The position numbers were made by a program, and so were the translations under genes. This document shows, piece by piece, positions 1-64,000 of a DNA stretch of 64,000 nt (position 1 is the stretch's first letter; the number at the start of each line of letters is the position of its first letter). A model generated the notes under the pieces. It was given only the letters and a program-made list of their open reading frames with translations. It made no database searches and was not told the DNA's origin. Source of the DNA: Desulfofustis limnaeus (GTDB taxonomy: Bacteria > Desulfobacterota > Desulfobulbia > Desulfobulbales > Desulfocapsaceae); the NCBI RefSeq assembly GCF_023169885.1, contig NZ_AP025516.1, forward strand, positions 1,883,501-1,947,500. The letters run 5' to 3'.

Positions 1-1
1 C

Positions 2-1882
2 CTATCCTTTTTGAGCGTGCATGGCTACGATTCGCAGCCGTTTATGATCAACGCCTCGATCACCTCCGTCAAGGAGCTGCGTCGGGCGCTGGTGCAAGGA
101 ATGCGTTACCTGGAAAGCCAGCCGGCCGATCACCAGTGGTCGGACTGTGAAAACAGCCTCAGGGCAATGGGCTTCGAACCGGGCTGGGGCCGCACCCGGG
201 ACGGCATCATCAAGACCATGAGCCTGCTCGCCGATCTGCTGGAAGCACCCGACCACCACATCCTGGAAACCTTTCTCGCCAGGGTGCCGATGATCTTCAA
301 TATCGCCATCCTGTCACCGCACGGCTACTTCGGTCAGACAGACGTTCTCGGCCTGCCCGATACCGGCGGCCAGGTCGTCTACATCCTCGACCAAGTCAAG
401 GCCCTGGAAAAAGAGATGAAGCTGCGGTTGTACAACCAGGGACTCGACATCCAACCGCGGATCCTGATCATTACTCGGCTCATTCCCGACTGCGGCGGGA
501 CCACCTGTAATCAAGAAGAAGAGCCGGTGGTTGGCACCGAAGGGGTGAGCATCGTTCGTGTCCCCTTCCGGCGTGAGGACGGATCGATCATCGATCAGTG
601 GTTGTCGAGGTTCGAGGTATGGCCCTACCTGGAACGATTCTCCATCGAGGCGGAACAGGCCATCCTCGATCGTCTGGAGCGGCGGCCCGACCTGGTTATC
701 GGCAACTATTCCGACGGCAATCTGGCCGCCTACCTGATAGCGCAGAGCCTTGGGGTCACCCAATGCACCATCGCCCATGCCCTGGAAAAGACCAAGTACC
801 TCTACTCGGCGCTCTACTGGAAAGATCTCGAGGACCAGTACCATTTTTCCTGCCAGTTCACCGCCGATCTGATCGCCATGAACTCCTCCGATTTCATCAT
901 CACCTCCACCTACCAGGAGATTGCCGGCTCAGAGGATGTGGTTGGTCAGTATGAAAGCTACGCCTCCTTCACCATGCCCGATCTGCAGCGGGTGCTGCAC
1001 GGCGTCGATGTGTTCGATCCGAAGTTCAACATTGTCTCCCCCGGGGCCGACGCCGACATCTATTTCCCTTACACGGACCAGGCCCGGCGCTTCACCGACG
1101 AGCAGGACGCCATAGCCGAACTGATCGACGGCGGACCGGGCGACTTCTGTCGCGGCAGCTTCAGCGACAACGACAAGCCGCTGATCTTCTCCATGGCGCG
1201 CCTCGACCAGATCAAAAACCTCACCGGCCTGGTCAGGTGGTTCGGTGCCCACGAATCCCTGCGCCGACAGGCGAACCTGCTGATTATCGGCGGCACCGTG
1301 GCCGAAGAACACTCGGGAGACAACGAGGAGCGGCACCAGATCCGGCTGATGCACGAATTGTTCGACCAGTTCCAGTTGGAGGGCCAGGTCCGCTGGCTGG
1401 GGACCCGGCTGGCCAAGAAGACGTCCGGAGAGATGTATCGTTGTATCGCCGACCGGCGCGGCGTGTTCGTCCAACCGGCTTTCTTCGAGGCCTTCGGACT
1501 GACGGTGATCGAGGCCATGGCCAGCGGCCTGCCGACCTTCGCCACCCGCTACGGCGGCCCCTTGGAGATCATCAAACACGGCGTCTCGGGATTTCACATC
1601 GACCCCAATCACGGCAGCCAGGCGGCAGACGACATCAGCTCGTTTTTTGCCCGTTGCACCGAGGACCCCGATCATTGGCAGCAGCTATCGAAGGGAGCCA
1701 TCCAGCGGGTGGAAGAGCGCTATACCTGGCGCCGCTATGCCAAGCGCCTCCTGTCCTTGACCTGCATCTACGGCTTCTGGAAATACACCACCAACCTGGA
1801 ACGCCAGGAAACCAGACGCTACATGGAGATGCTTTATCACCTGCAGTTCAAGCACCGCGCCGCCACGCTGCCCCGCCACTGA
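2..1882 (+). CDS. Sucrose synthase (5'-truncated by window edge)
   Basis: Sucrose synthase, a GT4 GT-B enzyme that reversibly converts sucrose plus NDP into NDP-glucose plus fructose in the cytoplasm. The frame is open to the window edge, so the TTG at 11 is not the real start; about 626 codons are visible of a family usually near 800 residues, leaving roughly the first 170 outside. Visible marks are the glycine-rich loop [19 protein letters not shown] (about nt 313-369), an [12 protein letters not shown] donor-site segment, and the GT4 EX7E pair in [13 protein letters not shown] near 1482-1520. It converges on sucrose-phosphate synthase, with only 11 nt between the two stop codons. Together they suggest a make-and-break sucrose cycle. 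The identity is secure; the physiological direction is inferred. Confidence 0.95.
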
Positions 1883-1893
1883 GGGCCGGGCGT

Positions 1894-4074
1894 TTAGACG
1901 AACCCATAGTGGCGCAGGCCATCGACGATCCCGGCGGCATACGGCTCAGGGCTGAAGTAGATATTCGGCGTACCCCGCAGGTGCTCCAGTTCCTCGCTGT
2001 GGTTGCCGACCACCAACCCCCGGGTGCGTCCCTGGATCATATCGGCGTCGTTGCCCGAGTCACCGGCAACCATGATATGCCGCGGTGAAAAATCATATTT
2101 CTGGATCAGGTACTCGATGGCCTTTCCCTTTGAGGCACGCAGCGGCAGGATATCGAGAAACTGACCGTGGGAATAGATCACCTGGCAGCGGAGCCGCACC
2201 GCTTCCAGGGCATCGTAGACCCGCTGCAGCCGGCCGTCCTTTTCTTCCAGATAGTAGCTGATCTTGTGGCTGCGCTGTCCCTCCGCCTCCTGGGAAACGA
2301 GAAAGTCCAGGGCGGCCAGCGCCTTTTTGATCGCCTCGGCCTGCCACTGCCACGAGATGTGCTGCTGCCATCCCTTGTCCATGCGAAAATCGGGCCCGTA
2401 ATAGATCTCCGTCCCGACCGAGCAGATCATGATATCGGGGGTTGGGAAATTGTATTCCGTCATCACCTCGATGGTCAGCTCCAGGCTCCGGCCGGTGGCC
2501 ACCCCCCAGGCCAGCGCGTCGCGCTTCTCCTCCAGCAGGGCGAAGAGGCGGTTCATGGCAGGGTCGTCACCAACCAGGGTGTTGTCGATGTCGGTGATCA
2601 ACAGGTGGCGGACGTTGGTCAGGCGACGTCCGAACGAAGGCCGGCCGTTGCCGTATTCCCCGGCGAGACCCGGCGCATCCGGCTCCTGATCCGGGAGCAG
2701 CCGTTTTACCGCCTCCAGGTATCTTTCACAATGGGCGCGCCAGGAATAATGGGAACGGACGCCGTTGATGCCGTTGTTGGAAAACATCGTCCATTGTTGC
2801 TTATCGAGCAGGATGGTTTTTATGGCCGTCGCGATCTGGATCGAGTCGGTCGCGTCAACCAGGATGCCGTTGCTGCAATTGGCGACGATATCCCGCGGGC
2901 CGCCGTCATCGGTGGCCACGATCGGCACCCCGCAGGCGGACGCCTCGATCAGCGTCAAACCAAAGGGTTCGACGAGTGCCGGATTGACGAATACCCCGCC
3001 GCTTTGGGCACATAAACGATAAAGCTCAGGAACCTCCGTAGCAAAATCGTGCCGTTTCGGGATGGCTAGTTTGCCATACAGGTCATAGCGATCCATATGC
3101 AACAGCATGTCGGTCAGCACCGCTTTTTCGTTTTCTTCCATCTCCACGATGTTGCTACGGATACCGGCGAAGATGGCGAGGTTGGCCACCGCCCGCAGTT
3201 CCTTGTCGTTCCCGTAGGCGTTGATCAGTCCGGCTATGTTTTTTCGATGATCGGGGCGACACAGGGCGAGAATGAAGGGCTTTTCGGGAACCATCCAGAA
3301 ACGGTGCAATTCCTTCAACAGGGTGGTTCGTATCTGTTTCACCTCGTCGCTGAACAGCTCCGGATCGAACTGAATGTCGTAATAGGGGTAAAAGGCCTCC
3401 AGGTCGAGGCCGGGAGCTATGACCTCCGGAGGCGCCTGCGGGGTGTTGCGATACAAACCGTACTGCTCCTCGATTTCCTGTTGCGTCGAGACAACTATCA
3501 TATCGGCGGCCTCGATGATTCGCTCTTCCCGATCGATGCGCAAACCGATCTTGTACTGGCTTTCCATCTTCGCCTTTTTCAGACCGTCGGCGATCAATTT
3601 GTTTCGCTTGTTTCTGCCCAGGCTATGCCCGGTAAAGACGAACGGCACATCGAAAGCGGCGGCAATTTCCATGGCCACGTAACCGGCATCGGCATAGTGA
3701 CCGTGGACCAGATCGGGCGTCCGCCCCTGTTTGGTGATGAAGGTGATGGTGTTGTCGACGAACTCTTCGAGATGGGGCCACAGCAGTTCCTTGCGCACAT
3801 ATTTTTTTCCCCCGCACGGCAACCGAACCAACTGCGCCTTGTCGCTGATGATTTCGAACGGCACGGCATAATCCGACGATAAACGACGATCATCGATCAA
3901 CCGCGTCAACAGGTCGACACGACCGACCTGCTCCACGTCACCAAGGGACTTGGCCAGTTCGAGGACGTATTTCACCTGTCCGCCGGTATCGGCATCTCGC
4001 CCCAGCTCCGGACTGCTGCTGCGGACAAGGCCGTGGATGCTGATATGCATGATATACAAACCATCTTTGTGCAT
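1894..4074 (-). CDS. Sucrose-phosphate synthase with C-terminal phosphatase domain
   Basis: Makes sucrose-6-phosphate from UDP-glucose and fructose-6-phosphate. The first ~450 residues are a GT4 synthase domain: MISIHGL-like start, DADTGGQVKYVLELA sugar-binding loop, VHGHYADAGY, and the EX7E pair in VEPFGLTLIEAS. The last ~240 residues are a HAD-IIB sucrose-phosphatase-like domain with nucleophile motif DIDNTLVGDD and metal motif AGDSGNDADM intact, so the protein may carry out both steps to free sucrose. I chose the ATG at 4074 because GGAG (4083-4086 on the plus strand as ctcc) lies 8 nt upstream; a longer ATG at 4107 has no clear ribosome site. The ~380-nt upstream region has a possible TAGAAT -10 (plus strand 4282-4287) but a poor -35. 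Confidence 0.93.
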   Translation of the reverse strand: MHKDGLYIMHISIHGLVRSSSPELGRDADTGGQVKYVLELAKSLGDVEQVGRVDLLTRLIDDRRLSSDYAVPFEIISDKAQLVRLPCGGKKYVRKELLWPHLEEFVDNTITFITKQGRTPDLVHGHYADAGYVAMEIAAAFDVPFVFTGHSLGRNKRNKLIADGLKKAKMESQYKIGLRIDREERIIEAADMIVVSTQQEIEEQYGLYRNTPQAPPEVIAPGLDLEAFYPYYDIQFDPELFSDEVKQIRTTLLKELHRFWMVPEKPFILALCRPDHRKNIAGLINAYGNDKELRAVANLAIFAGIRSNIVEMEENEKAVLTDMLLHMDRYDLYGKLAIPKRHDFATEVPELYRLCAQSGGVFVNPALVEPFGLTLIEASACGVPIVATDDGGPRDIVANCSNGILVDATDSIQIATAIKTILLDKQQWTMFSNNGINGVRSHYSWRAHCERYLEAVKRLLPDQEPDAPGLAGEYGNGRPSFGRRLTNVRHLLITDIDNTLVGDDPAMNRLFALLEEKRDALAWGVATGRSLELTIEVMTEYNFPTPDIMICSVGTEIYYGPDFRMDKGWQQHISWQWQAEAIKKALAALDFLVSQEAEGQRSHKISYYLEEKDGRLQRVYDALEAVRLRCQVIYSHGQFLDILPLRASKGKAIEYLIQKYDFSPRHIMVAGDSGNDADMIQGRTRGLVVGNHSEELEHLRGTPNIYFSPEPYAAGIVDGLRHYGFV

Positions 4075-4459
4075 GGTGCGGTCTCCGATCGAAATGGTGG
4101 CAGGCATGCCCTGGTAAACGGCTACCTGCCGCTCACCGGTCTTCTCGATGGCAGATCGAGCCGGGCCTGCCCGAAGATTGCCTGTTTCGTCGGCAGAACT
4201 GCGGGAACTGCGGGGATCATGGGAAACTCAATGCCGGTGTGCTCTGTCATGCAGCTCCTCGCACGGCACTACCGCTGAATAATTCTAGTGCATAAGGACG
4301 GTTAATGCCAGTCTCATATGCCCCTCCAGCCGGTCAACGGATCGACGCCCCGACTCTCCACACGGAAAAACCACGGCCTCACCGGGCGCCACCCCTCTGC
4401 GGATGCGGTAGAATCGCCGCACTGGCTTTCGCAGCGACGTTTGCCTCAGGAGGTTCAGA
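4075..4459. other. Intergenic region upstream of sps and of a small divergent gene
   Basis: I see no convincing gene here; the short frames are low-similarity by-products of GC-rich sequence. It must hold the promoter for the sucrose-phosphate synthase gene (minus strand) and for the small gene at 4460 (plus strand). TAGAAT-like -10 boxes occur at 4282-4287 (minus) and 4409-4414 (plus), neither with a good -35. Confidence 0.4.
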
Positions 4460-4825
4460 TTGCTATACTCTACACCAAGAGGGACCACCATGCGCCGCAG
4501 CCATCCTTTTTTCATACAATATCATGTCAGGCAGGCCGCCTCGGCTGTCGGACCGGAGCCCAGGCGTGAGGGGTTCGCCACGGTTATCGTCTTTGCCGAG
4601 AGCGCCGAGCAGGCGCGCGCCCGAGCCGGACGGGCGGCGGCGGACAACCGGCTGGAGATCGTCCGTCTGCTGCGCATCCATCTGGTTTCCCCGCAGGCCC
4701 TGAACGGCCTTGGTTCCGTCCTTCGCACCCTCCATGAAAAAGCGGAACGCCTCGGCTTCGGACTGCATTTCGATCCCTGCCCGATCACTGGTCAGTGTCA
4801 AGACGACCAACGCTCCGATCGGTGA
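4460..4825 (+). CDS. Small hypothetical protein (121 aa)
   Basis: I do not recognise this family. The protein looks like a small soluble alpha/beta domain: a predicted strand FATVIVFA, a helix rich in Ala/Arg/Glu (about residues 47-63), another strand EIVRLLRIHLV and a second helix before a short hydrophilic tail. The TTG at 4460 has a textbook AGGAGGT 5 nt upstream (4448-4454). An alternative ATG at 4490 has AAGAGGG 6 nt upstream and would give 111 residues. It stands alone between the sps promoter region and a dispersed repeat. The frame could still be spurious, but two good ribosome sites and an ordered amino-acid pattern favour a gene. Confidence 0.55.
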   Translation: MLYSTPRGTTMRRSHPFFIQYHVRQAASAVGPEPRREGFATVIVFAESAEQARARAGRAAADNRLEIVRLLRIHLVSPQALNGLGSVLRTLHEKAERLGFGLHFDPCPITGQCQDDQRSDR

Positions 4826-5041
4826 GCCGTCAAGCACTCCTTTTTTCGGCATCAGCATCCCGATCATTTCTCATCCCGCGCTCGCCGCTGTCGGAACCGA
4901 TCTCGACGCTAAGCGAGCCCTTGTTCCACGAGAGAAGGTTCATCCGGAATGAGCCTGCTTTTTTAATTTACCGGCAAAGAGCCCGGCGACGGGCATCGCT
5001 TCCAAACGCTGCTCTTCGGCCTGATCACCGTCACGCCACGG

Positions 5042-5074
5042 CTGACAGACAGGCCATCCATGGCCTGCTGTCAG
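5042..5074. other. Perfect inverted repeat 1 inside repeat copy A
   Basis: CTGACAG...CTGTCAG flank an inner AGGCCAT...ATGGCCT pair with a two-base centre, giving a long nearly continuous stem. The corresponding part of copy B is much less symmetrical. Confidence 0.7.
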
Positions 5075-5097
5075 TTGCGGACGTCCTGTCCGCAACC
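5075..5097. other. Perfect inverted repeat 2 inside repeat copy A
   Basis: GTTGCGGAC and GTCCGCAAC form a 9-bp stem around a 5-nt loop, immediately after the first hairpin. There is no T tract on either side, so it does not look like a terminator. Copy B has lost this symmetry. Confidence 0.7.
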
Positions 5098-5131
5098 CTG
5101 CGGGCCTGCTATGGCGAGCCGGCGGGCCTCC

Positions 5132-5393
5132 GCGAGGCGTTTTCCAGCAATACCCGTCGCCTCCTGGGCAGCCGATGAGTACGTTCAATCCGGATGGACC
5201 AAAAAAAAACACCGCTCGCAGAAAAAAAAATAATGGTTGTGAAACAAATCTAACCAGACGGTATTAATAATATTTCTTAAAAAGATCATCAATTTATCAG
5301 GCTAAACTACGTATAAATACCTATTTACAGCGCCTCTGCCGATAAGTAATAGTGAAGACATAGAAGAACCTGTGATGACGTCGGGAGGGGTCC
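5132..5393. other. AT-rich intergenic region
   Basis: From about 5200 the sequence is strikingly AT-rich for this window, with runs of A at 5201-5210 and 5221-5230. No gene is seen. It probably carries the promoter of the small gene at 5394; a GTATAAATA -10-like box lies near 5310, with no clear -35. Confidence 0.4.
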
Positions 5394-5642
5394 ATGGACA
5401 GTCATTCGCGCAGCAACCGGAAATTCCCCAAAGGCGGGTTTCCCCTTGAGGAAGAGCCGCAAAACAAAAAACCGAAACACCTCATTCACCCCAGCCATCT
5501 TTCGATCAGGAGGAAGCTGCCGCTGCATGCATTACCGATCGAGCCGGACGGCTCACATCTGATCGTTCGTGCCGGCAGAGACACCTACCACTTCGACTTG
5601 GTTGAACAAATCCTTCTGCAACGGGACTTTATCATCGACTGA
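5394..5642 (+). CDS. Small hypothetical protein (82 aa)
   Basis: Unrecognised. The start is well supported: GGGAGGGG at 5383-5390 sits just before the ATG. The N-terminal half is basic and proline-rich, without hydrophobic segments; the C-terminal half (IEPDGSHLIVRAGRDTYHF...) looks like a short beta-rich module. No signal peptide or transmembrane stretch. It is monocistronic between an AT-rich upstream region and the convergent transporter gene. Confidence 0.6.
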   Translation: MDSHSRSNRKFPKGGFPLEEEPQNKKPKHLIHPSHLSIRRKLPLHALPIEPDGSHLIVRAGRDTYHFDLVEQILLQRDFIID

Positions 5643-5802
5643 GAAGAAGCTTGCGATCATCTGTCGCCAGTGGCCACGGGCGCCGGCACAGATGGTATCT
5701 CACCCTGTTTGTCACCGCCCATTCCCAGGAAGAGCCACACCCTCTTATTCCAGTACGACGTTGTCGTCATTTCCCGCCCGTCACGATTGTGGCTGACGCC
5801 AT

Positions 5803-7581
5803 TCAGAACGGCCAGACATGGGGAATGAGCAAAGTGCCAAGTACCACCACCAGAAGGTTGAGCGGGATGCCCAAACGGAGATAATCGACGAAACGATAGC
5901 CGCCGGGTCCGTAGACCATCAGGTTCGTCTGGTAGCCGATCGGCGATGCGAAGCAGGCGCTGGCACCGATACAGACCCCGATGATGAATGGTTTGGGATC
6001 GACGCTGAGACCGACGGCCGTGGAGACGGCGATGGGCAAGAGAAGGACGGCGGCGGCGTTGTTGCTCAATATCTGCGTGGCAACGCTGGTCAGGACGATG
6101 ATGCCGGCCAGGACCACCGAGGGAGACATGCCGCTGAACAGGCTCAGGAAGGCTTCCGCGTAAAGACGACTGGCCCCGGTCGATTCCATGGCCATGCCAA
6201 GAGCGATGGTGGCGGCAATCAGCAACAGGACGTCGGCCTGCAGAGCGCGATAGGCGTCGCGCACCTGCAGGCAGCCGGTAACAATCATCAGAAAGGCTGC
6301 CGTCAAGGCACAAGTCATGATATCGGCGATACCGAGTGCGGCGGTGCCGATCATGCAGACAAAATTGATGATCGCCCACCATGCCTTTCTTTTGTGTACC
6401 AGTTCCTGATAGACATCCTCGATGATCAAATAGTCCGTATCGCCTCGTAATTCCTCGAGCTTTGAGCCAGAACACCAGATCAATAGGATATCGCCGGTCT
6501 GCAGGCGGACATCGTGGAGCTGTCGTTCGGAGAGTCGCAGCGCCTGCCGCCTAACGGCAATGAGATGGATGCCGGAGTCTCTGGCCAGATCGGTCTCCGC
6601 CAGGCGCTGGCGGCGGGCGGACGAACCGGGGGGGATCAACAACTCCACGACAATGGGGGCATCCTTCTGGGCGCCAAGGGCCAGGTCCTTTTCCGATGTG
6701 GGGAGTTCCACGCCTTCCTCGTGAAGCAGCGCCACCAAGTCGTTGGGTGAGCCCTTGACCAGCAGGATATCGTCCGCCCCGATGTTTTTTCCGTCCCGCC
6801 CGGGACGAAAGATCCGATCACCACTGGCCACCTCGATCACCTCGAGACCGGGAAAACGCTCCGCGAACACCGACTGTGCCGGTTTGCCGATCACCTTGCT
6901 GGTGGCGCGGATCTGCAACTCAGCCAGGTATTGCCGATGATCGCTGTCCTGCAATCGGCAGACGGGGTTGGCCAGCGCCGGCAACAGCCGCGGCGCAGCG
7001 ACCAACAGGAAGATAATGCCGAGCAGGGCGATGGGCACCCCGATGGTCGACAACTCGAACATGGAGAGCGCGCCGTGACCGTACTGGTCGCTCAAATCAC
7101 TGATGATGATATTCGTGGAGGTACCGATCAGGGTGCAGGTCCCGGCCAGGATGGAAGCGTATGACACGGGGATCAAAAATCTCGACGGACTGAGCCCAAG
7201 TTCGCAGCACATGGCCATGACCACCGGGATGAACAGCACCACAATCGGCGTGTTATTAATGAAGGCCGAAGCAAATGCGACGGAGAAGAGAATGAGGGCC
7301 TGCGCCGCCACCACGTTTTTCTGGGCGACCTTGATCACTTGCCGGCCGAGAAATTCGACGCCGCCGGTACGCATCAACCCCTTGCTGACCACAAACATCG
7401 CCGCCACCGTGACCACCGCCGGATTGGCAATACCGGAGACCGCCTGCTGAGGGGTCAACAGGCCGGAAACCACCAACGCCACCATGATCCCGATGGCGGT
7501 GAGATCAACGGAGATCTTCTCGGTAATGAGCAGATAGAAAACCACCACCAGGAGCAGGGAAATCATCCATACATCCATCAC
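5803..7581 (-). CDS. SLC13/DASS-type anion transporter with two TrkA-C domains
   Basis: Inner-membrane carrier of the divalent-anion:Na+ symporter superfamily, in the SAC1-like branch that includes sulfate transporters. About 210 residues of membrane helices, with the substrate/ion motifs FINNTPIVVLFIPV and GTCTLIGTSTN, are followed by two cytoplasmic TrkA-C (RCK_C) regulatory domains (roughly residues 215-390), then a second helix bundle with LSNNAAAVLLLPIA and SPIGYQTNLMVYGPGGY. The two-inverted-half design with SNT-like motifs in both halves is complete at 592 residues. In a putative sulfate reducer sulfate is an attractive substrate, but sequence alone does not separate sulfate from dicarboxylates. 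It appears monocistronic. Confidence 0.88.
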   Translation of the reverse strand: MMDVWMISLLLVVVFYLLITEKISVDLTAIGIMVALVVSGLLTPQQAVSGIANPAVVTVAAMFVVSKGLMRTGGVEFLGRQVIKVAQKNVVAAQALILFSVAFASAFINNTPIVVLFIPVVMAMCCELGLSPSRFLIPVSYASILAGTCTLIGTSTNIIISDLSDQYGHGALSMFELSTIGVPIALLGIIFLLVAAPRLLPALANPVCRLQDSDHRQYLAELQIRATSKVIGKPAQSVFAERFPGLEVIEVASGDRIFRPGRDGKNIGADDILLVKGSPNDLVALLHEEGVELPTSEKDLALGAQKDAPIVVELLIPPGSSARRQRLAETDLARDSGIHLIAVRRQALRLSERQLHDVRLQTGDILLIWCSGSKLEELRGDTDYLIIEDVYQELVHKRKAWWAIINFVCMIGTAALGIADIMTCALTAAFLMIVTGCLQVRDAYRALQADVLLLIAATIALGMAMESTGASRLYAEAFLSLFSGMSPSVVLAGIIVLTSVATQILSNNAAAVLLLPIAVSTAVGLSVDPKPFIIGVCIGASACFASPIGYQTNLMVYGPGGYRFVDYLRLGIPLNLLVVVLGTLLIPHVWPF

Positions 7582-7863
7582 TCGCTTCTCCTCGGGAAGA
7601 TAATCACGGCCCTCCGCCCTGGTCCCTGTTCAGGCCGGTGTCCGCCGACTCTGGGGCCGATCGCTACATGGTAAGGCACGACCGGGCAAATGCCAACCAT
7701 GCCAGGGCCGTCACCGGAAGCAGCGCCAGAGAGATAAAAAGGGGTTCGCCCGCAGCCGCAAGCGTGCTACAATCAGCCCCGAGTACCGTGGACTTACCAC
7801 TTTCCGACGAGTCACGTTGTGCGTGATCGCACAGCCATCTTGAACCTGGAGCATATTTCCCTG

Positions 7864-8496
7864 ATGAACGACAATACCCTGCAGAACGGGATCAGCGCCG
7901 CTCTCTTTAGCGCCTTGCCGGAACCATTCTTTGTTTTCGACCGGGAGGGCCGCTATCAGCAGATCTTTGGTGGTGCCGACACGCAGAAATACCACGATGG
8001 CCGGCACCTGGTCGGCAAACGAATCCACGACGTGATCGACACCGGTCTGGCCGACGTGTTTGTCGCCGAAATCGGCAAGGCCATCGACAGCAACCGCGTC
8101 CACACCTTTGTCTATCAACTGGCAGCCACCGACATCAAGGGCTCGGAAGCCCTGCCGGGCCCCTCCGGGAAACAGTGGTTCGAGGCGCACATATCGCCCA
8201 TCGCCACAACGCCTGGCGAGCAGCCCCTGGTGGTCTGGATCGCCTTCAACATCACACGGCTGCAGGCCGCCCTTGCCGAAAAAGAGGCCTTGATCGACAA
8301 GCTGCAAAACGCGATTAAAGAAATCAAGACGTTACGGGGTATTTTACCGATCTGTGCCCACTGCAAGAAGATCCGAGACGACCACGGATACTGGCAACGG
8401 TTGGAGACCTATCTCAAGGACCATTCGGAGGCCGACCTGAGCCATGGGATCTGCCCGGATTGCCTGAAGAAGCACTACCCGGACATTGAGCTCTAA
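7864..8496 (+). CDS. PAS-domain protein with C-terminal CxxCK...CPxC motif
   Basis: Probable sensory protein without an output enzyme. A PAS domain covers roughly the first 130 residues (LPEPFFVFDREGRY...FEAHISPI). A coiled segment (ALAEKEALIDKLQNAIKEI) then leads to the tail motif LRGILPICAHCKKIRDD...GICPDCLKKHYP, whose four cysteines could bind a metal or a redox group. This tail is common at the end of PAS and response-regulator proteins in Desulfobacterota and spirochaetes; its function is unknown to me. The frame opens at a GTG at 7819, which would add 15 residues. The ATG at 7864 gives a typical PAS N-terminus, although its GGAG is 12 nt away. Confidence 0.8.
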   Translation: MNDNTLQNGISAALFSALPEPFFVFDREGRYQQIFGGADTQKYHDGRHLVGKRIHDVIDTGLADVFVAEIGKAIDSNRVHTFVYQLAATDIKGSEALPGPSGKQWFEAHISPIATTPGEQPLVVWIAFNITRLQAALAEKEALIDKLQNAIKEIKTLRGILPICAHCKKIRDDHGYWQRLETYLKDHSEADLSHGICPDCLKKHYPDIEL

Positions 8497-8499
8497 GAA

Positions 8500-8520
8500 C
8501 GGCCGGATATTCCCCGGCCG
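8500..8520. terminator. GC-rich hairpin between convergent genes
   Basis: CGGCCGG and CCGGCCG form a 7-bp stem with a 7-nt loop, just after the stop of the PAS gene and before the end of the convergent gene. There is no T tract, so it may act only as an RNA 3' end stabiliser. Confidence 0.4.
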
Positions 8521-8528
8521 CGCCTATC

Positions 8529-8987
8529 TCAACGACCGTTTGCCTTGGAGATGACCAGCCGTTCCAGGCCGTGTTTGGAGAACTCCTCCCGGTAGCCATC
8601 GGCAAGCCGGTCCAGCTCCGTGATCCGTTGTGGCGGTTCCATCTCCGCCACCGCCTCCATCCCCCGATTCTTCACCAGATCGCGCTCCGCCAAACGCTGT
8701 TCGAGCTCATCCCAGAAGAACTCTTCCTCGAATTCCTCGATAAACCCCATATCGCGTCCCTGTTCCTCATACCGCCTGGTGGGGAAGTACCGTTTCAGGC
8801 CCTTGTCGTAGGTTACCAGGTCCTCGCAGTCGAAATCCTTGGCAAGCGACAAAAGTTTCTGCTCGAGCTTCACATAGGGCTCGACCTCGGGGCGCTCGTC
8901 ATCGTTGAAGGCATTCATGACCCAATCGGCCATGGACAGCACATCGAGCAGCAGGCGGTACTCTTTTTTCGTTATGGATACTTTCAT
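8529..8987 (-). CDS. Conserved-looking hypothetical protein (152 aa)
   Basis: No recognisable domain. The protein is soluble, acidic and mostly helical (KLEQKLLSLAKDF, EEFEEEFFWDELEQRLAERD). The N-terminus starts with KVSITKKEYRLLLDVLSMADW, a pattern I have an impression of in uncharacterised proteins of related anaerobes, but I cannot name a family. It is downstream of telA on the same strand by about 80 nt, so it could share that transcript. Confidence 0.7.
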   Translation of the reverse strand: MKVSITKKEYRLLLDVLSMADWVMNAFNDDERPEVEPYVKLEQKLLSLAKDFDCEDLVTYDKGLKRYFPTRRYEEQGRDMGFIEEFEEEFFWDELEQRLAERDLVKNRGMEAVAEMEPPQRITELDRLADGYREEFSKHGLERLVISKANGR

Positions 8988-9068
8988 GGCGTGGCTCGGC
9001 AGAGCGCCTCCTCAAATCGAAAATCTTTATTATCGGTTATTGGCAACAGGTTCAGAAAAGGCCTTTTC

Positions 9069-10214
9069 TCACGTGTTCTGCTGATCACCGCTGCTGATTT
9101 TTTCCTGCGCTCGGCCACTGACACTGATCAGGGTTCGGCGCAGTTCGGCTTCAAGAGTCTCCAACTGGAGGGCGGCATCGGCTCGTTTTTTCCGTCCTTC
9201 TTCGGCGATACTGAGGCTTTCCTCGATGGTCTGGATCAGTGATGCGTTGGCCTGCTTCACCGCTTCGATATCGAAAACGCCGCGTTCCATCTCGCGCCGC
9301 GCTTCGATGTTGCCCTGTCTGAGGTTCTCGGCGTTGGCCTTGAGTAATTCGTTGGTCAGATCAGTTGCAGAGCGGATCACGTCTGCCGCCTCGCGGGAGC
9401 GGTGGATAGTCACCGCCTGGGCCAGCTGCTGCCGCCACAGTGGCAAGGTGTTGGCCGTGGTGGAGACGATTTTGTTGATCAATCCCTTGTCGTTCTCCTG
9501 GACCAGGCGGATGCTCGGCAGACTCTGCATGGCTACCTGACGGGTCAATTTGAGATCATGCACCCGCCGCTCCAAGGCGTCACGGTTAGCGCGCAGATCA
9601 CGCAACTGCTGGGCCGCCGTCATCGATTTCCCCTCCTCCGCGGTGCGCACCATGGCCGGGATCTCCTGCCCGTCGAGCTGCCGGAGCTTTTTTTCTCCGG
9701 CGACAATATAGCGCTCCAGGTGATGGAAATACTCGAGATTGGCGGCATAGAGGCGATCGAGCTGGGCGATATCTTTCAAGAGTTGCGTTTTGTGCCGTTC
9801 CAGATCGTCGGCGATGGCATCGATCTGGTCGCGCACCTCCTCATAGCGCTGAAGAAATTCGGCCACCGGCTTGGTTTTTCCGAGTAGACGGGCAAACAGT
9901 CCCGGCTTGCTCTGCGGATCCAGAGAACCCACGTCGAAGTCACGCACCGTCGCGACCATCCGGTTGAGTGCCTCACCGGCGGGGCCGGTATCCTTATTGC
10001 GCACTCCCTCGAGCATATCGTCGGAGATGCCGGCTAACTGCTGCTGGATCGGGGCGCCGAAATAGAGCAGGGCGTGGGTGTCGTTGACATCGATCTGCTT
10101 GATCAGCGCATCAATTTCCGCTCGCTCCGGAGCAGCAGCCTCCTGGTAAGGCACCGGGGGATTGCCCTGCAACAGCTGTGCTTCAATAGTTTTCAGTTCC
10201 GTTTCGTTGATCAT
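9069..10214 (-). CDS. telA: TelA-family toxic anion resistance protein
   Basis: TelA/KlaA family, historically linked to tellurite and other toxic anion resistance; the molecular mechanism is unclear. At 381 residues it matches the usual length. It is almost entirely helical with long coiled-coil potential, and carries the family-like region LDRLYAANLEYFHHLERYIVAGEKKL and the block VHDLKLTRQVAMQSLPSIRLVQ.ND near its centre. There is no signal peptide. It follows xpaC by 61 nt, the usual pairing for this family, so the two products probably act together at the membrane. Confidence 0.88.
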   Translation of the reverse strand: MINETELKTIEAQLLQGNPPVPYQEAAAPERAEIDALIKQIDVNDTHALLYFGAPIQQQLAGISDDMLEGVRNKDTGPAGEALNRMVATVRDFDVGSLDPQSKPGLFARLLGKTKPVAEFLQRYEEVRDQIDAIADDLERHKTQLLKDIAQLDRLYAANLEYFHHLERYIVAGEKKLRQLDGQEIPAMVRTAEEGKSMTAAQQLRDLRANRDALERRVHDLKLTRQVAMQSLPSIRLVQENDKGLINKIVSTTANTLPLWRQQLAQAVTIHRSREAADVIRSATDLTNELLKANAENLRQGNIEARREMERGVFDIEAVKQANASLIQTIEESLSIAEEGRKKRADAALQLETLEAELRRTLISVSGRAQEKISSGDQQNT

Positions 10215-10275
10215 GCTTCCCGTTTCCTTATAGAGAGATGGGCGCCGAAACCCTCATCCGGCGCGGCAAATACTC

Positions 10276-11250
10276 CTACAATCCTTCGCTCTTCAACTGA
10301 TTTTCCAGCACTTCCATATCCACGTCGAGATCGCGCACGTCGTTGTCCAACAACCGTTGGTACTGCTTTCCGAACACCTCCTCAATGGTTACCAGCACCC
10401 GCCGAAAATTGTCTTCAAGGATCGGGGTACGCAGCTGGGTATGGGTCTCGGCATAGCCTTTGACGACTCGTTCCGCGCCATCGAGATAGGTGGTGAGAAA
10501 TTTGCGCGCCCGGCGGAAATCTCTCGGGTCGCGCGCGATCTCGAAAAGAATGTCCCGGGCAAGAGCGATAATTCGGGTGAGGCGCTCGTTCAACTCGTGC
10601 TGATTGATGCGATTGCCGGCCTGCTCAATGCTGAAGATTTGCCGCTCAGCCAGCTGCAGCGCTTCTCTGATCGCCGGTTGCAGGCTGGCGGCATCCCCTT
10701 TCACCAGCCGAGGGATCTGGTGCCCATCGATACCATAGAGCAGGATGTAGGCGGCCAAGGCACCGATGCCAAAACCAATGGCGATGGGCAGATCGTGGCC
10801 GGCACCGAACCCGGCGGTCACGGCGGTGGCCAGGGCGATTGTCAGCCCGCCCATGGTCTTCAATGGCCAGCGGATGCCCTTTTGGAAGCGCAACTGCCGG
10901 TGCATGATCGCCTGGCGAAAACCATGCCGGGTCAGGATGGCGCCTGCCAGAAACAGGCCATAGGCGCAACCGTTGCCGACAAAGGCAGCGAATTGTCCGC
11001 TGGCCAGGGCTATGAGCATGGCAGGAATCAACGGCAGCGGCAACAACCAGAGCAGCCTTGATTTTCGCGGCGTCAGGGCAGCCGCCTGCCGCCTGCGCTG
11101 GCGATAGTTCTTAAGGGCCTGCACCTTCTGTCGAGCCAGCTTCTCCGCATCGGCTGCCCCTCTGGGGAGCCACTGCGCCACGCGCTTTGTCCCCTCCGTG
11201 GCCATCGCTGCAAGGGTCCGGGTCCATGGTCGAGGTGGTCTTTCGGCCAT
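10276..11250 (-). CDS. xpaC: XpaC-like membrane protein (5-bromo-4-chloroindolyl phosphate hydrolysis family)
   Basis: XpaC family partner of TelA. The basic N-terminus (about 60 residues) precedes three or four hydrophobic segments (LLWLLPLPLIPAMLIALASG, CAYGLFLAGAIL, TIALATAVTAGFGAG, IAIGFGIGALAAYILLYGI), followed by a cytoplasmic helical domain ending in EVFGKQYQRLLDNDVRDLDVDMEVLENQL, a typical end of this family. The family name comes from a phenotype; real activity is unknown. The ATG at 11250 lies 2 nt after the stop of a 29-residue membrane microprotein, which indicates translational coupling. Confidence 0.82.
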   Translation of the reverse strand: MAERPPRPWTRTLAAMATEGTKRVAQWLPRGAADAEKLARQKVQALKNYRQRRRQAAALTPRKSRLLWLLPLPLIPAMLIALASGQFAAFVGNGCAYGLFLAGAILTRHGFRQAIMHRQLRFQKGIRWPLKTMGGLTIALATAVTAGFGAGHDLPIAIGFGIGALAAYILLYGIDGHQIPRLVKGDAASLQPAIREALQLAERQIFSIEQAGNRINQHELNERLTRIIALARDILFEIARDPRDFRRARKFLTTYLDGAERVVKGYAETHTQLRTPILEDNFRRVLVTIEEVFGKQYQRLLDNDVRDLDVDMEVLENQLKSEGL

Positions 11251-11252
11251 GG

Positions 11253-11342
11253 TTAAACAGCCAAAAGCGCCTGCACGGTGGCCACGCCGACGGTGGCAAA
11301 CAACAGGATCAGCCCAAGTACTTTACGGAAAAAAGTCGGCAC
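11253..11342 (-). CDS. 29-residue single-span membrane microprotein upstream of xpaC
   Basis: A tiny open frame not normally annotated. It begins with GTG at 11342, preceded by GAGGAGG (plus strand cctcctc, 11352-11358) about 9 nt upstream, encodes MPTFFRKVLGLILLFATVGV followed by ATVQALLAV, and ends with TAA only 2 nt before the xpaC ATG. The charged start followed by one hydrophobic span is typical of a small inner-membrane peptide. xpaC has no ribosome site of its own outside this frame, so coupling is likely. The strong ribosome site and tight spacing are what support it; no homolog is known to me. Confidence 0.65.
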   Translation of the reverse strand: MPTFFRKVLGLILLFATVGVATVQALLAV

Positions 11343-11522
11343 GGTGATTTTCCTCCTCGCCTATTGCTTCTTCACAAGTAGTCTCTTCGCATCCAGAAGA
11401 GCGGCAGACCGGCACGTATCGATACTTCCTTTCTGATTATCTCTTGTGCTGCATACAGTAAGTATGAAAACGGCAAGCGTGAATGGCGCTCTACCGAAGT
11501 TTCCCTTTTTGGTTTTTCCCAA

Positions 11523-11556
11523 TAAAAAAGGGCCCAGAGAATGTCTCTAAGCCCTT
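11523..11556 (-). terminator. Rho-independent terminator downstream of tRNA-Thr
   Basis: On the minus strand AAGGGCTTAGAGA and TCTCTGGGCCCTT form a 13-bp stem with one G-T pair and a 3-nt loop, followed by a run of six T. It sits just after the tRNA 3' end. Confidence 0.85.
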
Positions 11557-11564
11557 GATTTTCC

Positions 11565-11640
11565 TGGAGCCACCGAGCGGACTTGAACCGCTGACCTGAT
11601 GATTACGAATCAACTGCTCTACCAACTGAGCTACGGTGGC
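11565..11640 (-). tRNA. tRNA-Thr (anticodon CGT)
   Basis: 76 nt on the minus strand with acceptor stem GCCACCG/CGGTGGC, D-loop TAGCTCAGTTGGTAGAGC, anticodon loop TTCGTAA, T-arm GCGGTTCAAGTCCGC and an encoded CCA. Anticodon CGT reads ACG (Thr). The cloverleaf is complete. A strong promoter lies just upstream and a terminator just downstream, so it is a single-gene transcript. Confidence 0.97.
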
Positions 11641-11654
11641 TGAAGCGTGACGTG

Positions 11655-11683
11655 TTTATAGCAGGATCACCATGAAAATTCAA
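11655..11683 (-). promoter_or_regulatory. Sigma-70-type promoter of tRNA-Thr
   Basis: Minus strand TTGAAT (-35, plus 11678-11683), 17-nt spacer, TATAAA (-10, plus 11655-11660). The expected start is a few bases before the mature tRNA 5' end at 11640. Confidence 0.7.
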
Positions 11684-11890
11684 CACCATTCCCGGCAAGC
11701 AAGCACCAATGATGCCATCGGTCGATGAATAATTATCGTGAATCGGCTAGAGTATAAACTCGACTTGGGTCATTGGCAACGGAGCCGGTCGCCAACGACT
11801 CCAGTTTACCGGACCTGATCAACTTCGAAGCGGCACCTTTCAGCGTTTTCGTAGCTGCCGCAATGATCGACCTCGTTTTTCACATGCACC
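11684..11890. other. Intergenic region upstream of the TorD-like gene
   Basis: No gene seen. A TATAAA at 11753-11758 could be a -10 for the downstream plus-strand pair, but the -35 region is poor. Confidence 0.3.
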
Positions 11891-12502
11891 ATGGACGACC
11901 TGAACCGTGACATCATCAAGACGCGATTGCGATTTCTCGATCTGATCAAGTCCTTCTTTCTTGAACCGCCGGATGCAGAGCGGTTGAGCCGCTGGCGCGG
12001 GATGTTCCACGCCTTATCCGGCACTCTCGGCGCCACACGGCTGGACGCGGCCATTCAGAACCTCGCTCATCGACTGGAAACCGATCGATTAAAAGAGCTG
12101 CAAGCCGATTATAAGCAAATCTTTTCACCTGGGTCCGGGACGCAACCGCTCACCCTTGCCGCCAACCTGGACGTCAATGAAGAGGTTTTTCCGAAGCCGG
12201 ACGAGGCGCTGAGAATCTTTTTTTCCGAAGCTGGCCTCGAGCCGGCTGACACCTCGGCGATCACCCTGTTGGATGCCCAGATATCTCTTATCAAAAGTGA
12301 AAAGGCCGGGTATCCGACATCACCGTGGCAGGCTCGGCTGGTTTCCGCCTTTCTGGTGCCTTTTTTTGAACGATTAGTGCTATCGTTGCAATCCTGCTGC
12401 CGGGCATCCTTCTATTACGACTGCTGTGTCTTCTCTCTTGCCTACCTGGAGGTGGAGCAAGCACTGTTCAGCCACCAGGAATTGAATGCAGGCGTGTCAT
12501 GA
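11891..12502 (+). CDS. TorD/DmsD-like molybdoenzyme chaperone
   Basis: All-helical cytoplasmic protein of about 200 residues resembling the TorD family, which guards folding and Tat export of molybdopterin oxidoreductases. Family-like points are the DYKQIFSPG segment (cf. DYxxLF), a central FFSEAGLEPAD, and a C-terminal stretch AFLVPFFERLVLSLQ...SFYYDCCVFSLAYLEVEQ. The similarity is by pattern and is not strong. Its last codons overlap the start of the nonaheme cytochrome gene (ATGA), so the two are translated together. No molybdoenzyme gene is next to it in this window. The ATG at 11891 lacks an obvious ribosome site. Confidence 0.6.
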   Translation: MDDLNRDIIKTRLRFLDLIKSFFLEPPDAERLSRWRGMFHALSGTLGATRLDAAIQNLAHRLETDRLKELQADYKQIFSPGSGTQPLTLAANLDVNEEVFPKPDEALRIFFSEAGLEPADTSAITLLDAQISLIKSEKAGYPTSPWQARLVSAFLVPFFERLVLSLQSCCRASFYYDCCVFSLAYLEVEQALFSHQELNAGVS

Positions 12503-14082
12503 TCGATCTCAAGCAACCATTTCCAGTTCCATCTGCAATCAATCCGTGCCGCCGACAGGTTGTTGCGTCTGGTTTCCCAAAGGTTGTTACCCAGGTTCGA
12601 ACCACGAGGGTTGGGCGCCTTATCCGGTTGTCGGTTCTTGCCGTGGTTGTCCTCGCAGTCATCGGCTGCTCCGAGGAAGAAAAAAATGGAACAGCAGCCG
12701 ACACCTCCGCGGGTTCCTCCGCCTGCCTTTCCTGCCATGCGCTGCAGCTTGACGAACCGCACCAAATGGCCTGTACCGTCTGCCATGCCGGCAACGACCA
12801 GACCCAAGAGGGCGACGAGGCGCACCGCAATCTGATCGCCAACCCCGCCGCTGCGGAGCATGCCGGCCAGGTATGCGGCGGGTGCCACGGAACTGCCGTG
12901 GCCATGGTCGCCACCAATGATCACTACACGTTGAGCGGCCATCTCAACACCGTTCGCGCCGCTTTCGGGCTGCCCGAGCAACCACCGGACCCGCAGGCGC
13001 TGCAAGCGGCAGCCGACCCGGCCACCGCGGCAGAGTTACTCGACGACGTGTTGCGCCGCCGCTGCCTGCGCTGTCATGTCTATTACCAGGGCGACGCATA
13101 TCCGGCGGTCCGGCGGGGGCTCGGCTGTGCCGCCTGCCATACGCAACCGCAGGAATTCTCTGCCGGAAATCACTCGATCACCAAACCGCAGAAAGACACG
13201 GTCTGCCTCTCCTGCCATTACTCCAACCATGTGGGGTTCGATTATCACGGCCGGTACGAACACGATTTCAATCAGGAATATCGCACCCCGTATCTCGCCC
13301 CGACCGATATTCAGCCGCCCTATGGGGTCGAATATCATCAATTGGAGGGTGACGTCCATTTCCAGGCCGGTCTGGTCTGCGTCGATTGTCACGATCAGTC
13401 CGGAGTCATGGGCGCCGCCCCTCCTCCCTCCTGCACCGGTTGCCATGAGTATGAATCCATTGCTGGCCGCGGCTCGGCGGCCGCCAGTCCGGCGGCGGCA
13501 CAACGCATCTTCACCTCATCGGCGACCGGGCTACAGCTGCCCATTCCAGCCTTGCGCCATCCGGCGCACAACGTCTACCGGGATAAGGCCACCTGCCTCG
13601 CCTGCCACGCCCGTTGGACGTTCAACGACGGTACCACGCACCTACTGCGCATCGATCACGACGACCTCTACGACTATTTCCGGCTCAGTGTCGACGGCAG
13701 TTCCGAGGTGCAGCGAATCATCGGTAGCCACATAGATTTTGACGGGGAGTGGCTCGACCCGGTGATGACCGACAAGTTCACCGGCGACGAAATGGTCGGG
13801 ATCTGGCTGCAAGGATACCTCGAACGGCGCTGGGAGCGGTTTCAGCTCACCCGCGACAAATCCGGTCGGATAACTCCCGGCCGGCCCATCGTCGACCTGC
13901 GTCTGTCGTGGATCGATGGTGATGAGAACGTGCGCTTCGACAACCTGCAGCCGGTACCGGAGCAACCGACCCTGCTCCCGTATGCGCCGCATACGGTCGG
14001 CCCGGCCGGCTTGTTCTATGAAGAACGACTGCGCCGCTTCGAGATCGACGAATTGTCGCTGCGCCCCGAACAGATCCGCTAA
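12499..14082 (+). CDS. Nonaheme c-type cytochrome lipoprotein
   Basis: Secreted electron-transfer protein with nine CxxCH heme sites (CLSCH, CTVCH, CGGCH, CLRCH, CAACH, CLSCH, CVDCH, CTGCH, CLACH). A basic N-terminus of about 40 residues leads to the hydrophobic segment LIRLSVLAVVVLAVIGC, a lipobox that would anchor the mature protein by Cys. Hemes are confined to about residues 75-370; the last ~150 residues are heme-free and may be a binding or partner domain. The start ATG overlaps the upstream TorD-like stop. Likely acts in the periplasm or at the outer membrane in a quinol or terminal-reductase chain; the partner is not evident here. Confidence 0.9.
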   Translation: MIDLKQPFPVPSAINPCRRQVVASGFPKVVTQVRTTRVGRLIRLSVLAVVVLAVIGCSEEEKNGTAADTSAGSSACLSCHALQLDEPHQMACTVCHAGNDQTQEGDEAHRNLIANPAAAEHAGQVCGGCHGTAVAMVATNDHYTLSGHLNTVRAAFGLPEQPPDPQALQAAADPATAAELLDDVLRRRCLRCHVYYQGDAYPAVRRGLGCAACHTQPQEFSAGNHSITKPQKDTVCLSCHYSNHVGFDYHGRYEHDFNQEYRTPYLAPTDIQPPYGVEYHQLEGDVHFQAGLVCVDCHDQSGVMGAAPPPSCTGCHEYESIAGRGSAAASPAAAQRIFTSSATGLQLPIPALRHPAHNVYRDKATCLACHARWTFNDGTTHLLRIDHDDLYDYFRLSVDGSSEVQRIIGSHIDFDGEWLDPVMTDKFTGDEMVGIWLQGYLERRWERFQLTRDKSGRITPGRPIVDLRLSWIDGDENVRFDNLQPVPEQPTLLPYAPHTVGPAGLFYEERLRRFEIDELSLRPEQIR

Positions 14083-14174
14083 AAAGATTGAATCGTCTGC
14101 CGATATGTTTTAAAGAATCGAACTGATAGGGTGTTTCTGCAGGTGACCAAAAACAGGGAGTGATCGGCACGACG

Positions 14175-14936
14175 ATGCTTGAGTTTTTCGCCCGCACCGG
14201 TTTCATTGTACGCAACCTACTCGTTTTCTTCTGCTTCTTCCTGCTGCTCGCCATGGGAGCAACGATGGCCGTCGCCTCCACCGGCAGCGGCTACCTGCAT
14301 CCAACCCAGCGCCCCTATCGCATCAACAATCAGGTCTATTACCCGATCCCGACAGCTTACGGGTTTGCGCAGACCGGTATTGCCTCCTGGTATGGTGACG
14401 ACTTTCACGGACGCCCCACCTCGAACGGTGAACCATACGACATGCATGGCATGACCGCGGCGCACAAGACCCTGCCCATGGGCACGATGCTTTTGGTCAA
14501 GAATCTGGAAAACGGTCAGGAGATCGTCGTCCGGATCAACGACCGGGGGCCGTTTGTCCAAGGCCGGATCATCGATCTCAGCTATTCGGCGGCCAAACAG
14601 CTCAACATCGTCGGCAACGGTACGGCCAATGTTCGCATCACGGCGCTCAGTAGCGACAAGAACAACGAGTCGCAACTGATGGAGATGGCGCAGCGCTTCT
14701 ATTCCGGTGATTTTTACGTGCAGATCGGAGCCTTCGCCGAAACCGATAACGCCCTGCGGCTGCAGAATCGCTTCCTGCAGGCGGGTCACAAGACCCTGAT
14801 CCAGAAGTATGAGGAAGACAACGGCACCTACTACCGGGTGCATGTGTACGTGGGCAAGACCCTGCAAGGGGCCGAACAGGCCCGCACCATTCTCGAGAAA
14901 CGCGGCTATCGCAACGCCTTCGTCATCGCCCGTTAA
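14175..14936 (+). CDS. rlpA: RlpA-family septal lytic transglycosylase (DPBB + SPOR)
   Basis: Cell-envelope protein that cleaves or binds denuded peptidoglycan. A hydrophobic signal segment (LLVFFCFFLLLAMGATMAVAS) is followed by a double-psi beta-barrel with the family motifs GIASWYGDDFHGRPTSNGE, MTAAHKTLPMG and VRINDRGPFVQGRIIDLS, then a C-terminal SPOR domain (YVQIGAFAETDNALRL...YYRVHVYVGKT). No lipobox Cys is visible after the signal, unlike E. coli RlpA. The ATG at 14175 is preferred; the open frame also allows a GTG at 14160. Confidence 0.9.
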   Translation: MLEFFARTGFIVRNLLVFFCFFLLLAMGATMAVASTGSGYLHPTQRPYRINNQVYYPIPTAYGFAQTGIASWYGDDFHGRPTSNGEPYDMHGMTAAHKTLPMGTMLLVKNLENGQEIVVRINDRGPFVQGRIIDLSYSAAKQLNIVGNGTANVRITALSSDKNNESQLMEMAQRFYSGDFYVQIGAFAETDNALRLQNRFLQAGHKTLIQKYEEDNGTYYRVHVYVGKTLQGAEQARTILEKRGYRNAFVIAR

Positions 14937-14975
14937 GAAGATTCCGGCCGGCCCTGGCGTTTTGCGTTGCAAGGT

Positions 14976-15629
14976 TCATCGAGCAGCCAATTCGTAACGG
15001 CGAACCGTCGCAACCAGGTGCTCCAGGAGCCGAGGGTCCTTTTTTCCCGGACTCGTCTCCACGCCGGAATTGACATCGATGGCGTAGGGATGAACAGCCT
15101 GCAGTGCGTCAATCACGTTGTCCGGTGCCAGGCCTCCGGCCAAAATCAGCGGGAGACGCAGATCGAGGGAACCGACCAGGGTCCAGTCGAACACCCGACC
15201 GGTTCCCCCCGCCGTCCCCTGCACATAGGTATCGAGCAGGATACTGTGCACCACCCCCTGATAGCCGTTCACCTCAGGCACTCCCCGGTCGCCGCCGATG
15301 CGCAGCGCTTTACAGACGGAGAGACTGCGGCGCCACTCCAGCAGAGCTCGACAATAGGTCGGTGCTTCGCTGCCGTGCAGTTGCACCTGCGTCAGTCCGC
15401 ACCGATCAACGATATCCCGCACCGGCGCTTCCTCCAGGTCGCGAAACACCCCGACCCGACCGACAAAGGGCGGCAAGCAGGCAATTATCGCCGCTGCCCG
15501 TTCGGGCGACAGATAGCGCGGGCTTTCCGGGACAAAGATAAAACCAAGAGCGTCGACACCGGCGGCCACCGCCGCTTCGGCATCCTCGGCCCGGGTGATG
15601 CCGCACACCTTGATACGAACCCGTCGCAT
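14976..15629 (-). CDS. trpF: Phosphoribosylanthranilate isomerase
   Basis: Third step of the committed tryptophan pathway: isomerises phosphoribosylanthranilate to CdRP. TIM-barrel of 217 residues with the N-terminal KVCGIT (catalytic Cys), QLHGSE, LILAGGLAPDNV phosphate loop and DVNSGVE. The frame extends 32 codons upstream, but ATG 15629 overlaps the trpC stop by one base (TGATG), the normal coupled start. Last gene of trpEGDCF; no trpB or trpA follows, the next gene (rlpA) being convergent. Confidence 0.96.
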   Translation of the reverse strand: MRRVRIKVCGITRAEDAEAAVAAGVDALGFIFVPESPRYLSPERAAAIIACLPPFVGRVGVFRDLEEAPVRDIVDRCGLTQVQLHGSEAPTYCRALLEWRRSLSVCKALRIGGDRGVPEVNGYQGVVHSILLDTYVQGTAGGTGRVFDWTLVGSLDLRLPLILAGGLAPDNVIDALQAVHPYAIDVNSGVETSPGKKDPRLLEHLVATVRRYELAAR

Positions 15630-16423
15630 CACGCTGGCGCTGCCGGGGACACGCCCCGTAATCGATGCAGGAGGTCGCTGCCGGCTCCGGCGCGCATCAA
15701 CGACTCGCCGATCAAGGCGGCACACACTCCCTGGCGTTTCAGGAGTTCCATATCGGCCGGGGACTGCAGGCCCGATTCGGAGACCACCGGTATGGCATCC
15801 GGAATGATCTTTTTCAGGCGCAGCGTGGTGCCGATATCGACACTGAAATCCCTGAGGTTGCGATTGTTGACCCCGATCAACTCGGCCCCTGCCGCCACCG
15901 CCGCCTCCACCTCAGGCTCGTCATGCACTTCCACCAGGCTGTCCATCCCCAACTCCGCGGCATAGAGCCGGTAGTCCCGGAGTTGCTCCACATCCAGGAT
16001 GGCGGCGATCAGCAGCACGGCATCGGCGCCATGGGCCCGGGCCTCTTCGATCTGCATCCGGTCAATGATAAAATCCTTGCGCAAGACAGGCAGATGCACC
16101 GCCTCTCGAACCTGCAGCAGGTAGAGCAGACTGCCCTGGAAAAAGTCGACATCGGTGAGCACCGACAATGCGCTCGCCCCCTGATCCCGATAGTTGACGG
16201 CGATCCTGACCGGATCGAAATCGGCGCAGATGACGCCCTTGGACGGAGAGGCCTTTTTGATTTCGGCAATCACCGCCACCCCCGGATCGGCCAGGAGCGC
16301 CTGCCGAAATCCCCGGGGCGGCGCAGGCTCCCGCTCTTTGTAGGGATGGGGGAGGACGATACCGGTGGTGCGCAAGGCCGCCACCTCTTCTTTTTTCCGT
16401 GCGACAATTCGATCGAGAATCAT
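15629..16423 (-). CDS. trpC: Indole-3-glycerol phosphate synthase
   Basis: Closes the ring of CdRP to indole-3-glycerol phosphate. 264 residues; TIM-barrel motifs VIAEIKKASPSKG, LPVLRKDFIID, GVNNRNLRDFSVD and VVSESGL are all present. Not fused to trpF, unlike enterics. 30 nt downstream of trpD and overlapping trpF. Confidence 0.97.
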   Translation of the reverse strand: MILDRIVARKKEEVAALRTTGIVLPHPYKEREPAPPRGFRQALLADPGVAVIAEIKKASPSKGVICADFDPVRIAVNYRDQGASALSVLTDVDFFQGSLLYLLQVREAVHLPVLRKDFIIDRMQIEEARAHGADAVLLIAAILDVEQLRDYRLYAAELGMDSLVEVHDEPEVEAAVAAGAELIGVNNRNLRDFSVDIGTTLRLKKIIPDAIPVVSESGLQSPADMELLKRQGVCAALIGESLMRAGAGSDLLHRLRGVSPAAPA

Positions 16424-16453
16424 GGTGTTCTCAGCGGCTAAGGGGTGAGTCGG

Positions 16454-17491
16454 TCAGGCGAAACGGGTGCTGGCGACAATCAGGTCCTCAAGCTTGGCCA
16501 GGGCCCGGCCGCTGTCAATACATTCGGCAGCCAGGGCGATACCCGCCTGCAGATCGTCAGCCGCTCCGGCGGCCAGGAGTGCCGCGCCGCTGTTCAGCAA
16601 CACCATGTCGCGCCGGGGACCCGGGGTGCCGGCCAGGATGTCTTTCATCATGGCTGCCGACTCGACGCTGTCCCGCCCGCCCTTGAGCGAATCGAGGCTG
16701 GTCCTGGGCAAACCAACCTCTTCCGGCGTGATGCGGTAGCTGCTGACCTGGCCATCCCGCAACTCCGCCACCAGGGTACTGCCGGTGATGGTCAACTCGT
16801 CGAGATTGCCTTCCCCATGCACCACCAGGGCACGTCTCGAGCCGAGCCGGCCGAGTACCTCGGCCAGTTGCTCGGTCAACTCGGCGGCAAAGACGCCGAG
16901 CACCTGGACATTGGCCCCGGCGGGGTTGGTCAACGGACCGAGGATGTTGAAGATGGTTCTGATGCCGATTTCCCGGCGCGGCCCGATGGCATATTTCATG
17001 GCACCGTGCAGGGCCGGGGCAAAGAGAAAGCCGATACCGGTGCGCCTGATGCACTCCCCAACCTGTTCGGGCGTCAGGTCCAGCCTGACCCCGGCCGCCT
17101 CCAGGACATCGGCGGAGCCGCAGGAACTGGAGACCGAGCGGTTGCCGTGTTTGGCCACGGTAAAACCACATCCGGCCACGACAAACGCCGAGGTGGTGGA
17201 GACGTTGAAGGTCCCGGAACAATCGCCACCGGTCCCGCAGGTATCGATCACCGTGCCGCCTGCGGCCATGTCGACTCCGGTATCGACCGTCTTCGCTTTC
17301 TCCCGCATGACTCGGACGGCCCCGGCGATCTCGTCGACCGTTTCCCCTTTCATGCGCAGTCCGGTCAAAAAGGAGCCGATCTGGGCCGGGGTGGCGGCTC
17401 CGCTCATGATCTCAGTCATCACCTGGTACATCTCCAATTCGGAGAGATGGACCCGATTGACTACCTGGGTGATCGCTTCTCTGATCGTCAT
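16454..17491 (-). CDS. trpD: Anthranilate phosphoribosyltransferase
   Basis: Transfers phosphoribose from PRPP to anthranilate. 345 residues with the PRPP/metal motif [38 protein letters not shown] and the distal [18 protein letters not shown]. Standalone (not fused to the glutamine amidotransferase). 35 nt downstream of trpG. Confidence 0.97.
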
Positions 17492-17526
17492 CTGGTTTGC
17501 CTCGTTGATGTTCCGCGGGTAACCGC

Positions 17527-18138
17527 TTAACCGGCGCGCCCGAGCAGTTGCAGGTAATCGGGAGCGAGGAAATTACGCAGCAGGTAACGGCCGGCGGAGG
17601 TCATGATCGATTCCGGATGAAATTGTACCCCTTCCACCGGCAGCGTGCGATGCCGCACCCCCATCAATTCCTGCTGGTCGGTGCGCGCGGTCGCCTCCAG
17701 GCACTCGGGCAGAGTGTGATCCCGCACCACCAGGGAGTGGTAGCGCATACCGTCAAAAGGATTGGGCAACCCGGTAAAGACCCCGCGGCCGTCGTGAAAG
17801 ATGGGGCTGGTTTTCCCGTGCATGATCCGGTCGGCACGCACCACTTCCCCGCCGAAGGCTTCTCCTATCGCCTGATGTCCGAGGCAGATACCGAGAAGCG
17901 GCACCGTTGGCCCGAATGTCGTGATGACCGCAATGGAGATACCGGCCTCTTTCGGTGTACACGGGCCGGGCGAGATGATCAGGCGACGCGGCGCCAAATC
18001 CCGAAGTTCCTCAAGCGTAATCTGGTCGTTGCGGAAGACGCGGACGGTCTCCCGAACTCCGCTTTCCTCGTTCAGATCGGCGATGGTCTGAACGATGTTG
18101 TAGGTGAACGAATCGTAATTGTCGATAATGATTATCAT
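17527..18138 (-). CDS. trpG: Anthranilate synthase component II (glutamine amidotransferase)
   Basis: Class I amidotransferase that supplies ammonia to TrpE. The catalytic Cys sits in [11 protein letters not shown] and the His-Glu pair in [10 protein letters not shown]; oxyanion motif [12 protein letters not shown] is present. Only 3 nt separate it from trpE. Such subunits often also serve PabB in folate synthesis; no pabB is seen in the window. Confidence 0.96.
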
Positions 18139-18141
18139 CGC

Positions 18142-19644
18142 TTAAAACTTCCGTTCGGCCAGCTCGACGGCCCGGCGCAGACCCATCGATTTGTTGACCG
18201 TCTCCTCGAATTCCGCCTGTGGATCAGAGTCGGCCACGATCCCGGCGCCGGCCTGGATAAAGACCTCTGTGCCGTGCAGCACAAAGGTACGGATGGTGAT
18301 ACAAAAATCCATGTTGCCGGAGAAGCCGAAATAGCCCACCGAACCGGCGTAGGGTCCACGCCGCTGTGGCTCCAACTCTTCGATGATCTCCATGGCCCTG
18401 ATCTTGGGAGCGCCACTGACGGTACCCGCCGGGAAACAAGCCGATACCACGTCAAACTGGTCACAACCAGGGGCGATGGTCCCGTGCACGCCCGACACCA
18501 GATGCATGACGTGGCTGTAGCGCTCCACGGTCATCAAGTCCTTGACCCGCACACTGCCGCCCCGGGCCACCCGCCCCACATCGTTGCGGCCCAGATCGAC
18601 CAGCATCAGATGCTCGGCGCGCTCCTTCGGATCAGCCAGCAGTTCCTGCTCCAAGGCCGCGTCTTCACTGGCATCTCTGCCTCGCGGCCTGGTTCCGGCA
18701 ATCGGTCGCAACTCGATCGACTCGCCTTCTTTCCTAACCAGAATCTCCGGTGATGAGCCGATCTGCACCAACTCCCCGAACTTGAGAAAAAAGAGGTACG
18801 GACTCGGGTTGATATGCCGCAGAGCACGATACATCGACAGGGGCGAGGCCTCGGTGGTGGTCTGGAAGCGTTGTGACAACACCACCTGGAAGATATCGCC
18901 GGCCCGAATATATTCCTTGGCCCGCTCGACCATCTCATGAAACTGGCGGGCCTCCATGTTGGCGGTAAAGCTGTGGGGTCTCGGTTCACCTCGGTGGCGC
19001 TCGAAAAAGCCTGCCGGAACCGGCGCCGCAAGGGCGGATACCACTTTTTGCAGGCGGGTGACCCCGTCGTGGTAGTGCATCCCCGGGTCGTCGCCGCTGC
19101 CGGTATCTACCCAACAGATGACGGTAACGGTCTGCCGCAGGTTGTCGTGCACCAGGACGGTACCGGGGATCATGAAAGAGGCGTCGGGAACAGTCAGATG
19201 TTCATGAAGATCCGGCAGCTTTTCCATGAAACGGACCATGTCATAGCCCAGATAGCCGACGGCGCCGCCGCAGAAACGGGGCAGGTCGGCATCGTCCCAG
19301 GCATCCATATCCTGCAGTATCCGGCGCAGGATCAGCAACGGGTTGTCCTCGGTCATCCGGCTCCACTGGTCGCCGCTGTGCGGTGACGAAACATGCACCT
19401 GGTGATCGACCGAGCGAAAGAGGAGGAGCGGATCAAAACCGATGAACGAATAGCGCCCCCATTTTTCACCACCTTCCATGCTCTCGAACAGAAAGACCTG
19501 CTCCTGCTCGTTGTAGATTTTGCAGAACAGAGTCAACGGCGTATCCAGATCGGCAATGATCGTCGCTGCGATCGACACCAACCGCTTGCTCTCTGCCCGG
19601 CGGCAGAACTCCGTTGGATCGGGGGTGATATCAACTGCGGTCAT
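18142..19644 (-). CDS. trpE: Anthranilate synthase component I
   Basis: Converts chorismate and ammonia to anthranilate. 500 residues. The tryptophan feedback region is recognisable as FESMEGGEKWGRYSFIG. The chorismate-binding half carries FQVVLSQRF, IAGTRPRGRD, DLGRNDVGRVA and PAGTVSGAPKIRAMEII. First gene of the operon. The ~90-nt upstream stretch contains no Trp-rich leader peptide, so attenuation of the enteric kind is not supported; control may be by feedback inhibition or a distant promoter. Confidence 0.97.
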   Translation of the reverse strand: MTAVDITPDPTEFCRRAESKRLVSIAATIIADLDTPLTLFCKIYNEQEQVFLFESMEGGEKWGRYSFIGFDPLLLFRSVDHQVHVSSPHSGDQWSRMTEDNPLLILRRILQDMDAWDDADLPRFCGGAVGYLGYDMVRFMEKLPDLHEHLTVPDASFMIPGTVLVHDNLRQTVTVICWVDTGSGDDPGMHYHDGVTRLQKVVSALAAPVPAGFFERHRGEPRPHSFTANMEARQFHEMVERAKEYIRAGDIFQVVLSQRFQTTTEASPLSMYRALRHINPSPYLFFLKFGELVQIGSSPEILVRKEGESIELRPIAGTRPRGRDASEDAALEQELLADPKERAEHLMLVDLGRNDVGRVARGGSVRVKDLMTVERYSHVMHLVSGVHGTIAPGCDQFDVVSACFPAGTVSGAPKIRAMEIIEELEPQRRGPYAGSVGYFGFSGNMDFCITIRTFVLHGTEVFIQAGAGIVADSDPQAEFEETVNKSMGLRRAVELAERKF

Positions 19645-19734
19645 GGTCGACGGCGCCTATGAAGAAACTGAAAAGACAAACAATACGAAAAGATAACACA
19701 TCGATGCCCAGGCCGCATCAGTGATCGTACGAAC

Positions 19735-19772
19735 AAAAAAACCGCCTGGGCAGGGATGCCCGGCGGTTTTTT
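19735..19772 (-). terminator. Terminator of rpsT
   Basis: AACCGCC(T)GGGCA and TGCCCGGCGGTT pair (12 bp, one bulged base, GGGA loop) with T tracts on both strands. On the minus strand it lies just after the rpsT stop and before trpE. Confidence 0.85.
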
Positions 19773-19812
19773 CCACCTGCACGACGAATCGTTCGGTTCG
19801 CTTCGCTGCTAC

Positions 19813-20085
19813 TCAGGCACTGGTCTCCATGCCGTTGACCCGCTTGGTCAGGCGTGAGATCTTGCGCGAAGCGTTCTTCTTGTGGATGGTCCCTTTCGAG
19901 GCCGTCTTGGCGATAACCGGGACAGTAACGGCCAAGGCCGCCTTCGCCTCTTCTGCCGAACCGGTCTCAATGACCTGGTTCAGACTTCTGATGGCGGTTT
20001 TCATTTTTGAACGATTGACACGGTTGCGCATCCGGCGAACCTGGGATTGACGATTCCGTTTTTCCGCTGATTTATGATTAGCCAC
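19813..20085 (-). CDS. rpsT: 30S ribosomal protein S20
   Basis: Primary 16S rRNA-binding protein of the small subunit. 90 residues, highly basic, with the family start MANHKSAEKRNRQSQ and the TIHKKNASRKISRL region. Preceded by a good AGGAGG, a promoter at 20191-20223 and followed by its own terminator, so it is monocistronic. Confidence 0.97.
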   Translation of the reverse strand: MANHKSAEKRNRQSQVRRMRNRVNRSKMKTAIRSLNQVIETGSAEEAKAALAVTVPVIAKTASKGTIHKKNASRKISRLTKRVNGMETSA

Positions 20086-20190
20086 GAATTACTTCCTCCT
20101 GTTTGGACCTGTTCTATCTCTGGCTGATTGTCCGGCTCGGTACGTAAAGATACCCTGACGGCGCAGGGTGTCCAGCTTGCGTGAAAGACT

Positions 20191-20223
20191 GATATATTTA
20201 ATGCGATATGGGAGTCAAGTCAA
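20191..20223 (-). promoter_or_regulatory. Probable rpsT promoter
   Basis: Minus strand has two overlapping TTGACT boxes (plus 20218-20223 and 20213-20218) and TATATC (plus 20191-20196), 16 nt from the second box. The 5' leader would be about 100 nt. Confidence 0.5.
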
Positions 20224-20279
20224 TAACAATTATATCTTAGCCCACCATTTCAATCATGGGGCAGGCCCCTGCTTTCTGT

Positions 20280-20309
20280 TTGACAGAACCAGTTCGGGTG
20301 CGCTACGCT
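20280..20309 (+). promoter_or_regulatory. Possible promoter of the cyclic-nucleotide-binding protein gene
   Basis: A perfect TTGACA at 20280-20285 is followed after 18 nt by TACGCT, a weak -10. It lies about 90 nt before the chosen GTG start, in the otherwise gene-free stretch 20086-20395. Confidence 0.35.
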
Positions 20310-20395
20310 CAAACGGATGGCACCGCCATGGATGGCATTGGCGGCCGCCGATCGACAGCACCTTGACCGGTTGTACCCAACCCAGAGCCGAGACC

Positions 20396-21493
20396 GTGAG
20401 CTTTCCCAGGATCGTTTTTCGCATCATCGAGAACCGGCGTTGCCCGCTCTACCACTATGGCGACGAGTTCAGCGTAACCGGGATCGCCATCTCCATGAAC
20501 AACGGGGAAGAGCAGTCTTTTTTCACCACTTCGGTCGTCTATTCCCCGGCGAAAAAGGAGGTCTGCAAGATACTCACCGGTGACTTGACCCGCCTCGTCA
20601 TCCAATACGAGCGGGGGGACAAGATCCCGGTATGCCTGGTCTCCTGCAGTGGCTGTACCGGATCGATCAAGCTCGAGCACAGCAGTGACAACCGCTTGAT
20701 CGCACCTGAAAGCCCTCCCTCCTCCAATGAAATCGGCTCGATGATGCACCTCTTCAGCGATTTCGCCTTTTTCAGGAACATCGAAAATCACCATCTGGAA
20801 AAAGTTGTCCAGTTTTTTCGCCTGAGTACCTACCGAAAAGGCGACATCATTTTGCGCAAGGGAGAATCCGGAGGAAATTTCTTTATCATCGTCACCGGTG
20901 GCGTCAACGTCATCAACGAGGTCGGCATCACCATCTCAAAACTGGGTAAAGGCGATGTCTTCGGCGAGATGAGCCTGATCTGCAACGAGAAGGTCAGCGC
21001 CACCATCCAGGCCCGGGAAGAGACCTCGATCATCTATATCGACAAGGCCAATTTCAAGAGAATCATCGATCAGTACCCGACCATTCAACTGTATTTCTCC
21101 CGGCTCATGGCCAGCCGACTCAACAAAGCGAACATGATCAGGACCGAGGACCTCTCCTCAGCAATGATCGGCAACCTCACCGAAATACCGGCCGAGGCGC
21201 TGTTTCAGACCCTGAACATGAACAGCAAGACGGGAATCCTGACCATCAGCGAGTTACCCCGGGGAACGGCCCGTTTTTCGTTCCGGCAGGGCAGCCTGAT
21301 CAAGGCCAAATACGATATCTTTTCGGGTGAGGCGGCCTTCTACGAGATATTGAAGGAGCATCAGGGGCGCTTCCGTTTCACCCCCGGCATCCCGCCGGAA
21401 GACTTCGAGATACCGGAGATCGGCTATTTCATGAAACTGCTGATCGAAGGCATGCGGCGCATCGACGAGACCAGGAACAAGCTGACCAATTGA
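20396..21493 (+). CDS. Cyclic nucleotide-binding domain protein with C-terminal DUF4388
   Basis: Probable signalling protein. An N-terminal ~115-residue domain is unrecognised (FRIIENRRCPLYHYGDEFSVTGIAI..., Cys-rich CLVSCSGCTGSIK). A cNMP-binding domain follows (FFRNIENHHLEKVVQFF...GDIILRKGESGGNFFII...GDVFGEMSLICNEKVSATI), with the phosphate cassette FGEMSLICNEKVSATI, in which the usual Arg-Ser/Ala is replaced by Lys-Val-Ser. A DUF4388/PATAN-like domain ends it (LFQTLNMNSKTGILTIS). The frame is open back to 20168, but the upstream part looks non-coding; GTG 20396 is my choice. Ligand unknown. Confidence 0.8.
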   Translation: MSFPRIVFRIIENRRCPLYHYGDEFSVTGIAISMNNGEEQSFFTTSVVYSPAKKEVCKILTGDLTRLVIQYERGDKIPVCLVSCSGCTGSIKLEHSSDNRLIAPESPPSSNEIGSMMHLFSDFAFFRNIENHHLEKVVQFFRLSTYRKGDIILRKGESGGNFFIIVTGGVNVINEVGITISKLGKGDVFGEMSLICNEKVSATIQAREETSIIYIDKANFKRIIDQYPTIQLYFSRLMASRLNKANMIRTEDLSSAMIGNLTEIPAEALFQTLNMNSKTGILTISELPRGTARFSFRQGSLIKAKYDIFSGEAAFYEILKEHQGRFRFTPGIPPEDFEIPEIGYFMKLLIEGMRRIDETRNKLTN

Positions 21494-21505
21494 CCCACAC
21501 CAGCT

Positions 21506-23692
21506 TCACTCAAGCGTTCCCCGGTAGTTGAAGGTCGGCAGCGGTGCCCCCTTCTCCGTCCCCAGCAGGCGACGGCCCACGTGTTCCAGCTCCTTGCGGC
21601 CGGTCTTCAGACCGGACAGATCGATGACCAGGTAAGCGAGTCCCACCTGCTGCAGCTCATCCTGGTAGGGCAGCAGCGAAAAGGGCCGCTGCGGTCGGGT
21701 GACCGTGCCGCCCTCCTGCTTTTCGATGACGAACGATTCCCGTTTCGGGCTCAGCAAGGGCCGTCCGTAGACGAAATGATCGGCAGTCAGCCGCGAGGTA
21801 AACAGCGGTGGCGCACCGTAGACCGTCAGGCCGAGCAAGGGTTTTCTGCCGCCCCGCTGCTGCCGGCTGCCCACCTGTTGTCGCCAGGCTGCCATCGTTT
21901 GGTGCAGACAGGTGCGATCCATTTCGATACAGAGTTGCGCCCCGAGCAGTCCCTCCGAGAAGACCAGGTCCAACGCCTGCGTGTTGAGCAGGTTGAGGGT
22001 GTAATCGCCAAAAAGTGAGACCTTATGCCCGGCGAAAAAGGCCATCTGGCTCAAATGGCCAATCTGAAAACTGCGAAACCCGGAGCGAATGAGGATATCG
22101 ATATCCCGCTGCAGATGGTCGATCCCGGCCGGCACGACCACCGGCGGAAGCGCCCAGATGATCTCCGGGCCGCCCCCTTTACGCAGACCTTTGAGCTGGC
22201 CGGCAAAGGACACCGTCTTTTTCTGCAGATTCACCAGGACTCGCCGCGGGCGAAACGGCAACCGCTGGAACAGCAGCTGCGGCGTATCCGTGCGCACCCA
22301 CAGCTCCGGTTTCGCTGCAGGGAAAAGCCGGTCGGGCTTTGCAGCGTTGCTTCGGGATCGATCCCCGGTACCTTCCGGTATGATCGCCCGGCGCAGCCTC
22401 TGGCTCTTCGCCTTGACCTGCTTCTGCCGCTCAGTCGCCGGCTCCCAACGAGGCAGCTCGCGGGCATCGGGCGGTAGCAGGTCTGCTGCGCTTTCGCCGC
22501 TGTCCACACGGTAGACGTCGAAGTGAGTGGGGCCCCGGGCGGGGCCGAGCGTCGCCGGCAGCAGCAAGGCCACCCGCTGCCCCGGCTGCGCCGCCGCCAC
22601 CCTCGACGGGCCGGCCGTGATTGCCTGGAGGGTAAAGGCGACCCGCTCGCCTGAGCGCTCGTCATGGATGCGGATACGGTCGCCAACCCGGCAGGGCTGC
22701 TTCACCGCCACCCTACCGTAACATCCGTCCGGGCGGTCCTGAAGCGACTGAATACGGCCAAGATAGCTGCCCATGTTACCGGAATGGTGCGGCGTGATCG
22801 CCCCTTTGGGCTGCTGGCTGCGCAGGAAGCCGGACGAGGTCTTGCGCCCGAGGGCCTCGGGAATCAGCTGCCGGGCCTCGCGGATGGCCTGCTCGGCGTC
22901 TCTTTCGGGGGCATCGATGACCATCCGGTAGGCCCTGACCACCCGGTCGACGTAGGTGGGTGAACGCAACCTGCCTTCAATTTTCAGCGAGTCGATGCCG
23001 AGCCGCTTCAATTCGGGAACCAGAGCCAACCCTTCCAGGTCGTTCATGGAAAAAAAATAGCCGGACCTGGCCTTGCCACCACCCTGGCTGCCGGCCACCG
23101 AAAACTTGCGGCGGCACGGCTGCACGCAGGTGCCGCGCAAGCCGCTCTTGCCGCCGAAAAAAGAGGAAAACAAGCACAACCCGGAATAGGAAAAACACAT
23201 GGCGCCATGGATGAAGATTTCCAGCTCGATCTGCTTGTCCCGCGCCAGTGCGGCTATTTCCTTGAGGGTCAGCTCCCGGGCCAGGACCGCCCGGGCGCAC
23301 CCGTAACGTTGCAGCAAGGCGAGCCCCTGGCGGTTGCAGGAAGACAGCAGGGTGGAGCCGTGCAGTCGCAGATCGGGAAAAAAGCTGCGCGCCAGTCGGA
23401 TAAGCCCCAGATCCTGGACGATCAACGCATCCGGCCCGACTTCCTCGAGCCAGCAAAGAGTCTCGAGCAGCAGCGGCAGATCGGTCTCCCGCACCAGGCT
23501 GTTGAGGGCGATATGGACCTTCTTGCCGCGCCGATGGGCATAGTGCACCATGGCCCCGATCTCCGGCAGACTGAGATCGCGGGCCAGATTCCTGGCGTTG
23601 AGTCGGGGAGCCCCCAGATAGACGGCGTCCGCCCCGGCCTCGATGGCCACCAGGAACGTGTCTTGCGTACCGGCCGGGGCGAGTAGTTCCAC
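21506..23692 (-). CDS. U32-family peptidase-like RNA hydroxylation protein (RlhA-like, with DUF3656)
   Basis: U32 family; known members (RlhA, TrhP) act in hydroxylation of rRNA or tRNA rather than proteolysis. N-terminal U32 domain: ELLAPAGTQDTFLVAIEAGADAVYLG-like start, GAMCFSYSGLCLFSSFFGG and GTCVQPCRRKF (the Cys set that binds an Fe-S cluster), SLKIEGRLRSPTYV. A central beta-rich DUF3656 region (about residues 340-440) and a second TIM-like part follow. GTG 23692 has AGAGG 6 nt upstream and lies 10 nt after the pyrR stop. About 728 residues, near RlhA-like length with the insertion. Exact RNA target is not readable from sequence. Confidence 0.85.
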   Translation of the reverse strand: MELLAPAGTQDTFLVAIEAGADAVYLGAPRLNARNLARDLSLPEIGAMVHYAHRRGKKVHIALNSLVRETDLPLLLETLCWLEEVGPDALIVQDLGLIRLARSFFPDLRLHGSTLLSSCNRQGLALLQRYGCARAVLARELTLKEIAALARDKQIELEIFIHGAMCFSYSGLCLFSSFFGGKSGLRGTCVQPCRRKFSVAGSQGGGKARSGYFFSMNDLEGLALVPELKRLGIDSLKIEGRLRSPTYVDRVVRAYRMVIDAPERDAEQAIREARQLIPEALGRKTSSGFLRSQQPKGAITPHHSGNMGSYLGRIQSLQDRPDGCYGRVAVKQPCRVGDRIRIHDERSGERVAFTLQAITAGPSRVAAAQPGQRVALLLPATLGPARGPTHFDVYRVDSGESAADLLPPDARELPRWEPATERQKQVKAKSQRLRRAIIPEGTGDRSRSNAAKPDRLFPAAKPELWVRTDTPQLLFQRLPFRPRRVLVNLQKKTVSFAGQLKGLRKGGGPEIIWALPPVVVPAGIDHLQRDIDILIRSGFRSFQIGHLSQMAFFAGHKVSLFGDYTLNLLNTQALDLVFSEGLLGAQLCIEMDRTCLHQTMAAWRQQVGSRQQRGGRKPLLGLTVYGAPPLFTSRLTADHFVYGRPLLSPKRESFVIEKQEGGTVTRPQRPFSLLPYQDELQQVGLAYLVIDLSGLKTGRKELEHVGRRLLGTEKGAPLPTFNYRGTLE

Positions 23693-23702
23693 AGGGATCC
23701 TC

Positions 23703-24239
23703 TCAGCGCTCGATGACCACTTGATCCTGGCCGCCCATTTCGGACAGCTGGACCTCGATCCGCTCATCCGGGCGGACGGCGGTGATCAGACCCACATAAT
23801 CCGGCTGGATGGGCAATTGTCGTTCGCCGCGATCGACCAGGCAAGCCAGCTGAATGGTATGCGGCCGCCCGTAATCCATCAAGGCGTCCATGGCGGCGCG
23901 AATGGTCCGGCCGGTATAGATGACATCGTCGACCAGTACCAGTTCCACCCCTTCGATATCGAAATCGATCGAGGTTGTCTTCACCACCGGGTTCTGGCTG
24001 ATCAGGCTCCAGTCATCCCGGTACAAGGTGATGTCGAGGGCACCGCTGGCGGTCGGCACCGAGGTCTGGACATCGATGATTTTTTTGATCCGCTCGGCCA
24101 GGAACACACCGCGGGTATGTATGCCGACAATGGCCAGACGACCGGCGGCCTGGTTGCGCTCGAGGATCTGCAGCGAGATCCGTTGCAGCGCCAGACGCAG
24201 TTCCTCCCCATTCATGATGATCTGTAGCGAGTTGCTCAT
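23703..24239 (-). CDS. pyrR: PyrR bifunctional regulator / uracil phosphoribosyltransferase
   Basis: Regulates pyrimidine genes by RNA binding in many bacteria and has uracil phosphoribosyltransferase activity. 178 residues; PRPP loop VLVDDVIYTGRTIRAAMDAL and the TLYRDDWS flexible-loop region are intact. ATG 24239 overlaps the purN stop (ATGA). Placed among purine genes and not in a pyrimidine operon; no PyrR-binding anti-antiterminator was recognised nearby. Confidence 0.93.
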   Translation of the reverse strand: MSNSLQIIMNGEELRLALQRISLQILERNQAAGRLAIVGIHTRGVFLAERIKKIIDVQTSVPTASGALDITLYRDDWSLISQNPVVKTTSIDFDIEGVELVLVDDVIYTGRTIRAAMDALMDYGRPHTIQLACLVDRGERQLPIQPDYVGLITAVRPDERIEVQLSEMGGQDQVVIER

Positions 24240-24817
24240 CGATGCACCCTCTCCCAGAAATAATCGATTCCCTTCTCGTCGACGAGGTTGAGCGCTTCCG
24301 GGAAAGCCTCGCACTCGGCGGCAAAAACCTTGGCAGCAATCTCCTTGACCGTATCCTCCAGCCCGAGACCGACGCATTTTTGTACGATGATCGGCCCCTG
24401 GTCGTAGGCCTCATCGGCGAAATGGACGGTGCAACCACTCACCAGACAGCCGCGCTGTCTCACCGCCCGATGCACGCGATCACCGTAGAATCCGGCACCG
24501 CAGAACAGCGGGATCAGCGAGGGGTGGATGTTGACCACGCGCCGCTGCAGGTGCGGCGGCGGGACATAGAGCTTCAGGTAACCGGCCAGGCAGACGATGT
24601 CGATCTGGTACGCCGCCAGGATGGCATTGGTCTGCTCGCTGTCGGCCGCCACGAAGGCCGGATAACCGTAACGGCGCGCTTTGTCCAGGCCGAGCGCCGA
24701 GGCCACGTTGGAGACCACCACCTGGATCGATCCGGCCAGCGTACCGGCCTGGATCCGCTCGTGAAAATTGTCCAGGGTCCGGCCGCTGCCGGAGAGCAAG
24801 ACCGCCATGTTCAGCAT
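24236..24817 (-). CDS. purN: Phosphoribosylglycinamide formyltransferase
   Basis: Formylates GAR using 10-formyl-THF in purine synthesis. Motifs: LLSGSGRTLDNF, catalytic Asn and His in VNIHPSLIPLF, and Asp in DQGPIIVQK. The loop after the active site (FCGAGFYGDRVHRAV) differs from the enteric PFPGxHA type, as in some deltaproteobacterial enzymes. ATG 24817 has GGTGG 8 nt upstream; GTG 24829 is an alternative. 54 nt after the IMP cyclohydrolase gene. Confidence 0.93.
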   Translation of the reverse strand: MLNMAVLLSGSGRTLDNFHERIQAGTLAGSIQVVVSNVASALGLDKARRYGYPAFVAADSEQTNAILAAYQIDIVCLAGYLKLYVPPPHLQRRVVNIHPSLIPLFCGAGFYGDRVHRAVRQRGCLVSGCTVHFADEAYDQGPIIVQKCVGLGLEDTVKEIAAKVFAAECEAFPEALNLVDEKGIDYFWERVHR

Positions 24818-24871
24818 GATGGATACCACCGTGTCGCAATTGGCTGCAGAAAAAACTGATGGCGCATCGGC

Positions 24872-25468
24872 TCAACTGACGGTAGCCGGGTCGATCCGAT
24901 TCAACCAGGCGGAGATGGCCGTGTCGTAGCGTGAGGTCAGGTCAAACACCTTTTGCGCCAGCCGGAACCGGGTGGCCAGCGTGGTCGTGCCCTGGCTGCC
25001 GATTTCCGCCAGCACCAGGTCGTAATCGGCCGGATCGACCACCACGGTGACATCGCGATAGTTCTTGGCTGCTGCTCGCAACAGGGTCGGTCCGCCGATA
25101 TCGATATTTTCGATGGCCTCGTCCAGTGAACAGCGGGGATCGGCCACCGTCTTTTCAAACGCGTAGAGATTGACGGCCACCAGATCTATCGGTTGCAACC
25201 CGTGCTCACGGCATTGTCGCAGGTGGTCCTGGTTGGCCCGCTGATGTAAAATACCGCCGTGGACGGCCGGGTGCAGTGTCTTCACCCGGCCGTCGAGCAT
25301 CTCGGGAAATCCGGTAAAATCAGACACATCGACAACGTCGATGCCGTGCTCGCGAAGCTTTTTGGCAGTACCACCGGTGGAGAGAATTTCGATATGTGCC
25401 GCAACGAGTCCGGCGGCAAAGGTTTCAATCCCGGTCTTGTCGGTAAGGCTGATTAAGGCCCGTCTCAT
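24872..25468 (-). CDS. purH: IMP cyclohydrolase, standalone N-terminal half of PurH
   Basis: Closes FAICAR to IMP. 198 residues corresponding only to the MGS-like IMP cyclohydrolase domain of the usual ~510-residue bifunctional Pur[65 protein letters not shown]. It ends cleanly after [12 protein letters not shown] with a stop; only ~54 nt lie before purN, so the AICAR transformylase half is not nearby in another frame. ATG 25468 matches family starts (GGAGGAG upstream). Confidence 0.93.
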
Positions 25469-25491
25469 GGTGTGCACCCGCTCCTCCCTCT

Positions 25492-25887
25492 TCACTCTTT
25501 TTTGATAAACGCCCTGATCTTGCGTCGATCGCGTTTGGACGGTCGTTTTGCCGGCGCGCTGTGCGAGGCCCCGAGCAGTTTTCTCGTCTCCTGTTCACGG
25601 CGGCGAATTTCCCGGCTCTCCTCGGTTTCCTCGTACAATTGCTGCGCCTCGACCGCCGGACGCCGATAGGCTGAAATACCGCGAACAACGATCGTATAGC
25701 TAATCTCGTTTTTGCTGATGGTCAAGACATCGTTGACCGCTACCGGCCGAGCCGGCCGGATCCGCGCCCCGTTGACGTGCACTTTGCCGCCGGAGACCGC
25801 CTGGGCGGCCTGGTTGCGTGTTTTGAAAAAGCGGGCGGCCCAGAGCCACTTGTCAATCCGTACCTTGGGCGACTCTGCCTCATTCAC
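25492..25887 (-). CDS. hslR: S4-domain RNA-binding protein (Hsp15 family)
   Basis: Hsp15-like protein; in E. coli it binds stalled 50S subunits carrying nascent chains. S4 domain at about residues 9-70 ([31 protein letters not shown]), then a basic C-terminal tail ([10 protein letters not shown]...[14 protein letters not shown]) typical of the family. GAGG 9 nt before the ATG. First gene of a run of minus-strand genes leading into purH, purN, pyrR. Confidence 0.9.
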
Positions 25888-26262
25888 GGCACAAACCTCA
25901 GATCAGGTTCAGGAGCTGCAGCTTACCCCGGGCATATCGGATCACGCCGGGAAATCAGGTTGATGGAAAAGCAGTTAACATACACCGAACCGCCGCCGGT
26001 CGCCCAGCAAAATCATCCTCCGCCCCCCGTGCTGTCTTCCGGCCTCCTGCCGGCGCAAGAAACCAATCGTATGCCGGGCAGCGGCCGGCAAATGCGGGCA
26101 ACCCGCTGTTTATGGTGGTGGCGGCAGCTGAAAAAAGGTAATACCTGTTGAGACAAACGCAGAGATGCCGAGCCCTGCCTGGTGGAACCCCCATCTCAGC
26201 TCCGGCATCGTTTCTCCGCCGTTCCCGGCCCGACTGTCCGGGGCTTTCAGGAGACCAGATTC
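25888..26262. other. Divergent intergenic region between hslR and folE2
   Basis: No gene recognised. An imperfect hairpin (GATGCCG 26164-26170 with CGGCATC 26203-26209, long loop) lies in the folE2 leader. It does not match a tetrahydrofolate riboswitch that I can recognise. Confidence 0.35.
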
Positions 26263-26289
26263 ATGAATAACGCCGCCAGCCGACCATGA
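26263..26289 (+). CDS. 8-codon leader ORF overlapping folE2
   Basis: ATG at 26263 with GGAG (26250-26253) 9 nt upstream encodes MNNAASRP and stops at a TGA that overlaps the folE2 ATG (ATGA). folE2 itself has no ribosome site, so translation of folE2 is probably coupled to this peptide. Its sequence has no run of a single rare amino acid. Too short for ordinary gene finders; may be only a coupling device. Confidence 0.5.
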   Translation: MNNAASRP

Positions 26290-27047
26290 CCATCAAAACA
26301 GCCGGGGTCAAAGACATCAAGTTGCCGATAACGGTACTGCAGAAAGACGGCAACAGCCAGCACACCATCGCCACCATCAGCCTTCGCGTCCGCATGTCGG
26401 CCACTCTGCCGGCGGATTGCATTGCCACGTTGACGGCGGTGATGAATCGTCATATCGATCGCATCAGCGTTGCCTCTTTCCCCTCTCTGCTGGACGATGT
26501 CCAGGAATCGTTCCAGGCTCAAAGCGCCCGGATCGACATGAGTTTCCCCTATTTTCTCGAGAAGATGGCCCCGGTCTCGCGGACCAGGAGCCTGATGGAA
26601 TATCATTGCGGCTTCAGTGGCGGGATCGGCGACGACGACGGCTTTCTGCTCACCGTCACGGTGCCGGTGACGACGCTGTGCCCCTGCTCCCGCGAGATCA
26701 GTGAGGCGGGGGCGCACAACCAGCGGGCCGAAGTCACCCTAAGCGCCCGCTTCCGTAAAATGGTCTGGGCGGAAGATCTGATCAGCATGGTGGAACAATG
26801 TGCATCCTGCGAGTTGTTCGCGCTACTCAAGCGTCCGGATGAGAAGTATGTGACCGAACAGGCCTTCAACAACCCGATGTTCGTCGAGGACGTGGTCCGC
26901 AAGGTCGCCGTGGAGGCCTTGCAGCACCCCCTAATAACCTGGTTCTCCGCCGGCGTGGAAAGCTACGAGTCAATTCACAAGCACAGTGCCTACGCCTATG
27001 TCGACAGTGGCGATATCAGGGCCAAGAACGGCCTGCGGCTGCCCTGA
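26286..27047 (+). CDS. folE2: GTP cyclohydrolase FolE2 (type IB)
   Basis: Zinc-independent type of GTP cyclohydrolase I, giving dihydroneopterin triphosphate for folate and queuosine pathways. 253 residues, COG1469 family: start KDIKLPITVLQKDG, TIDM-like Asp-rich centre, metal ligand Cys in TTLCPCSREISEAGAHNQRA, and late MFVEDVVRKVA and VESYESIHKHSAYAY. FolE2 uses metals other than zinc and is often zinc-repressed; no Zur box was identified here. Start decided by overlap with the leader ORF. Confidence 0.93.
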   Translation: MTIKTAGVKDIKLPITVLQKDGNSQHTIATISLRVRMSATLPADCIATLTAVMNRHIDRISVASFPSLLDDVQESFQAQSARIDMSFPYFLEKMAPVSRTRSLMEYHCGFSGGIGDDDGFLLTVTVPVTTLCPCSREISEAGAHNQRAEVTLSARFRKMVWAEDLISMVEQCASCELFALLKRPDEKYVTEQAFNNPMFVEDVVRKVAVEALQHPLITWFSAGVESYESIHKHSAYAYVDSGDIRAKNGLRLP

Positions 27048-27067
27048 ACAGCGCAACCCGCCACCCT

Positions 27068-27280
27068 TCAGGGATCGGCAGGCGGTACCGTTACTTCCGG
27101 GAGGTCCCGGCTCGACTCAATCATCTGGACGATCGAGAACCCTTCAATGATCATGTAGGAGAGAAACAGGAACAAACTGATGGAAACAAAGCCGATCAAG
27201 GTCGGCCAGACAACCCGCAACAAAAATTCACGTCTTTCTTCGACCATCCGTGTCAGCGTGCATAGGGCAGATTTGTTCAT
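27068..27280 (-). CDS. Small single-span membrane protein (70 aa)
   Basis: Unrecognised. Cytoplasmic basic start (TRMVEERREFLLRV), one long hydrophobic span (VVWPTLIGFVSISLFLFLSY) and a short acidic, proline-rich tail. GGGAGG lies 6 nt before the ATG. It converges on folE2 and stands alone. Confidence 0.65.
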   Translation of the reverse strand: MNKSALCTLTRMVEERREFLLRVVWPTLIGFVSISLFLFLSYMIIEGFSIVQMIESSRDLPEVTVPPADP

Positions 27281-27772
27281 GGCTGCCTCCCGTCAGTTGA
27301 ATTTCGGTCTGGCTTTATCCATGCAGATTCGATGCCAGCGCTGAACTTTTTACGGTTCTCCTGACGTAAGGGGAGCTTGAAAATTTACAAGTTCGTTCAG
27401 GATCGAGGCGCGCAAGACCATTTTACCGCAGGCAAATCCATGATATTGCCAGGATAACAAGTGCTTGCGCAACGAAGGGATTGGGTGAAACAGCAATTTT
27501 CCAAGGTCCCCGCAGCGCCTACGTAGCTGCAACCGAGACGCAGGGCAGTGCTCAACGTCCCGTCGGACTGGTACTCTACGAGGGCATCGGGGACTAGCCA
27601 ATGCAGAACGCGGCCCGAGGAGACGATTGCCGACAATCGACATCGAGGCCGTGGTCGCCGATCAACGACAACCACGGCGCTGCTACCGACCAAACGATAG
27701 CAGAGAACTCGCGGCCAACCGAGGGAAGGGGGTCGCAGAAGACCGACAAGCCCCGGAGATCGGCCGGCCCAG
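27281..27772. other. ~490-nt stretch without a convincing gene
   Basis: Two minus-strand frames (27350-27643 and 27397-27693) overlap each other and cover much of it, but neither has a ribosome site or recognisable protein. No strong terminator or tRNA. May hold a degraded gene or an RNA. Confidence 0.4.
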
Positions 27773-29113
27773 CTACTCGTTTTTGAATAAATGTGGCGAG
27801 ATATGATGGCGATTGAGAATCTTGTAAAAATCGGTCCGATTCCGGTCGGCGATACGGGCCGCCCGCGCCACGTTGCCCCCGGTCATCTGCAGCAACTGAA
27901 CCAGATAGCGCTGCCCGAAGGCAAAGCGGGCCTCATCGAAACTGGGTATCTTGACATTTTCTTCGCGCAGGGCCGAAGAAATAAGTGTCACCGGTATCAG
28001 ATCGGTGGTCGACAGGGCCGCCGCCTGTTCGACCACATTCTGCAATTGCCGAATATTGCCCGGCCAGGGGGCTTCCAGCAGCGCTTCCATGGCCTCCGGG
28101 GAAAAGCCGACAATCGTGCGCTCGTTCTGCCGGTTGAACAAGCCGAGAAAATGTTCGACCAGCAGCGGGATGTCCTCGCGGCGATCGCCTAAACTCGGCA
28201 CCTCCAGGGTCACCACGTTGAGTCGGTAATAGAGATCCTCACGGAATTGTTTATCCTTGACCCGCTGTTCAAGGTCCTGGTGAGTGGCGGACACGATCCG
28301 GACATCGACGTTGATCGCCGCGGTGTCCCCGACCGGCCGCACCTGCCGCTCCTGCAGCACGCGCAACAGCTTCACCTGCAAGGGCAAGGGCATATCCCCG
28401 ATCTCGTCGAGGAACAGCGTGCCGTGATCGGCAGCCCGGAACAATCCCTCGTAGGCACGTTCGGCACCGGAAAATGAGCCGCGGGCATGGCCGAACAGTT
28501 CCGACTCCAACAGCGCCTCCGGGATGGCACTGCAGTTAACCGGGACAAACGGTCTGCTGGCCCGCTCGCTGACCCGGTGCAGCGCCTTGGCCAGCAATTC
28601 CTTGCCGGTTCCGCTCTGACCGCGGATCAGTACGCTGGCATTGCTGCGGGCGACCAGCCGCACCTTGTCGAGCAGCTGCTCCATCACCGCGCTTCGGGAG
28701 ATGATACCCTGGCGCCATTTGGCCGTTGCCAGCGGGCCGCTGCCCGAGGAGGTCTTCAGGGCGCGTTCGATCTCGGCGAGCAACTTTCGACCATCGATCG
28801 GCTTGGTGAGAAAGGCGAAAACACCTTTCTGGGTCGCATCCACGGCCTCCGGGATCGATCCGTGCGCGGTGATGATCAATACCGGCACCGTCGTGTTGAT
28901 CTCACGAATAGCCTGGTACAGCGCCATGCCATCCATCTTTTCCATGCGCAGGTCGGTAATCACCAGCTGCGGTGAAGAGGCGTTGAACACCGCCATGGCC
29001 TCCTCGCCGCTGCGCGCCGTCAGGACGGCATAGCCGGCGTTCTCCAGGCGCAAGGTCCAAAGACTGAGTAGATCTTCCTCATCGTCAACCAGCAGAATCG
29101 TCTGTTTGTCCAT
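27773..29113 (-). CDS. glrR: Sigma-54-dependent response regulator (QseF/GlrR-like)
   Basis: NtrC-type activator: receiver domain (phospho-Asp in [13 protein letters not shown]), AAA+ domain with Walker A GQSGTGKE and Walker [11 protein letters not shown], and a Fis-type helix-turn-helix ([19 protein letters not shown]). The loop that contacts sigma-54 reads GSFSGA where GAFTGA is usual, an Ala-to-Ser and a conservative Thr-to-Ser change. The gene follows qseG by 3 nt. With the kinase upstream it forms a complete two-component pair; targets in enterics include the glmY small RNA, but targets here are unknown. Confidence 0.92.
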
Positions 29114-29116
29114 ATC

Positions 29117-29749
29117 TCACCGTAGGTCGGGCGTTTGCGGTTGCAGCTTCAGCTCGACTTCTTTCAATTCCCGTACCTGATTTTCCAGTCTCTTCACCTG
29201 CTCGCGCTGGTCGCGAGCCCGGCGCCGCTCCGCTTCCAGGAGCTTGTCTGCCTCGTCTTTCTCCTGGAGGCGCCGGCGCCGTTCGGCGCCCAGTTGGTTG
29301 GTCACATCCTGTAAGGCAGCCGCGCTGTCTTCGAGCATCGCCTTGCGCTGGGCAAGGATCCATACCAGCCCCTGCAAGGGGAGATACGCCGGTTGCTGCC
29401 GTGCCGCAATAACCGATAGGACGTCAATGGTCTGGCCGATCTGTCGCGGTGTCGCCGTGTCACCCAGGGCGATGCAGACCAGTTCGCTCCAGTCGGGCGG
29501 GGTGACGCTCTCCCGAGCCAGGTCCGCCTCCACCCTCCGCCGTACCGCCGCGAAAGAATGTTTTGTCTGGCCACCGGATTCGGCGAGACAATGCAGCGCC
29601 CGCTCCACGTTGGCAATGGGACTCGCCGGATCTCTGGTCAAGCCGAGATCGGCCAGCAGCCCGCCGTTACCCATCTGTTGACAGCCGGCCGACAGCAGCA
29701 AAACCGCCACCAGCAAGGGATGTAAACCTTTTGTCGCCATGGACTTCAT
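29117..29749 (-). CDS. qseG: QseG-like lipoprotein
   Basis: Envelope lipoprotein that in E. coli stimulates the QseE/GlrK kinase. Signal and lipobox HPLLVAVLLLSAGC; the mature part is helical (VERALHCLAESGG...) and ends in a long charged coiled coil (RRRLQEKDEADKLLEAERRR...VKRLENQVRELKEVE). ATG overlaps the kinase stop (ATGA). Assignment rests on lipobox, coiled coil and its place between kinase and regulator more than on sequence identity. Confidence 0.78.
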   Translation of the reverse strand: MKSMATKGLHPLLVAVLLLSAGCQQMGNGGLLADLGLTRDPASPIANVERALHCLAESGGQTKHSFAAVRRRVEADLARESVTPPDWSELVCIALGDTATPRQIGQTIDVLSVIAARQQPAYLPLQGLVWILAQRKAMLEDSAAALQDVTNQLGAERRRRLQEKDEADKLLEAERRRARDQREQVKRLENQVRELKEVELKLQPQTPDLR

Positions 29750-31224
29750 GCCGTACCCTCCTCAGGCACGATACCCTGTTTGGACAACGGCAGGATCAGG
29801 CCGAATCGCGCCCCGGGCTGGCCGGGATTGAGCACCCGAATTCTTCCACCCTGCCGTTTCACATATTCAGCAACGATCGCCAAGCCGAGCCCACTCCCCT
29901 TGATGAATGAATGGCTGCTCGTCTCCACCTGGTAAAACGGCTGAAAGATCTTCTCCTCCTCGCCGACCGGGATGCCCGGCCCGCTGTCGTAGATGACGCA
30001 GGCCGCCGCCGCGCCTCTGGTCTGTAATCGGCAGCCGACCGTGGAGCCGGGAGGTGAAAACTTGATGGCATTGGACAGGAGATTGACAAAGATAGTCTCT
30101 ATTTCCCGGCCATCGCCATGCACCATCGCATCTGCAACCGTGATGTCGACCCGGAGGCGCCGAGACATGATTTCAGCGGAATGATCGCCGACAATTTTTT
30201 CGATCAGCCGCCGCAGATCGATCCGATCCGGCTGCTGTGCCTTTTCGTTGAACCGGGCCAGGTTGAAATCGATCATGTTTTCGATCATTCCCTGCAGGAT
30301 GATGCTGTTGTTTGCCAGAATCCGGGCAACGGTCCGTTGCTTCTCATTCAAGGCGCCGACCACACCCTCGTTGAGCAGCGAAGCCCCTTCCCGCAGCGAT
30401 GCCAGCGGCGTCTTCAGCTCGTGGGAGATATGAGCGAGAAACTTCGCTTTCTCCTGCTCCAGTTCGGCAAGCCTTTTTCGCAACCAATCGAGCCGGGCAC
30501 CGGCAGCCTCCAGATCGAGCGGACCATTGACGATGACCGGGGTTTTGAAATCCCCTTTGCCAAGGCGTTCGACACTCTTGTTGAGCTGACGGATCGGCCA
30601 TGAAAGCAGAAACGCCATGACTCCGATAAGGACAATCGTGGCCAGGATAAAGGCGCCGGTCTGCAGCACCAGGGCCTTTTGCGCCTCTTTAGTGGTGGTC
30701 TGCAAGGTGGCGATCTCCCGCTCCATCATGGCTTGGAATCCGACTCGTGCTTTTTGCGCCTGCTGCTGCTGGACGGCAAAGGACTCGATGGCCCGGGCGA
30801 TGTCCTCGGCAAGGGGTTCACCTTTTGTTTTGTCGCGCAGGGAGATGATCAATGCCCTCTGGACATTGCGCTCCCGGCGCATGGCCTCGAGTTCCTCCCG
30901 GTCGGCGACATCCAGCGGCAAGCTGAGGAGATCGTACAAGAGCGTATCGATCTGGCCGTGGTAGTCCTCGGCAGAGGCAAGATGCTCGCCTTCTTCGGTG
31001 ATTTCATAGAGTCGTAAGAATCGTTCCTCGTTGCGCAGGTATTCGGAGAGCATGGCACTGGTACGGGTGCCGTTCAGCGCATGTTCGACAATGGCCAGGC
31101 CGGTGCCGCTGACCCGGTCGATGAAGGTAAGGGTTGTCCACAACCCCACGCCAAGCGGAAGGGAGACCATGACAAACCCGATCAAAACCAGGTTGACAAA
31201 GGAACGGGGACGAAATGGCTTCAT
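29746..31224 (-). CDS. glrK: Membrane sensor histidine kinase (QseE/GlrK-like)
   Basis: Two transmembrane segments (near residues 10-30 and 180-200) flank a ~150-residue periplasmic helical sensor. HAMP, HisKA (phospho-His in FLAHISHELKTPLASL) and HATPase follow (N-box VNLLSNAIKFSPPG, G-box GSGLGLAIVAEYVKRQGG). 492 residues. First gene of glrK-qseG-glrR. In enterics this system reports envelope state; the domain layout is the same here. Confidence 0.9.
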   Translation of the reverse strand: MKPFRPRSFVNLVLIGFVMVSLPLGVGLWTTLTFIDRVSGTGLAIVEHALNGTRTSAMLSEYLRNEERFLRLYEITEEGEHLASAEDYHGQIDTLLYDLLSLPLDVADREELEAMRRERNVQRALIISLRDKTKGEPLAEDIARAIESFAVQQQQAQKARVGFQAMMEREIATLQTTTKEAQKALVLQTGAFILATIVLIGVMAFLLSWPIRQLNKSVERLGKGDFKTPVIVNGPLDLEAAGARLDWLRKRLAELEQEKAKFLAHISHELKTPLASLREGASLLNEGVVGALNEKQRTVARILANNSIILQGMIENMIDFNLARFNEKAQQPDRIDLRRLIEKIVGDHSAEIMSRRLRVDITVADAMVHGDGREIETIFVNLLSNAIKFSPPGSTVGCRLQTRGAAAACVIYDSGPGIPVGEEEKIFQPFYQVETSSHSFIKGSGLGLAIVAEYVKRQGGRIRVLNPGQPGARFGLILPLSKQGIVPEEGTA

Positions 31225-31284
31225 GACGATGCCGCCGCTCGACTTTCAGGCCAAGCGGTACTGCGTAACGAGGTGCCGCTTCGC

Positions 31285-32469
31285 TCAGCCCTCGATCATT
31301 TCCTTGAGGGCCTCGGCGAGTCGCCCGATACCCTCTTCGATAACCGGCTCATCCACACAGGAAAAATTGAGCCGGAAGGTGGCCGAAGATACCGGCCTGG
31401 TATAAAACGGCTCACCCGGCACGAAGACTACCCGGCGGGTAACCGCTCGTTCAAACAGATCCATGGCCCGTAAACCCTCCGGCAGCGTACCCCAGAGGAA
31501 CATCCCGCCATCCGGACGGGTACAGGTGACCCCGGCCGGAAACATCCGGTCGATGGCCGCCACCATGGCTCGGCACTGCCGGCCGTAGGCACCGACGATG
31601 GCGGCAATGTGATGATCCAGATCGTTGTCTGTAAGAAACTGCAACAGTACGTACTGAGTGAAGTTGCAGGTGTGCAGGTCCGCCGCCTGTTTGGCAATCA
31701 GCAGCTTTTCGTGAAGTTCGACGGGGGCGACGATCCAGCCAAGACGAAATCCGGGCACAACGGTCTTGGAAAAGGACCCGAGCAGGACGGTCTGTTCGGG
31801 TAGCAGATGATAGAACGACGGTACCGCGCTGCCGCTGAACCGCAGGTCGCCATACGGATCGTCCTCCACGAGCACCACCTCCCGCTGGGAGATGATCTCC
31901 GCCACCGCACGGCGATTGTCAGCGTCGTAGGTGATGCCGGACGGATTTTGAAAGTTGGGAACGGTGTACATCAATCGCGGCTTGTTCCGTTCGACCACCT
32001 CGGCCAGCTGAGCGCAATCCATGCCCTCCCGGTGCACGGCAACCGGCGCAAAACGGGGCCGGTACAACGAGAGCGCCTGGATGGCCCCCAGATATCCCGG
32101 TTCTTCCATGACCACCGATTCACCGTCGTTGAGCAATACCTTGGCCAGCAGATCAAGGGCCTGCTGGCTGCCGTTGGTGATCAGGATCTGCTCCGGCGCA
32201 ACCGTGATGCCCTGGCTCTGCTTATAGCGCCGGGCGATGTAGCCGCGCAGCTCTACCAACCCTTCGGAGTTGCTGTACTGCAGGCAGTCACCGCCCTTTT
32301 CCCGAAAGACCTTGTCGGCGGCGATGCGCAGCGGTTCAATGGGGAAAAAGGCGCGGTTGGGCAGCCCGCCGGCAAAGGAGATGATATCTGGTTCCAGCGT
32401 GACCTTGAGGATCTCCCGGATGAATGAACGAGGAACATCATGCATTCTATCGGCAAAGTGATCGTTCAT
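31285..32469 (-). CDS. PLP-dependent aminotransferase (class I/II, LysN/2-aminoadipate type)
   Basis: Fold-type I aminotransferase of 394 residues. PLP lysine in GSFSKTVVPGFRLGW; ITNGSQQALDLLAKVL, VPNFQNPSGITY and EDDPYGDLRF active-site motifs; FRLNFSCVD with the carboxylate Arg near the end. It has no GntR DNA-binding domain, so it is the free-standing enzyme and not a MocR regulator. Substrate likely a branched or aromatic amino acid or 2-aminoadipate; not decidable here. Confidence 0.88.
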   Translation of the reverse strand: MNDHFADRMHDVPRSFIREILKVTLEPDIISFAGGLPNRAFFPIEPLRIAADKVFREKGGDCLQYSNSEGLVELRGYIARRYKQSQGITVAPEQILITNGSQQALDLLAKVLLNDGESVVMEEPGYLGAIQALSLYRPRFAPVAVHREGMDCAQLAEVVERNKPRLMYTVPNFQNPSGITYDADNRRAVAEIISQREVVLVEDDPYGDLRFSGSAVPSFYHLLPEQTVLLGSFSKTVVPGFRLGWIVAPVELHEKLLIAKQAADLHTCNFTQYVLLQFLTDNDLDHHIAAIVGAYGRQCRAMVAAIDRMFPAGVTCTRPDGGMFLWGTLPEGLRAMDLFERAVTRRVVFVPGEPFYTRPVSSATFRLNFSCVDEPVIEEGIGRLAEALKEMIEG

Positions 32470-32509
32470 GAAAATGGCTCGTAAAAGTAAGGAGGCCGGG
32501 CTGCCGATT

Positions 32510-32929
32510 CTACCGGGAAATCGGTCGGTCGATCAGGCCGGGCACGTGGTGTTGATAGTGAGACAACTCGATCAGGTTCCCGTCGGGATCGCGGATATAA
32601 ACCGAGAGCAAGGGCCCGGCAGCACCGGTCCGCTGAACCGGGCCGTCCACCACCGGCACGTCCTTGCCGGCCAGTTCCCGACAGACCGCTGCCACCGACG
32701 ACCCGACCAGCAAACAGAGGTCGGCCGACCCTGGCGTGGGATCAGCCGCACACGGTTGGAACTCATGGGCGGCCAGGTGCAGGTTGATCTTCTGCCGGCC
32801 GAAGTGCAGGGACACCCGACCGGTGGGGCCAACCTCCCGGCGCATCCCGAGAACATCGGTATAAAAAGCGACCGTCCGATCGAGATCGCGCACCGTCAAG
32901 ACCAGATGATCCAATCCTTCAATCTGCAT
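32510..32929 (-). CDS. VOC-family (glyoxalase-like) protein
   Basis: 139 residues, two beta-alpha-beta-beta-beta units. N-terminal metal ligand His in LDHLVLTVRDLDRTVAFYTDVLGM, a central NLHLAAHEF and C-terminal YIRDPDGNLIELSHY. Resembles the STM3117-like subgroup of uncharacterised VOC enzymes. Same strand as its neighbours; 18 nt after darP. Confidence 0.85.
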   Translation of the reverse strand: MQIEGLDHLVLTVRDLDRTVAFYTDVLGMRREVGPTGRVSLHFGRQKINLHLAAHEFQPCAADPTPGSADLCLLVGSSVAAVCRELAGKDVPVVDGPVQRTGAAGPLLSVYIRDPDGNLIELSHYQHHVPGLIDRPISR

Positions 32930-32947
32930 GGCATCACCGCGCTCGCC

Positions 32948-33529
32948 TCAAGGGGTGTTCACACGCTGCAGAACCCCTTGTTCGGCAAGGGTTTCCCGTT
33001 GTCTCTGCTTCTCTGCGGCAGCCCTGACGATCCGGAACAATTCACGATAATACATCTTTTTTCTGCTTCGCGCATAGTGATGTGCATTCTGGCGCAGATC
33101 GTGCTCGTCCAGGTCGGGGAAACTAACCATTACCTCATCGATGGCGGCGCTGGACCAGTTCGTCGGCCACGGTTCCTCTCTGCGGCGATGGGCTTCCAGG
33201 GAACTGATAGCGTCGTTGACGATCCGGTCGCGCCACTGCTCGGCGTCATGGAAGAGTCGATCTGCATCGAGCTTCGACCCCTTTTTCTCCCGGAGGAAGC
33301 GTTGAATCGCCGGCAGGTCCTCACTGCGCAACAGCTTGGCCACATACTTGATCTGCCGTTTCAGGGCCCCACCGCCATCGATGCTGCGGCACACGGCCAA
33401 CGCCTCCCGGAGCTGATCGTCGAGGCCGAGTCTACCCACCTCCGTCTCGCTGAGTTCCAGACACTCCCGGGCGGTGGCCTCCACCTGTTTGAGCAGGCGC
33501 TTTTGTTCAGATCGGCTTATCTCGGCCAC
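32948..33529 (-). CDS. darP: DarP/YjgA-like ribosome biogenesis factor
   Basis: DUF615 family; E. coli DarP promotes late 50S assembly. 193 residues, highly charged and helical: SEQKRLLKQVEATARECLEL, LREALAVCRSIDGGGALKRQ, the family KYVAKLLRSED and late ARSRKKMYYRELFRIV. GTG 33529 has AAGGAG 6 nt upstream and clears the gpmI stop; the longer frame into gpmI is rejected. Confidence 0.88.
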   Translation of the reverse strand: MAEISRSEQKRLLKQVEATARECLELSETEVGRLGLDDQLREALAVCRSIDGGGALKRQIKYVAKLLRSEDLPAIQRFLREKKGSKLDADRLFHDAEQWRDRIVNDAISSLEAHRRREEPWPTNWSSAAIDEVMVSFPDLDEHDLRQNAHHYARSRKKMYYRELFRIVRAAAEKQRQRETLAEQGVLQRVNTP

Positions 33530-33552
33530 GGACGACTCCTTGACGTTATTTT

Positions 33553-35181
33553 TCAGTTCCGCAACCGCAGCAGCGGCGGATCGTACTGCGCCGGCGGCTG
33601 GTAACCAAGCAGCAGGCACAGGGTCGCGGCCACGTTGGTCAGCCCGCGACGTTCCAACGGATTGAGGGCAAATTCGTTGCCGCTCCCGAAATCCTTGACG
33701 ATGAAGGGAACCGGATTACGGGTGTGGGCCACCATCGGGGTCCGCCTGCCGTTTTTTTCCGTCCACATGCAGTCGGCGTTGCCATGATCGGCCGTGATCA
33801 CGGCAATGCCTCTGGCCTTCTCCACCGCCGCCAACAGCCTGCCCAAACAGAGGTCGACCGTCTCCACCGCGATGCGGATGGCCGCCTCGACTCCGGTATG
33901 ACCAACCATATCGCCATTCGGGTAGTTCAGGCGGATAAAACGGTATTTCCCGGAAATGACTGCGGCGACGGCCTGATCGGTGATCTCGGCGGCTTTCATC
34001 CACGGACGGAGGTCGAAGGCAATCCGATCCGACTCGATCTCCACATAGTTCTCCAGGGAATTATCGATATAGCCCGTGCGATTGCCGTTCCAGAAATAGG
34101 TGACATGACCGAATTTCTGGGTCTCTGAAACCGCCAGCGAACTCACCCCGGAAGCGCAGAGATAGGAACCGAGCGTTCCCTGGATGGCCGGCGGTTCGAC
34201 CAGGAAGTTGGCCGGGATCTTCGCATCACCGTCATATTCCATCATGCCGGCGAAGAACACGTCGGGCACACGCTCCCGGTCAAAGGCCTGGAAATCGCTC
34301 TCTTCAAAGGCTCGAGACAATTCGATGGCCCGGTCGCCGCGGAAATTGAAGAGGATGACCGCATCCCCATCTTCGATGGTGCCGACGGGCCGGCCGTTGT
34401 CGGCCACCACGAAAGCATCCATATACTGATCAGTCAATGAGGGGTCTTCCCGGTAGGAGGTCTCGATCGCTTCCACCGCCGACCCGAACTGCCGGCCCCG
34501 GCCGAGCACGTGCGCCTGCCAGCCCCGGCGGACGACGCTCCAGTCCGCCTCGTACCGATCCATGGTGGTCACCATCCGGCCGCCGCCCGAAGCGATGCAG
34601 CAATCGTAACCGGTACGGGACAGTTCCCGACATCGTTGCTCCAGCGGCTGGAAATAATCGAGCGCGCTCTTCTGGCCGACATCGCGGCCGTCCAGCAGCC
34701 CGTGTATTCGAACCCGGCCGAAACCGTCCTCTCGGCTCTGCTCGAGCAGTCGATATAAATGAGTGATATGGGAGTGGACATTACCGTCTGAAACCAACCC
34801 GATGAGATGCAGCGTCCCGCCTCGACGGCAACGCTCGTCAATCTGCCTCCAGGCAGCCCCCTTAAACAGCGAGCCCGAAGCGAAGGCCTCGTTAACCAGT
34901 TTTGCACCCTGGGAGAATACACGCCCCGCCCCGAGCGCGTTATGCCCGACTTCGGAATTTCCCATATCATCGTCGCTGGGCAGACCGACGGCGACACCGT
35001 GCGCCTTGAGCGTGGTCATCAGCGGCTCGGTCAGCAGACGGTCAAGGACCGGAGTATACGCTACCCTGACACCGTCGCTGCTGTCTCCGCCCCCCAATCC
35101 GATCCCATCCATAATGACGGTGACCACCGGGCCTGGTGACGGTTTGTATCCCGGTAGTTGCCGTAAGTTATAGTCAGCCAT
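33553..35181 (-). CDS. gpmI: 2,3-bisphosphoglycerate-independent phosphoglycerate mutase
   Basis: Interconverts 3- and 2-phosphoglycerate in glycolysis/gluconeogenesis using Mn2+. 542 residues. Catalytic Ser in DDDMGNSEVGHNALGAGR, metal ligands in ITADHGNADCMW, HTRNPVPFIV and YPNGDMVGHTG. N-terminal VIMDGIGLGGGDSSDGVRVA is of the longer variant. ATG 35181 with AGGAAG upstream chosen over 35235. Divergent from the AOR operon. Confidence 0.95.
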   Translation of the reverse strand: MADYNLRQLPGYKPSPGPVVTVIMDGIGLGGGDSSDGVRVAYTPVLDRLLTEPLMTTLKAHGVAVGLPSDDDMGNSEVGHNALGAGRVFSQGAKLVNEAFASGSLFKGAAWRQIDERCRRGGTLHLIGLVSDGNVHSHITHLYRLLEQSREDGFGRVRIHGLLDGRDVGQKSALDYFQPLEQRCRELSRTGYDCCIASGGGRMVTTMDRYEADWSVVRRGWQAHVLGRGRQFGSAVEAIETSYREDPSLTDQYMDAFVVADNGRPVGTIEDGDAVILFNFRGDRAIELSRAFEESDFQAFDRERVPDVFFAGMMEYDGDAKIPANFLVEPPAIQGTLGSYLCASGVSSLAVSETQKFGHVTYFWNGNRTGYIDNSLENYVEIESDRIAFDLRPWMKAAEITDQAVAAVISGKYRFIRLNYPNGDMVGHTGVEAAIRIAVETVDLCLGRLLAAVEKARGIAVITADHGNADCMWTEKNGRRTPMVAHTRNPVPFIVKDFGSGNEFALNPLERRGLTNVAATLCLLLGYQPPAQYDPPLLRLRN

Positions 35182-35304
35182 TGTCACTTCCTGTCTTACG
35201 CTTTTTGCCGCGCACGCGGACAATCCCTTTGCCATTCCCAGCCGATTCTTTTAGTATGAAAGCTTGTCCATGAACCCCAGCTATTCGAACTCTATATCAT
35301 TGTC

Positions 35305-35910
35305 ATGCAAGGCGCAACGCAAGAAGTTTCGGACCCCTCACCCCTGCTTCGTCTCAAGCTGCAGCCGGAAGACCTGCCGCGTCTGGCCACACTGCTTCAA
35401 GCCGGCTTTTATATCACCGCCGTCGAGGGCGACTCGGTCAGTTCCGTCCTGCAACGGTTGCCCGGTTTCACCCCCGAATACATCGAGCGTGACGTTCAGA
35501 CGATCTTCCTGAACGGCACCGCCATCGATGATCTCTCGGTGCCGCTGACCGGATCGTCAGCCGTTATCGCGCTGTCCGCCGCCATGCCCGGCCTTGCCGG
35601 CGCCATCTTGCGGAAGAACAGCCCGCACGCCTCCCTGCGCCAACCGTTCATCGGCGGACGCAGAACAACCACGGGCAGTCCCCTGGCGGTACAGATCAAA
35701 CTGTTCAATCAACTGGCCGTTGAACGCGGTCCGGAACTGTGCCGTGCCGGCGTGTCCGTCAAGGCCTCCGAGCTGACCTCTTTTTTCAGGCTACGGCCCG
35801 CTCTGGTGCAGGAGCTGCAGCACATCAGCCTGGACGGTGCCCCAGTGACTGTCGCTGAGCTGCTCGACCGGCTCTCGTCCAAGGACCTTGTCACCATGCG
35901 TGCCGCCTGA
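35305..35910 (+). CDS. Unknown 201-residue protein at the head of the Mo/W operon
   Basis: No family recognised. Features: LRLKLQPEDLPRLATLLQAGFY start, a beta-rich centre with TIFLNGTAIDDLSVPL, a small-residue stretch IALSAAMPGLAGAIL, then a basic stretch and a helical end. No signal peptide or membrane helix beyond the weak central segment. It ends 2 nt before moeA, so it is co-translated with the cofactor and AOR genes and may help W/Mo cofactor delivery. The ATG at 35305 has no clear ribosome site. Confidence 0.7.
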   Translation: MQGATQEVSDPSPLLRLKLQPEDLPRLATLLQAGFYITAVEGDSVSSVLQRLPGFTPEYIERDVQTIFLNGTAIDDLSVPLTGSSAVIALSAAMPGLAGAILRKNSPHASLRQPFIGGRRTTTGSPLAVQIKLFNQLAVERGPELCRAGVSVKASELTSFFRLRPALVQELQHISLDGAPVTVAELLDRLSSKDLVTMRAA

Positions 35911-35912
35911 TT

Positions 35913-37187
35913 ATGCCCACCACCGAACCCATCCGCGACATGCTCGGCAGACCGGCCCTGACCCCGGTCACTGAAGCTCGCGCCCTACTCCTGGCCCACC
36001 TGCGCGGCCCCGATTCGACCGGCCACCAGCTGCCGTTGCTGGAAGCGCTCGATCGAGTAACCGCCGCCCCGATCATCGCCCCGGAGGACCTGCCACCCGC
36101 CGATCGCTCCACCATGGACGGTTTCGCGGTGATCGCCGCCGACACCTTCGGCGCCTCCCAATCATCCCCCGCCTATCTCGACATCGTCGGCGAGGTGCTG
36201 ATGGGACACCCCCCCTCCGACCGGATCAGACGGGGTACCTGCCAGCGGATTCCCACCGGGGGGCTGCTCCCCGAGGGCGCCGACGGCGTGGTCATGCTTG
36301 AACACACCGTCACCGTGGACGAGACGATGATCGAGGTGGTCCGGGGTATCGGCACCGGCACCAACGTCATCCGCCGGGGTGACGATATCCGTGCCGGCGA
36401 GCCGGCGCTGCCCGCCGGCCACCGACTGCGCCCGCAGGACCTGGGCCTGCTGGCCGGACTCGGAATCGCCGAGGTGACGGTCTACCGCCGCCCCCGCGTC
36501 GCCATCATCGCCACCGGCGATGAAATAGTCGATTATCGCCAGACGGCGGCTGCCGGCCAGATCCGAAACATCAATTCGGTTACCCTGGCCTCGCAGGTCC
36601 AGCGCTGCGGAGCAGTAGCCGTTGATTTCGGCATCGTCTCCGATCGCGAGGAGGTGTTCGTCGCCACCTTGTCCAGGGCCGTCGCCGAAACCGATCTGGT
36701 ACTCTTTTCCGGAGGCAGCTCCGTGGGGGTACGCGACCTCGGCGAACGCGCCTTTGCCCATCTCGGTAAACCCGGCATCATCGTCCACGGAGTCGCCCTC
36801 AAGCCGGGGAAACCGATCCTTATCGGCCTCTGCGAACAGACCCCGATCTTCGGTCTCCCCGGTCATCCGGTCTCAGCCATGGTCTGCTTCGATCTCTTCG
36901 TCAAGCCGGCCCTGTCGACCCTGGCCGGTTTGCCGACCGAGGCCGGCGAGCCACGAGCGACGATCTCGGCGCGTCTTACCCGCAGCATCAACTCGGCAGC
37001 CGGACGCTTGGATGTCATACGCGGCCGTTTATTTCTCGATGAAAACGGCCGGTGGGCCGTACAACCCATTCTCGGCAGGTCCGGCGCCATCTCGACCATG
37101 TCGCGAGCCAACAGCTACTTTCTGATCGAAGAACCAAGCCAAGGCCTGTCTGCCGGTGAAGCGGTGGAGGTATATCTTTATCAATGA
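35913..37187 (+). CDS. moeA: Molybdopterin molybdenumtransferase (MoeA, copy 1)
   Basis: Inserts molybdate or tungstate into adenylylated molybdopterin. 424 residues with the four MoeA domains: STMDGFAV, GVVMLEHT, IATGDEIVDY, SGGSSVGVRD, GVALKPGKPILIG and GLPGHPVSAMVCF. Directly followed, with ATGA overlap, by a second MoeA. One of the two is probably the tungsten version for AOR; sequence does not tell which. Confidence 0.95.
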   Translation: MPTTEPIRDMLGRPALTPVTEARALLLAHLRGPDSTGHQLPLLEALDRVTAAPIIAPEDLPPADRSTMDGFAVIAADTFGASQSSPAYLDIVGEVLMGHPPSDRIRRGTCQRIPTGGLLPEGADGVVMLEHTVTVDETMIEVVRGIGTGTNVIRRGDDIRAGEPALPAGHRLRPQDLGLLAGLGIAEVTVYRRPRVAIIATGDEIVDYRQTAAAGQIRNINSVTLASQVQRCGAVAVDFGIVSDREEVFVATLSRAVAETDLVLFSGGSSVGVRDLGERAFAHLGKPGIIVHGVALKPGKPILIGLCEQTPIFGLPGHPVSAMVCFDLFVKPALSTLAGLPTEAGEPRATISARLTRSINSAAGRLDVIRGRLFLDENGRWAVQPILGRSGAISTMSRANSYFLIEEPSQGLSAGEAVEVYLYQ

Positions 37188-39109
37188 ATCGACACACCAT
37201 TTACGTGACCAATCAGCCGCTTGCGGCAGCCCGCCGCGCCTGGCAAGAGGCCCTGGAGGAGATCGGTTTTTTCCGGCGCCGGCCCCAGGAAACCGTCAGG
37301 GTTGAACAGGCGCTGGGACGCCTCACCGCCGCACCGGTCTTCGCCCTCCACTCCTCACCGTCCTACCCGGCCGCGGCCATGGACGGCATCGCCCTCTTCT
37401 TTGGCGATTTGTCAACGGCCAGCGAACGTAACCCGGTTATTCTGGGTCCGGACCGTTTCCTTCGGGTCAATACCGGCAACGCCATTGCCGACCGCTTCAA
37501 CGCGGTGGTGATGAGCGAGGACATCCACTGGCTGGACGACGGCCGGGTCGAACTCACCAGCCCGGCCACCCCCTGGCAACATGTCCGGACGGTTGGCGAG
37601 GACATCGTCGCCACCGAACTGATCATTCCCGAAGGGCAAGCAATCCGCCCCATCGACATCGGCGCCATGCTCGCTGCCGGCGTCGTCGAGGTGGCGGTCC
37701 GCCGGCCACCTCGGGTGATCGTCATCCCCACCGGCTCCGAATTGATCGATCCCGGCCAACCGGTGCAACCGGGCCAGATCATCGAGTTCAATTCGCGGGT
37801 TCTCAGCGGTTATCTCAGTGAATGGGGCGCCCATACAGCGGTCCATCCGCCGGTGCCCGACGACCCCGAATTACTGCTCAGAGCCCTCCGGGCGGCGGTC
37901 GAACAGGCCGACGTGGTGATCACCAACGCCGGGGCCTCAGCCGGCAGCAAGGACTTTTCCAACCACGTGATCGGCTCTATGGGCTCCGTCATCGTGCACG
38001 GCGTCGCCATCAAACCGGGCAAGCCGGTCATCCTGGCGACCGCCGGCGAGACGCCGGTCATCGGCCTGCCCGGGTATCCCATCTCGGCGCTGCTGACGCT
38101 GCGGCTCTTCGTCCGTGATATGATCTATGGTTTTCTCGGCAGGGAAACGCCGGCGCCTCGAAATACCGAGGCCATCATGTCGCGGCCGATGCCTTCACCG
38201 ATGGGGGTGGACGAATTTGTCCGCGTCACCCTTGGGCGGGTCGGCGACAACCTCATTGCCACTCCGTCCGGCAAGGGTGCCGGTTCCGTCATGTCCATGG
38301 TCAGAGCCGACGGGATGATCACCATCGGTGCCGGCAGCGAAGGTATCGGTGCCGGCGAACGCGTCCAAGTGGAGTTGCTGCGCCGCCGGAGTGAAGTGGA
38401 CGCCACCCTGGTCATGATCGGCAGCCACGACAACATCCTCGATCTGCTGGCCAACCATCTGCACCGCCTCCACCCGCCGATCCGCCTTTCTTCGGCCCAT
38501 GTTGGTTCGATGGGCGGGATCATGGCGATCAAGCGGGGCGAGGCCCATCTGGCCGGTTCACACTTGCTAGATGAACAGACCGGAGAATACAATATCAGTT
38601 TTATCAAACGATTTCTGCCCAACCTGCCGCTGCGGTTGATCAACCTCTGTTATCGCCAGCAAGGCCTGCTGGTGGCCAAAGGCAATCCGAAGCAGATCAG
38701 CAGCCTGGCCGATATCGCCGAGCGGGGCCTACGCTTCATCAACCGGCAGAAAGGCGCCGGGACCCGACTGTTGACCGATTCCATGCTGCGCGCCACCGGC
38801 CTTGACGCCGACCGGTTAAACGGCTATAATCATGAAGAATATACCCACATGAACATAGCCGCGGCGGTGGCCAGCGGCAGCGCCGATGCCGGTATGGGGA
38901 TCAGGGCTGCAGCGGTGGCGCTCGACGTGGACTTTGTGCCGTTGGTGGAAGAGCGCTACGACCTCATCGTACCTGAGTCGTTTATGCACGACCCGCGCGT
39001 TGGCGCAGCACTCGATCTGATCACCGCAGATGCGGAATGTCGCAACAAGATTATCGGCCTTGGAGGCTATAGCCTCCGGGATGCCGGAACTATCATGTAC
39101 CAGCAATAA
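37184..39109 (+). CDS. MoeA (copy 2) fused to periplasmic-binding-like domain
   Basis: 641 residues. The first ~390 are a MoeA domain (AMDGIALFF, IPTGSELID, NAGASAGSKDFSNHV, GVAIKPGKPVILA, GLPGYPISALL). The last ~250 form a PBP-like module (SHDNILDLLANHLHR, SSAHVGSMGGIMAIKRGEAHLAG, NRQKGAGTRLLTDSML, AAVASGSADAGMGIRAAAV), as in known MoeA-LysR-substrate-domain fusions. It may bind molybdate/tungstate or another ligand in the cytosol. Start overlaps moeA copy 1. Confidence 0.93.
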   Translation: MNRHTIYVTNQPLAAARRAWQEALEEIGFFRRRPQETVRVEQALGRLTAAPVFALHSSPSYPAAAMDGIALFFGDLSTASERNPVILGPDRFLRVNTGNAIADRFNAVVMSEDIHWLDDGRVELTSPATPWQHVRTVGEDIVATELIIPEGQAIRPIDIGAMLAAGVVEVAVRRPPRVIVIPTGSELIDPGQPVQPGQIIEFNSRVLSGYLSEWGAHTAVHPPVPDDPELLLRALRAAVEQADVVITNAGASAGSKDFSNHVIGSMGSVIVHGVAIKPGKPVILATAGETPVIGLPGYPISALLTLRLFVRDMIYGFLGRETPAPRNTEAIMSRPMPSPMGVDEFVRVTLGRVGDNLIATPSGKGAGSVMSMVRADGMITIGAGSEGIGAGERVQVELLRRRSEVDATLVMIGSHDNILDLLANHLHRLHPPIRLSSAHVGSMGGIMAIKRGEAHLAGSHLLDEQTGEYNISFIKRFLPNLPLRLINLCYRQQGLLVAKGNPKQISSLADIAERGLRFINRQKGAGTRLLTDSMLRATGLDADRLNGYNHEEYTHMNIAAAVASGSADAGMGIRAAAVALDVDFVPLVEERYDLIVPESFMHDPRVGAALDLITADAECRNKIIGLGGYSLRDAGTIMYQQ

Positions 39110-39133
39110 ACCACCGGCCCCAGCACGACCCCT

Positions 39134-39152
39134 TCACCGGCCCTGCCGGTGA
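39134..39152 (+). other. Hairpin between moeA copy 2 and AOR gene
   Basis: tCACCGGC and GCCGGTGa pair around CCT (8 bp). No T tract. Could adjust transcript stability or stoichiometry within the operon. Confidence 0.4.
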
Positions 39153-39185
39153 GTGCGACGGCCAGAACAACAAGGAGATGCGACC

Positions 39186-40913
39186 ATGACTGACAGAATC
39201 TACCGGGTCAACATGACCACCCTGACCACCAGTGTCGAACCGGTCCCCCAACAGTGGGCCGGGCTCGGCGGACGCGGGTTGACCTCGACCATCGTTGCCG
39301 CCGAGGTGGCTCCCACCTGCCACCCGCTGGGACCGAACAACAAACTGGTTTTCGCACCCGGCCTGTTGTCCGGCACCGTTGCCGCCAACTCCGGGCGTCT
39401 CTCCGCCGGCGCCAAGAGCCCGCTGACCGGAACCATCAAGGAGGCCAACGCCGGCGGCACCGCCGCCCAACTGTTCGCCCGCTGCGGGTGCAAGGCCCTG
39501 ATCATCGAGGGGCTCCCCACAGACGACAGCTGGTACAGTCTTGCCGTCACCCCGGAAGGAGTGACCATCACTGAGGAAAAGGAACTGGTGGGCCAGGGCA
39601 ACTATACTGTTGCCGAGACCCTGAGCAAACGCTTCGACGGCAAGCGCGGGGTCATCACCATCGGCCCGGCCGGAGAAATGAAACTGCGCGCAGCCAACAT
39701 CTCGGTCATGGATCCCGACGGTAATCTGCGATCCAACGGCCGCGGCGGGCTGGGTGCGGTGATGGGCGCCAAGCGGGTGAAATTCATCTCCATCGACCCG
39801 CAGGGCGGCAAGGTGGAGATCGCCGAACCGGAGGCATTCAAGCAGGCCAATCGGACCTTTGCCAAGGCGCTGGTGAACAACCCCATCAGCCAGACCCTCG
39901 CCACCTATGGCACCAACGTGCTGGTCAATGTCATCAACGAGGCCGGGGCCCTGCCCACCCGGAACTTCACCTCCGGTCAATTTGCCGGACACAACGCCAT
40001 TTCCGGCGAGACCATGCACGACCTCATCGAACAGCGCGGCGGTGTGGTCAAGCATAATTGCCACGCCGGTTGTGTCATTCAATGCTCACAGATTTACAAC
40101 GATATCAACAAAAACTATAAGACCTCCGGGTTTGAGTACGAATCGATCTGGGCCATGGGCGCCGACTGCTGCGTCGAAAATCTCGATGATATCGCCGAGG
40201 CCGACCGCCTGATGGACGACATCGGCATCGACACCATCGAGACCTCGGTGGCCATGGGCGTGGCCATGGAGGCCGGTGTTCTCTCGTTCGGCGACGGCCC
40301 CGGGGTCTGCCGCATGCTGCGGGAAGAGGTGGCCAAGGGAACGCCGCTGGGGCGGATCATCGGCAACGGTGCCGGTTCGGTGGGCACCGCCTTTGGCGTC
40401 ACCCGGGTGCCGGTAGTCAAGAACCAGGCCATACCGGCCTATGATCCCCGTACCGTCAAGGGCATGGCCATCACCTATGCGACCACGCCCATGGGAGCCG
40501 ATCATACCGCCGGTTACGCCGTCGCCACCAATATTCTCAACGTAGGCGGTTCCGTCGATCCGCTGTCCAAGGAAGGCCAGGTGGAGTTGTCCCGCAATCT
40601 GCAGATCGCCACGGCAGCCATCGACTCCACCGGCATGTGCCTGTTCATCGCCTTCGCGGCGCTGGACGATCCCAACTGCCTGCCGGCACTGATCGACATG
40701 ATCAATGCGCGCTTCGGCATCGCCTTGACTGGGGACGACGTAACCAATCTCGGTAAATCCATCCTGAAAACGGAACGGGCCTTCAACCAGGCTGCCGGTT
40801 TCAACAATGCCGACGATCGGTTGCCCGAGTTTTTCTATACCGAACCGTTGCCACCGCACAACCTGGTGGTCGACTTCAGCGGTGAGGAGATCGATTCATT
40901 CTGGAATTTTTGA
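39186..40913 (+). CDS. Aldehyde ferredoxin oxidoreductase family (tungsten-type)
   Basis: AOR family enzyme holding a tungsten- or molybdenum-bis-pterin and one 4Fe-4S cluster; oxidises aldehydes to acids or the reverse. 575 residues. N-terminal GGRGLTSTIVAAEV and SGTVAANSGRLSAGAKSPLTG pterin region. Cluster cysteines read CHAGCVIQC (C-x3-C-x3-C) where classical AORs have C-x2-C-x3-C, with a late Cys in STGMCLF. ATG 39186 has AAGGAG 8 nt upstream. The substrate is not readable; this subgroup is not the canonical archaeal AOR. Confidence 0.92.
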   Translation: MTDRIYRVNMTTLTTSVEPVPQQWAGLGGRGLTSTIVAAEVAPTCHPLGPNNKLVFAPGLLSGTVAANSGRLSAGAKSPLTGTIKEANAGGTAAQLFARCGCKALIIEGLPTDDSWYSLAVTPEGVTITEEKELVGQGNYTVAETLSKRFDGKRGVITIGPAGEMKLRAANISVMDPDGNLRSNGRGGLGAVMGAKRVKFISIDPQGGKVEIAEPEAFKQANRTFAKALVNNPISQTLATYGTNVLVNVINEAGALPTRNFTSGQFAGHNAISGETMHDLIEQRGGVVKHNCHAGCVIQCSQIYNDINKNYKTSGFEYESIWAMGADCCVENLDDIAEADRLMDDIGIDTIETSVAMGVAMEAGVLSFGDGPGVCRMLREEVAKGTPLGRIIGNGAGSVGTAFGVTRVPVVKNQAIPAYDPRTVKGMAITYATTPMGADHTAGYAVATNILNVGGSVDPLSKEGQVELSRNLQIATAAIDSTGMCLFIAFAALDDPNCLPALIDMINARFGIALTGDDVTNLGKSILKTERAFNQAAGFNNADDRLPEFFYTEPLPPHNLVVDFSGEEIDSFWNF

Positions 40914-41137
40914 TGAGATTGACCGTTAAACTGTTCGCCACTTTTCGCGTCAACCGGTTCAGCAGCGCCGAGCAGGACTACCCGGAAGGGACGCCGGTCG
41001 GAGCCATTATCGATGCGATCGGCATTGACCGGCAGGAAGTGGGCATCACCATGCTCAACTCACGTCACTGCCGCATGGATACCGTCCCGCAACAGGGTGA
41101 CGTGCTGGCCATCTTCCCGGTTATCGGCGGCGGTTAG
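40913..41137 (+). CDS. MoaD/ThiS-like sulfur carrier
   Basis: Ubiquitin-fold protein of 74 residues ending in VIGGG, the di-glycine needed for adenylation and thiocarboxylation. The start MRLTVKLFATFRVNRF is MoaD-like. TGATG overlap with AOR. As the last gene of the operon before a strong terminator, it is likely a dedicated sulfur donor for the AOR pterin. Distinct from any moaD for housekeeping Moco, which is not in the window. Confidence 0.88.
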   Translation: MRLTVKLFATFRVNRFSSAEQDYPEGTPVGAIIDAIGIDRQEVGITMLNSRHCRMDTVPQQGDVLAIFPVIGGG

Positions 41138-41151
41138 TCAGTAGTGCCAGT

Positions 41152-41187
41152 GCGGGCCGGCGGTTCACACCGCCGGCCCGCTTTTTT
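41152..41187 (+). terminator. Strong rho-independent terminator of the AOR operon
   Basis: 13-bp perfect GC-rich stem (41152-41164 with 41169-41181), four-base loop TCAC, then six T. Ends the unknown-moeA-moeA-AOR-moaD operon. Confidence 0.95.
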
Positions 41188-41204
41188 CATCCCCACGGCA
41201 GCGC

Positions 41205-41483
41205 ATGGAACAAAAAGTCATCAAGGCCCGCGTTTCCGGAATCGTCCAAGGTGTTTGCTTCCGCGAGTACACCCGGCGCACAGCCACCCACCTGGGCCTG
41301 CGCGGCTGGGTAAAAAACTGCAGCGACGGAACCGTCGAGACGGTCTTCGGCGGAACGCCCGACCAGGTACAGGAGATGATCGATTGGCTGCACCGGGGCT
41401 CGCCCCATTCACACGTAGAACGGGTCCACATACAAAGCGTGGAGACGGAGCTTGATCCCCTGCCCTTTCGCATCGTTTTCTGA
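41205..41483 (+). CDS. acyP: Acylphosphatase
   Basis: Hydrolyses acyl phosphates. 92 residues. The phosphate loop reads GIVQGVCFREYTRR where G-x-VQGV-x-FR is standard, with catalytic Arg kept; the catalytic Asn is in GWVKNCSDGTVE. 9 nt before the ABC gene, so possibly co-transcribed. Confidence 0.93.
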   Translation: MEQKVIKARVSGIVQGVCFREYTRRTATHLGLRGWVKNCSDGTVETVFGGTPDQVQEMIDWLHRGSPHSHVERVHIQSVETELDPLPFRIVF

Positions 41484-41492
41484 GCACCGGCC

Positions 41493-43115
41493 ATGCTGCG
41501 CGTCGATCAGCTGAACGCCTGGCTGCCGGACCCGTCAGCCCCTGACGACCGTTCCCGTGATACCCGCCTGCTCCACGATGTGTCTTTACAGATCGATGAT
41601 GGAGAAACCGTGGCGCTGGTCGGCGAATCCGGCTCCGGGAAGACCGTCACCGCCTTGGCGATCCTGCGCCTGCTCGAAAATACTAGTCCGATCCGGATCG
41701 AGGGTGGTGTCTCGTTTGCCGGCCAGCCGCTGCTTTCTCTGCCCATGGAGGCCATGCGAACCATTCGCGGCAACCGCATCGCCATGATCTTCCAGGAGCC
41801 GATGACCTCGCTCAATCCGGTCTTCCCCATCGGCAACCAGCTGCTCGAACCACTGCTGCTGCATCGGCACATGACCAGAGCGGCGGCACGGCAAGAAGCT
41901 ATCGCTCTCTTGGAGCGGACCGGCATCGAAGAAGCGGAAGCGCGGCTCGACGTGTATCCTCACCAATTATCCGGCGGCCAGCGACAGCGGGTCATGATTG
42001 CCATGGCGCTGGCCTGTCGACCGGCCCTGCTGATCGCCGACGAACCGACCACGGCCCTGGACGTTTCGATCCAGGCCCAAATCCTGGCGTTGATCCGGGA
42101 GCTGCAGCAAGAACTGGGCATGGCGATGCTGCTGATCACCCACGATCTGGCCATGGTCCGCAGCATCGCCCAGCGGATCGCCATTATGAAGGATGGAGCA
42201 ATCGTTGAGACCGGCTCGCCGCAGCACATCTTTGCCCATGCTGCGCACCCGTACACCCGTCGCCTGATTGCCGCCATCCCCGCGGCGAAACCACCCCTCA
42301 AAGCGGATGCGCCGATCCTCCTCGAGACCCGCGGGCTGAGCTGCACCTTTCGTCTCCCCGGCAGCCGGGGTACGCTGTTCCGACGCCGTTTTCGCACCGT
42401 CAAGGCGGTGGATCAAGTCGACCTGTCCATCAAGGCGGGGACGACTTGCGGGATTATCGGCGAGTCAGGTTCGGGCAAGACCACTCTGGCCCTGGCATTG
42501 CTCAGACTCACCCCAAGCAGCGGCAGTATCTTTTTCAATGGAAGACAGCTGCAGCAGTTGTCACTACGGCGGATGCGCCCGTTTCGCAGCGACCTGCAGA
42601 TTGTCTTTCAGGATCCCTTTTCTTCCCTCTCCCCGCGCCTTAGCATCGGCCAGATAGTGGCCGAGGGGCTGCGCGTCCACCAACGGGGGCTAAGCCGCGA
42701 CGAGCGGTTGCGCCTGGTCGAGCAAGCCCTGCATGATGTCGGTCTGCCGGCCGACAGTCTGCACCGCTATCCCCATGAATTCTCCGGCGGTCAGCGGCAA
42801 CGGGTGGCGATCGCCCGAGCCATGGTGCTGCGGCCGAAACTGTTGGTGCTTGACGAACCGACCTCCGCCCTGGACATGACCATCCAACGCCAGATCCTCG
42901 AACTGCTCAAGGATCTGCAGCAGAAATATGCCCTTACCTACCTGTTCATCTCGCACGACCTGAAGACCACCAGGGCCTTGGCCGACCACATCGTCGTCAT
43001 GCGCAACGGGCGGGTGGTGGAGCAAGGACCGGCCCAGGAGATCTTTGAACAGCCGCAACAAGAATACACGCGCGGCCTGCTGAGCGCCGCTCACTACGTC
43101 GCATCTCCCGCCTGA
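41493..43115 (+). CDS. ABC transporter ATPase with two nucleotide-binding domains (YejF/DppD-DppF type)
   Basis: Fused oligopeptide-type ABC ATPase of 540 residues. Each half has Walker A ([24 protein letters not shown]), Q-loop, signature ([31 protein letters not shown]), Walker B and H-loop. The first half ends with the YTRRL region and the second with [10 protein letters not shown], typical of oligopeptide/nickel ATPases. No permease or substrate-binding gene is adjacent, so the membrane partner is encoded elsewhere. Confidence 0.92.
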
Positions 43116-43148
43116 CCAGTCACTTGGGAGGCGGGTCGTGCTGCGAGA

Positions 43149-45005
43149 TCAGCCGGTGAGTCGAGGGATGGCGGCCAGCCCGACAAAGATGAAAGAATAG
43201 AACGACAACAGGAACAGATGGGCAAAGAGCAGATAAAAGAGGCGGTTATCAAAGAGATTTCGTGAACAGCCGAGGAGGATACCGATAATTGGCAAGATCG
43301 GAAAGAGATAACGGCCCTGAGCCTGAAAATCGATGGTCCAGGAACGATACAACGAGACCCCCAGCAACCCGGCGGCCAGAAGTACGGCAACCACCGTGAA
43401 GAACTTGATCTCGCCGCTTCCGCGCACCAGCAGGAGTCCGACGAAACAGGCAAAAAAGGCGGCGAGACACCATTGAAACAACCGATAGTATTCTTGCGGA
43501 GCGCCGATGGTGAAATAGCCGTACATGCCGGTCCCGGTCTGCAGGGTGTGTTCGAACCAGCGATGATGGACGATCATCTCCTTGAGCGAGGTGCCTCGTT
43601 CCTGGAGATACAACCCGACATGCTTGCGGTGCAGTTCAGTGCTCGGTTTGTACCACGGGTGGGCATGTGTCTCCTGCATGGCCGTCAGCTTCTGCTGGCG
43701 ATCGAAGCCATTGACATAATAATCCGCTCCGATCCGCAGTCCCGCGCCGACCACCCCCAGACAGACGATCAACGCAATCCTGGCGAAAGACCGCCGCCGC
43801 TGATCAGGATCGGCCTTCACCATTCTCCACAGCACGATCAACCCGAGAAAGCCGATGAAAGGGTAATAATTGATTTTCAGCAACAACAAGACGGCCAGCA
43901 GGAAAGGCACCAGCACGGCCAGCCGGGGCAATTCCCGGCCGTTGGCGCCAAAGACGAACCGGTTAAAGACGCTGTTTTGACGGACCACCTCGCAGCCGGC
44001 GATAAAACAGACCACCAGGCCAAACGCATCGGACACGCAATAGCTGAACAGATACCAGATCCCCGGCGAGAGCAGAAACGGCAGAGCGATGAGGCGAGCG
44101 GTCAGCGAGTGCACCGCATAGGCGACCACCATCCCGAACAGGACCAGGTTGAAAAGACGGAGCGACAGCAAGTCGGGAAGCTGGAAAGCTCTGGCCAGTT
44201 GCGCCAGTTTGCCGGCGAACAGGTAGTAGATCTCCCCGTTGTTCAACCGTGAAACACCATAGACACTGTAGGTTGACGCGATGGCAGGATCGTCGATGGC
44301 CGGAGGCAGCCAGTGCTCCCGATAATAATCGGCTGCCTGCAGGTGGACATACTCGTCGGGATGGGCGTTTTGCTTGCTGATGCCGGCCATGACGACCACC
44401 AGGACAAAAACCATTCCCAACAGGACGGGAACAAAGGCGAAACGCTCGCGCAACGGAGCAAACGTCTTGAGGATTACCGCTACGGTCAGGACAATCAGCA
44501 GGTAGCGAAAACCTTCCGTGGTCCACGCGACGGGTGCGGGAGCAAACGTCGCCTCGATGAGAAAGTGGGGATCTATCCCTTTGGACTGGAGCCGGAGCTG
44601 GCCACCCTCACTGCCCATGGACTCAACATCGTGCAACGGTTGAGCCGAACTCAAGTCCACGGAGACGGGAGTGAACCCCGGCTGAGAAATGGTGATGCTT
44701 CTGATCGTCGCGGCACCGGCGTATTCGATCGGATCGAGCCGAAACCGGTCCACCCGGCCGAGATCAGTCAGGAAGAAACGATACGAATGGTGGTTCGGGG
44801 TGACGGTGACCGAGGCCCGCCTCTTCTCGGAAAACGGTTCTCCAGCAGCGGCCCAGTAAAGCTTGAAACGGCTTTTTTGCTCAACCACCAGGTCGAGTTC
44901 CACATGGGCGCGCTGAAAAAAGAACCAGTAATAGTAGAAACAGGCCAGCAAGCAGACCAGGACCCCGAACACCGACGGAATTCGTTGCCGCTCGCCCGCT
45001 GCCAT
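43149..45005 (-). CDS. Polytopic membrane protein of glycan cluster (DUF2142-like)
   Basis: 618 residues. A single N-terminal span (VFGVLVCLLACFYYYWFFF) is followed by a ~140-residue extracytoplasmic beta-rich domain, then about ten membrane helices. The loop KQNAHPDEYVHLQAADYYREHW, with its conserved acidic HPDEY, is what GT-C enzymes and DUF2142 proteins show after the first core helix. Likely moves a sugar or other group from a lipid carrier in the periplasm. Last gene of the cluster transcript; 4 nt from the 80-residue gene. Confidence 0.72.
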   Translation of the reverse strand: MAAGERQRIPSVFGVLVCLLACFYYYWFFFQRAHVELDLVVEQKSRFKLYWAAAGEPFSEKRRASVTVTPNHHSYRFFLTDLGRVDRFRLDPIEYAGAATIRSITISQPGFTPVSVDLSSAQPLHDVESMGSEGGQLRLQSKGIDPHFLIEATFAPAPVAWTTEGFRYLLIVLTVAVILKTFAPLRERFAFVPVLLGMVFVLVVVMAGISKQNAHPDEYVHLQAADYYREHWLPPAIDDPAIASTYSVYGVSRLNNGEIYYLFAGKLAQLARAFQLPDLLSLRLFNLVLFGMVVAYAVHSLTARLIALPFLLSPGIWYLFSYCVSDAFGLVVCFIAGCEVVRQNSVFNRFVFGANGRELPRLAVLVPFLLAVLLLLKINYYPFIGFLGLIVLWRMVKADPDQRRRSFARIALIVCLGVVGAGLRIGADYYVNGFDRQQKLTAMQETHAHPWYKPSTELHRKHVGLYLQERGTSLKEMIVHHRWFEHTLQTGTGMYGYFTIGAPQEYYRLFQWCLAAFFACFVGLLLVRGSGEIKFFTVVAVLLAAGLLGVSLYRSWTIDFQAQGRYLFPILPIIGILLGCSRNLFDNRLFYLLFAHLFLLSFYSFIFVGLAAIPRLTG

Positions 45006-45009
45006 CTGC

Positions 45010-45252
45010 TCAGCGACTCCGCCGAATCAGTTGATACACCCGGTGTAGTCGTGCCTCGTACCGAATCATAAGGGGAAACAGCCAACGGCCGCACCCGTGC
45101 AGCACGAGCAAGACCAAGGCCGGTTTGAGTCCCGGACCGCTGCGCAAATTCCCAAGCGCGATGACGCGATCGAGCAGCGTAAGCCGAAACACTCGTCGAA
45201 AACTGTGGCCGGCGAGGTCTCCCTGGCCGGTAAGCAGGGTCTGCTTCTTCAT
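45010..45252 (-). CDS. 80-residue hypothetical protein in glycan cluster
   Basis: Not recognised. Basic protein with one hydrophobic stretch (LKPALVLLVLHGCGRWLFPLM). Supported by a four-base overlap with the upstream HAD gene (ATGA) and 4-nt spacing to the downstream membrane protein, so it is read as part of the operon. Confidence 0.6.
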   Translation of the reverse strand: MKKQTLLTGQGDLAGHSFRRVFRLTLLDRVIALGNLRSGPGLKPALVLLVLHGCGRWLFPLMIRYEARLHRVYQLIRRSR

Positions 45253-47303
45253 GTGCGCAATACCCTCCGGGCGTGACGAAGAAAACAGCGGAGCCGCAAC
45301 AACGGGTTGAGCATCAATTGGAAACGGCTACACTCCCACAGCTGTTTTTCCGTCCCTACTTTTTTCGGCAGCGGCCGGTGGCCGCCGTGAAAGTCATCCA
45401 GGTGGGAACGATGACGAATGGTCAGAATCTCCCGGGTCTTCGGAAATGCCAGTTTTGCCGTCAACAGGTAGTGTAGCCAGGGCCGATAATCATCAATCCC
45501 GTAACCGAGCAGAGCCGATGCCGCCGCAAATCGTGGCGCCGCATCGAAGATCCCCTGCTGCAGCGGTGAATAATAGGCATCCTGCTGCTGCTCGGCCCGC
45601 CCCACCGCATCACCGCTATCCCGAAAGCGCAAGCGATACCCGTCACCGTCAAGTTCATACCCTTCCAGGGTGGGGTGCGGTGCTCGGCAGGCCTCCTCGA
45701 ACAGGTCGCGGGCATAGAGCAGCGTGCTGGCCCCGAGGTCGAAGCGATGGCGGTCGTAAATCACCCCCTCCAGGCTATTCTTGAGATCGGACGGGAACAC
45801 AAAGCCCCGTGTCGCGCCCAAGACGTACCCATGCAGTCGCGGACAATCAACGCGGTGCTTGATCGCCTGATAAAGAAAACGCTGGATGGTGCCGAGCCAG
45901 CCGATATCGACAACCGCAACCTGATCATGGCTGAAAAACCCGACGTCTTCGAGGTAGCGATGCAGGGCCCGGTTCGCACTCCTGGTCTGGCGCTTGACCT
46001 CGTCCTGAAAATCCTCGTCTTCGAGAAGCTCCATGAAACGCACGCCATTTTTCTGGTCGTATCCGCCATGCAGTTGGGAAAGACAGGTATCGGGCGCGAG
46101 CCGGTGTCGCTCGAGACACGGCAGCATCGGTTCCAGTTCGAATTGGAAAATCCTGGCCACATCCCGGAAGTCACGATTGCCGGGGGGAAGGAAGGCGATG
46201 CTTGCGGCCGGTTTGGTCAACCCTTCCTCAGCGCAGCTGGCCCCGGCCAGGGCCATCCGGCTGACGTACAGGTATTCCACCTTTGGCAGGCTCCGACCGG
46301 CGAACAACAGCGGGACGCAGGCCTCCCAGACCTTCTTGAAGGTATACCCTTCCCGGGAAAAGAAAAAGAGGTTGCGAATCCCCAGGCGGTCACATTCGTC
46401 GGCCAGGTGCTGGACGAACGTCCCGATCACCGGTCCGAGAAAATTGTAGCCCTCCCGATAGAGCGGCGTCTGGCCGGAATCTTCGCCCTCCAACGGCAGC
46501 ATCAGCTGCTGCAGGGCCCTACCCCGATAAAACGGCCGCCCTTTCGAGTAGTTCACATACCGCTTGACCAGTGCCTTGCGGAATTTTTCCGAACCGTCGC
46601 GCAAGACCAGGGCCTGCAGCCCATATTCCGCCGGCCTGAGACCGTCGGAGACCGGGTTGTCACCGATGTGAAGCCAGCTCTGGGGGTCCAGGTCATAGCG
46701 CTCGCGGATCAGCGGGTAGGCCTTTCCCGAGGCCTTGGCGAGAAACGAATCGGCCGAAGAGATCACATCCTCCGCCAACTCCAGCAGGCCGGTATTGCGG
46801 CAGAGGACGCGCAGGTGCTCGGCCGGCAGGTAGATATCGGATACGATGAACAACCGTTTGCCCTGTCCATGCAGTTCAACGAGCCAATCGTAGAGCGGTT
46901 TGCGGGGCACCAGGTGGGAGCTTTCCATGGCCATTTCATAGCCAGTCACCTCGGCCAGCACCGCTTCTTCATAGTGTTCCTGGAAGATGTCTTGCAGCAC
47001 TTCCGCCATGAAACGGGGATAGCAGGCCTCGTGATCGACGAAGGTACGGCTGGTTTCCTGTCGATGCTGCTGTTCGATCGCATCACGGAGCTTCTGAATG
47101 GATTGCCAGGAGCGATTGATGCCGCAGGCGGCGGCACGACGGGAAATATAGCGGGCAACCGGCAGCTTGACCAGGTCAGGATCATGGATGCGCCGGATCA
47201 ACAAGGTATCGAACAGGTCAAAACTGATGGTTTGACACTGACCGGCGCGTTTCTTCCCTTCTTTCAACAAGGCCGGCAGCGTATAACAGGTCTTCCAACT
47301 CAT
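45249..47303 (-). CDS. Large HAD-superfamily protein of polysaccharide cluster
   Basis: 684 residues. The first ~260 form a HAD hydrolase: DLFDTLLIRR with both Asp, LFIVSDIYLP, GKAYPLIRERY and HIGDNPVSDG. The second half (LFFFSREGYTFKKVWEA, VEYLYVSRMALAG, VVDIGWLGTIQRFL) is a conserved partner domain found in such proteins beside glycosyltransferases; its role is unknown. ATG 47303 follows the GT2 stop by one base; GTG 47321 is possible. Confidence 0.82.
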   Translation of the reverse strand: MSWKTCYTLPALLKEGKKRAGQCQTISFDLFDTLLIRRIHDPDLVKLPVARYISRRAAACGINRSWQSIQKLRDAIEQQHRQETSRTFVDHEACYPRFMAEVLQDIFQEHYEEAVLAEVTGYEMAMESSHLVPRKPLYDWLVELHGQGKRLFIVSDIYLPAEHLRVLCRNTGLLELAEDVISSADSFLAKASGKAYPLIRERYDLDPQSWLHIGDNPVSDGLRPAEYGLQALVLRDGSEKFRKALVKRYVNYSKGRPFYRGRALQQLMLPLEGEDSGQTPLYREGYNFLGPVIGTFVQHLADECDRLGIRNLFFFSREGYTFKKVWEACVPLLFAGRSLPKVEYLYVSRMALAGASCAEEGLTKPAASIAFLPPGNRDFRDVARIFQFELEPMLPCLERHRLAPDTCLSQLHGGYDQKNGVRFMELLEDEDFQDEVKRQTRSANRALHRYLEDVGFFSHDQVAVVDIGWLGTIQRFLYQAIKHRVDCPRLHGYVLGATRGFVFPSDLKNSLEGVIYDRHRFDLGASTLLYARDLFEEACRAPHPTLEGYELDGDGYRLRFRDSGDAVGRAEQQQDAYYSPLQQGIFDAAPRFAAASALLGYGIDDYRPWLHYLLTAKLAFPKTREILTIRHRSHLDDFHGGHRPLPKKVGTEKQLWECSRFQLMLNPLLRLRCFLRHARRVLRT

Positions 47304-47304
47304 A

Positions 47305-48240
47305 TCAACGCTCGCTTCCACCTGGCTTGTCTGTCCATTTCTTTTTTACCCAGACCTGCACGGCCTTACCAAGGGTACGCAGGGCTAATCGGACACCCTG
47401 GGCCGCCGGCGGCTGCAGCGACCGCCGCACCTCGGTCAATTCCCTCTCGAGCGTCACTAGACGGTCGCTCCCGGCAGCAACGTAACCGCGCCATGCCTCG
47501 GGAATTTTGGCCAGCACATACTTCCTGATCAGTTCCCGATCCTGCTCCCTCCCTTTGATTGCCGCCTCACTCAGGGTGTTACCACCATGAATGCGATAAT
47601 AGAGCAATTTTTCATCAGCAGCATAGCCGACCCTTTCGGGGAAAGCGAGCAGCATGCGGAAGATGAAATCATAGTCATGCAGGTAGCGGAGCGGACTGAA
47701 GGGGCCCACCTGCCGGGCAGCGTCCGCCGTCATGAACAGGTTCGACGTGGTGACCATGAAGTTGCCGTGCAGAAAGCCGGTATAGAGGTCACCGCAGGCG
47801 AAATAGAAGCTGCGATTATCTCGATGCCAGCGATTCCAGCCGAATGCGGGGTCGGTGAACTCGTTTCCACCATCGTCGATCGGCACCACGTCACTGAACA
47901 GACAGACGAAATCGTGCTCACGGCAGATCGCCAGCAATCTTTCCAGACGATTTCGCACAAAGACATCATCCGAGTTGAGGATCGCCAGGTATCGTCCCCG
48001 AGCCAGACTGATACCGCGATTGATGGTATTGAAGGCGTCCTGGTTTTCCTGATGATAATAGCGCAGACGGGGATCGGTAAAGCTGCGGACCACATCTCCG
48101 GTACGATCAGTGGATCCATCGTCGACGACGATCAACTCCAGGTCGCTATAGCTCTGTTCAAGCACGCTTTCCACCGCGGCACCGACAAAACGCTCGTGGT
48201 TGTACGCGGGGATAACGACTGATATCAATGGATCTGCCAT
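47305..48240 (-). CDS. GT2-family glycosyltransferase
   Basis: Inverting glycosyltransferase, GT-A fold: SVVIPAYNHERFVGAAVESVL start, VVDDGSTDRT, metal-binding DXD as LNSDDVF, and acceptor-side HDYDFIFRMLL. A helical, basic C-terminus (about residues 250-311) may attach to the membrane. ATG 48240 with GGAG 5 nt upstream preferred over the longer frame at 48291. Part of the surface-glycan cluster. Confidence 0.9.
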   Translation of the reverse strand: MADPLISVVIPAYNHERFVGAAVESVLEQSYSDLELIVVDDGSTDRTGDVVRSFTDPRLRYYHQENQDAFNTINRGISLARGRYLAILNSDDVFVRNRLERLLAICREHDFVCLFSDVVPIDDGGNEFTDPAFGWNRWHRDNRSFYFACGDLYTGFLHGNFMVTTSNLFMTADAARQVGPFSPLRYLHDYDFIFRMLLAFPERVGYAADEKLLYYRIHGGNTLSEAAIKGREQDRELIRKYVLAKIPEAWRGYVAAGSDRLVTLERELTEVRRSLQPPAAQGVRLALRTLGKAVQVWVKKKWTDKPGGSER

Positions 48241-48371
48241 AGTCGCTCCGGAGGGACCAACCTCCGGATCAGGTCTCATTTTGCACAACACGTGCCGTTA
48301 TGATTTCGGACAGGAGTCGACGGTAAATGGCTGCTGTACTAATGAACTTTTTCTCTGTCGTCAAGGTCTTA

Positions 48372-50741
48372 TTACCCTGCACCGGTTAGCCAGTCAAGAA
48401 AGCGAGCCTCCGGAATACCCTGCTCCAGCACGACGCCGGTGTTATAAAAGGGATCGCCCTGGCGCAACATCTGCTGCCAGTGTTCCTGAAAGCGCCTCTT
48501 CTCGCCGCTCTCGGCCGCTGCATCATCGCCAAACGGCTCCCGTTCTTCCATGGTTACAGTCACATACGGCGTGTAGAGGATCTGCTTGCCGGTCTGCATC
48601 AACCTCAATGACCAGTCATGCATGGCCAGCAGCTGCGGGTAACGGTGCCCATCGAAACCGCCGAGTCGTTCGTAGAGCGATTTTTCGAACAGACAGCAGC
48701 GCCAGTCACAACAGCGAACCAGCTGGGGGTTATGCAACCCGTTGAGATGCCTGGTCATCGAGGCAAGCGCTTCGGCATAGTAACGGCTCGATCGGTCATC
48801 CAGATCCGGAACGGTATAAGACGGTCCATCCTCGCCGGCCCACGATACGCAGCCGCAGACAGCTCCAAGGTTATCATCGTGGAAAAGCGTTCCCGCCATG
48901 ACGTCGAGCCACCCCTCGCTGATCTCGCTGCCGCCGTATCCGAACAGGACGATGTACTCGCCGCTGCTTGCCCGGATTGCCTCATCCAGCAGGACGGTTT
49001 TGCTCCGGCTCTCGTCGCCGCGGTTTTCGGTAGCTTGGTCGACCACCAGGAATTCGCAGGGTTCGTATCCGGCGCGGCCCAGCAGGTGTTCAGCCGTTAT
49101 TCCGGCACGATGGTGCTCCGCTTCCCGCCAAATGACGACGGAAACCTTTGGATTTTCTTTTCTTTTGTACGTGATACGGTAGTAAAATGTGAGGTGGTTG
49201 TCGACCACCTCGGCGTCGATTCCCTGACGCTTCAGCGATGCGGCCAGGGCTCGTTTGCCGGCGTCGTGGGCATAGGGTTTGGTGTCGTGATTGACACTGC
49301 TCGATGACTCGGTTGCCCGCCAGTGATATAGAACTCTGGGTACATGGGCGACGTGGTTGGCAGCTTCTGCGGCCCGCAGCATCAGATCGAAATCCTGGGC
49401 GCCGTCAAAACCACTGCCGATCCCGCCGATTTTACGAAAGTAGTGTGCCTCGATCAGGACAAAATGGGTAATGTAGTTATGGGACAGGAGCAGGTGACGG
49501 TTAAATGCCGGCTTATGGGAGACACTCAATTGCGACCCGTCGTCCCCCACCAGCGACTCATCACTATAGGCCACCACTGCTCCCGTTTCGTTGACTGCCT
49601 GCACCATCCGATACAGACAGTCCGGGGTTAAGGCATCATCGTGGTCGAGAAAGCCCAGATACTCCCCGGTCGCCATCTCCGCAGCGGTAGCCGTGGCGCC
49701 GGAAATACCGGTATTTTCCTTATGATACGCCACTTTGATACGCTGATCCCGACCCTCCCAGTCAGCGAGGATGGTCTTGATCGCCGTGTCAGTGCTGCAA
49801 TCATCCACCAGGCACAGCTCCCAATAGGGATAGGCCTGATAGAGCACCGACCGGATACAGGTATTGAGGTGTCGATGATCGGCGTTATAGACCGGCACCA
49901 AAACCGAGACCCTCGGTTTTCTTGACAAAGAAGCGATCCGCTCATCAGGATAGTGGCCTAGATACACGCCGTGACTCAGGTAGTGTGCCAACGGAGAACA
50001 ATGCTTCTTTTTTCTCAGATACCGTTGCCGGTAATAGCGGGGATCAAAGAGCTCGGCCGGCCGCTGGCCGTTCTTTTCTCCCAACCGCACATAGTGGGCC
50101 AGGGGGTCTCGCCGGGCTGCTTCATTGTCCTCCGTTTGCTGGAGGTAATAGCTGGGGTCGAAAACCGGTAGCGGACTTTTACGTCCGTCTTTTGCCCCAT
50201 ACATTTTGTAATGACGGATAATCCACTCCCGGGCATCGGCCAGCACCGGCGTTCGGTCGAGGTACCAGTGGGCGTCGAAAAACGGGCTCGGACTGATGGC
50301 CTGCGGCGCACCATGGTCACGATAATGACTGAGTGGATTTCCTGTTCTGCCATCCCAGGAGCTGCGTTGCCGATAGGTCTCCGGGTCGAAATAGGGGCTG
50401 GGCGCCCACCCCCTCTTCCAACCTTTTACCAGGTAGTGAGCGAACGGGTTCCTCTTCAGACCGTGCGGAAAATGATTGAGTAGATAGTAGCAGGTATCGA
50501 AGAGGGGATGAGGATCGGGCAGCTGGCACCGGGCGGCTCCGGGAAACCGATTGTTTTTATACCATTCTCGCCATCGCAGGAAATAGGCCAGGAGCGGATC
50601 TGCCGTGTTCTCAGGCGTGGCGAAGAAGCTCAAATAGTATTCGGAATCGAACAATTGCAGCCGGCGAACAACCAGATAATCTCGCCCATCCCGATCAACG
50701 ATGAGCCTGAGTCGAGCGTAGATTTTGTTGAGAAGCGTCAT
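48372..50741 (-). CDS. Large GT2 glycosyltransferase with N-terminal FDxxYY repeats and degenerate second GT domain
   Basis: 789 residues. Residues ~30-275 hold about six repeats of the pattern FD-x2-YY...NPLAHYL..G...G..PSP, known from O-antigen/capsule proteins of unknown role. A full GT2 domain follows (RVSVLVPVYNADHRHLN, LVDDCSTDT, DXD region GFLDHDDALTPD, GAQDFDLMLRAAE). A second GT2-like part begins at KVSVVIWREAEHH, but where a DXD is expected it reads LFGYGGSE, so it is probably not catalytic. ATG 50741 overlaps the preceding GT2 stop (ATGA). Confidence 0.85.
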   Translation of the reverse strand: MTLLNKIYARLRLIVDRDGRDYLVVRRLQLFDSEYYLSFFATPENTADPLLAYFLRWREWYKNNRFPGAARCQLPDPHPLFDTCYYLLNHFPHGLKRNPFAHYLVKGWKRGWAPSPYFDPETYRQRSSWDGRTGNPLSHYRDHGAPQAISPSPFFDAHWYLDRTPVLADAREWIIRHYKMYGAKDGRKSPLPVFDPSYYLQQTEDNEAARRDPLAHYVRLGEKNGQRPAELFDPRYYRQRYLRKKKHCSPLAHYLSHGVYLGHYPDERIASLSRKPRVSVLVPVYNADHRHLNTCIRSVLYQAYPYWELCLVDDCSTDTAIKTILADWEGRDQRIKVAYHKENTGISGATATAAEMATGEYLGFLDHDDALTPDCLYRMVQAVNETGAVVAYSDESLVGDDGSQLSVSHKPAFNRHLLLSHNYITHFVLIEAHYFRKIGGIGSGFDGAQDFDLMLRAAEAANHVAHVPRVLYHWRATESSSSVNHDTKPYAHDAGKRALAASLKRQGIDAEVVDNHLTFYYRITYKRKENPKVSVVIWREAEHHRAGITAEHLLGRAGYEPCEFLVVDQATENRGDESRSKTVLLDEAIRASSGEYIVLFGYGGSEISEGWLDVMAGTLFHDDNLGAVCGCVSWAGEDGPSYTVPDLDDRSSRYYAEALASMTRHLNGLHNPQLVRCCDWRCCLFEKSLYERLGGFDGHRYPQLLAMHDWSLRLMQTGKQILYTPYVTVTMEEREPFGDDAAAESGEKRRFQEHWQQMLRQGDPFYNTGVVLEQGIPEARFLDWLTGAG

Positions 50742-51946
50742 CCCACCCTGTCTTTTTTCCGTAAGAGTCTTCCGATCGAGGCAAAGGGGTTCTTCAGACA
50801 TTCACGAAGCTGTTGCTCCTGGGAGGAAATGATCATCTGCAGGGCAGATTCACCCACCGCCACGAGTTCATAAGAGACCACCACCGTCACGACGGCTCCT
50901 GCATCCGCGGCCGCTAGAGCGAAATACACCTGCGGATCTTCAGTGCAGAAAAAGAAGCGATTATCACGACAGAACAAGGCATTAGAACTGATCTGAAGCG
51001 GTTCGAGAGCGGTTCTGCCCTCGGTGGTGACGAAGTCGATCGACTCAATGGACACCACTGCCGGGCAATCGGCCGGATCGAAACGAAATTCCCGCCGTTG
51101 GGCAAAGGCATCGACCGGGAAGGTCAAGGTCTGCCTGCCGACATTCACCTTGCGGGCGACGCTGCTCTCGTCGCTGAGCCCCTGGCCGCAATCCACATAG
51201 AGCCGGGCGGTGATATAGCTCTCTTCCTTTTCCAGCAGTCTGGAGATCCAGATGTCGATATGCTCCCCGATAAAAGACGCGTGTCGTTGGTAAATACGGG
51301 CGAACATCTCCACCTTTTGACGTTTTTCCTTGCTCCGCACCATCGAGTCGGGTGATACCCGGTAATGAAAATACCGGCCGGGCAGCCGTCGTACGTGGCG
51401 GCCCCGCTCTAGCAGCGCCAGCCAGAACTCATAATCCTCCCACCCGTGGATCATCCCCGGATCATAGCCGCCGACCGCCTGCCAGTCGACCCGACGAAAC
51501 AACGCCGTACAGAAAATGACGTTGTCCAGGAGCATCTCGGCAAGCGAGTAATCCGGCAGCAACCAATCGGCATCGACGGCGCCGAAGAGCCGAGCCCGAC
51601 AATAGACGATGCCCACCTCCGGCTGTTGGTCCAACACCGCCACCGCCTCTTCCAGGTAACGCGGCTCGATCCGATCGTCGGCGTCAAGGGGCAGGATGTA
51701 CTCGCCCCGTGCCGCTGCGATACCATTGTTTCGGGCAGCCGCCAGACCCTGGTTGGAGGTGGAGAGAACCCTGGTCTTCTCCCGGTCGTAGCGAAGCAGT
51801 GTGCGGTTGGTAGCAGTGTCTGTGGAACCGTCATTGACCACGATGATCTCGAGATCGGTACAGGTTTGCGCTAAAACCGAATCAACCGCCTCGTCGAGGA
51901 AGGCGCCCTGGTTGTAACAGGGTATGACGACACTGACTTTGGGCAT
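50738..51946 (-). CDS. GT2-family glycosyltransferase with C-terminal accessory domain
   Basis: GT-A domain in the first ~230 residues: KVSVVIPCYNQGAFLDEAV, VVNDGSTDTAT, LPLDADDRIEP (DXD) and GWEDYEFWLALLERG. The remaining ~170 residues form a beta-rich domain (ITARLYVDCGQG..., FRFDPADCPAVVSIESIDF) that resembles carbohydrate-side modules often joined to GTs; function unknown. The start is uncertain: ATG 51946 gives the family N-terminus; 51964 and GTG 51985 are also open. Confidence 0.85.
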   Translation of the reverse strand: MPKVSVVIPCYNQGAFLDEAVDSVLAQTCTDLEIIVVNDGSTDTATNRTLLRYDREKTRVLSTSNQGLAAARNNGIAAARGEYILPLDADDRIEPRYLEEAVAVLDQQPEVGIVYCRARLFGAVDADWLLPDYSLAEMLLDNVIFCTALFRRVDWQAVGGYDPGMIHGWEDYEFWLALLERGRHVRRLPGRYFHYRVSPDSMVRSKEKRQKVEMFARIYQRHASFIGEHIDIWISRLLEKEESYITARLYVDCGQGLSDESSVARKVNVGRQTLTFPVDAFAQRREFRFDPADCPAVVSIESIDFVTTEGRTALEPLQISSNALFCRDNRFFFCTEDPQVYFALAAADAGAVVTVVVSYELVAVGESALQMIISSQEQQLRECLKNPFASIGRLLRKKDRVG

Positions 51947-52130
51947 GATCGAGGTGCTGGCCATTGACTTGATTGAACGCTTCACGCCAGGGGCAGTAGC
52001 GAGCCTCGTCCGGCGACGACGACCGGCCCGAAAGACAGCATGCCAACCGGGCGAGCCGGCTGCATACTACCCTTTTTTTCCCCCAAGGTAAACGACCAAA
52101 ACCTTCCGATGGTTGAGACAATCACCCGCC

Positions 52131-52330
52131 CAGTAGGCCGCCGGGGAACCATAGCAGGCCGGAAAGGTTGCGGGCAGGAGGGGTACGAATGACAGCAGGC
52201 CAGGAGCGGCCCGTCGGTCAGCCGTACGGTGACGGCGATGGTGACGAAGAGCAGCAGGAGCAGCGTGTGGAAGCGATGTCCGTCGCCGGGTTCTGTGCCG
52301 GTAACTCAAAAAAGTACGCTCATCCCGGAT
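52131..52330 (-). repeat. Dispersed repeat, copy B
   Basis: 200 bp, inverted relative to copy A (4941-5131) and alignable throughout with one 9-nt block (about 52243-52251) that copy A lacks. It lies in the gene-free 435-nt gap between the sulfotransferase and a GT2 gene of the glycan cluster. The hairpin arms that are perfect in copy A are broken here. An uninterrupted frame across it exists on the minus strand but has no recognised protein. Confidence 0.75.
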
Positions 52331-52381
52331 GAGCCCACACGGTGATTGCGCCACGATGAGTTTGGTTGAAATGGTACTTTT

Positions 52382-53485
52382 TCACGGTTCCCATTTTTCT
52401 TTGATCCGGTTGTACACCTGGATGTCGAAATTGACCAAAGGTGCCAGGGCGGCCTGAATGTCCGGCTGACGATGATCAAAGAGGGGCGGACTCGATGACC
52501 GGTTCAAACGATCACCCACCTTCGGCCGTCGAAGCCGGCAGTGCCCCAGGAAGGCATCAACAAAGGCCGGATAATCTTCGGTCAGCCCGATCATAGTGAA
52601 CAGATCCAGATTTTCCAGGGCCTGCTGCACCTGTTCGGGACCGGTTCGCCGGCATGTTTCCCGTTCCAGAAAGTATCTTGTTTGCAGGTTGTCGAGGAAG
52701 GCCGCTTCCAGATCGTCGAGTGTGGCGACGAATCGCTGCAGCGCCGAGGCGGAAGTCAGATCAAGTCGGGCCAGACGCCGACCCAGTTCGACAATTACTC
52801 TGTTTTGTTGTAGAAAGTAGCTGCCCTGCGGCTTGGTTCCGGTTTCGATCAACCATGTGAGATGGGAATGGAGCTGCCCGTAAGGCTCTCGCACAATGGT
52901 AAACAGATCGGCCCGATGCAGATCGAAATGACGCTTCCAGAGAGCAACCGGCAGATGCCCGGAAAGGAACCGATTGCTTTTCTGCAGCTGGTGGTAGCTG
53001 CGCTGGTCGTGCAGTTCGAGATGAGCGACCGCTCCCTCTTTGGCAAAAAGCGAATGGGCCAGGGTGTTGAAGGAGGTCCCGGCGGTCTTCGGGATATGCA
53101 TGAAGAGAATCGGGCGTCCCGCGCCTCGCCTCAGAAAGGTCGAAACGGTTCGCAGCAACCGATCCGTCCCGGCCGGCGCAAAGGTCTCTGTCGATAGACG
53201 CAGCAACGGGATCCGGGAACCGGGCACGAACAGGTCCAGCAAGACCTTTTCACCGCGAGGTTCCGGGCTTTCGAGAAGCAGTTCGAAGCCGCATTTGCCG
53301 GTGGGGTGAACACCAAGCGCCTGCAGATCTTCGCGCCACCGGTCGGCCACGGTCTCGGCCAGCACCCGTCCGCCGCAACGGCATTGGATGCGAACCGGCT
53401 CCAGGGGGCGAGACCGGCGAAAACACCAACCGGACAGATAATTGGCGTTGACGCGATCGATGGCTATCTTGTAGAAGGGATTCAT
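52382..53485 (-). CDS. Sulfotransferase-family protein
   Basis: Probable PAPS-dependent sulfotransferase acting on a carbohydrate. The 5'-phosphosulfate loop is LFMHIPKTAGTSFNTL (about residues 127-142) and the 3'-phosphate site is TIVREPYGQLHSHLTW. The N-terminal ~110 residues are a separate beta-rich domain (WCFRRSRPLEPVRIQCRCGG, GFELLLESPEP) of the sort seen in other glycan-cluster proteins. Upstream of the GT2 genes on the same strand; repeat copy B sits in between, so co-transcription is not certain. Confidence 0.85.
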   Translation of the reverse strand: MNPFYKIAIDRVNANYLSGWCFRRSRPLEPVRIQCRCGGRVLAETVADRWREDLQALGVHPTGKCGFELLLESPEPRGEKVLLDLFVPGSRIPLLRLSTETFAPAGTDRLLRTVSTFLRRGAGRPILFMHIPKTAGTSFNTLAHSLFAKEGAVAHLELHDQRSYHQLQKSNRFLSGHLPVALWKRHFDLHRADLFTIVREPYGQLHSHLTWLIETGTKPQGSYFLQQNRVIVELGRRLARLDLTSASALQRFVATLDDLEAAFLDNLQTRYFLERETCRRTGPEQVQQALENLDLFTMIGLTEDYPAFVDAFLGHCRLRRPKVGDRLNRSSSPPLFDHRQPDIQAALAPLVNFDIQVYNRIKEKWEP

Positions 53486-53621
53486 GCTTTTCTTCCGAAA
53501 TGATCCAGGTTCCGGCGACCTTCGGCGGCCGCCGCAGCCGACCGCTTTCCCCGTCTTTTAGTCAATCGCCGGAAACAAGTAAAGCGCCAATCGGCAACGG
53601 CCCGACAGAGTGCCCCTAGCA

Positions 53622-55469
53622 ATGCTCGATCAGACCTTCCTCGCCACCGTTCCCCATGCTCCGGGTGTGTACCTGATGCTCGACCGGTCCGCGTCAGTTC
53701 TCTACGTGGGCAAGGCCAAGGACCTGGCCAAACGGCTTTCCTCATACGTCCACTACTCCGGCTTGAAGACCAGTAAAACCGCTGTGCTGCTCGGTCGTGT
53801 CCAGCAGGTGGACCTGCTTATCACGCACACCGAGAAAGAGGCCCTGATCCTGGAAGCCTCGCTGATCAAGCGGCACCGTCCCAAATACAACGTCATCCTC
53901 AGAGACGACAAGAGCTATCCGCTCATCAAGGTAACCGTTCAGGAGCAGTGGCCCCGGGTGTTCATGACGCGACGGAAGAAGCGAGACGGAGCCCGCTATT
54001 TCGGCCCGTATGCCTCAGCGTCGGCCATGTGGCAGACACTGCGCCTGCTGACCACGCTGTTCCCCCTGCGCCGCTGCCGGGGCAACGAACTGCGGCCACG
54101 AAAACGTCCCTGCCTCAACTACCAAATGCAGCGTTGTCTGGCCCCCTGTGCCGGTAAGGCGAACCACCAGGAATATCTGGACATGGTGGAAAAGGTGGTG
54201 ATGTTCCTCGAGGGCCGCAGCAAAAATCTGCTTGCCGATCTGGAGCAGGAAATGATGTCCGCAGCGGACGGCCTCGATTTCGAACGAGCGGCGATTCTCC
54301 GGGATCGTCTGCAAGCGGTTCGGGAGACGCTGGAAAAACAGATCATCGTCTCTCAGACCGCTCGGGACCGTGACGTGTTCGGGTGGGCCCGGCTTCAATC
54401 GTCGGTGGCCGCCGTCCTGCTCGTCGTGCGGGAAGGAATTGTCACCGGCAGCCGCCGTTTTCTTTTCGATGACCCCTATGGAGACGATGCTTCGATCATC
54501 GCCCAGATCATCACCCAACTCTACGACGAACAATCCCCGCCACCGCCGGAAATCCTGGTGCCGCAGGCCATCGAAGACCAGGACCTGATCGCAGAACGGC
54601 TCAGTGATCTGGCCGGCAGACGGGTATCGCTGCACTTCCCTCGGCGGGGCGAGCCGGCACACCTGGTGAAGATGGCCACCGCCAACGCCCAGCAGATATT
54701 TGCCGAAGAAGGCAAAAAAAAGCGTTCATGGGAGGCGCTGGCCGAACTCATCGCCCGCTCCTTGCACCTGCAGAAAACGCCGCGGGCCATCGAGTGTTTC
54801 GATATCTCCAACATCAGTGGAACCAACGCGATCGGCTCTCTGGTCCGTTTCACCGAGGGTGAACCGGAAAGCGGCGGCTATCGGCGCTATCGGCTGGCCG
54901 AGGTGGCGGGTCCGGATGATTACGCCATGATGCGGGCAACGCTTCGTCGCCGGTGCCTGCGGGCACTGGCCACAGACGACCTGCCCGACCTGCTGGTCAT
55001 CGACGGCGGTCGTGGCCACCTGGGGATTGCCGAGGCAGTCGTTAAGGATCTCGCCCTGGACGAGGCGGTCGAGCTGGTGGGTATCGCCAAAGAGCATGAA
55101 CGGGAAGGAGACAAACTCTACCGCCCCGGACGCAAGAATCCGATTCTGCTCCCGGCCCACAACCCGGTACTGCTCTTTTTCATGCGGGTCAGGGATGAAG
55201 CGCACCGCTTCGGCATCACCGCCCATCGCGCCCTGCGTCGCAAACAAGCGCTGCGCTCCCGGCTCGATGCCATCCCGGGGATCGGCGCCGCCCGCAAACG
55301 ACTCCTGCTGAGACGGCTCGGCAGCCTGCAAAAAATCGCCGTCGCATCCGCCGAGGAGCTGCAAGCCGTTGACGGGATCGGCCCGGAATTGGCGCAGACT
55401 ATCGTCCGTTACTTTCAGCCGGCCGACAGCCCGTCGGAGGTTCTCCCGCCGCCTCCTGCACCAGACTGA
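53622..55469 (+). CDS. uvrC: UvrABC excinuclease subunit C
   Basis: Makes both incisions in nucleotide excision repair. GIY-YIG domain (PGVYLMLDRSASVLYVGKA), Cys-rich stretch NYQMQRCLAPC, UVR motif (GLDFERAAILRDRL), RNase H-like endonuclease (FDISNISGTNAIGS, VIDGGRGHLG) and C-terminal helix-hairpin-helix pair (IPGIGAARKRLLLRRLGS). About 615 residues, full length. ATG 53622 or GTG 53610 are both open. The 3' end overlaps the convergent rsmE by 71 nt. Confidence 0.96.
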   Translation: MLDQTFLATVPHAPGVYLMLDRSASVLYVGKAKDLAKRLSSYVHYSGLKTSKTAVLLGRVQQVDLLITHTEKEALILEASLIKRHRPKYNVILRDDKSYPLIKVTVQEQWPRVFMTRRKKRDGARYFGPYASASAMWQTLRLLTTLFPLRRCRGNELRPRKRPCLNYQMQRCLAPCAGKANHQEYLDMVEKVVMFLEGRSKNLLADLEQEMMSAADGLDFERAAILRDRLQAVRETLEKQIIVSQTARDRDVFGWARLQSSVAAVLLVVREGIVTGSRRFLFDDPYGDDASIIAQIITQLYDEQSPPPPEILVPQAIEDQDLIAERLSDLAGRRVSLHFPRRGEPAHLVKMATANAQQIFAEEGKKKRSWEALAELIARSLHLQKTPRAIECFDISNISGTNAIGSLVRFTEGEPESGGYRRYRLAEVAGPDDYAMMRATLRRRCLRALATDDLPDLLVIDGGRGHLGIAEAVVKDLALDEAVELVGIAKEHEREGDKLYRPGRKNPILLPAHNPVLLFFMRVRDEAHRFGITAHRALRRKQALRSRLDAIPGIGAARKRLLLRRLGSLQKIAVASAEELQAVDGIGPELAQTIVRYFQPADSPSEVLPPPPAPD

Positions 55470-56187
55470 TCATCGCATGCAGGACGATCACGGCGGTCTC
55501 CACCCTGAGAATCCTGGCACCCAGTGAGACCGGGGTGAAGCCGGCCTCAGCCAGACTCCGCACCTCGAAGTCGTTCCACCCACCTTCCGGTCCGACAGCC
55601 AGCAGGACGTTCCCCGGACCGGGGTGAAAAACGGAGCGAAGGTGGTCCGCGTCCCCCGGATGAGCGACCAGCATCCGGTCGTAGCGCGCCGCTAACTGCG
55701 GCAGCAGATTCTCGACAAACGGCCGAAATCCACGGTGCAGCGACACCTCGGGAAGTCGGGTATCCACCGCCTGCTCGAGGCCGGCCAGCAGGTGCTGGCG
55801 GAGGTTGTCCTGATCGAGAATCGAGGCCTCCCAGAAGCTTTTTTCAACCTTTGCCGCGTTGATCAGATAGAGGCGACCAATGCCCAGTGATGCCAGTTGA
55901 TGCACGATCCTTTTCAGCATGATCGGTCGCGGCAGGGCCAGGATCAGGTCAATGCGCGGCTTACCGGGCGGGTCGTGGCGAAGGTCGAGCTGCAACCGCA
56001 CCGACCGGGGCGGGGTGCGATTCAGTTCTTTTATCGTGCCATACCCGATTTTTCCGTTTAGTATCCCTATTTTGACGATATCTCCCGGTTGCGCCCGCAG
56101 GATCTTGACGATATGATCCGCTCTGCGGCCGCCAAGCAAGACTGATTGGTCGATAACCTCTCCGGGATCAAGCAGAATGATATTCAT
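55399..56187 (-). CDS. rsmE: 16S rRNA m3U1498 methyltransferase
   Basis: SPOUT methyltransferase that methylates N3 of U1498. N-terminal PUA-like domain (GGRRADHIVKILRAQPGD), then the trefoil knot: LLAVGPEGGWNDFEVRS and LGARILRVETAVIV. The ATG at 56187 (MNIILLDPGEV) fits the family; the frame extends to 56280 without a start signal. 3' end overlaps uvrC in antisense. Confidence 0.93.
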   Translation of the reverse strand: MNIILLDPGEVIDQSVLLGGRRADHIVKILRAQPGDIVKIGILNGKIGYGTIKELNRTPPRSVRLQLDLRHDPPGKPRIDLILALPRPIMLKRIVHQLASLGIGRLYLINAAKVEKSFWEASILDQDNLRQHLLAGLEQAVDTRLPEVSLHRGFRPFVENLLPQLAARYDRMLVAHPGDADHLRSVFHPGPGNVLLAVGPEGGWNDFEVRSLAEAGFTPVSLGARILRVETAVIVLHAMISLVQEAAGEPPTGCRPAESNGR

Positions 56188-56244
56188 GGCATGGGCTACG
56201 GTGTGGCCGACCGGCAGCCGGCACTCTATTACTGATGAGGATTC

Positions 56245-57531
56245 GTGTTTAGCCTGAAACGCCTCTACAACCTGATACAAGTAGTGCTGGCCCCGCTGTT
56301 ACTACTACTCCTGCCCTTCTACCTGCTTCGCCACCCCGGTAAGAGACGACACCTGAGGCAGCGGCTCGGCGGGGCTCTTCCCGACTATACGCGCCGGCCG
56401 AGCGGAACCATCTGGATTCATGCACTCTCAGTGGGGGAAGTCACCTCGGCTTTGCCGCTGGCACGAGCACTCCGCTCTGAATTGCCCGGACACACCTTGG
56501 TCTTCTCCACCACCACGAGCAGCGGCAAAAGTCTTGCAGAGCGAATGATAGGTCCCTTTGTCGATGCCATCATCCCCTTTCCGCTGGACATCTTGCCGGT
56601 TGTCAAACGATTTATCAAGCTGATTAACCCGCGACTGTTCATTCTTGTGGAAACCGATTTCTGGCCGAATCTGCTCTTCGAGTTGAGTGCATCGGGCGTT
56701 CCCGCCCTGCTGGTCAACGGTCGGATCTCCGCTCGTTCGATGCGCTCATACCAGCGGTACGGCCTGTTTTTCCGCCCGCTTTTCAACCAATTCCGGCTGT
56801 TGTGCATGCAGACGAAGGCCGACACCGAGGCCATGCAGCGCCTCGGCATCTCTCCGGACAAACTGCGCACCCTGGGTAATCTCAAGTGTGCCGCCCCTTG
56901 GTCCGGCGACGAACAACGCGATCGACCGATTCCTCTACCGGCACTCGGGAAGCCAGATAGACTGCTGATCGTCTGCGGCTCGACCCACCCCGGAGAGGAG
57001 CAGATCATCCTCGACTGCTGTAACCGACTGGTCAGCCGTCACCGCCAGGTGCACGTGGCGTTGGCCCCACGCCAGATAGACCGTGCCGGGGAACTGGTTG
57101 AGCTGGCCGAATCATTCGGCTTTTCAGCCGGCCTTTATTCGGAGCACACCACTGCCGACCCCGCTGTCCCACCGATCACCATTATCGACACGATCGGCGA
57201 TCTGGCCGAACTCTACCGCCATGCCGACATCGCCTTCATCGGCGGCAGTCTGGTTCCGGCAGGCGGCCACAACCCACTGGAAGCAGCCCGGCACAGCTGC
57301 CCGATCCTGTTTGGTCCCCATATGGAAGACTTCAGCGAGATCCGTGACGACCTGCTCGCCAGCCGGGGCGCCTTTATGGTGTCTGACGGAGCAGCCTGGG
57401 AAAAAGTGGTCGAACGGCTGGTGCACAGGCCCAAACTTCGCCGTTTGGTGGGCAAGCGGGCACGGACATATATGCATCAGCGGGGCGACGTGATTACTGC
57501 GCACCTGGCAACCATCAGAGACTTTCTGTGA
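56245..57531 (+). CDS. waaA: 3-deoxy-D-manno-octulosonic acid transferase
   Basis: Adds Kdo to lipid IVA in LPS core synthesis; membrane-anchored by its N-terminal hydrophobic segment (VVLAPLLLLLLPFYLL). GT30 motifs: IWIHALSVGEVTSALPLA with catalytic Glu, VETDFWPNLLFEL, and the CMP-binding GGSLVPAGGHNPLEAA. GTG start with GAGG nearby. Shows the cell has an LPS outer membrane. Overlaps comEC start by 4 nt (GTGA). Confidence 0.95.
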   Translation: MFSLKRLYNLIQVVLAPLLLLLLPFYLLRHPGKRRHLRQRLGGALPDYTRRPSGTIWIHALSVGEVTSALPLARALRSELPGHTLVFSTTTSSGKSLAERMIGPFVDAIIPFPLDILPVVKRFIKLINPRLFILVETDFWPNLLFELSASGVPALLVNGRISARSMRSYQRYGLFFRPLFNQFRLLCMQTKADTEAMQRLGISPDKLRTLGNLKCAAPWSGDEQRDRPIPLPALGKPDRLLIVCGSTHPGEEQIILDCCNRLVSRHRQVHVALAPRQIDRAGELVELAESFGFSAGLYSEHTTADPAVPPITIIDTIGDLAELYRHADIAFIGGSLVPAGGHNPLEAARHSCPILFGPHMEDFSEIRDDLLASRGAFMVSDGAAWEKVVERLVHRPKLRRLVGKRARTYMHQRGDVITAHLATIRDFL

Positions 57532-60116
57532 GAGTACTTGCCGACTGTCTACGCACCAATCTGCTGATCTGTTTTACTACCGCCTTTGCCGGCGGGATCT
57601 TCCTGCACGAATCCGGCGCCATCGCGAACACAATACCGGTTCTTCCCGTTGTTTTTCTGCTCATCCTGGCCCTGGCCACCGCCTGCTGGTGGAAAAAATC
57701 GAATCCGGCAGCCATGGTCGCACTCCTGGGCTGCGCTCTTGTGCTGGGCTGTCTTCGCACACAGCAGCAATGGATCTGGCTCGAGCACAGGAATGCCGGG
57801 TTGCCGGAGGCCACTACCGCCGGTACCGAGGTGCTGCTCAGCGGGCACCTGGCGGAGCTGGTCCGCTCCGACGGTGTAACCAGCAGGGCGACAATCGATG
57901 TGGATCATATCGGTAGAGCCGATGGCGCCTGCCTGGCAGCGGCCCACGGCCAGATACTTCTCAGTGTCAAGGGCGCCTGGCCTACCGCGCTGCAACCGGG
58001 CGATGCGCTGGTGGCCCGGACGCAGCTCCGCATCCCTCTTGCCCCGAACACGCCGGGAACATTCGATTACCAAGACTATCTCGCCCGGCGCGGCATCGCC
58101 ATCGTCGGCACCGTCGACTCGCCCCTTTTCCTGCAGCCACTGACCAATTCGGTGGTGCAACCGCATCGGCCGCTCCACTACCGGATCGAACGAACGAGAC
58201 ATGCCATCGGCAGCAGACTCGACGCCAGTCTCGATCCTCTCCCGGCCGCCCTGTACCGGGCGCTGCTCATCGGCGACCGCTCCGCCATCCCTGAACCCGT
58301 GTTGGAATCGTTCCGCGGTGCCGGCGTCATGCATATCCTGGCTATTTCTGGTTTACATGTGGGATTGCTCGGTTTTTTTCTCTATTCGGTCATCTACTGG
58401 CTGCTCCGTCGGTCGACCGGATTGATGCTGCGTTTCGAGGTGAAAAAAGCGGCGATGGTCCTCTGTATCCCGCTGCTCTTTCTCTATACGCTGCTCGCCG
58501 GCAGCCAGCCACCGGTGGTGAGGTCATTTATCATGGCGGTCTTCGTCATCGCCGCGCTTGCCAGTGAACGCATCAAATCCCCGTTTACCGCTGTTGCCGG
58601 AGCAGCTCTGACCATTCTTCTAATCGACCCGTTTGCGCTGATCAGTCCTTCTTTTCAACTCTCGTTTGCCGCGGTCGGTTCGATCATCCTGATCACTCCC
58701 CGCTTTTTGCAGATACCTCCACAGGCGCGATCACCCCAGGCCAGGCAACCGCTGCCCTGGCGCCGCTGGCTGTTTGGCCTGATCGTCGTCTCCGTGGCCG
58801 CAAGCCTGGGAACGGCGCCGCTGCTGCTCTATCATTTCAACCGCGTCTCCACCGTCACCGTGGCCGCCAATCTGGCGGTGGAACCACTGATCTGCCTCTG
58901 GGCGATGGTTTTCGGCTTTCTGGCCCTGCCGATTCTGCCTCTTCTTCCCGAATTAGCAGCCATCTTGCTAGAGATTGGGGCTTGGGCGCTGTCGGCAACG
59001 GTTGCCGCGTCATCATTTTTCTCCAGCCTTCCGCTCAGCACCATCTGGCTGCCATCGCCGCCAATCGGTGCAGTCCTGCTCTATCTCGCGGCTTTGGCCA
59101 TGGTAGCCGCCCCCGGTCCCAAGCCGGCACAACGCTGGGCGGCCACGTGCGTCATCGGACTCTGCCTGGCCGTCATGGTCGAGCCGCTGTCCGGCTTATC
59201 GGCATCCTTTCGTAAACAGGATCTAGTGTCGGTCATCGATGTGGGACATGGCAGCGCCGTGCTGGCGGAACTTCGGGGAGGAAGGAACATCCTGTTTGAT
59301 GGCGGCTGCCGCAGCTCACCGGGGTTTGACTGCGGTGCCTCTATCGTTGCGCCTTATCTGTGGCGACGCGGTGTGGCCCGGCTCGACGACATCGTCATCT
59401 CCCATGCCGATGCCGATCATTACAACGGCATACCCGCCCTGCTGCTTCGTTTCGGGGCGGATCGGCTCTGGTTACCGTATCTCGACGAAAGCAAGAGCGG
59501 TTTCGCTCGCCTGTGCCGGATGGCAGAGGAGATGGGCGTTGAGCTCAGATTCCCCAACGGCGGACCTTTCCTTCAAGAAGCCGGTTACCGCCTCTCGGCG
59601 CTCGGGGCCGCCGACGGTCCTCCCGAAAAGCGGCGCTGGCACACCGCGCCTGAGGCAACCGAAGACGACAATTCGCTCGTGGTTCTGCTGGAGACCTCCG
59701 GGTTTTCGATGATCTTGCCGGGAGATATCGGAACGAGCAGAGAACGTCATCTGGTCCAGACTACCCGTTTTCTCGGAGCGAACATCCTGTTGGCAGCGCA
59801 CCACGGCTCATCCACCTCGAATAGTCCGGAGTTTCTCACCAGGGTGAACCCGGACCATTTGATCGTATCCACCGGCGATCGGCAAGGAGCGCTCTTTCCC
59901 TCAGCGGCTCTGCGAGAGTTCGTCGACAGACACCAGATTCGGCTGCTCACCACCGAAGCACATGGTACCATCCGTATCGTGGGAACATCGACCGGCTATC
60001 GGATCGATTCCTACCGGGCAGGCTCGTGGTCGCCGAAGTCGCCCTTTACGGCGAAACGGCCATCAGACCTCGGTGAAATCGGACGGTGGCTTTCTCAGGA
60101 ACTTGAGAAATTTTGA
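57528..60116 (+). CDS. comEC: ComEC/Rec2 DNA-uptake channel
   Basis: Inner-membrane channel for transforming DNA. 862 residues: N-terminal helices, an OB-like DUF4131 domain (LSGHLAELVRSDG..., LARRGIAIVGTV), the competence helix bundle (ILAISGLHVGLLGFFLYS and GSQPPVVRSFIMAV) and a C-terminal metallo-beta-lactamase domain (VIDVGHGSAVL, ISHADADHYNGIPAL, LAAHHGSSTS), all with key residues. The gene is intact, so natural transformation is possible; PilT is encoded next to it on the opposite strand, and the 3' ends overlap by 54 nt. Confidence 0.95.
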   Translation: MRVLADCLRTNLLICFTTAFAGGIFLHESGAIANTIPVLPVVFLLILALATACWWKKSNPAAMVALLGCALVLGCLRTQQQWIWLEHRNAGLPEATTAGTEVLLSGHLAELVRSDGVTSRATIDVDHIGRADGACLAAAHGQILLSVKGAWPTALQPGDALVARTQLRIPLAPNTPGTFDYQDYLARRGIAIVGTVDSPLFLQPLTNSVVQPHRPLHYRIERTRHAIGSRLDASLDPLPAALYRALLIGDRSAIPEPVLESFRGAGVMHILAISGLHVGLLGFFLYSVIYWLLRRSTGLMLRFEVKKAAMVLCIPLLFLYTLLAGSQPPVVRSFIMAVFVIAALASERIKSPFTAVAGAALTILLIDPFALISPSFQLSFAAVGSIILITPRFLQIPPQARSPQARQPLPWRRWLFGLIVVSVAASLGTAPLLLYHFNRVSTVTVAANLAVEPLICLWAMVFGFLALPILPLLPELAAILLEIGAWALSATVAASSFFSSLPLSTIWLPSPPIGAVLLYLAALAMVAAPGPKPAQRWAATCVIGLCLAVMVEPLSGLSASFRKQDLVSVIDVGHGSAVLAELRGGRNILFDGGCRSSPGFDCGASIVAPYLWRRGVARLDDIVISHADADHYNGIPALLLRFGADRLWLPYLDESKSGFARLCRMAEEMGVELRFPNGGPFLQEAGYRLSALGAADGPPEKRRWHTAPEATEDDNSLVVLLETSGFSMILPGDIGTSRERHLVQTTRFLGANILLAAHHGSSTSNSPEFLTRVNPDHLIVSTGDRQGALFPSAALREFVDRHQIRLLTTEAHGTIRIVGTSTGYRIDSYRAGSWSPKSPFTAKRPSDLGEIGRWLSQELEKF

Positions 60117-61145
60117 TTTCTCTATGGAGTTGGTATAGGCATCGTCGGGGCTGATCATCTTCTTCTCGAGGAAACCCATGATGGCATCGTCCATGGTCTG
60201 CATGCCATATTTTTTGCCGGTCTGCATGGCTGAGAGGATCTGATAGGTTTTCCCCTCGCGAATCAGGTTTCGCACGGCCGGCGTGGCGATGAGGATTTCC
60301 AGCGCCGCCACCCGCCCTTTAATGTCGATCCGTTTGAACAACGTCTGGGAAACAACCGCCTTCAACGCATCGGCCAACGTGGAGCGGACCTGGCCTTGCT
60401 GGGTGGCCGGAAAGATCTCGATCACCCGATCCACCGTTTTCATGGCATTGAGCGTATGCAGGGTGGCGAAAACCAGGTGTCCGGTCATGGCCGCTTCCAT
60501 GGCCAGGGCTATGGTTTCCAGGTCGCGCATCTCACCGACCATGATGATGTCGGGATCTTCGCGCAGGGCTCCGCGCAGCGCCTGAGCGAACCCTTTGGTG
60601 TGGGTACCGATCTCGCGATGGTTAATGAGGCATTTTTGGCTCTTGTGCACAAACTCGATGGGATCCTCAATGGTCAGGATATGGTGTTTCCGCACCTTGT
60701 TCGCTTCATCGACGATGGCGGCAAGGGTTGTCGATTTACCGGAGCCGGTTGGGCCGGTAACCAACACCAAGCCCTTGGGCAGATGGGCGAGACGGGAAAT
60801 GACCTTGGGTAACCCCAGCTGTTCGCAGGTCAGGACCTCACTGGGGATTTCCCTGAAGACAGCGCCGATCCCATACTTCTGCTGAAAAAAATTGCAACGA
60901 TAACGGGCCAGTCCAGGGATCTCGTAACCAAAATCGACATCGCCTGTCTCCTCGAAGAGCTTGATCTTGTCCTCCGGGCATATCTCGTAAAGCATGGCTT
61001 TGAGCTCGTCGTTGCTCATCTTCTTGAACTTGACGCGCTCCATGTCGCCGCGAATTCTCAGCACCGGTTGCTGGTCGGCAACCATATGCAAGTCCGAGGC
61101 GCCCTCATCATTCATCAATTTGAAAAATGCATCGATCTGCGCCAT
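60063..61145 (-). CDS. pilT: Type IV pilus retraction ATPase PilT
   Basis: Hexameric AAA-like ATPase that depolymerises type IV pili, for twitching and DNA uptake. 360 residues. Walker A GPTGSGKSTTLAA, Asp box TIEDPIEFVH, Walker B and His box (MVGEMRDLETI, FATLHTLNA), and C-terminal retraction motif AVRNLIREGKTYQI, which fits PilT and not PilU. No other pil gene is seen in the window. Confidence 0.93.
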   Translation of the reverse strand: MAQIDAFFKLMNDEGASDLHMVADQQPVLRIRGDMERVKFKKMSNDELKAMLYEICPEDKIKLFEETGDVDFGYEIPGLARYRCNFFQQKYGIGAVFREIPSEVLTCEQLGLPKVISRLAHLPKGLVLVTGPTGSGKSTTLAAIVDEANKVRKHHILTIEDPIEFVHKSQKCLINHREIGTHTKGFAQALRGALREDPDIIMVGEMRDLETIALAMEAAMTGHLVFATLHTLNAMKTVDRVIEIFPATQQGQVRSTLADALKAVVSQTLFKRIDIKGRVAALEILIATPAVRNLIREGKTYQILSAMQTGKKYGMQTMDDAIMGFLEKKMISPDDAYTNSIEKSKFLKFLRKPPSDFTEV

Positions 61146-61224
61146 GCTTTCACCTCATCGACAGGCTGATAGGTTCAACGCTCAGTATCCATGGGCGGCA
61201 GCGTTACCTACCGCCCCTTAAGAA

Positions 61225-61908
61225 TCAACGCTGGGCCCTTTGTTTGATATACTCGACGACCTCATCGGCATCATCGAGGACCTTGCATAACTGCAAATCT
61301 TCCTCACTGATCAGTCCTGCGGCCAACTGGTTTTTCCTGATCCAATCAAGCAATCCCGACCAGAAGGAGCTGCCCACCAGGACAACGGGAAAGGGTTTGA
61401 CCCGTTGGGTCTGAATCAACGTGATCGCTTCGAATAACTCGTCCAGTGAACCAAACCCTCCCGGCATGCAGACAAAGGCCGAGGAGTATTTCATGAGCAT
61501 AACCTTTCTAACAAAAAAATACTTGAAATGTAAAGGTAAATTGGCATACGGGTTGGGCTCCTGTTCGTGCGGCAAGCTGATGTTGAGGCCAATGGAAATA
61601 CCGCATGCCTCGGCTGCCCCTTTATTGGCCGCCTCCATGATACCCGGGCCACCGCCGGTAACAACAGCGAAGTTAGCAGAGGCAAGACCGAACGAGATTT
61701 TCTCTGCCAGTTGATACCAGGGATGGTCACTCTTGACCCGGGCCGAACCGTATACGGTTACGGCCGGTATATCCACAGCGGAAAGCGAGTCGAAGCCTTC
61801 GACAAATTCCGACATGATCCTGAACATTCGCCAGGAATCCCCGATCATCGTATTATCGAGGGTGTATTTCGGTTCACGTTTGACCCTCCTGCGCTCCAAG
61901 CAATCCAT
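61225..61908 (-). CDS. LOG-family Rossmann-fold protein
   Basis: TIGR00730/LOG family; characterised members cleave nucleotide 5'-monophosphates to base plus ribose phosphate. 227 residues. GGGPGIMEAANKGA nucleotide motif and PGGFGSLDELFEA active site (Thr of PGGxGTxxE replaced by Ser). N-terminal ~45 residues are an extension before the Rossmann core. Plant-type cytokinin activity should not be assumed. Confidence 0.88.
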   Translation of the reverse strand: MDCLERRRVKREPKYTLDNTMIGDSWRMFRIMSEFVEGFDSLSAVDIPAVTVYGSARVKSDHPWYQLAEKISFGLASANFAVVTGGGPGIMEAANKGAAEACGISIGLNISLPHEQEPNPYANLPLHFKYFFVRKVMLMKYSSAFVCMPGGFGSLDELFEAITLIQTQRVKPFPVVLVGSSFWSGLLDWIRKNQLAAGLISEEDLQLCKVLDDADEVVEYIKQRAQR

Positions 61909-61988
61909 ACTCGTTCCCGTTTAATGAGGTGATGTTTTATGATTCCCAAGAGGGTAACGACCAAGACAGAGACCAACAATGCTGTCGT

Positions 61989-64000
61989 TTACGCTTTGGC
62001 AATCTTTTTCTGATACCGATCGGCCAGACGATCCTTACCCTGTTGCCGATAGATATCCCGCAGTCCCTGCCAGACCTCGCTACGCGTCTGTTTTTGTGCG
62101 CCGCATCGGCGAAACTGCAGGAGTGCCTGCTCCAAGTGACCACATGCCTGCAACCCCTGGGCCCAGCGTAGCACGAGGCCGACCTCCTTGTTTTCGGTCA
62201 TTTCCACCGCTTTTTCCAGTAGTCGCAAGGCAATATCATCCCCTTCCCCCTGCTTCAGGTAGACGGCGCCCAGGAGGCTGAGCGACTCGGCATCGGTTTC
62301 ATCGTAGGTCAGAGCCCGTTGCAACCAATGACCAGCCTCCGTCAGATGGCCCAGGTGGTAATGGCTGCTGCCGATATAGCGGCAGCAGGCCCCGGCCGCA
62401 GGGCTGGGCTTGTGCTCCTCGTACCAGCGCGTCAACGCCATGACACAGCGTTGATGGTCACCGGTTTTAAAGAGCGACACACCGTATTGATAGCAAAGAT
62501 CACCGTAGACGCTTTTCTCGTCGGCATCGTTCTCGTCATAGACCTCCAGCGCCCGTGAGAACAAGGCGACAGCCTCAGCGAACTGACCCGTTGCCTGCAT
62601 ACCGAGACCGCAATTATAACAAGCCACGAAGTTATCGGGGTCCACCGCCAAAACGCGCCGGAACGACTCGACCGCAGCGGAGGTCCGATTCAACATGGTA
62701 TAGGTCACGCCCAGGCTGTTGAGCAGATTGGTGTCATGTTCCGCCCACAGCAGCCCTTGTCGATACTCCTTGACCGCGGCAAACCAGTCTCCCTCAGCGA
62801 AGTAGGCATCGCCGCTGATGTTGAGACTGAGGGCGTCAAGCACGACAACGCTGTTCGGCTCGAGAAAGGACGCATGCAGCAGGGCCTTGAGGGTATTCTT
62901 CAGCAAGACGGCGATGCTGGCGCCCTGGTCGGGATAGCAGCTAATTCCAGCAGATAGGCTGCATTCGCCAGACGCATTGACAACCTCCTTGATGATCTGC
63001 CGGGCCCAGTGGTACGCCTCGTCACCGCCTCGTTCCGGCAAGATCACCACCTGATCACCATCCATGACCAGGCTCTGATACCTGCCGAGACTTTCATCAA
63101 GTAGGCGTTTCCGCTCGTCCGTCCATCGGCCTCCTGGTCGTAGGCACACCAGCGCAAAGGAGGCCAGACCGCGACAGCGGTGGCGCAGCCAGGCGGTAAT
63201 CCTTGGGCACACGGGTCGAAAAAGGGGTTGCTCGGAGTTGGCGAGCGTCTCATAATCGCAAAACGCGAACGGACCGCGACCGCAGGCCCTTTCCAGAGCC
63301 TGCCAGGCTTCATCTATGGCTCGTTTGGGGTCGCTCAGGCCTATCGCGTCATCACTTCGGCCTCCCCCAAGACTCCGGCAACCGCAATGCACCCGGCGGC
63401 AGCCGTTGCGCTTCAAAAGCGTAATCAAGGTGAGGCAAAAATCCTTGAGAAACGCACGCGGCTGCTTGTCGACGAGAAAAGCGAAAACCCCCAGGCCAAG
63501 GTGAAACAGGGGAAAATGGAACCGATTATGTTCCTTGAGAAGAACCGCCTCGGCTTGCAGGTGGGCAAACCGGTCATGGGGGTAGCGCGCCATGGGGCTT
63601 GCTTCCACCAAAACAAGGTGGGCAGACGGGCTCCCGGCGAAAAGCGCCACGGCATCCAGGAAATGGTGTGCCTGGTAGCAGGCGGTTATCGGATCGAGTG
63701 CGTCACGCTTGATTCTTGTCAATTCCGCACAGATGAACGTACCAGTCTCCGCCAGCCATTCCCGAGACGCCTTTTCGACCACCAACGGGTCGATTCCCAG
63801 GACTTCCACCACCAGACAGTGCCTGTTTTCTGCGGCCAGCGGAAATTGCAGGTTCCCTTCAATCGTCTTAACGGGCACCAGATCGGGCGTGGCAAAATCG
63901 TTTCCCTCGTCGAGCCCCTTGTCTTCCGTCAAGAAAAAGCGAACCGAGCCGGCCGTGGGAATGAACCTGAGGACACTTTTGCTGAAACGGTTGCTAAAAA
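61989..64000 (-). CDS. TPR-repeat protein with a degenerate GGDEF-like segment (5'-truncated by window edge)
   Basis: The frame remains open from a TTG at 63932 to the window edge, and the extra codons (NRFSKSVLRFIPTAGSVRFF) look protein-like, so the true start is outside. The visible ~670 residues hold an N-terminal unclear domain, a middle part reminiscent of a diguanylate cyclase without GGDEF (GDQVVILPERGGDEAYHWA, SAGISCYPDQG), and at least five TPR units toward the C-terminus (LLNSLGVTYTMLNRTSAAVE, FVACYNCGLGMQATGQFAEA). Likely a scaffold or signalling protein with no cyclase activity. Confidence 0.75.
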   Translation of the reverse strand, partial: FSNRFSKSVLRFIPTAGSVRFFLTEDKGLDEGNDFATPDLVPVKTIEGNLQFPLAAENRHCLVVEVLGIDPLVVEKASREWLAETGTFICAELTRIKRDALDPITACYQAHHFLDAVALFAGSPSAHLVLVEASPMARYPHDRFAHLQAEAVLLKEHNRFHFPLFHLGLGVFAFLVDKQPRAFLKDFCLTLITLLKRNGCRRVHCGCRSLGGGRSDDAIGLSDPKRAIDEAWQALERACGRGPFAFCDYETLANSEQPLFRPVCPRITAWLRHRCRGLASFALVCLRPGGRWTDERKRLLDESLGRYQSLVMDGDQVVILPERGGDEAYHWARQIIKEVVNASGECSLSAGISCYPDQGASIAVLLKNTLKALLHASFLEPNSVVVLDALSLNISGDAYFAEGDWFAAVKEYRQGLLWAEHDTNLLNSLGVTYTMLNRTSAAVESFRRVLAVDPDNFVACYNCGLGMQATGQFAEAVALFSRALEVYDENDADEKSVYGDLCYQYGVSLFKTGDHQRCVMALTRWYEEHKPSPAAGACCRYIGSSHYHLGHLTEAGHWLQRALTYDETDAESLSLLGAVYLKQGEGDDIALRLLEKAVEMTENKEVGLVLRWAQGLQACGHLEQALLQFRRCGAQKQTRSEVWQGLRDIYRQQGKDRLADRYQKKIAKA

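Follow-up and report, generated by a model that had tools for sequence, protein, structure and literature searches.

The dispersed repeat analysed here, from the genome of Desulfofustis limnaeus, is probably a 264-bp MITE with ISL3-type ends and a TwoAYGGAY-like core, whose two GGA hairpins, if transcribed, are both predicted to bind CsrA. Two copies lie in the window, the stretch of 64,000 nt of NZ_AP025516.1 that was analysed; the genome (G000) is a single contig of 4,232,141 bases. The element type, a MITE with ISL3-type ends, is a known one, and what is unusual is its TwoAYGGAY-like cargo. Comparison of the sequences shows inverted ends, 8-bp target duplications, about fifty copies, a nested insertion, core-less siblings and insertion sequences in relatives, as well as covarying stems, conserved GGA loops and both orientations of the core on scattered branches of a tree. 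Plasmids, phages and viral contigs held no match to the element, and no account of it was found in the open-licence literature searched.

The preliminary description had reported two intergenic stretches in opposite orientation, whose homology is borne out by blastn (75.8% over 198 bp, E 6e-37) and by a local alignment score of 179, where 300 shuffles reached 32 at most. The 9-nt block that distinguishes them is present, and both copies are intergenic relative to the predicted genes. Both stretches are thus real, but their boundaries required revision: copy 1 is larger at both ends and occupies positions 4937–5200 (plus strand) as a complete element, whereas copy 2 (52138–52335, minus strand) is decayed and has lost one end. 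Terminal repeats had been thought absent; copy 1 nevertheless has 22-bp inverted ends at 4937–4958 (the left or A end, plus strand; G000:1888437-1888458, 3 mismatches to the end pattern) and at 5179–5200 (the right end, minus strand; G000:1888679-1888700, 2 mismatches). Copy 2 retains one such end at 52314–52335 (G000:1935814-1935835, minus strand, 2 mismatches). The hairpin core of copy 1 (4985–5161) is bounded by inverted arms and is the segment found inverted in some other copies. Within it, the covariance model R1 matches positions 5018–5106 on the minus strand with 112.2 bits, copy 1 being among the 31 sequences from which R1 was built; in copy 2 the core on the GGA strand (52157–52245, plus strand) scores 44.8 bits.

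In the vicinity of copy 1, genes lie on the minus strand at 5803–7581 and 1894–4107; among the genes nearby, one resembles a CitMHS-type transporter with a TrkA_C domain and one a sucrose-phosphate synthase/phosphatase fusion. A second dispersed repeat, GATTGCGCMACGATGAGWTT, directly adjoins copy 2 (52344–52366, plus strand, 1 mismatch) and also occurs near other copies (L033, L047, L053, L173 and others); it is exact in 13 of 296 loci, some of which overlap.

The supposed restriction to two copies does not hold. A blastn search of the D. limnaeus genome with copy 1 returned at least 48 matches at at least 40 places (40 of 101 first-look candidates scored), and R1 returned at least 54 matches (E ≤ 0.01) at at least 53 places, copy 2 included; two of the matches lie on opposite strands of one place, and the R1 count is a lower bound, as scoring covered 150 of 3981 first-look candidates. 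A complete element measures 264 bp (GGTTCATCCGGATTGAGCGTAC...GTACGCTTGAGTCGGATGAACC) and its 22-bp inverted ends begin GGTTCATCCG. With up to 3 mismatches allowed, the end pattern is found at 95 sites in this genome and its reversed-pattern control at none. A script applied to 56 sequences recovered a pair of ends in 38. In 18 of these 38 elements the flanking 8-mers agree at no fewer than 7 of 8 positions (in 7 elements at all 8), as opposed to 1.3% of cross-pairs, and the length of exact flanking duplications peaks at 8, which indicates an 8-bp target duplication in the family. The flanks of copy 1 are alike at 4 of 8 positions, so that its own duplication is unrecognisable.

Direct evidence of insertion is provided by the locus L083 (G000:1809900-1812200), where a core-carrying MITE lies within a shorter MITE and is flanked by CTTTTTTG on either side. 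At this locus the core-carrying MITE has itself been broken up by a further insertion sequence, whose transposase (454 aa) is of the DDE_Tnp_1 type, giving nested insertions. A pair of terminal inverted repeats 1997 bp apart (G000:1810031-1812027) was rejected as a candidate, since it corresponds to this nested pair of MITEs, which an unrelated insertion sequence interrupts. Core-less siblings of about 80 bp (L092, L095 and L096) consist of the same two ends joined at CCGG; in the 264-bp form the core occupies this junction and is flanked by CCGG-like bases, an arrangement that fits either insertion of the core or its precise loss. Elements of 131–133 bp look like internal deletions. The mobile part is short and non-coding, has terminal inverted repeats, a duplication of fixed length (8 bp) and many copies, and shares its ends with autonomous elements; it is almost certainly a MITE with ISL3-type ends. 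The repeat, whose type had been left open, is accordingly classed as such a MITE with a hairpin core, and the suggestion of a non-autonomous mobile element is vindicated by the inverted ends, the target duplications and the many copies.

Exact matches to the pattern GGTTCATCCGNNTNNNGC are present in 36 of the family's 93 genomes searched, D. limnaeus included. Two relatives carry insertion sequences with the ends of the MITE, 1253 and 1314 bp apart, and with 8-bp duplications (ATAAATAG and TGATTTTT, respectively). The 1314-bp element (L279) encodes an intact transposase of 403 aa assigned to PF01610 (DDE_Tnp_ISL3; 264 bits, E 1.8e-78), and combines what is expected of an ISL3 parent, namely a DDE_Tnp_ISL3 transposase between MITE-type ends and an 8-bp duplication. 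End-pattern and transposase searches of the D. limnaeus genome found no helper with the MITE's ends. Its eight ISL3 genes, which show 30% identity to the L279 transposase, were considered as helpers and rejected: the two copies compared have different ends (GGCTCTTCGTCG), and the end GGYTCATC is present at none of the three loci read for it. In a second genome of the same genus (G001), a transposase remnant 66% identical to that of L279 contains two internal stop codons. As the two ISL3 copies compared in D. limnaeus carry other ends and G001 has this broken remnant, the helper appears to have been lost from the D. limnaeus genome. The element resembles ISL3-family insertion sequences and their derived MITEs in its ends (GGTTCATCCG..GCGTACTTT) and its 8-bp duplications; unlike the insertion sequences, the 264-bp form contains no transposase gene, and its hairpin module is not seen in them. 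In a further genome (G112) there is a MITE of about 220 bp (L281 and L282) whose ISL3-type ends are the same but whose interior is different.

The core comprises about 177 bp and in other genera is found without MITE ends. A search of 97 genomes (own included) with the full element, in which up to 7 candidates were scored per genome, gave matches in at least 5; outside the genus inner parts alone match, and the core there lies in a cloverleaf-like fold of about 200 bp with other ends. R1 matched 59 times in G001, 16 times in G051, 5 times in G003 and once in G019 (some of these being the reverse strand at the same place), with 0 matches in G053. D. limnaeus also holds five free-standing copies (L172–L175 and L206). 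Most of the 42 free-standing copies examined (45 were listed, 3 of them too near a sequence end) have an end like GGGCTGGCCGG, and about five differ. Several copies (L174, L206, L172, L186 and L196) show well-paired, copy-specific outer stems, as if they stood at the tips of different palindromes; the idea that these stems record insertions into the tips of hairpins was dropped because most free-standing copies have the GGGCTGGCCGG-like end.

The core is very likely akin to TwoAYGGAY (RF01731). At E ≤ 5 this family matched 7 of 10 submitted loci (best 42.8 bits, E 9e-4), with no match in L023 (a D. limnaeus copy), L118 or L135. At E ≤ 0.01 it matched 4 of 97 genomes (own included), 2 of them above the cut-off, and none of 14 control genomes. 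Ten of these matches lie in D. limnaeus, the best of which (44.5 bits) is a free-standing copy and exceeds the gathering cut-off of 43 bits. The window copies do not reach this value: the TwoAYGGAY-like stretch of copy 1 (5038–5100, minus strand) scores 31.9 bits (E 0.0026 in a search of 351 bases, E 0.0073 when the whole genome is searched), for copy 2 Rfam gives no match at E ≤ 5, and at gathering score Rfam identifies one tRNA and nothing else in the window. The MITE copies among the matches listed score 31.6–32.0 bits. The motif CAGACAGGCCATCCNTGGCCTG also occurs in other repeats of Nevskia and Lysobacter, and RF01731 matched 3 of the 6 genomes reached through it, namely two Nevskia MAGs with 4 matches apiece (up to 53.9 bits) and a Lysobacter with 1. 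Repeats of a Nevskia MAG (L118, L131, L150 and others) contain the same kind of GGA-loop hairpin, and L118 has a weak match to RsmW (28.9 bits, E 0.39), a family of the same Rfam clan as TwoAYGGAY.

The core shares with TwoAYGGAY a pair of adjacent hairpins, their order, and the strand that carries their GGA loops. In copy 1, hairpin C (5042–5074, minus strand) has the loop AUGGAU at 5056–5061 and hairpin B (5075–5095, minus strand) the loop AGGAC at 5083–5087, both in minus-strand reading; compared with AYGGAY, the latter is one base short. An AGGGAY hexaloop is found in hairpin B in 6 of 46 rows from other genomes. Apart from this shorter loop, the element differs from TwoAYGGAY in the listed MITE copies falling below the cut-off, in its dozens of dispersed copies and in its range, here the Desulfobulbaceae, as opposed to the human gut, gamma-Proteobacteria and Clostridiales given for TwoAYGGAY in a table of PMC2864571.

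The structure was assessed on the sequences behind R1, 19 from D. limnaeus and 12 from relatives. Over these 31 sequences and 24 pairs, 97.8% of the cells are paired, compared with 19–42% when the structure is slid. Both sides have changed in 9 of the 24 pairs (36 such cells), a result as high as which was seen in 0 of 500 shuffles; a measure of further pair types did not rise above the shuffles (221 of 500 reach it). In a 99-row alignment (98 sources, 116 matches, best match per locus, both window copies retained), hairpin C shows ANGGAN in 88 rows and hairpin B carries GGA in its loop in 85, mostly as a 5-base loop. Such paired GGA hairpin loops are what is looked for in a CsrA-binding RNA, and the preliminary suggestion of an RNA seems to point in the right direction, as the modelled hairpin module appears RNA-like.

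A different reading takes the core as a mere DNA palindrome, REP-like and cruciform-forming, that rides on the MITE, its GGA loops being a by-product and any RNA remaining unbound. This reading has close to an even chance. Within 46 D. limnaeus copies, a set without the free-standing five and without L207 and L209, GGA cells of both loops have changed in 7 of 257 cases, fewer than stem cells (127 of 2144, p 0.03) and far fewer than other unpaired bases (188 of 1374); since the copies are related, these tallies are counts rather than independent events. The N of ANGGAN, by comparison, is free to vary and departs from the majority base in 27 of the 46 copies. Both patterns speak against a simple palindrome, as does the fact that the core matches an RNA family which occurs in other groups too. 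The balance of G-U and A-C cells would indicate the strand that folds as RNA. Over all rows G-U cells outnumber A-C cells 84 to 30, and the ratio is 51 to 6 for rows from outside the D. limnaeus genome; within it the numbers are 33 to 24 (p 0.29), a lack of strand polarity that would suit a palindrome; because about half of the G-U cells come from a single pair common to 44 rows, the polarity was not counted as evidence. The long, well-paired outer stems of free-standing copies likewise favour a palindrome.

The same reading gains from the repeated flipping of the core. Among 40 copies typed for the orientation of the core relative to the ends, 30 are one way, 9 are inverted and 1 is ambiguous. 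A tree was built from 36 cores, leaving aside W2, L058, L057 and the ambiguous copy L043. The inverted cores are scattered over it, requiring at least 7 changes, of which 3 or more are forced by well-supported branches, and a single clade of inverted cores is rejected (p-AU 0.0003); the scatter is similar to that of shuffled labels (mean 8.2). The support values of this tree are approximate, and flipping could be mimicked by gene conversion among the copies. As judged from these sequences, the core seems to have reversed its orientation within the ends on more than one occasion, and exchange through its inverted arms is a plausible route.

REP and BIME sequences are dispersed, palindromic, intergenic repeats. 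The element shares these three properties, and differs from them in its 8-bp duplications and ISL3-type ends. The D. limnaeus genome contains 11 Y1 transposase genes. They form sets of 5 and 6 with equal scores, a pattern like that of multi-copy insertion sequences; a REP/RAYT system would call for a single-copy RAYT-type Y1 gene next to the repeats.

Gene context bears on both the palindrome and a less probable reading, in which the copies are ordinary 3' ends, either terminators or mRNA stabilisers, of their neighbour genes. According to a home-made gene caller, the 53 copies of D. limnaeus comprise 24 tandem, 14 divergent and 13 convergent sites, with 2 left unassigned, a distribution that argues against 3' ends. 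The gene upstream has the direction of the GGA strand in 24 cases and the opposite direction in 27; this absence of orientation bias accords with a palindrome, and the even orientation suggests that many copies may be neutral passengers. Four of the five free-standing copies of D. limnaeus are convergent, which favours 3' ends. The 40 free-standing copies of two relatives (G001 and G051) comprise 20 tandem, 9 convergent and 4 divergent sites, plus 7 unassigned, and in 23 of 33 the upstream gene lies along the GGA strand, a figure in favour of 3' ends that is inflated by the convergent sites, which score as the same strand whichever their orientation. Restricted to the informative tandem sites, 14 of 20 lie along the GGA strand by hand count (binomial about 0.12). 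Near copy 1, promoter-like sites are not beyond chance, and the sole terminator-like match lies at the left end, outside the core and within chance expectation. Taken with these observations, the 3'-end reading is improbable.

The preliminary description had also noted a third-codon-position signal and proposed a short cysteine-containing peptide, past or present. In 34 of 40 copies its HRF frame does run through 45 codons without a stop, a length at which open frames are frequent in GC-rich DNA. In the window pair the signal is weak (6, 7 and 10 differences by codon position), and over 38 copies it vanishes (167, 150 and 169, or substitution rates of 0.074, 0.067 and 0.075); in addition, of 26 indels 24 would shift the reading frame, which leaves a peptide very unlikely. 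A simple old duplication of a single intergenic stretch, which had been put forward in case just two copies existed, with none in relatives and no conserved ends, agrees with the two copies seen in the window itself and has practically no standing beside the at least 53 places, the inverted ends and the target duplications.

For the MITE with a TwoAYGGAY-like core, the following course of events is proposed. An ISL3 transposase, once supplied in trans, may have moved the MITE, the helper later having been lost from the D. limnaeus genome. The copies examined in two relatives take the form of a free-standing, cloverleaf-like repeat; such a repeat would have come into the middle of the roughly 80-bp MITE and then have multiplied there as cargo, and the core would flip through recombination between its own inverted arms. 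Read-through transcripts on the GGA strand are predicted to expose CsrA sites, by which scattered copies may become local CsrA-binding or decoy elements.

Binding of the core hairpins by CsrA, of which the D. limnaeus genome encodes one gene, is a plausible but tentative prediction. In the accessible text of PMC4333381, TwoAYGGAY is proposed as a CsrA-binding sRNA with a predicted function, and that of the Rfam 12.0 paper (PMC4383904) describes CsrA-type sites as short GGA hairpins that are generally paired. The core resembles the decoy RNAs CsrB, RsmY and RsmZ in its paired hairpins with GGA loops, as far as these are covered there (PMC4333381; PMC4383904), and is unlike them in being mobile and multi-copy, with two sites per copy and putative transcription. 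No work joining CsrA/RsmA GGA sites with a MITE, a REP or a deltaproteobacterial sRNA sponge was found in the open-licence literature searched. It is conceivable, if rather unlikely, that transposition has strewn some fifty mobile CsrA decoy sites and that the flipping module re-wires CsrA activity or target genes. On this reading TwoAYGGAY, so far seen as a candidate CsrA-binding sRNA, would be a mobile hairpin module of the Desulfobulbaceae, hitchhiking on an ISL3 MITE and setting a paired CsrA site beside dozens of genes.

With about fifty natural copies whose loops contain fixed and free positions, the CsrA question is testable. If the hairpins do not bind CsrA, the published CsrA reading of TwoAYGGAY would need a second look, because high-copy palindromic repeats would then yield the same motif. 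If they do, transposition would be a route for spreading post-transcriptional control sites, and the TwoAYGGAY family would have to be regarded as both a mobile repeat and an sRNA.
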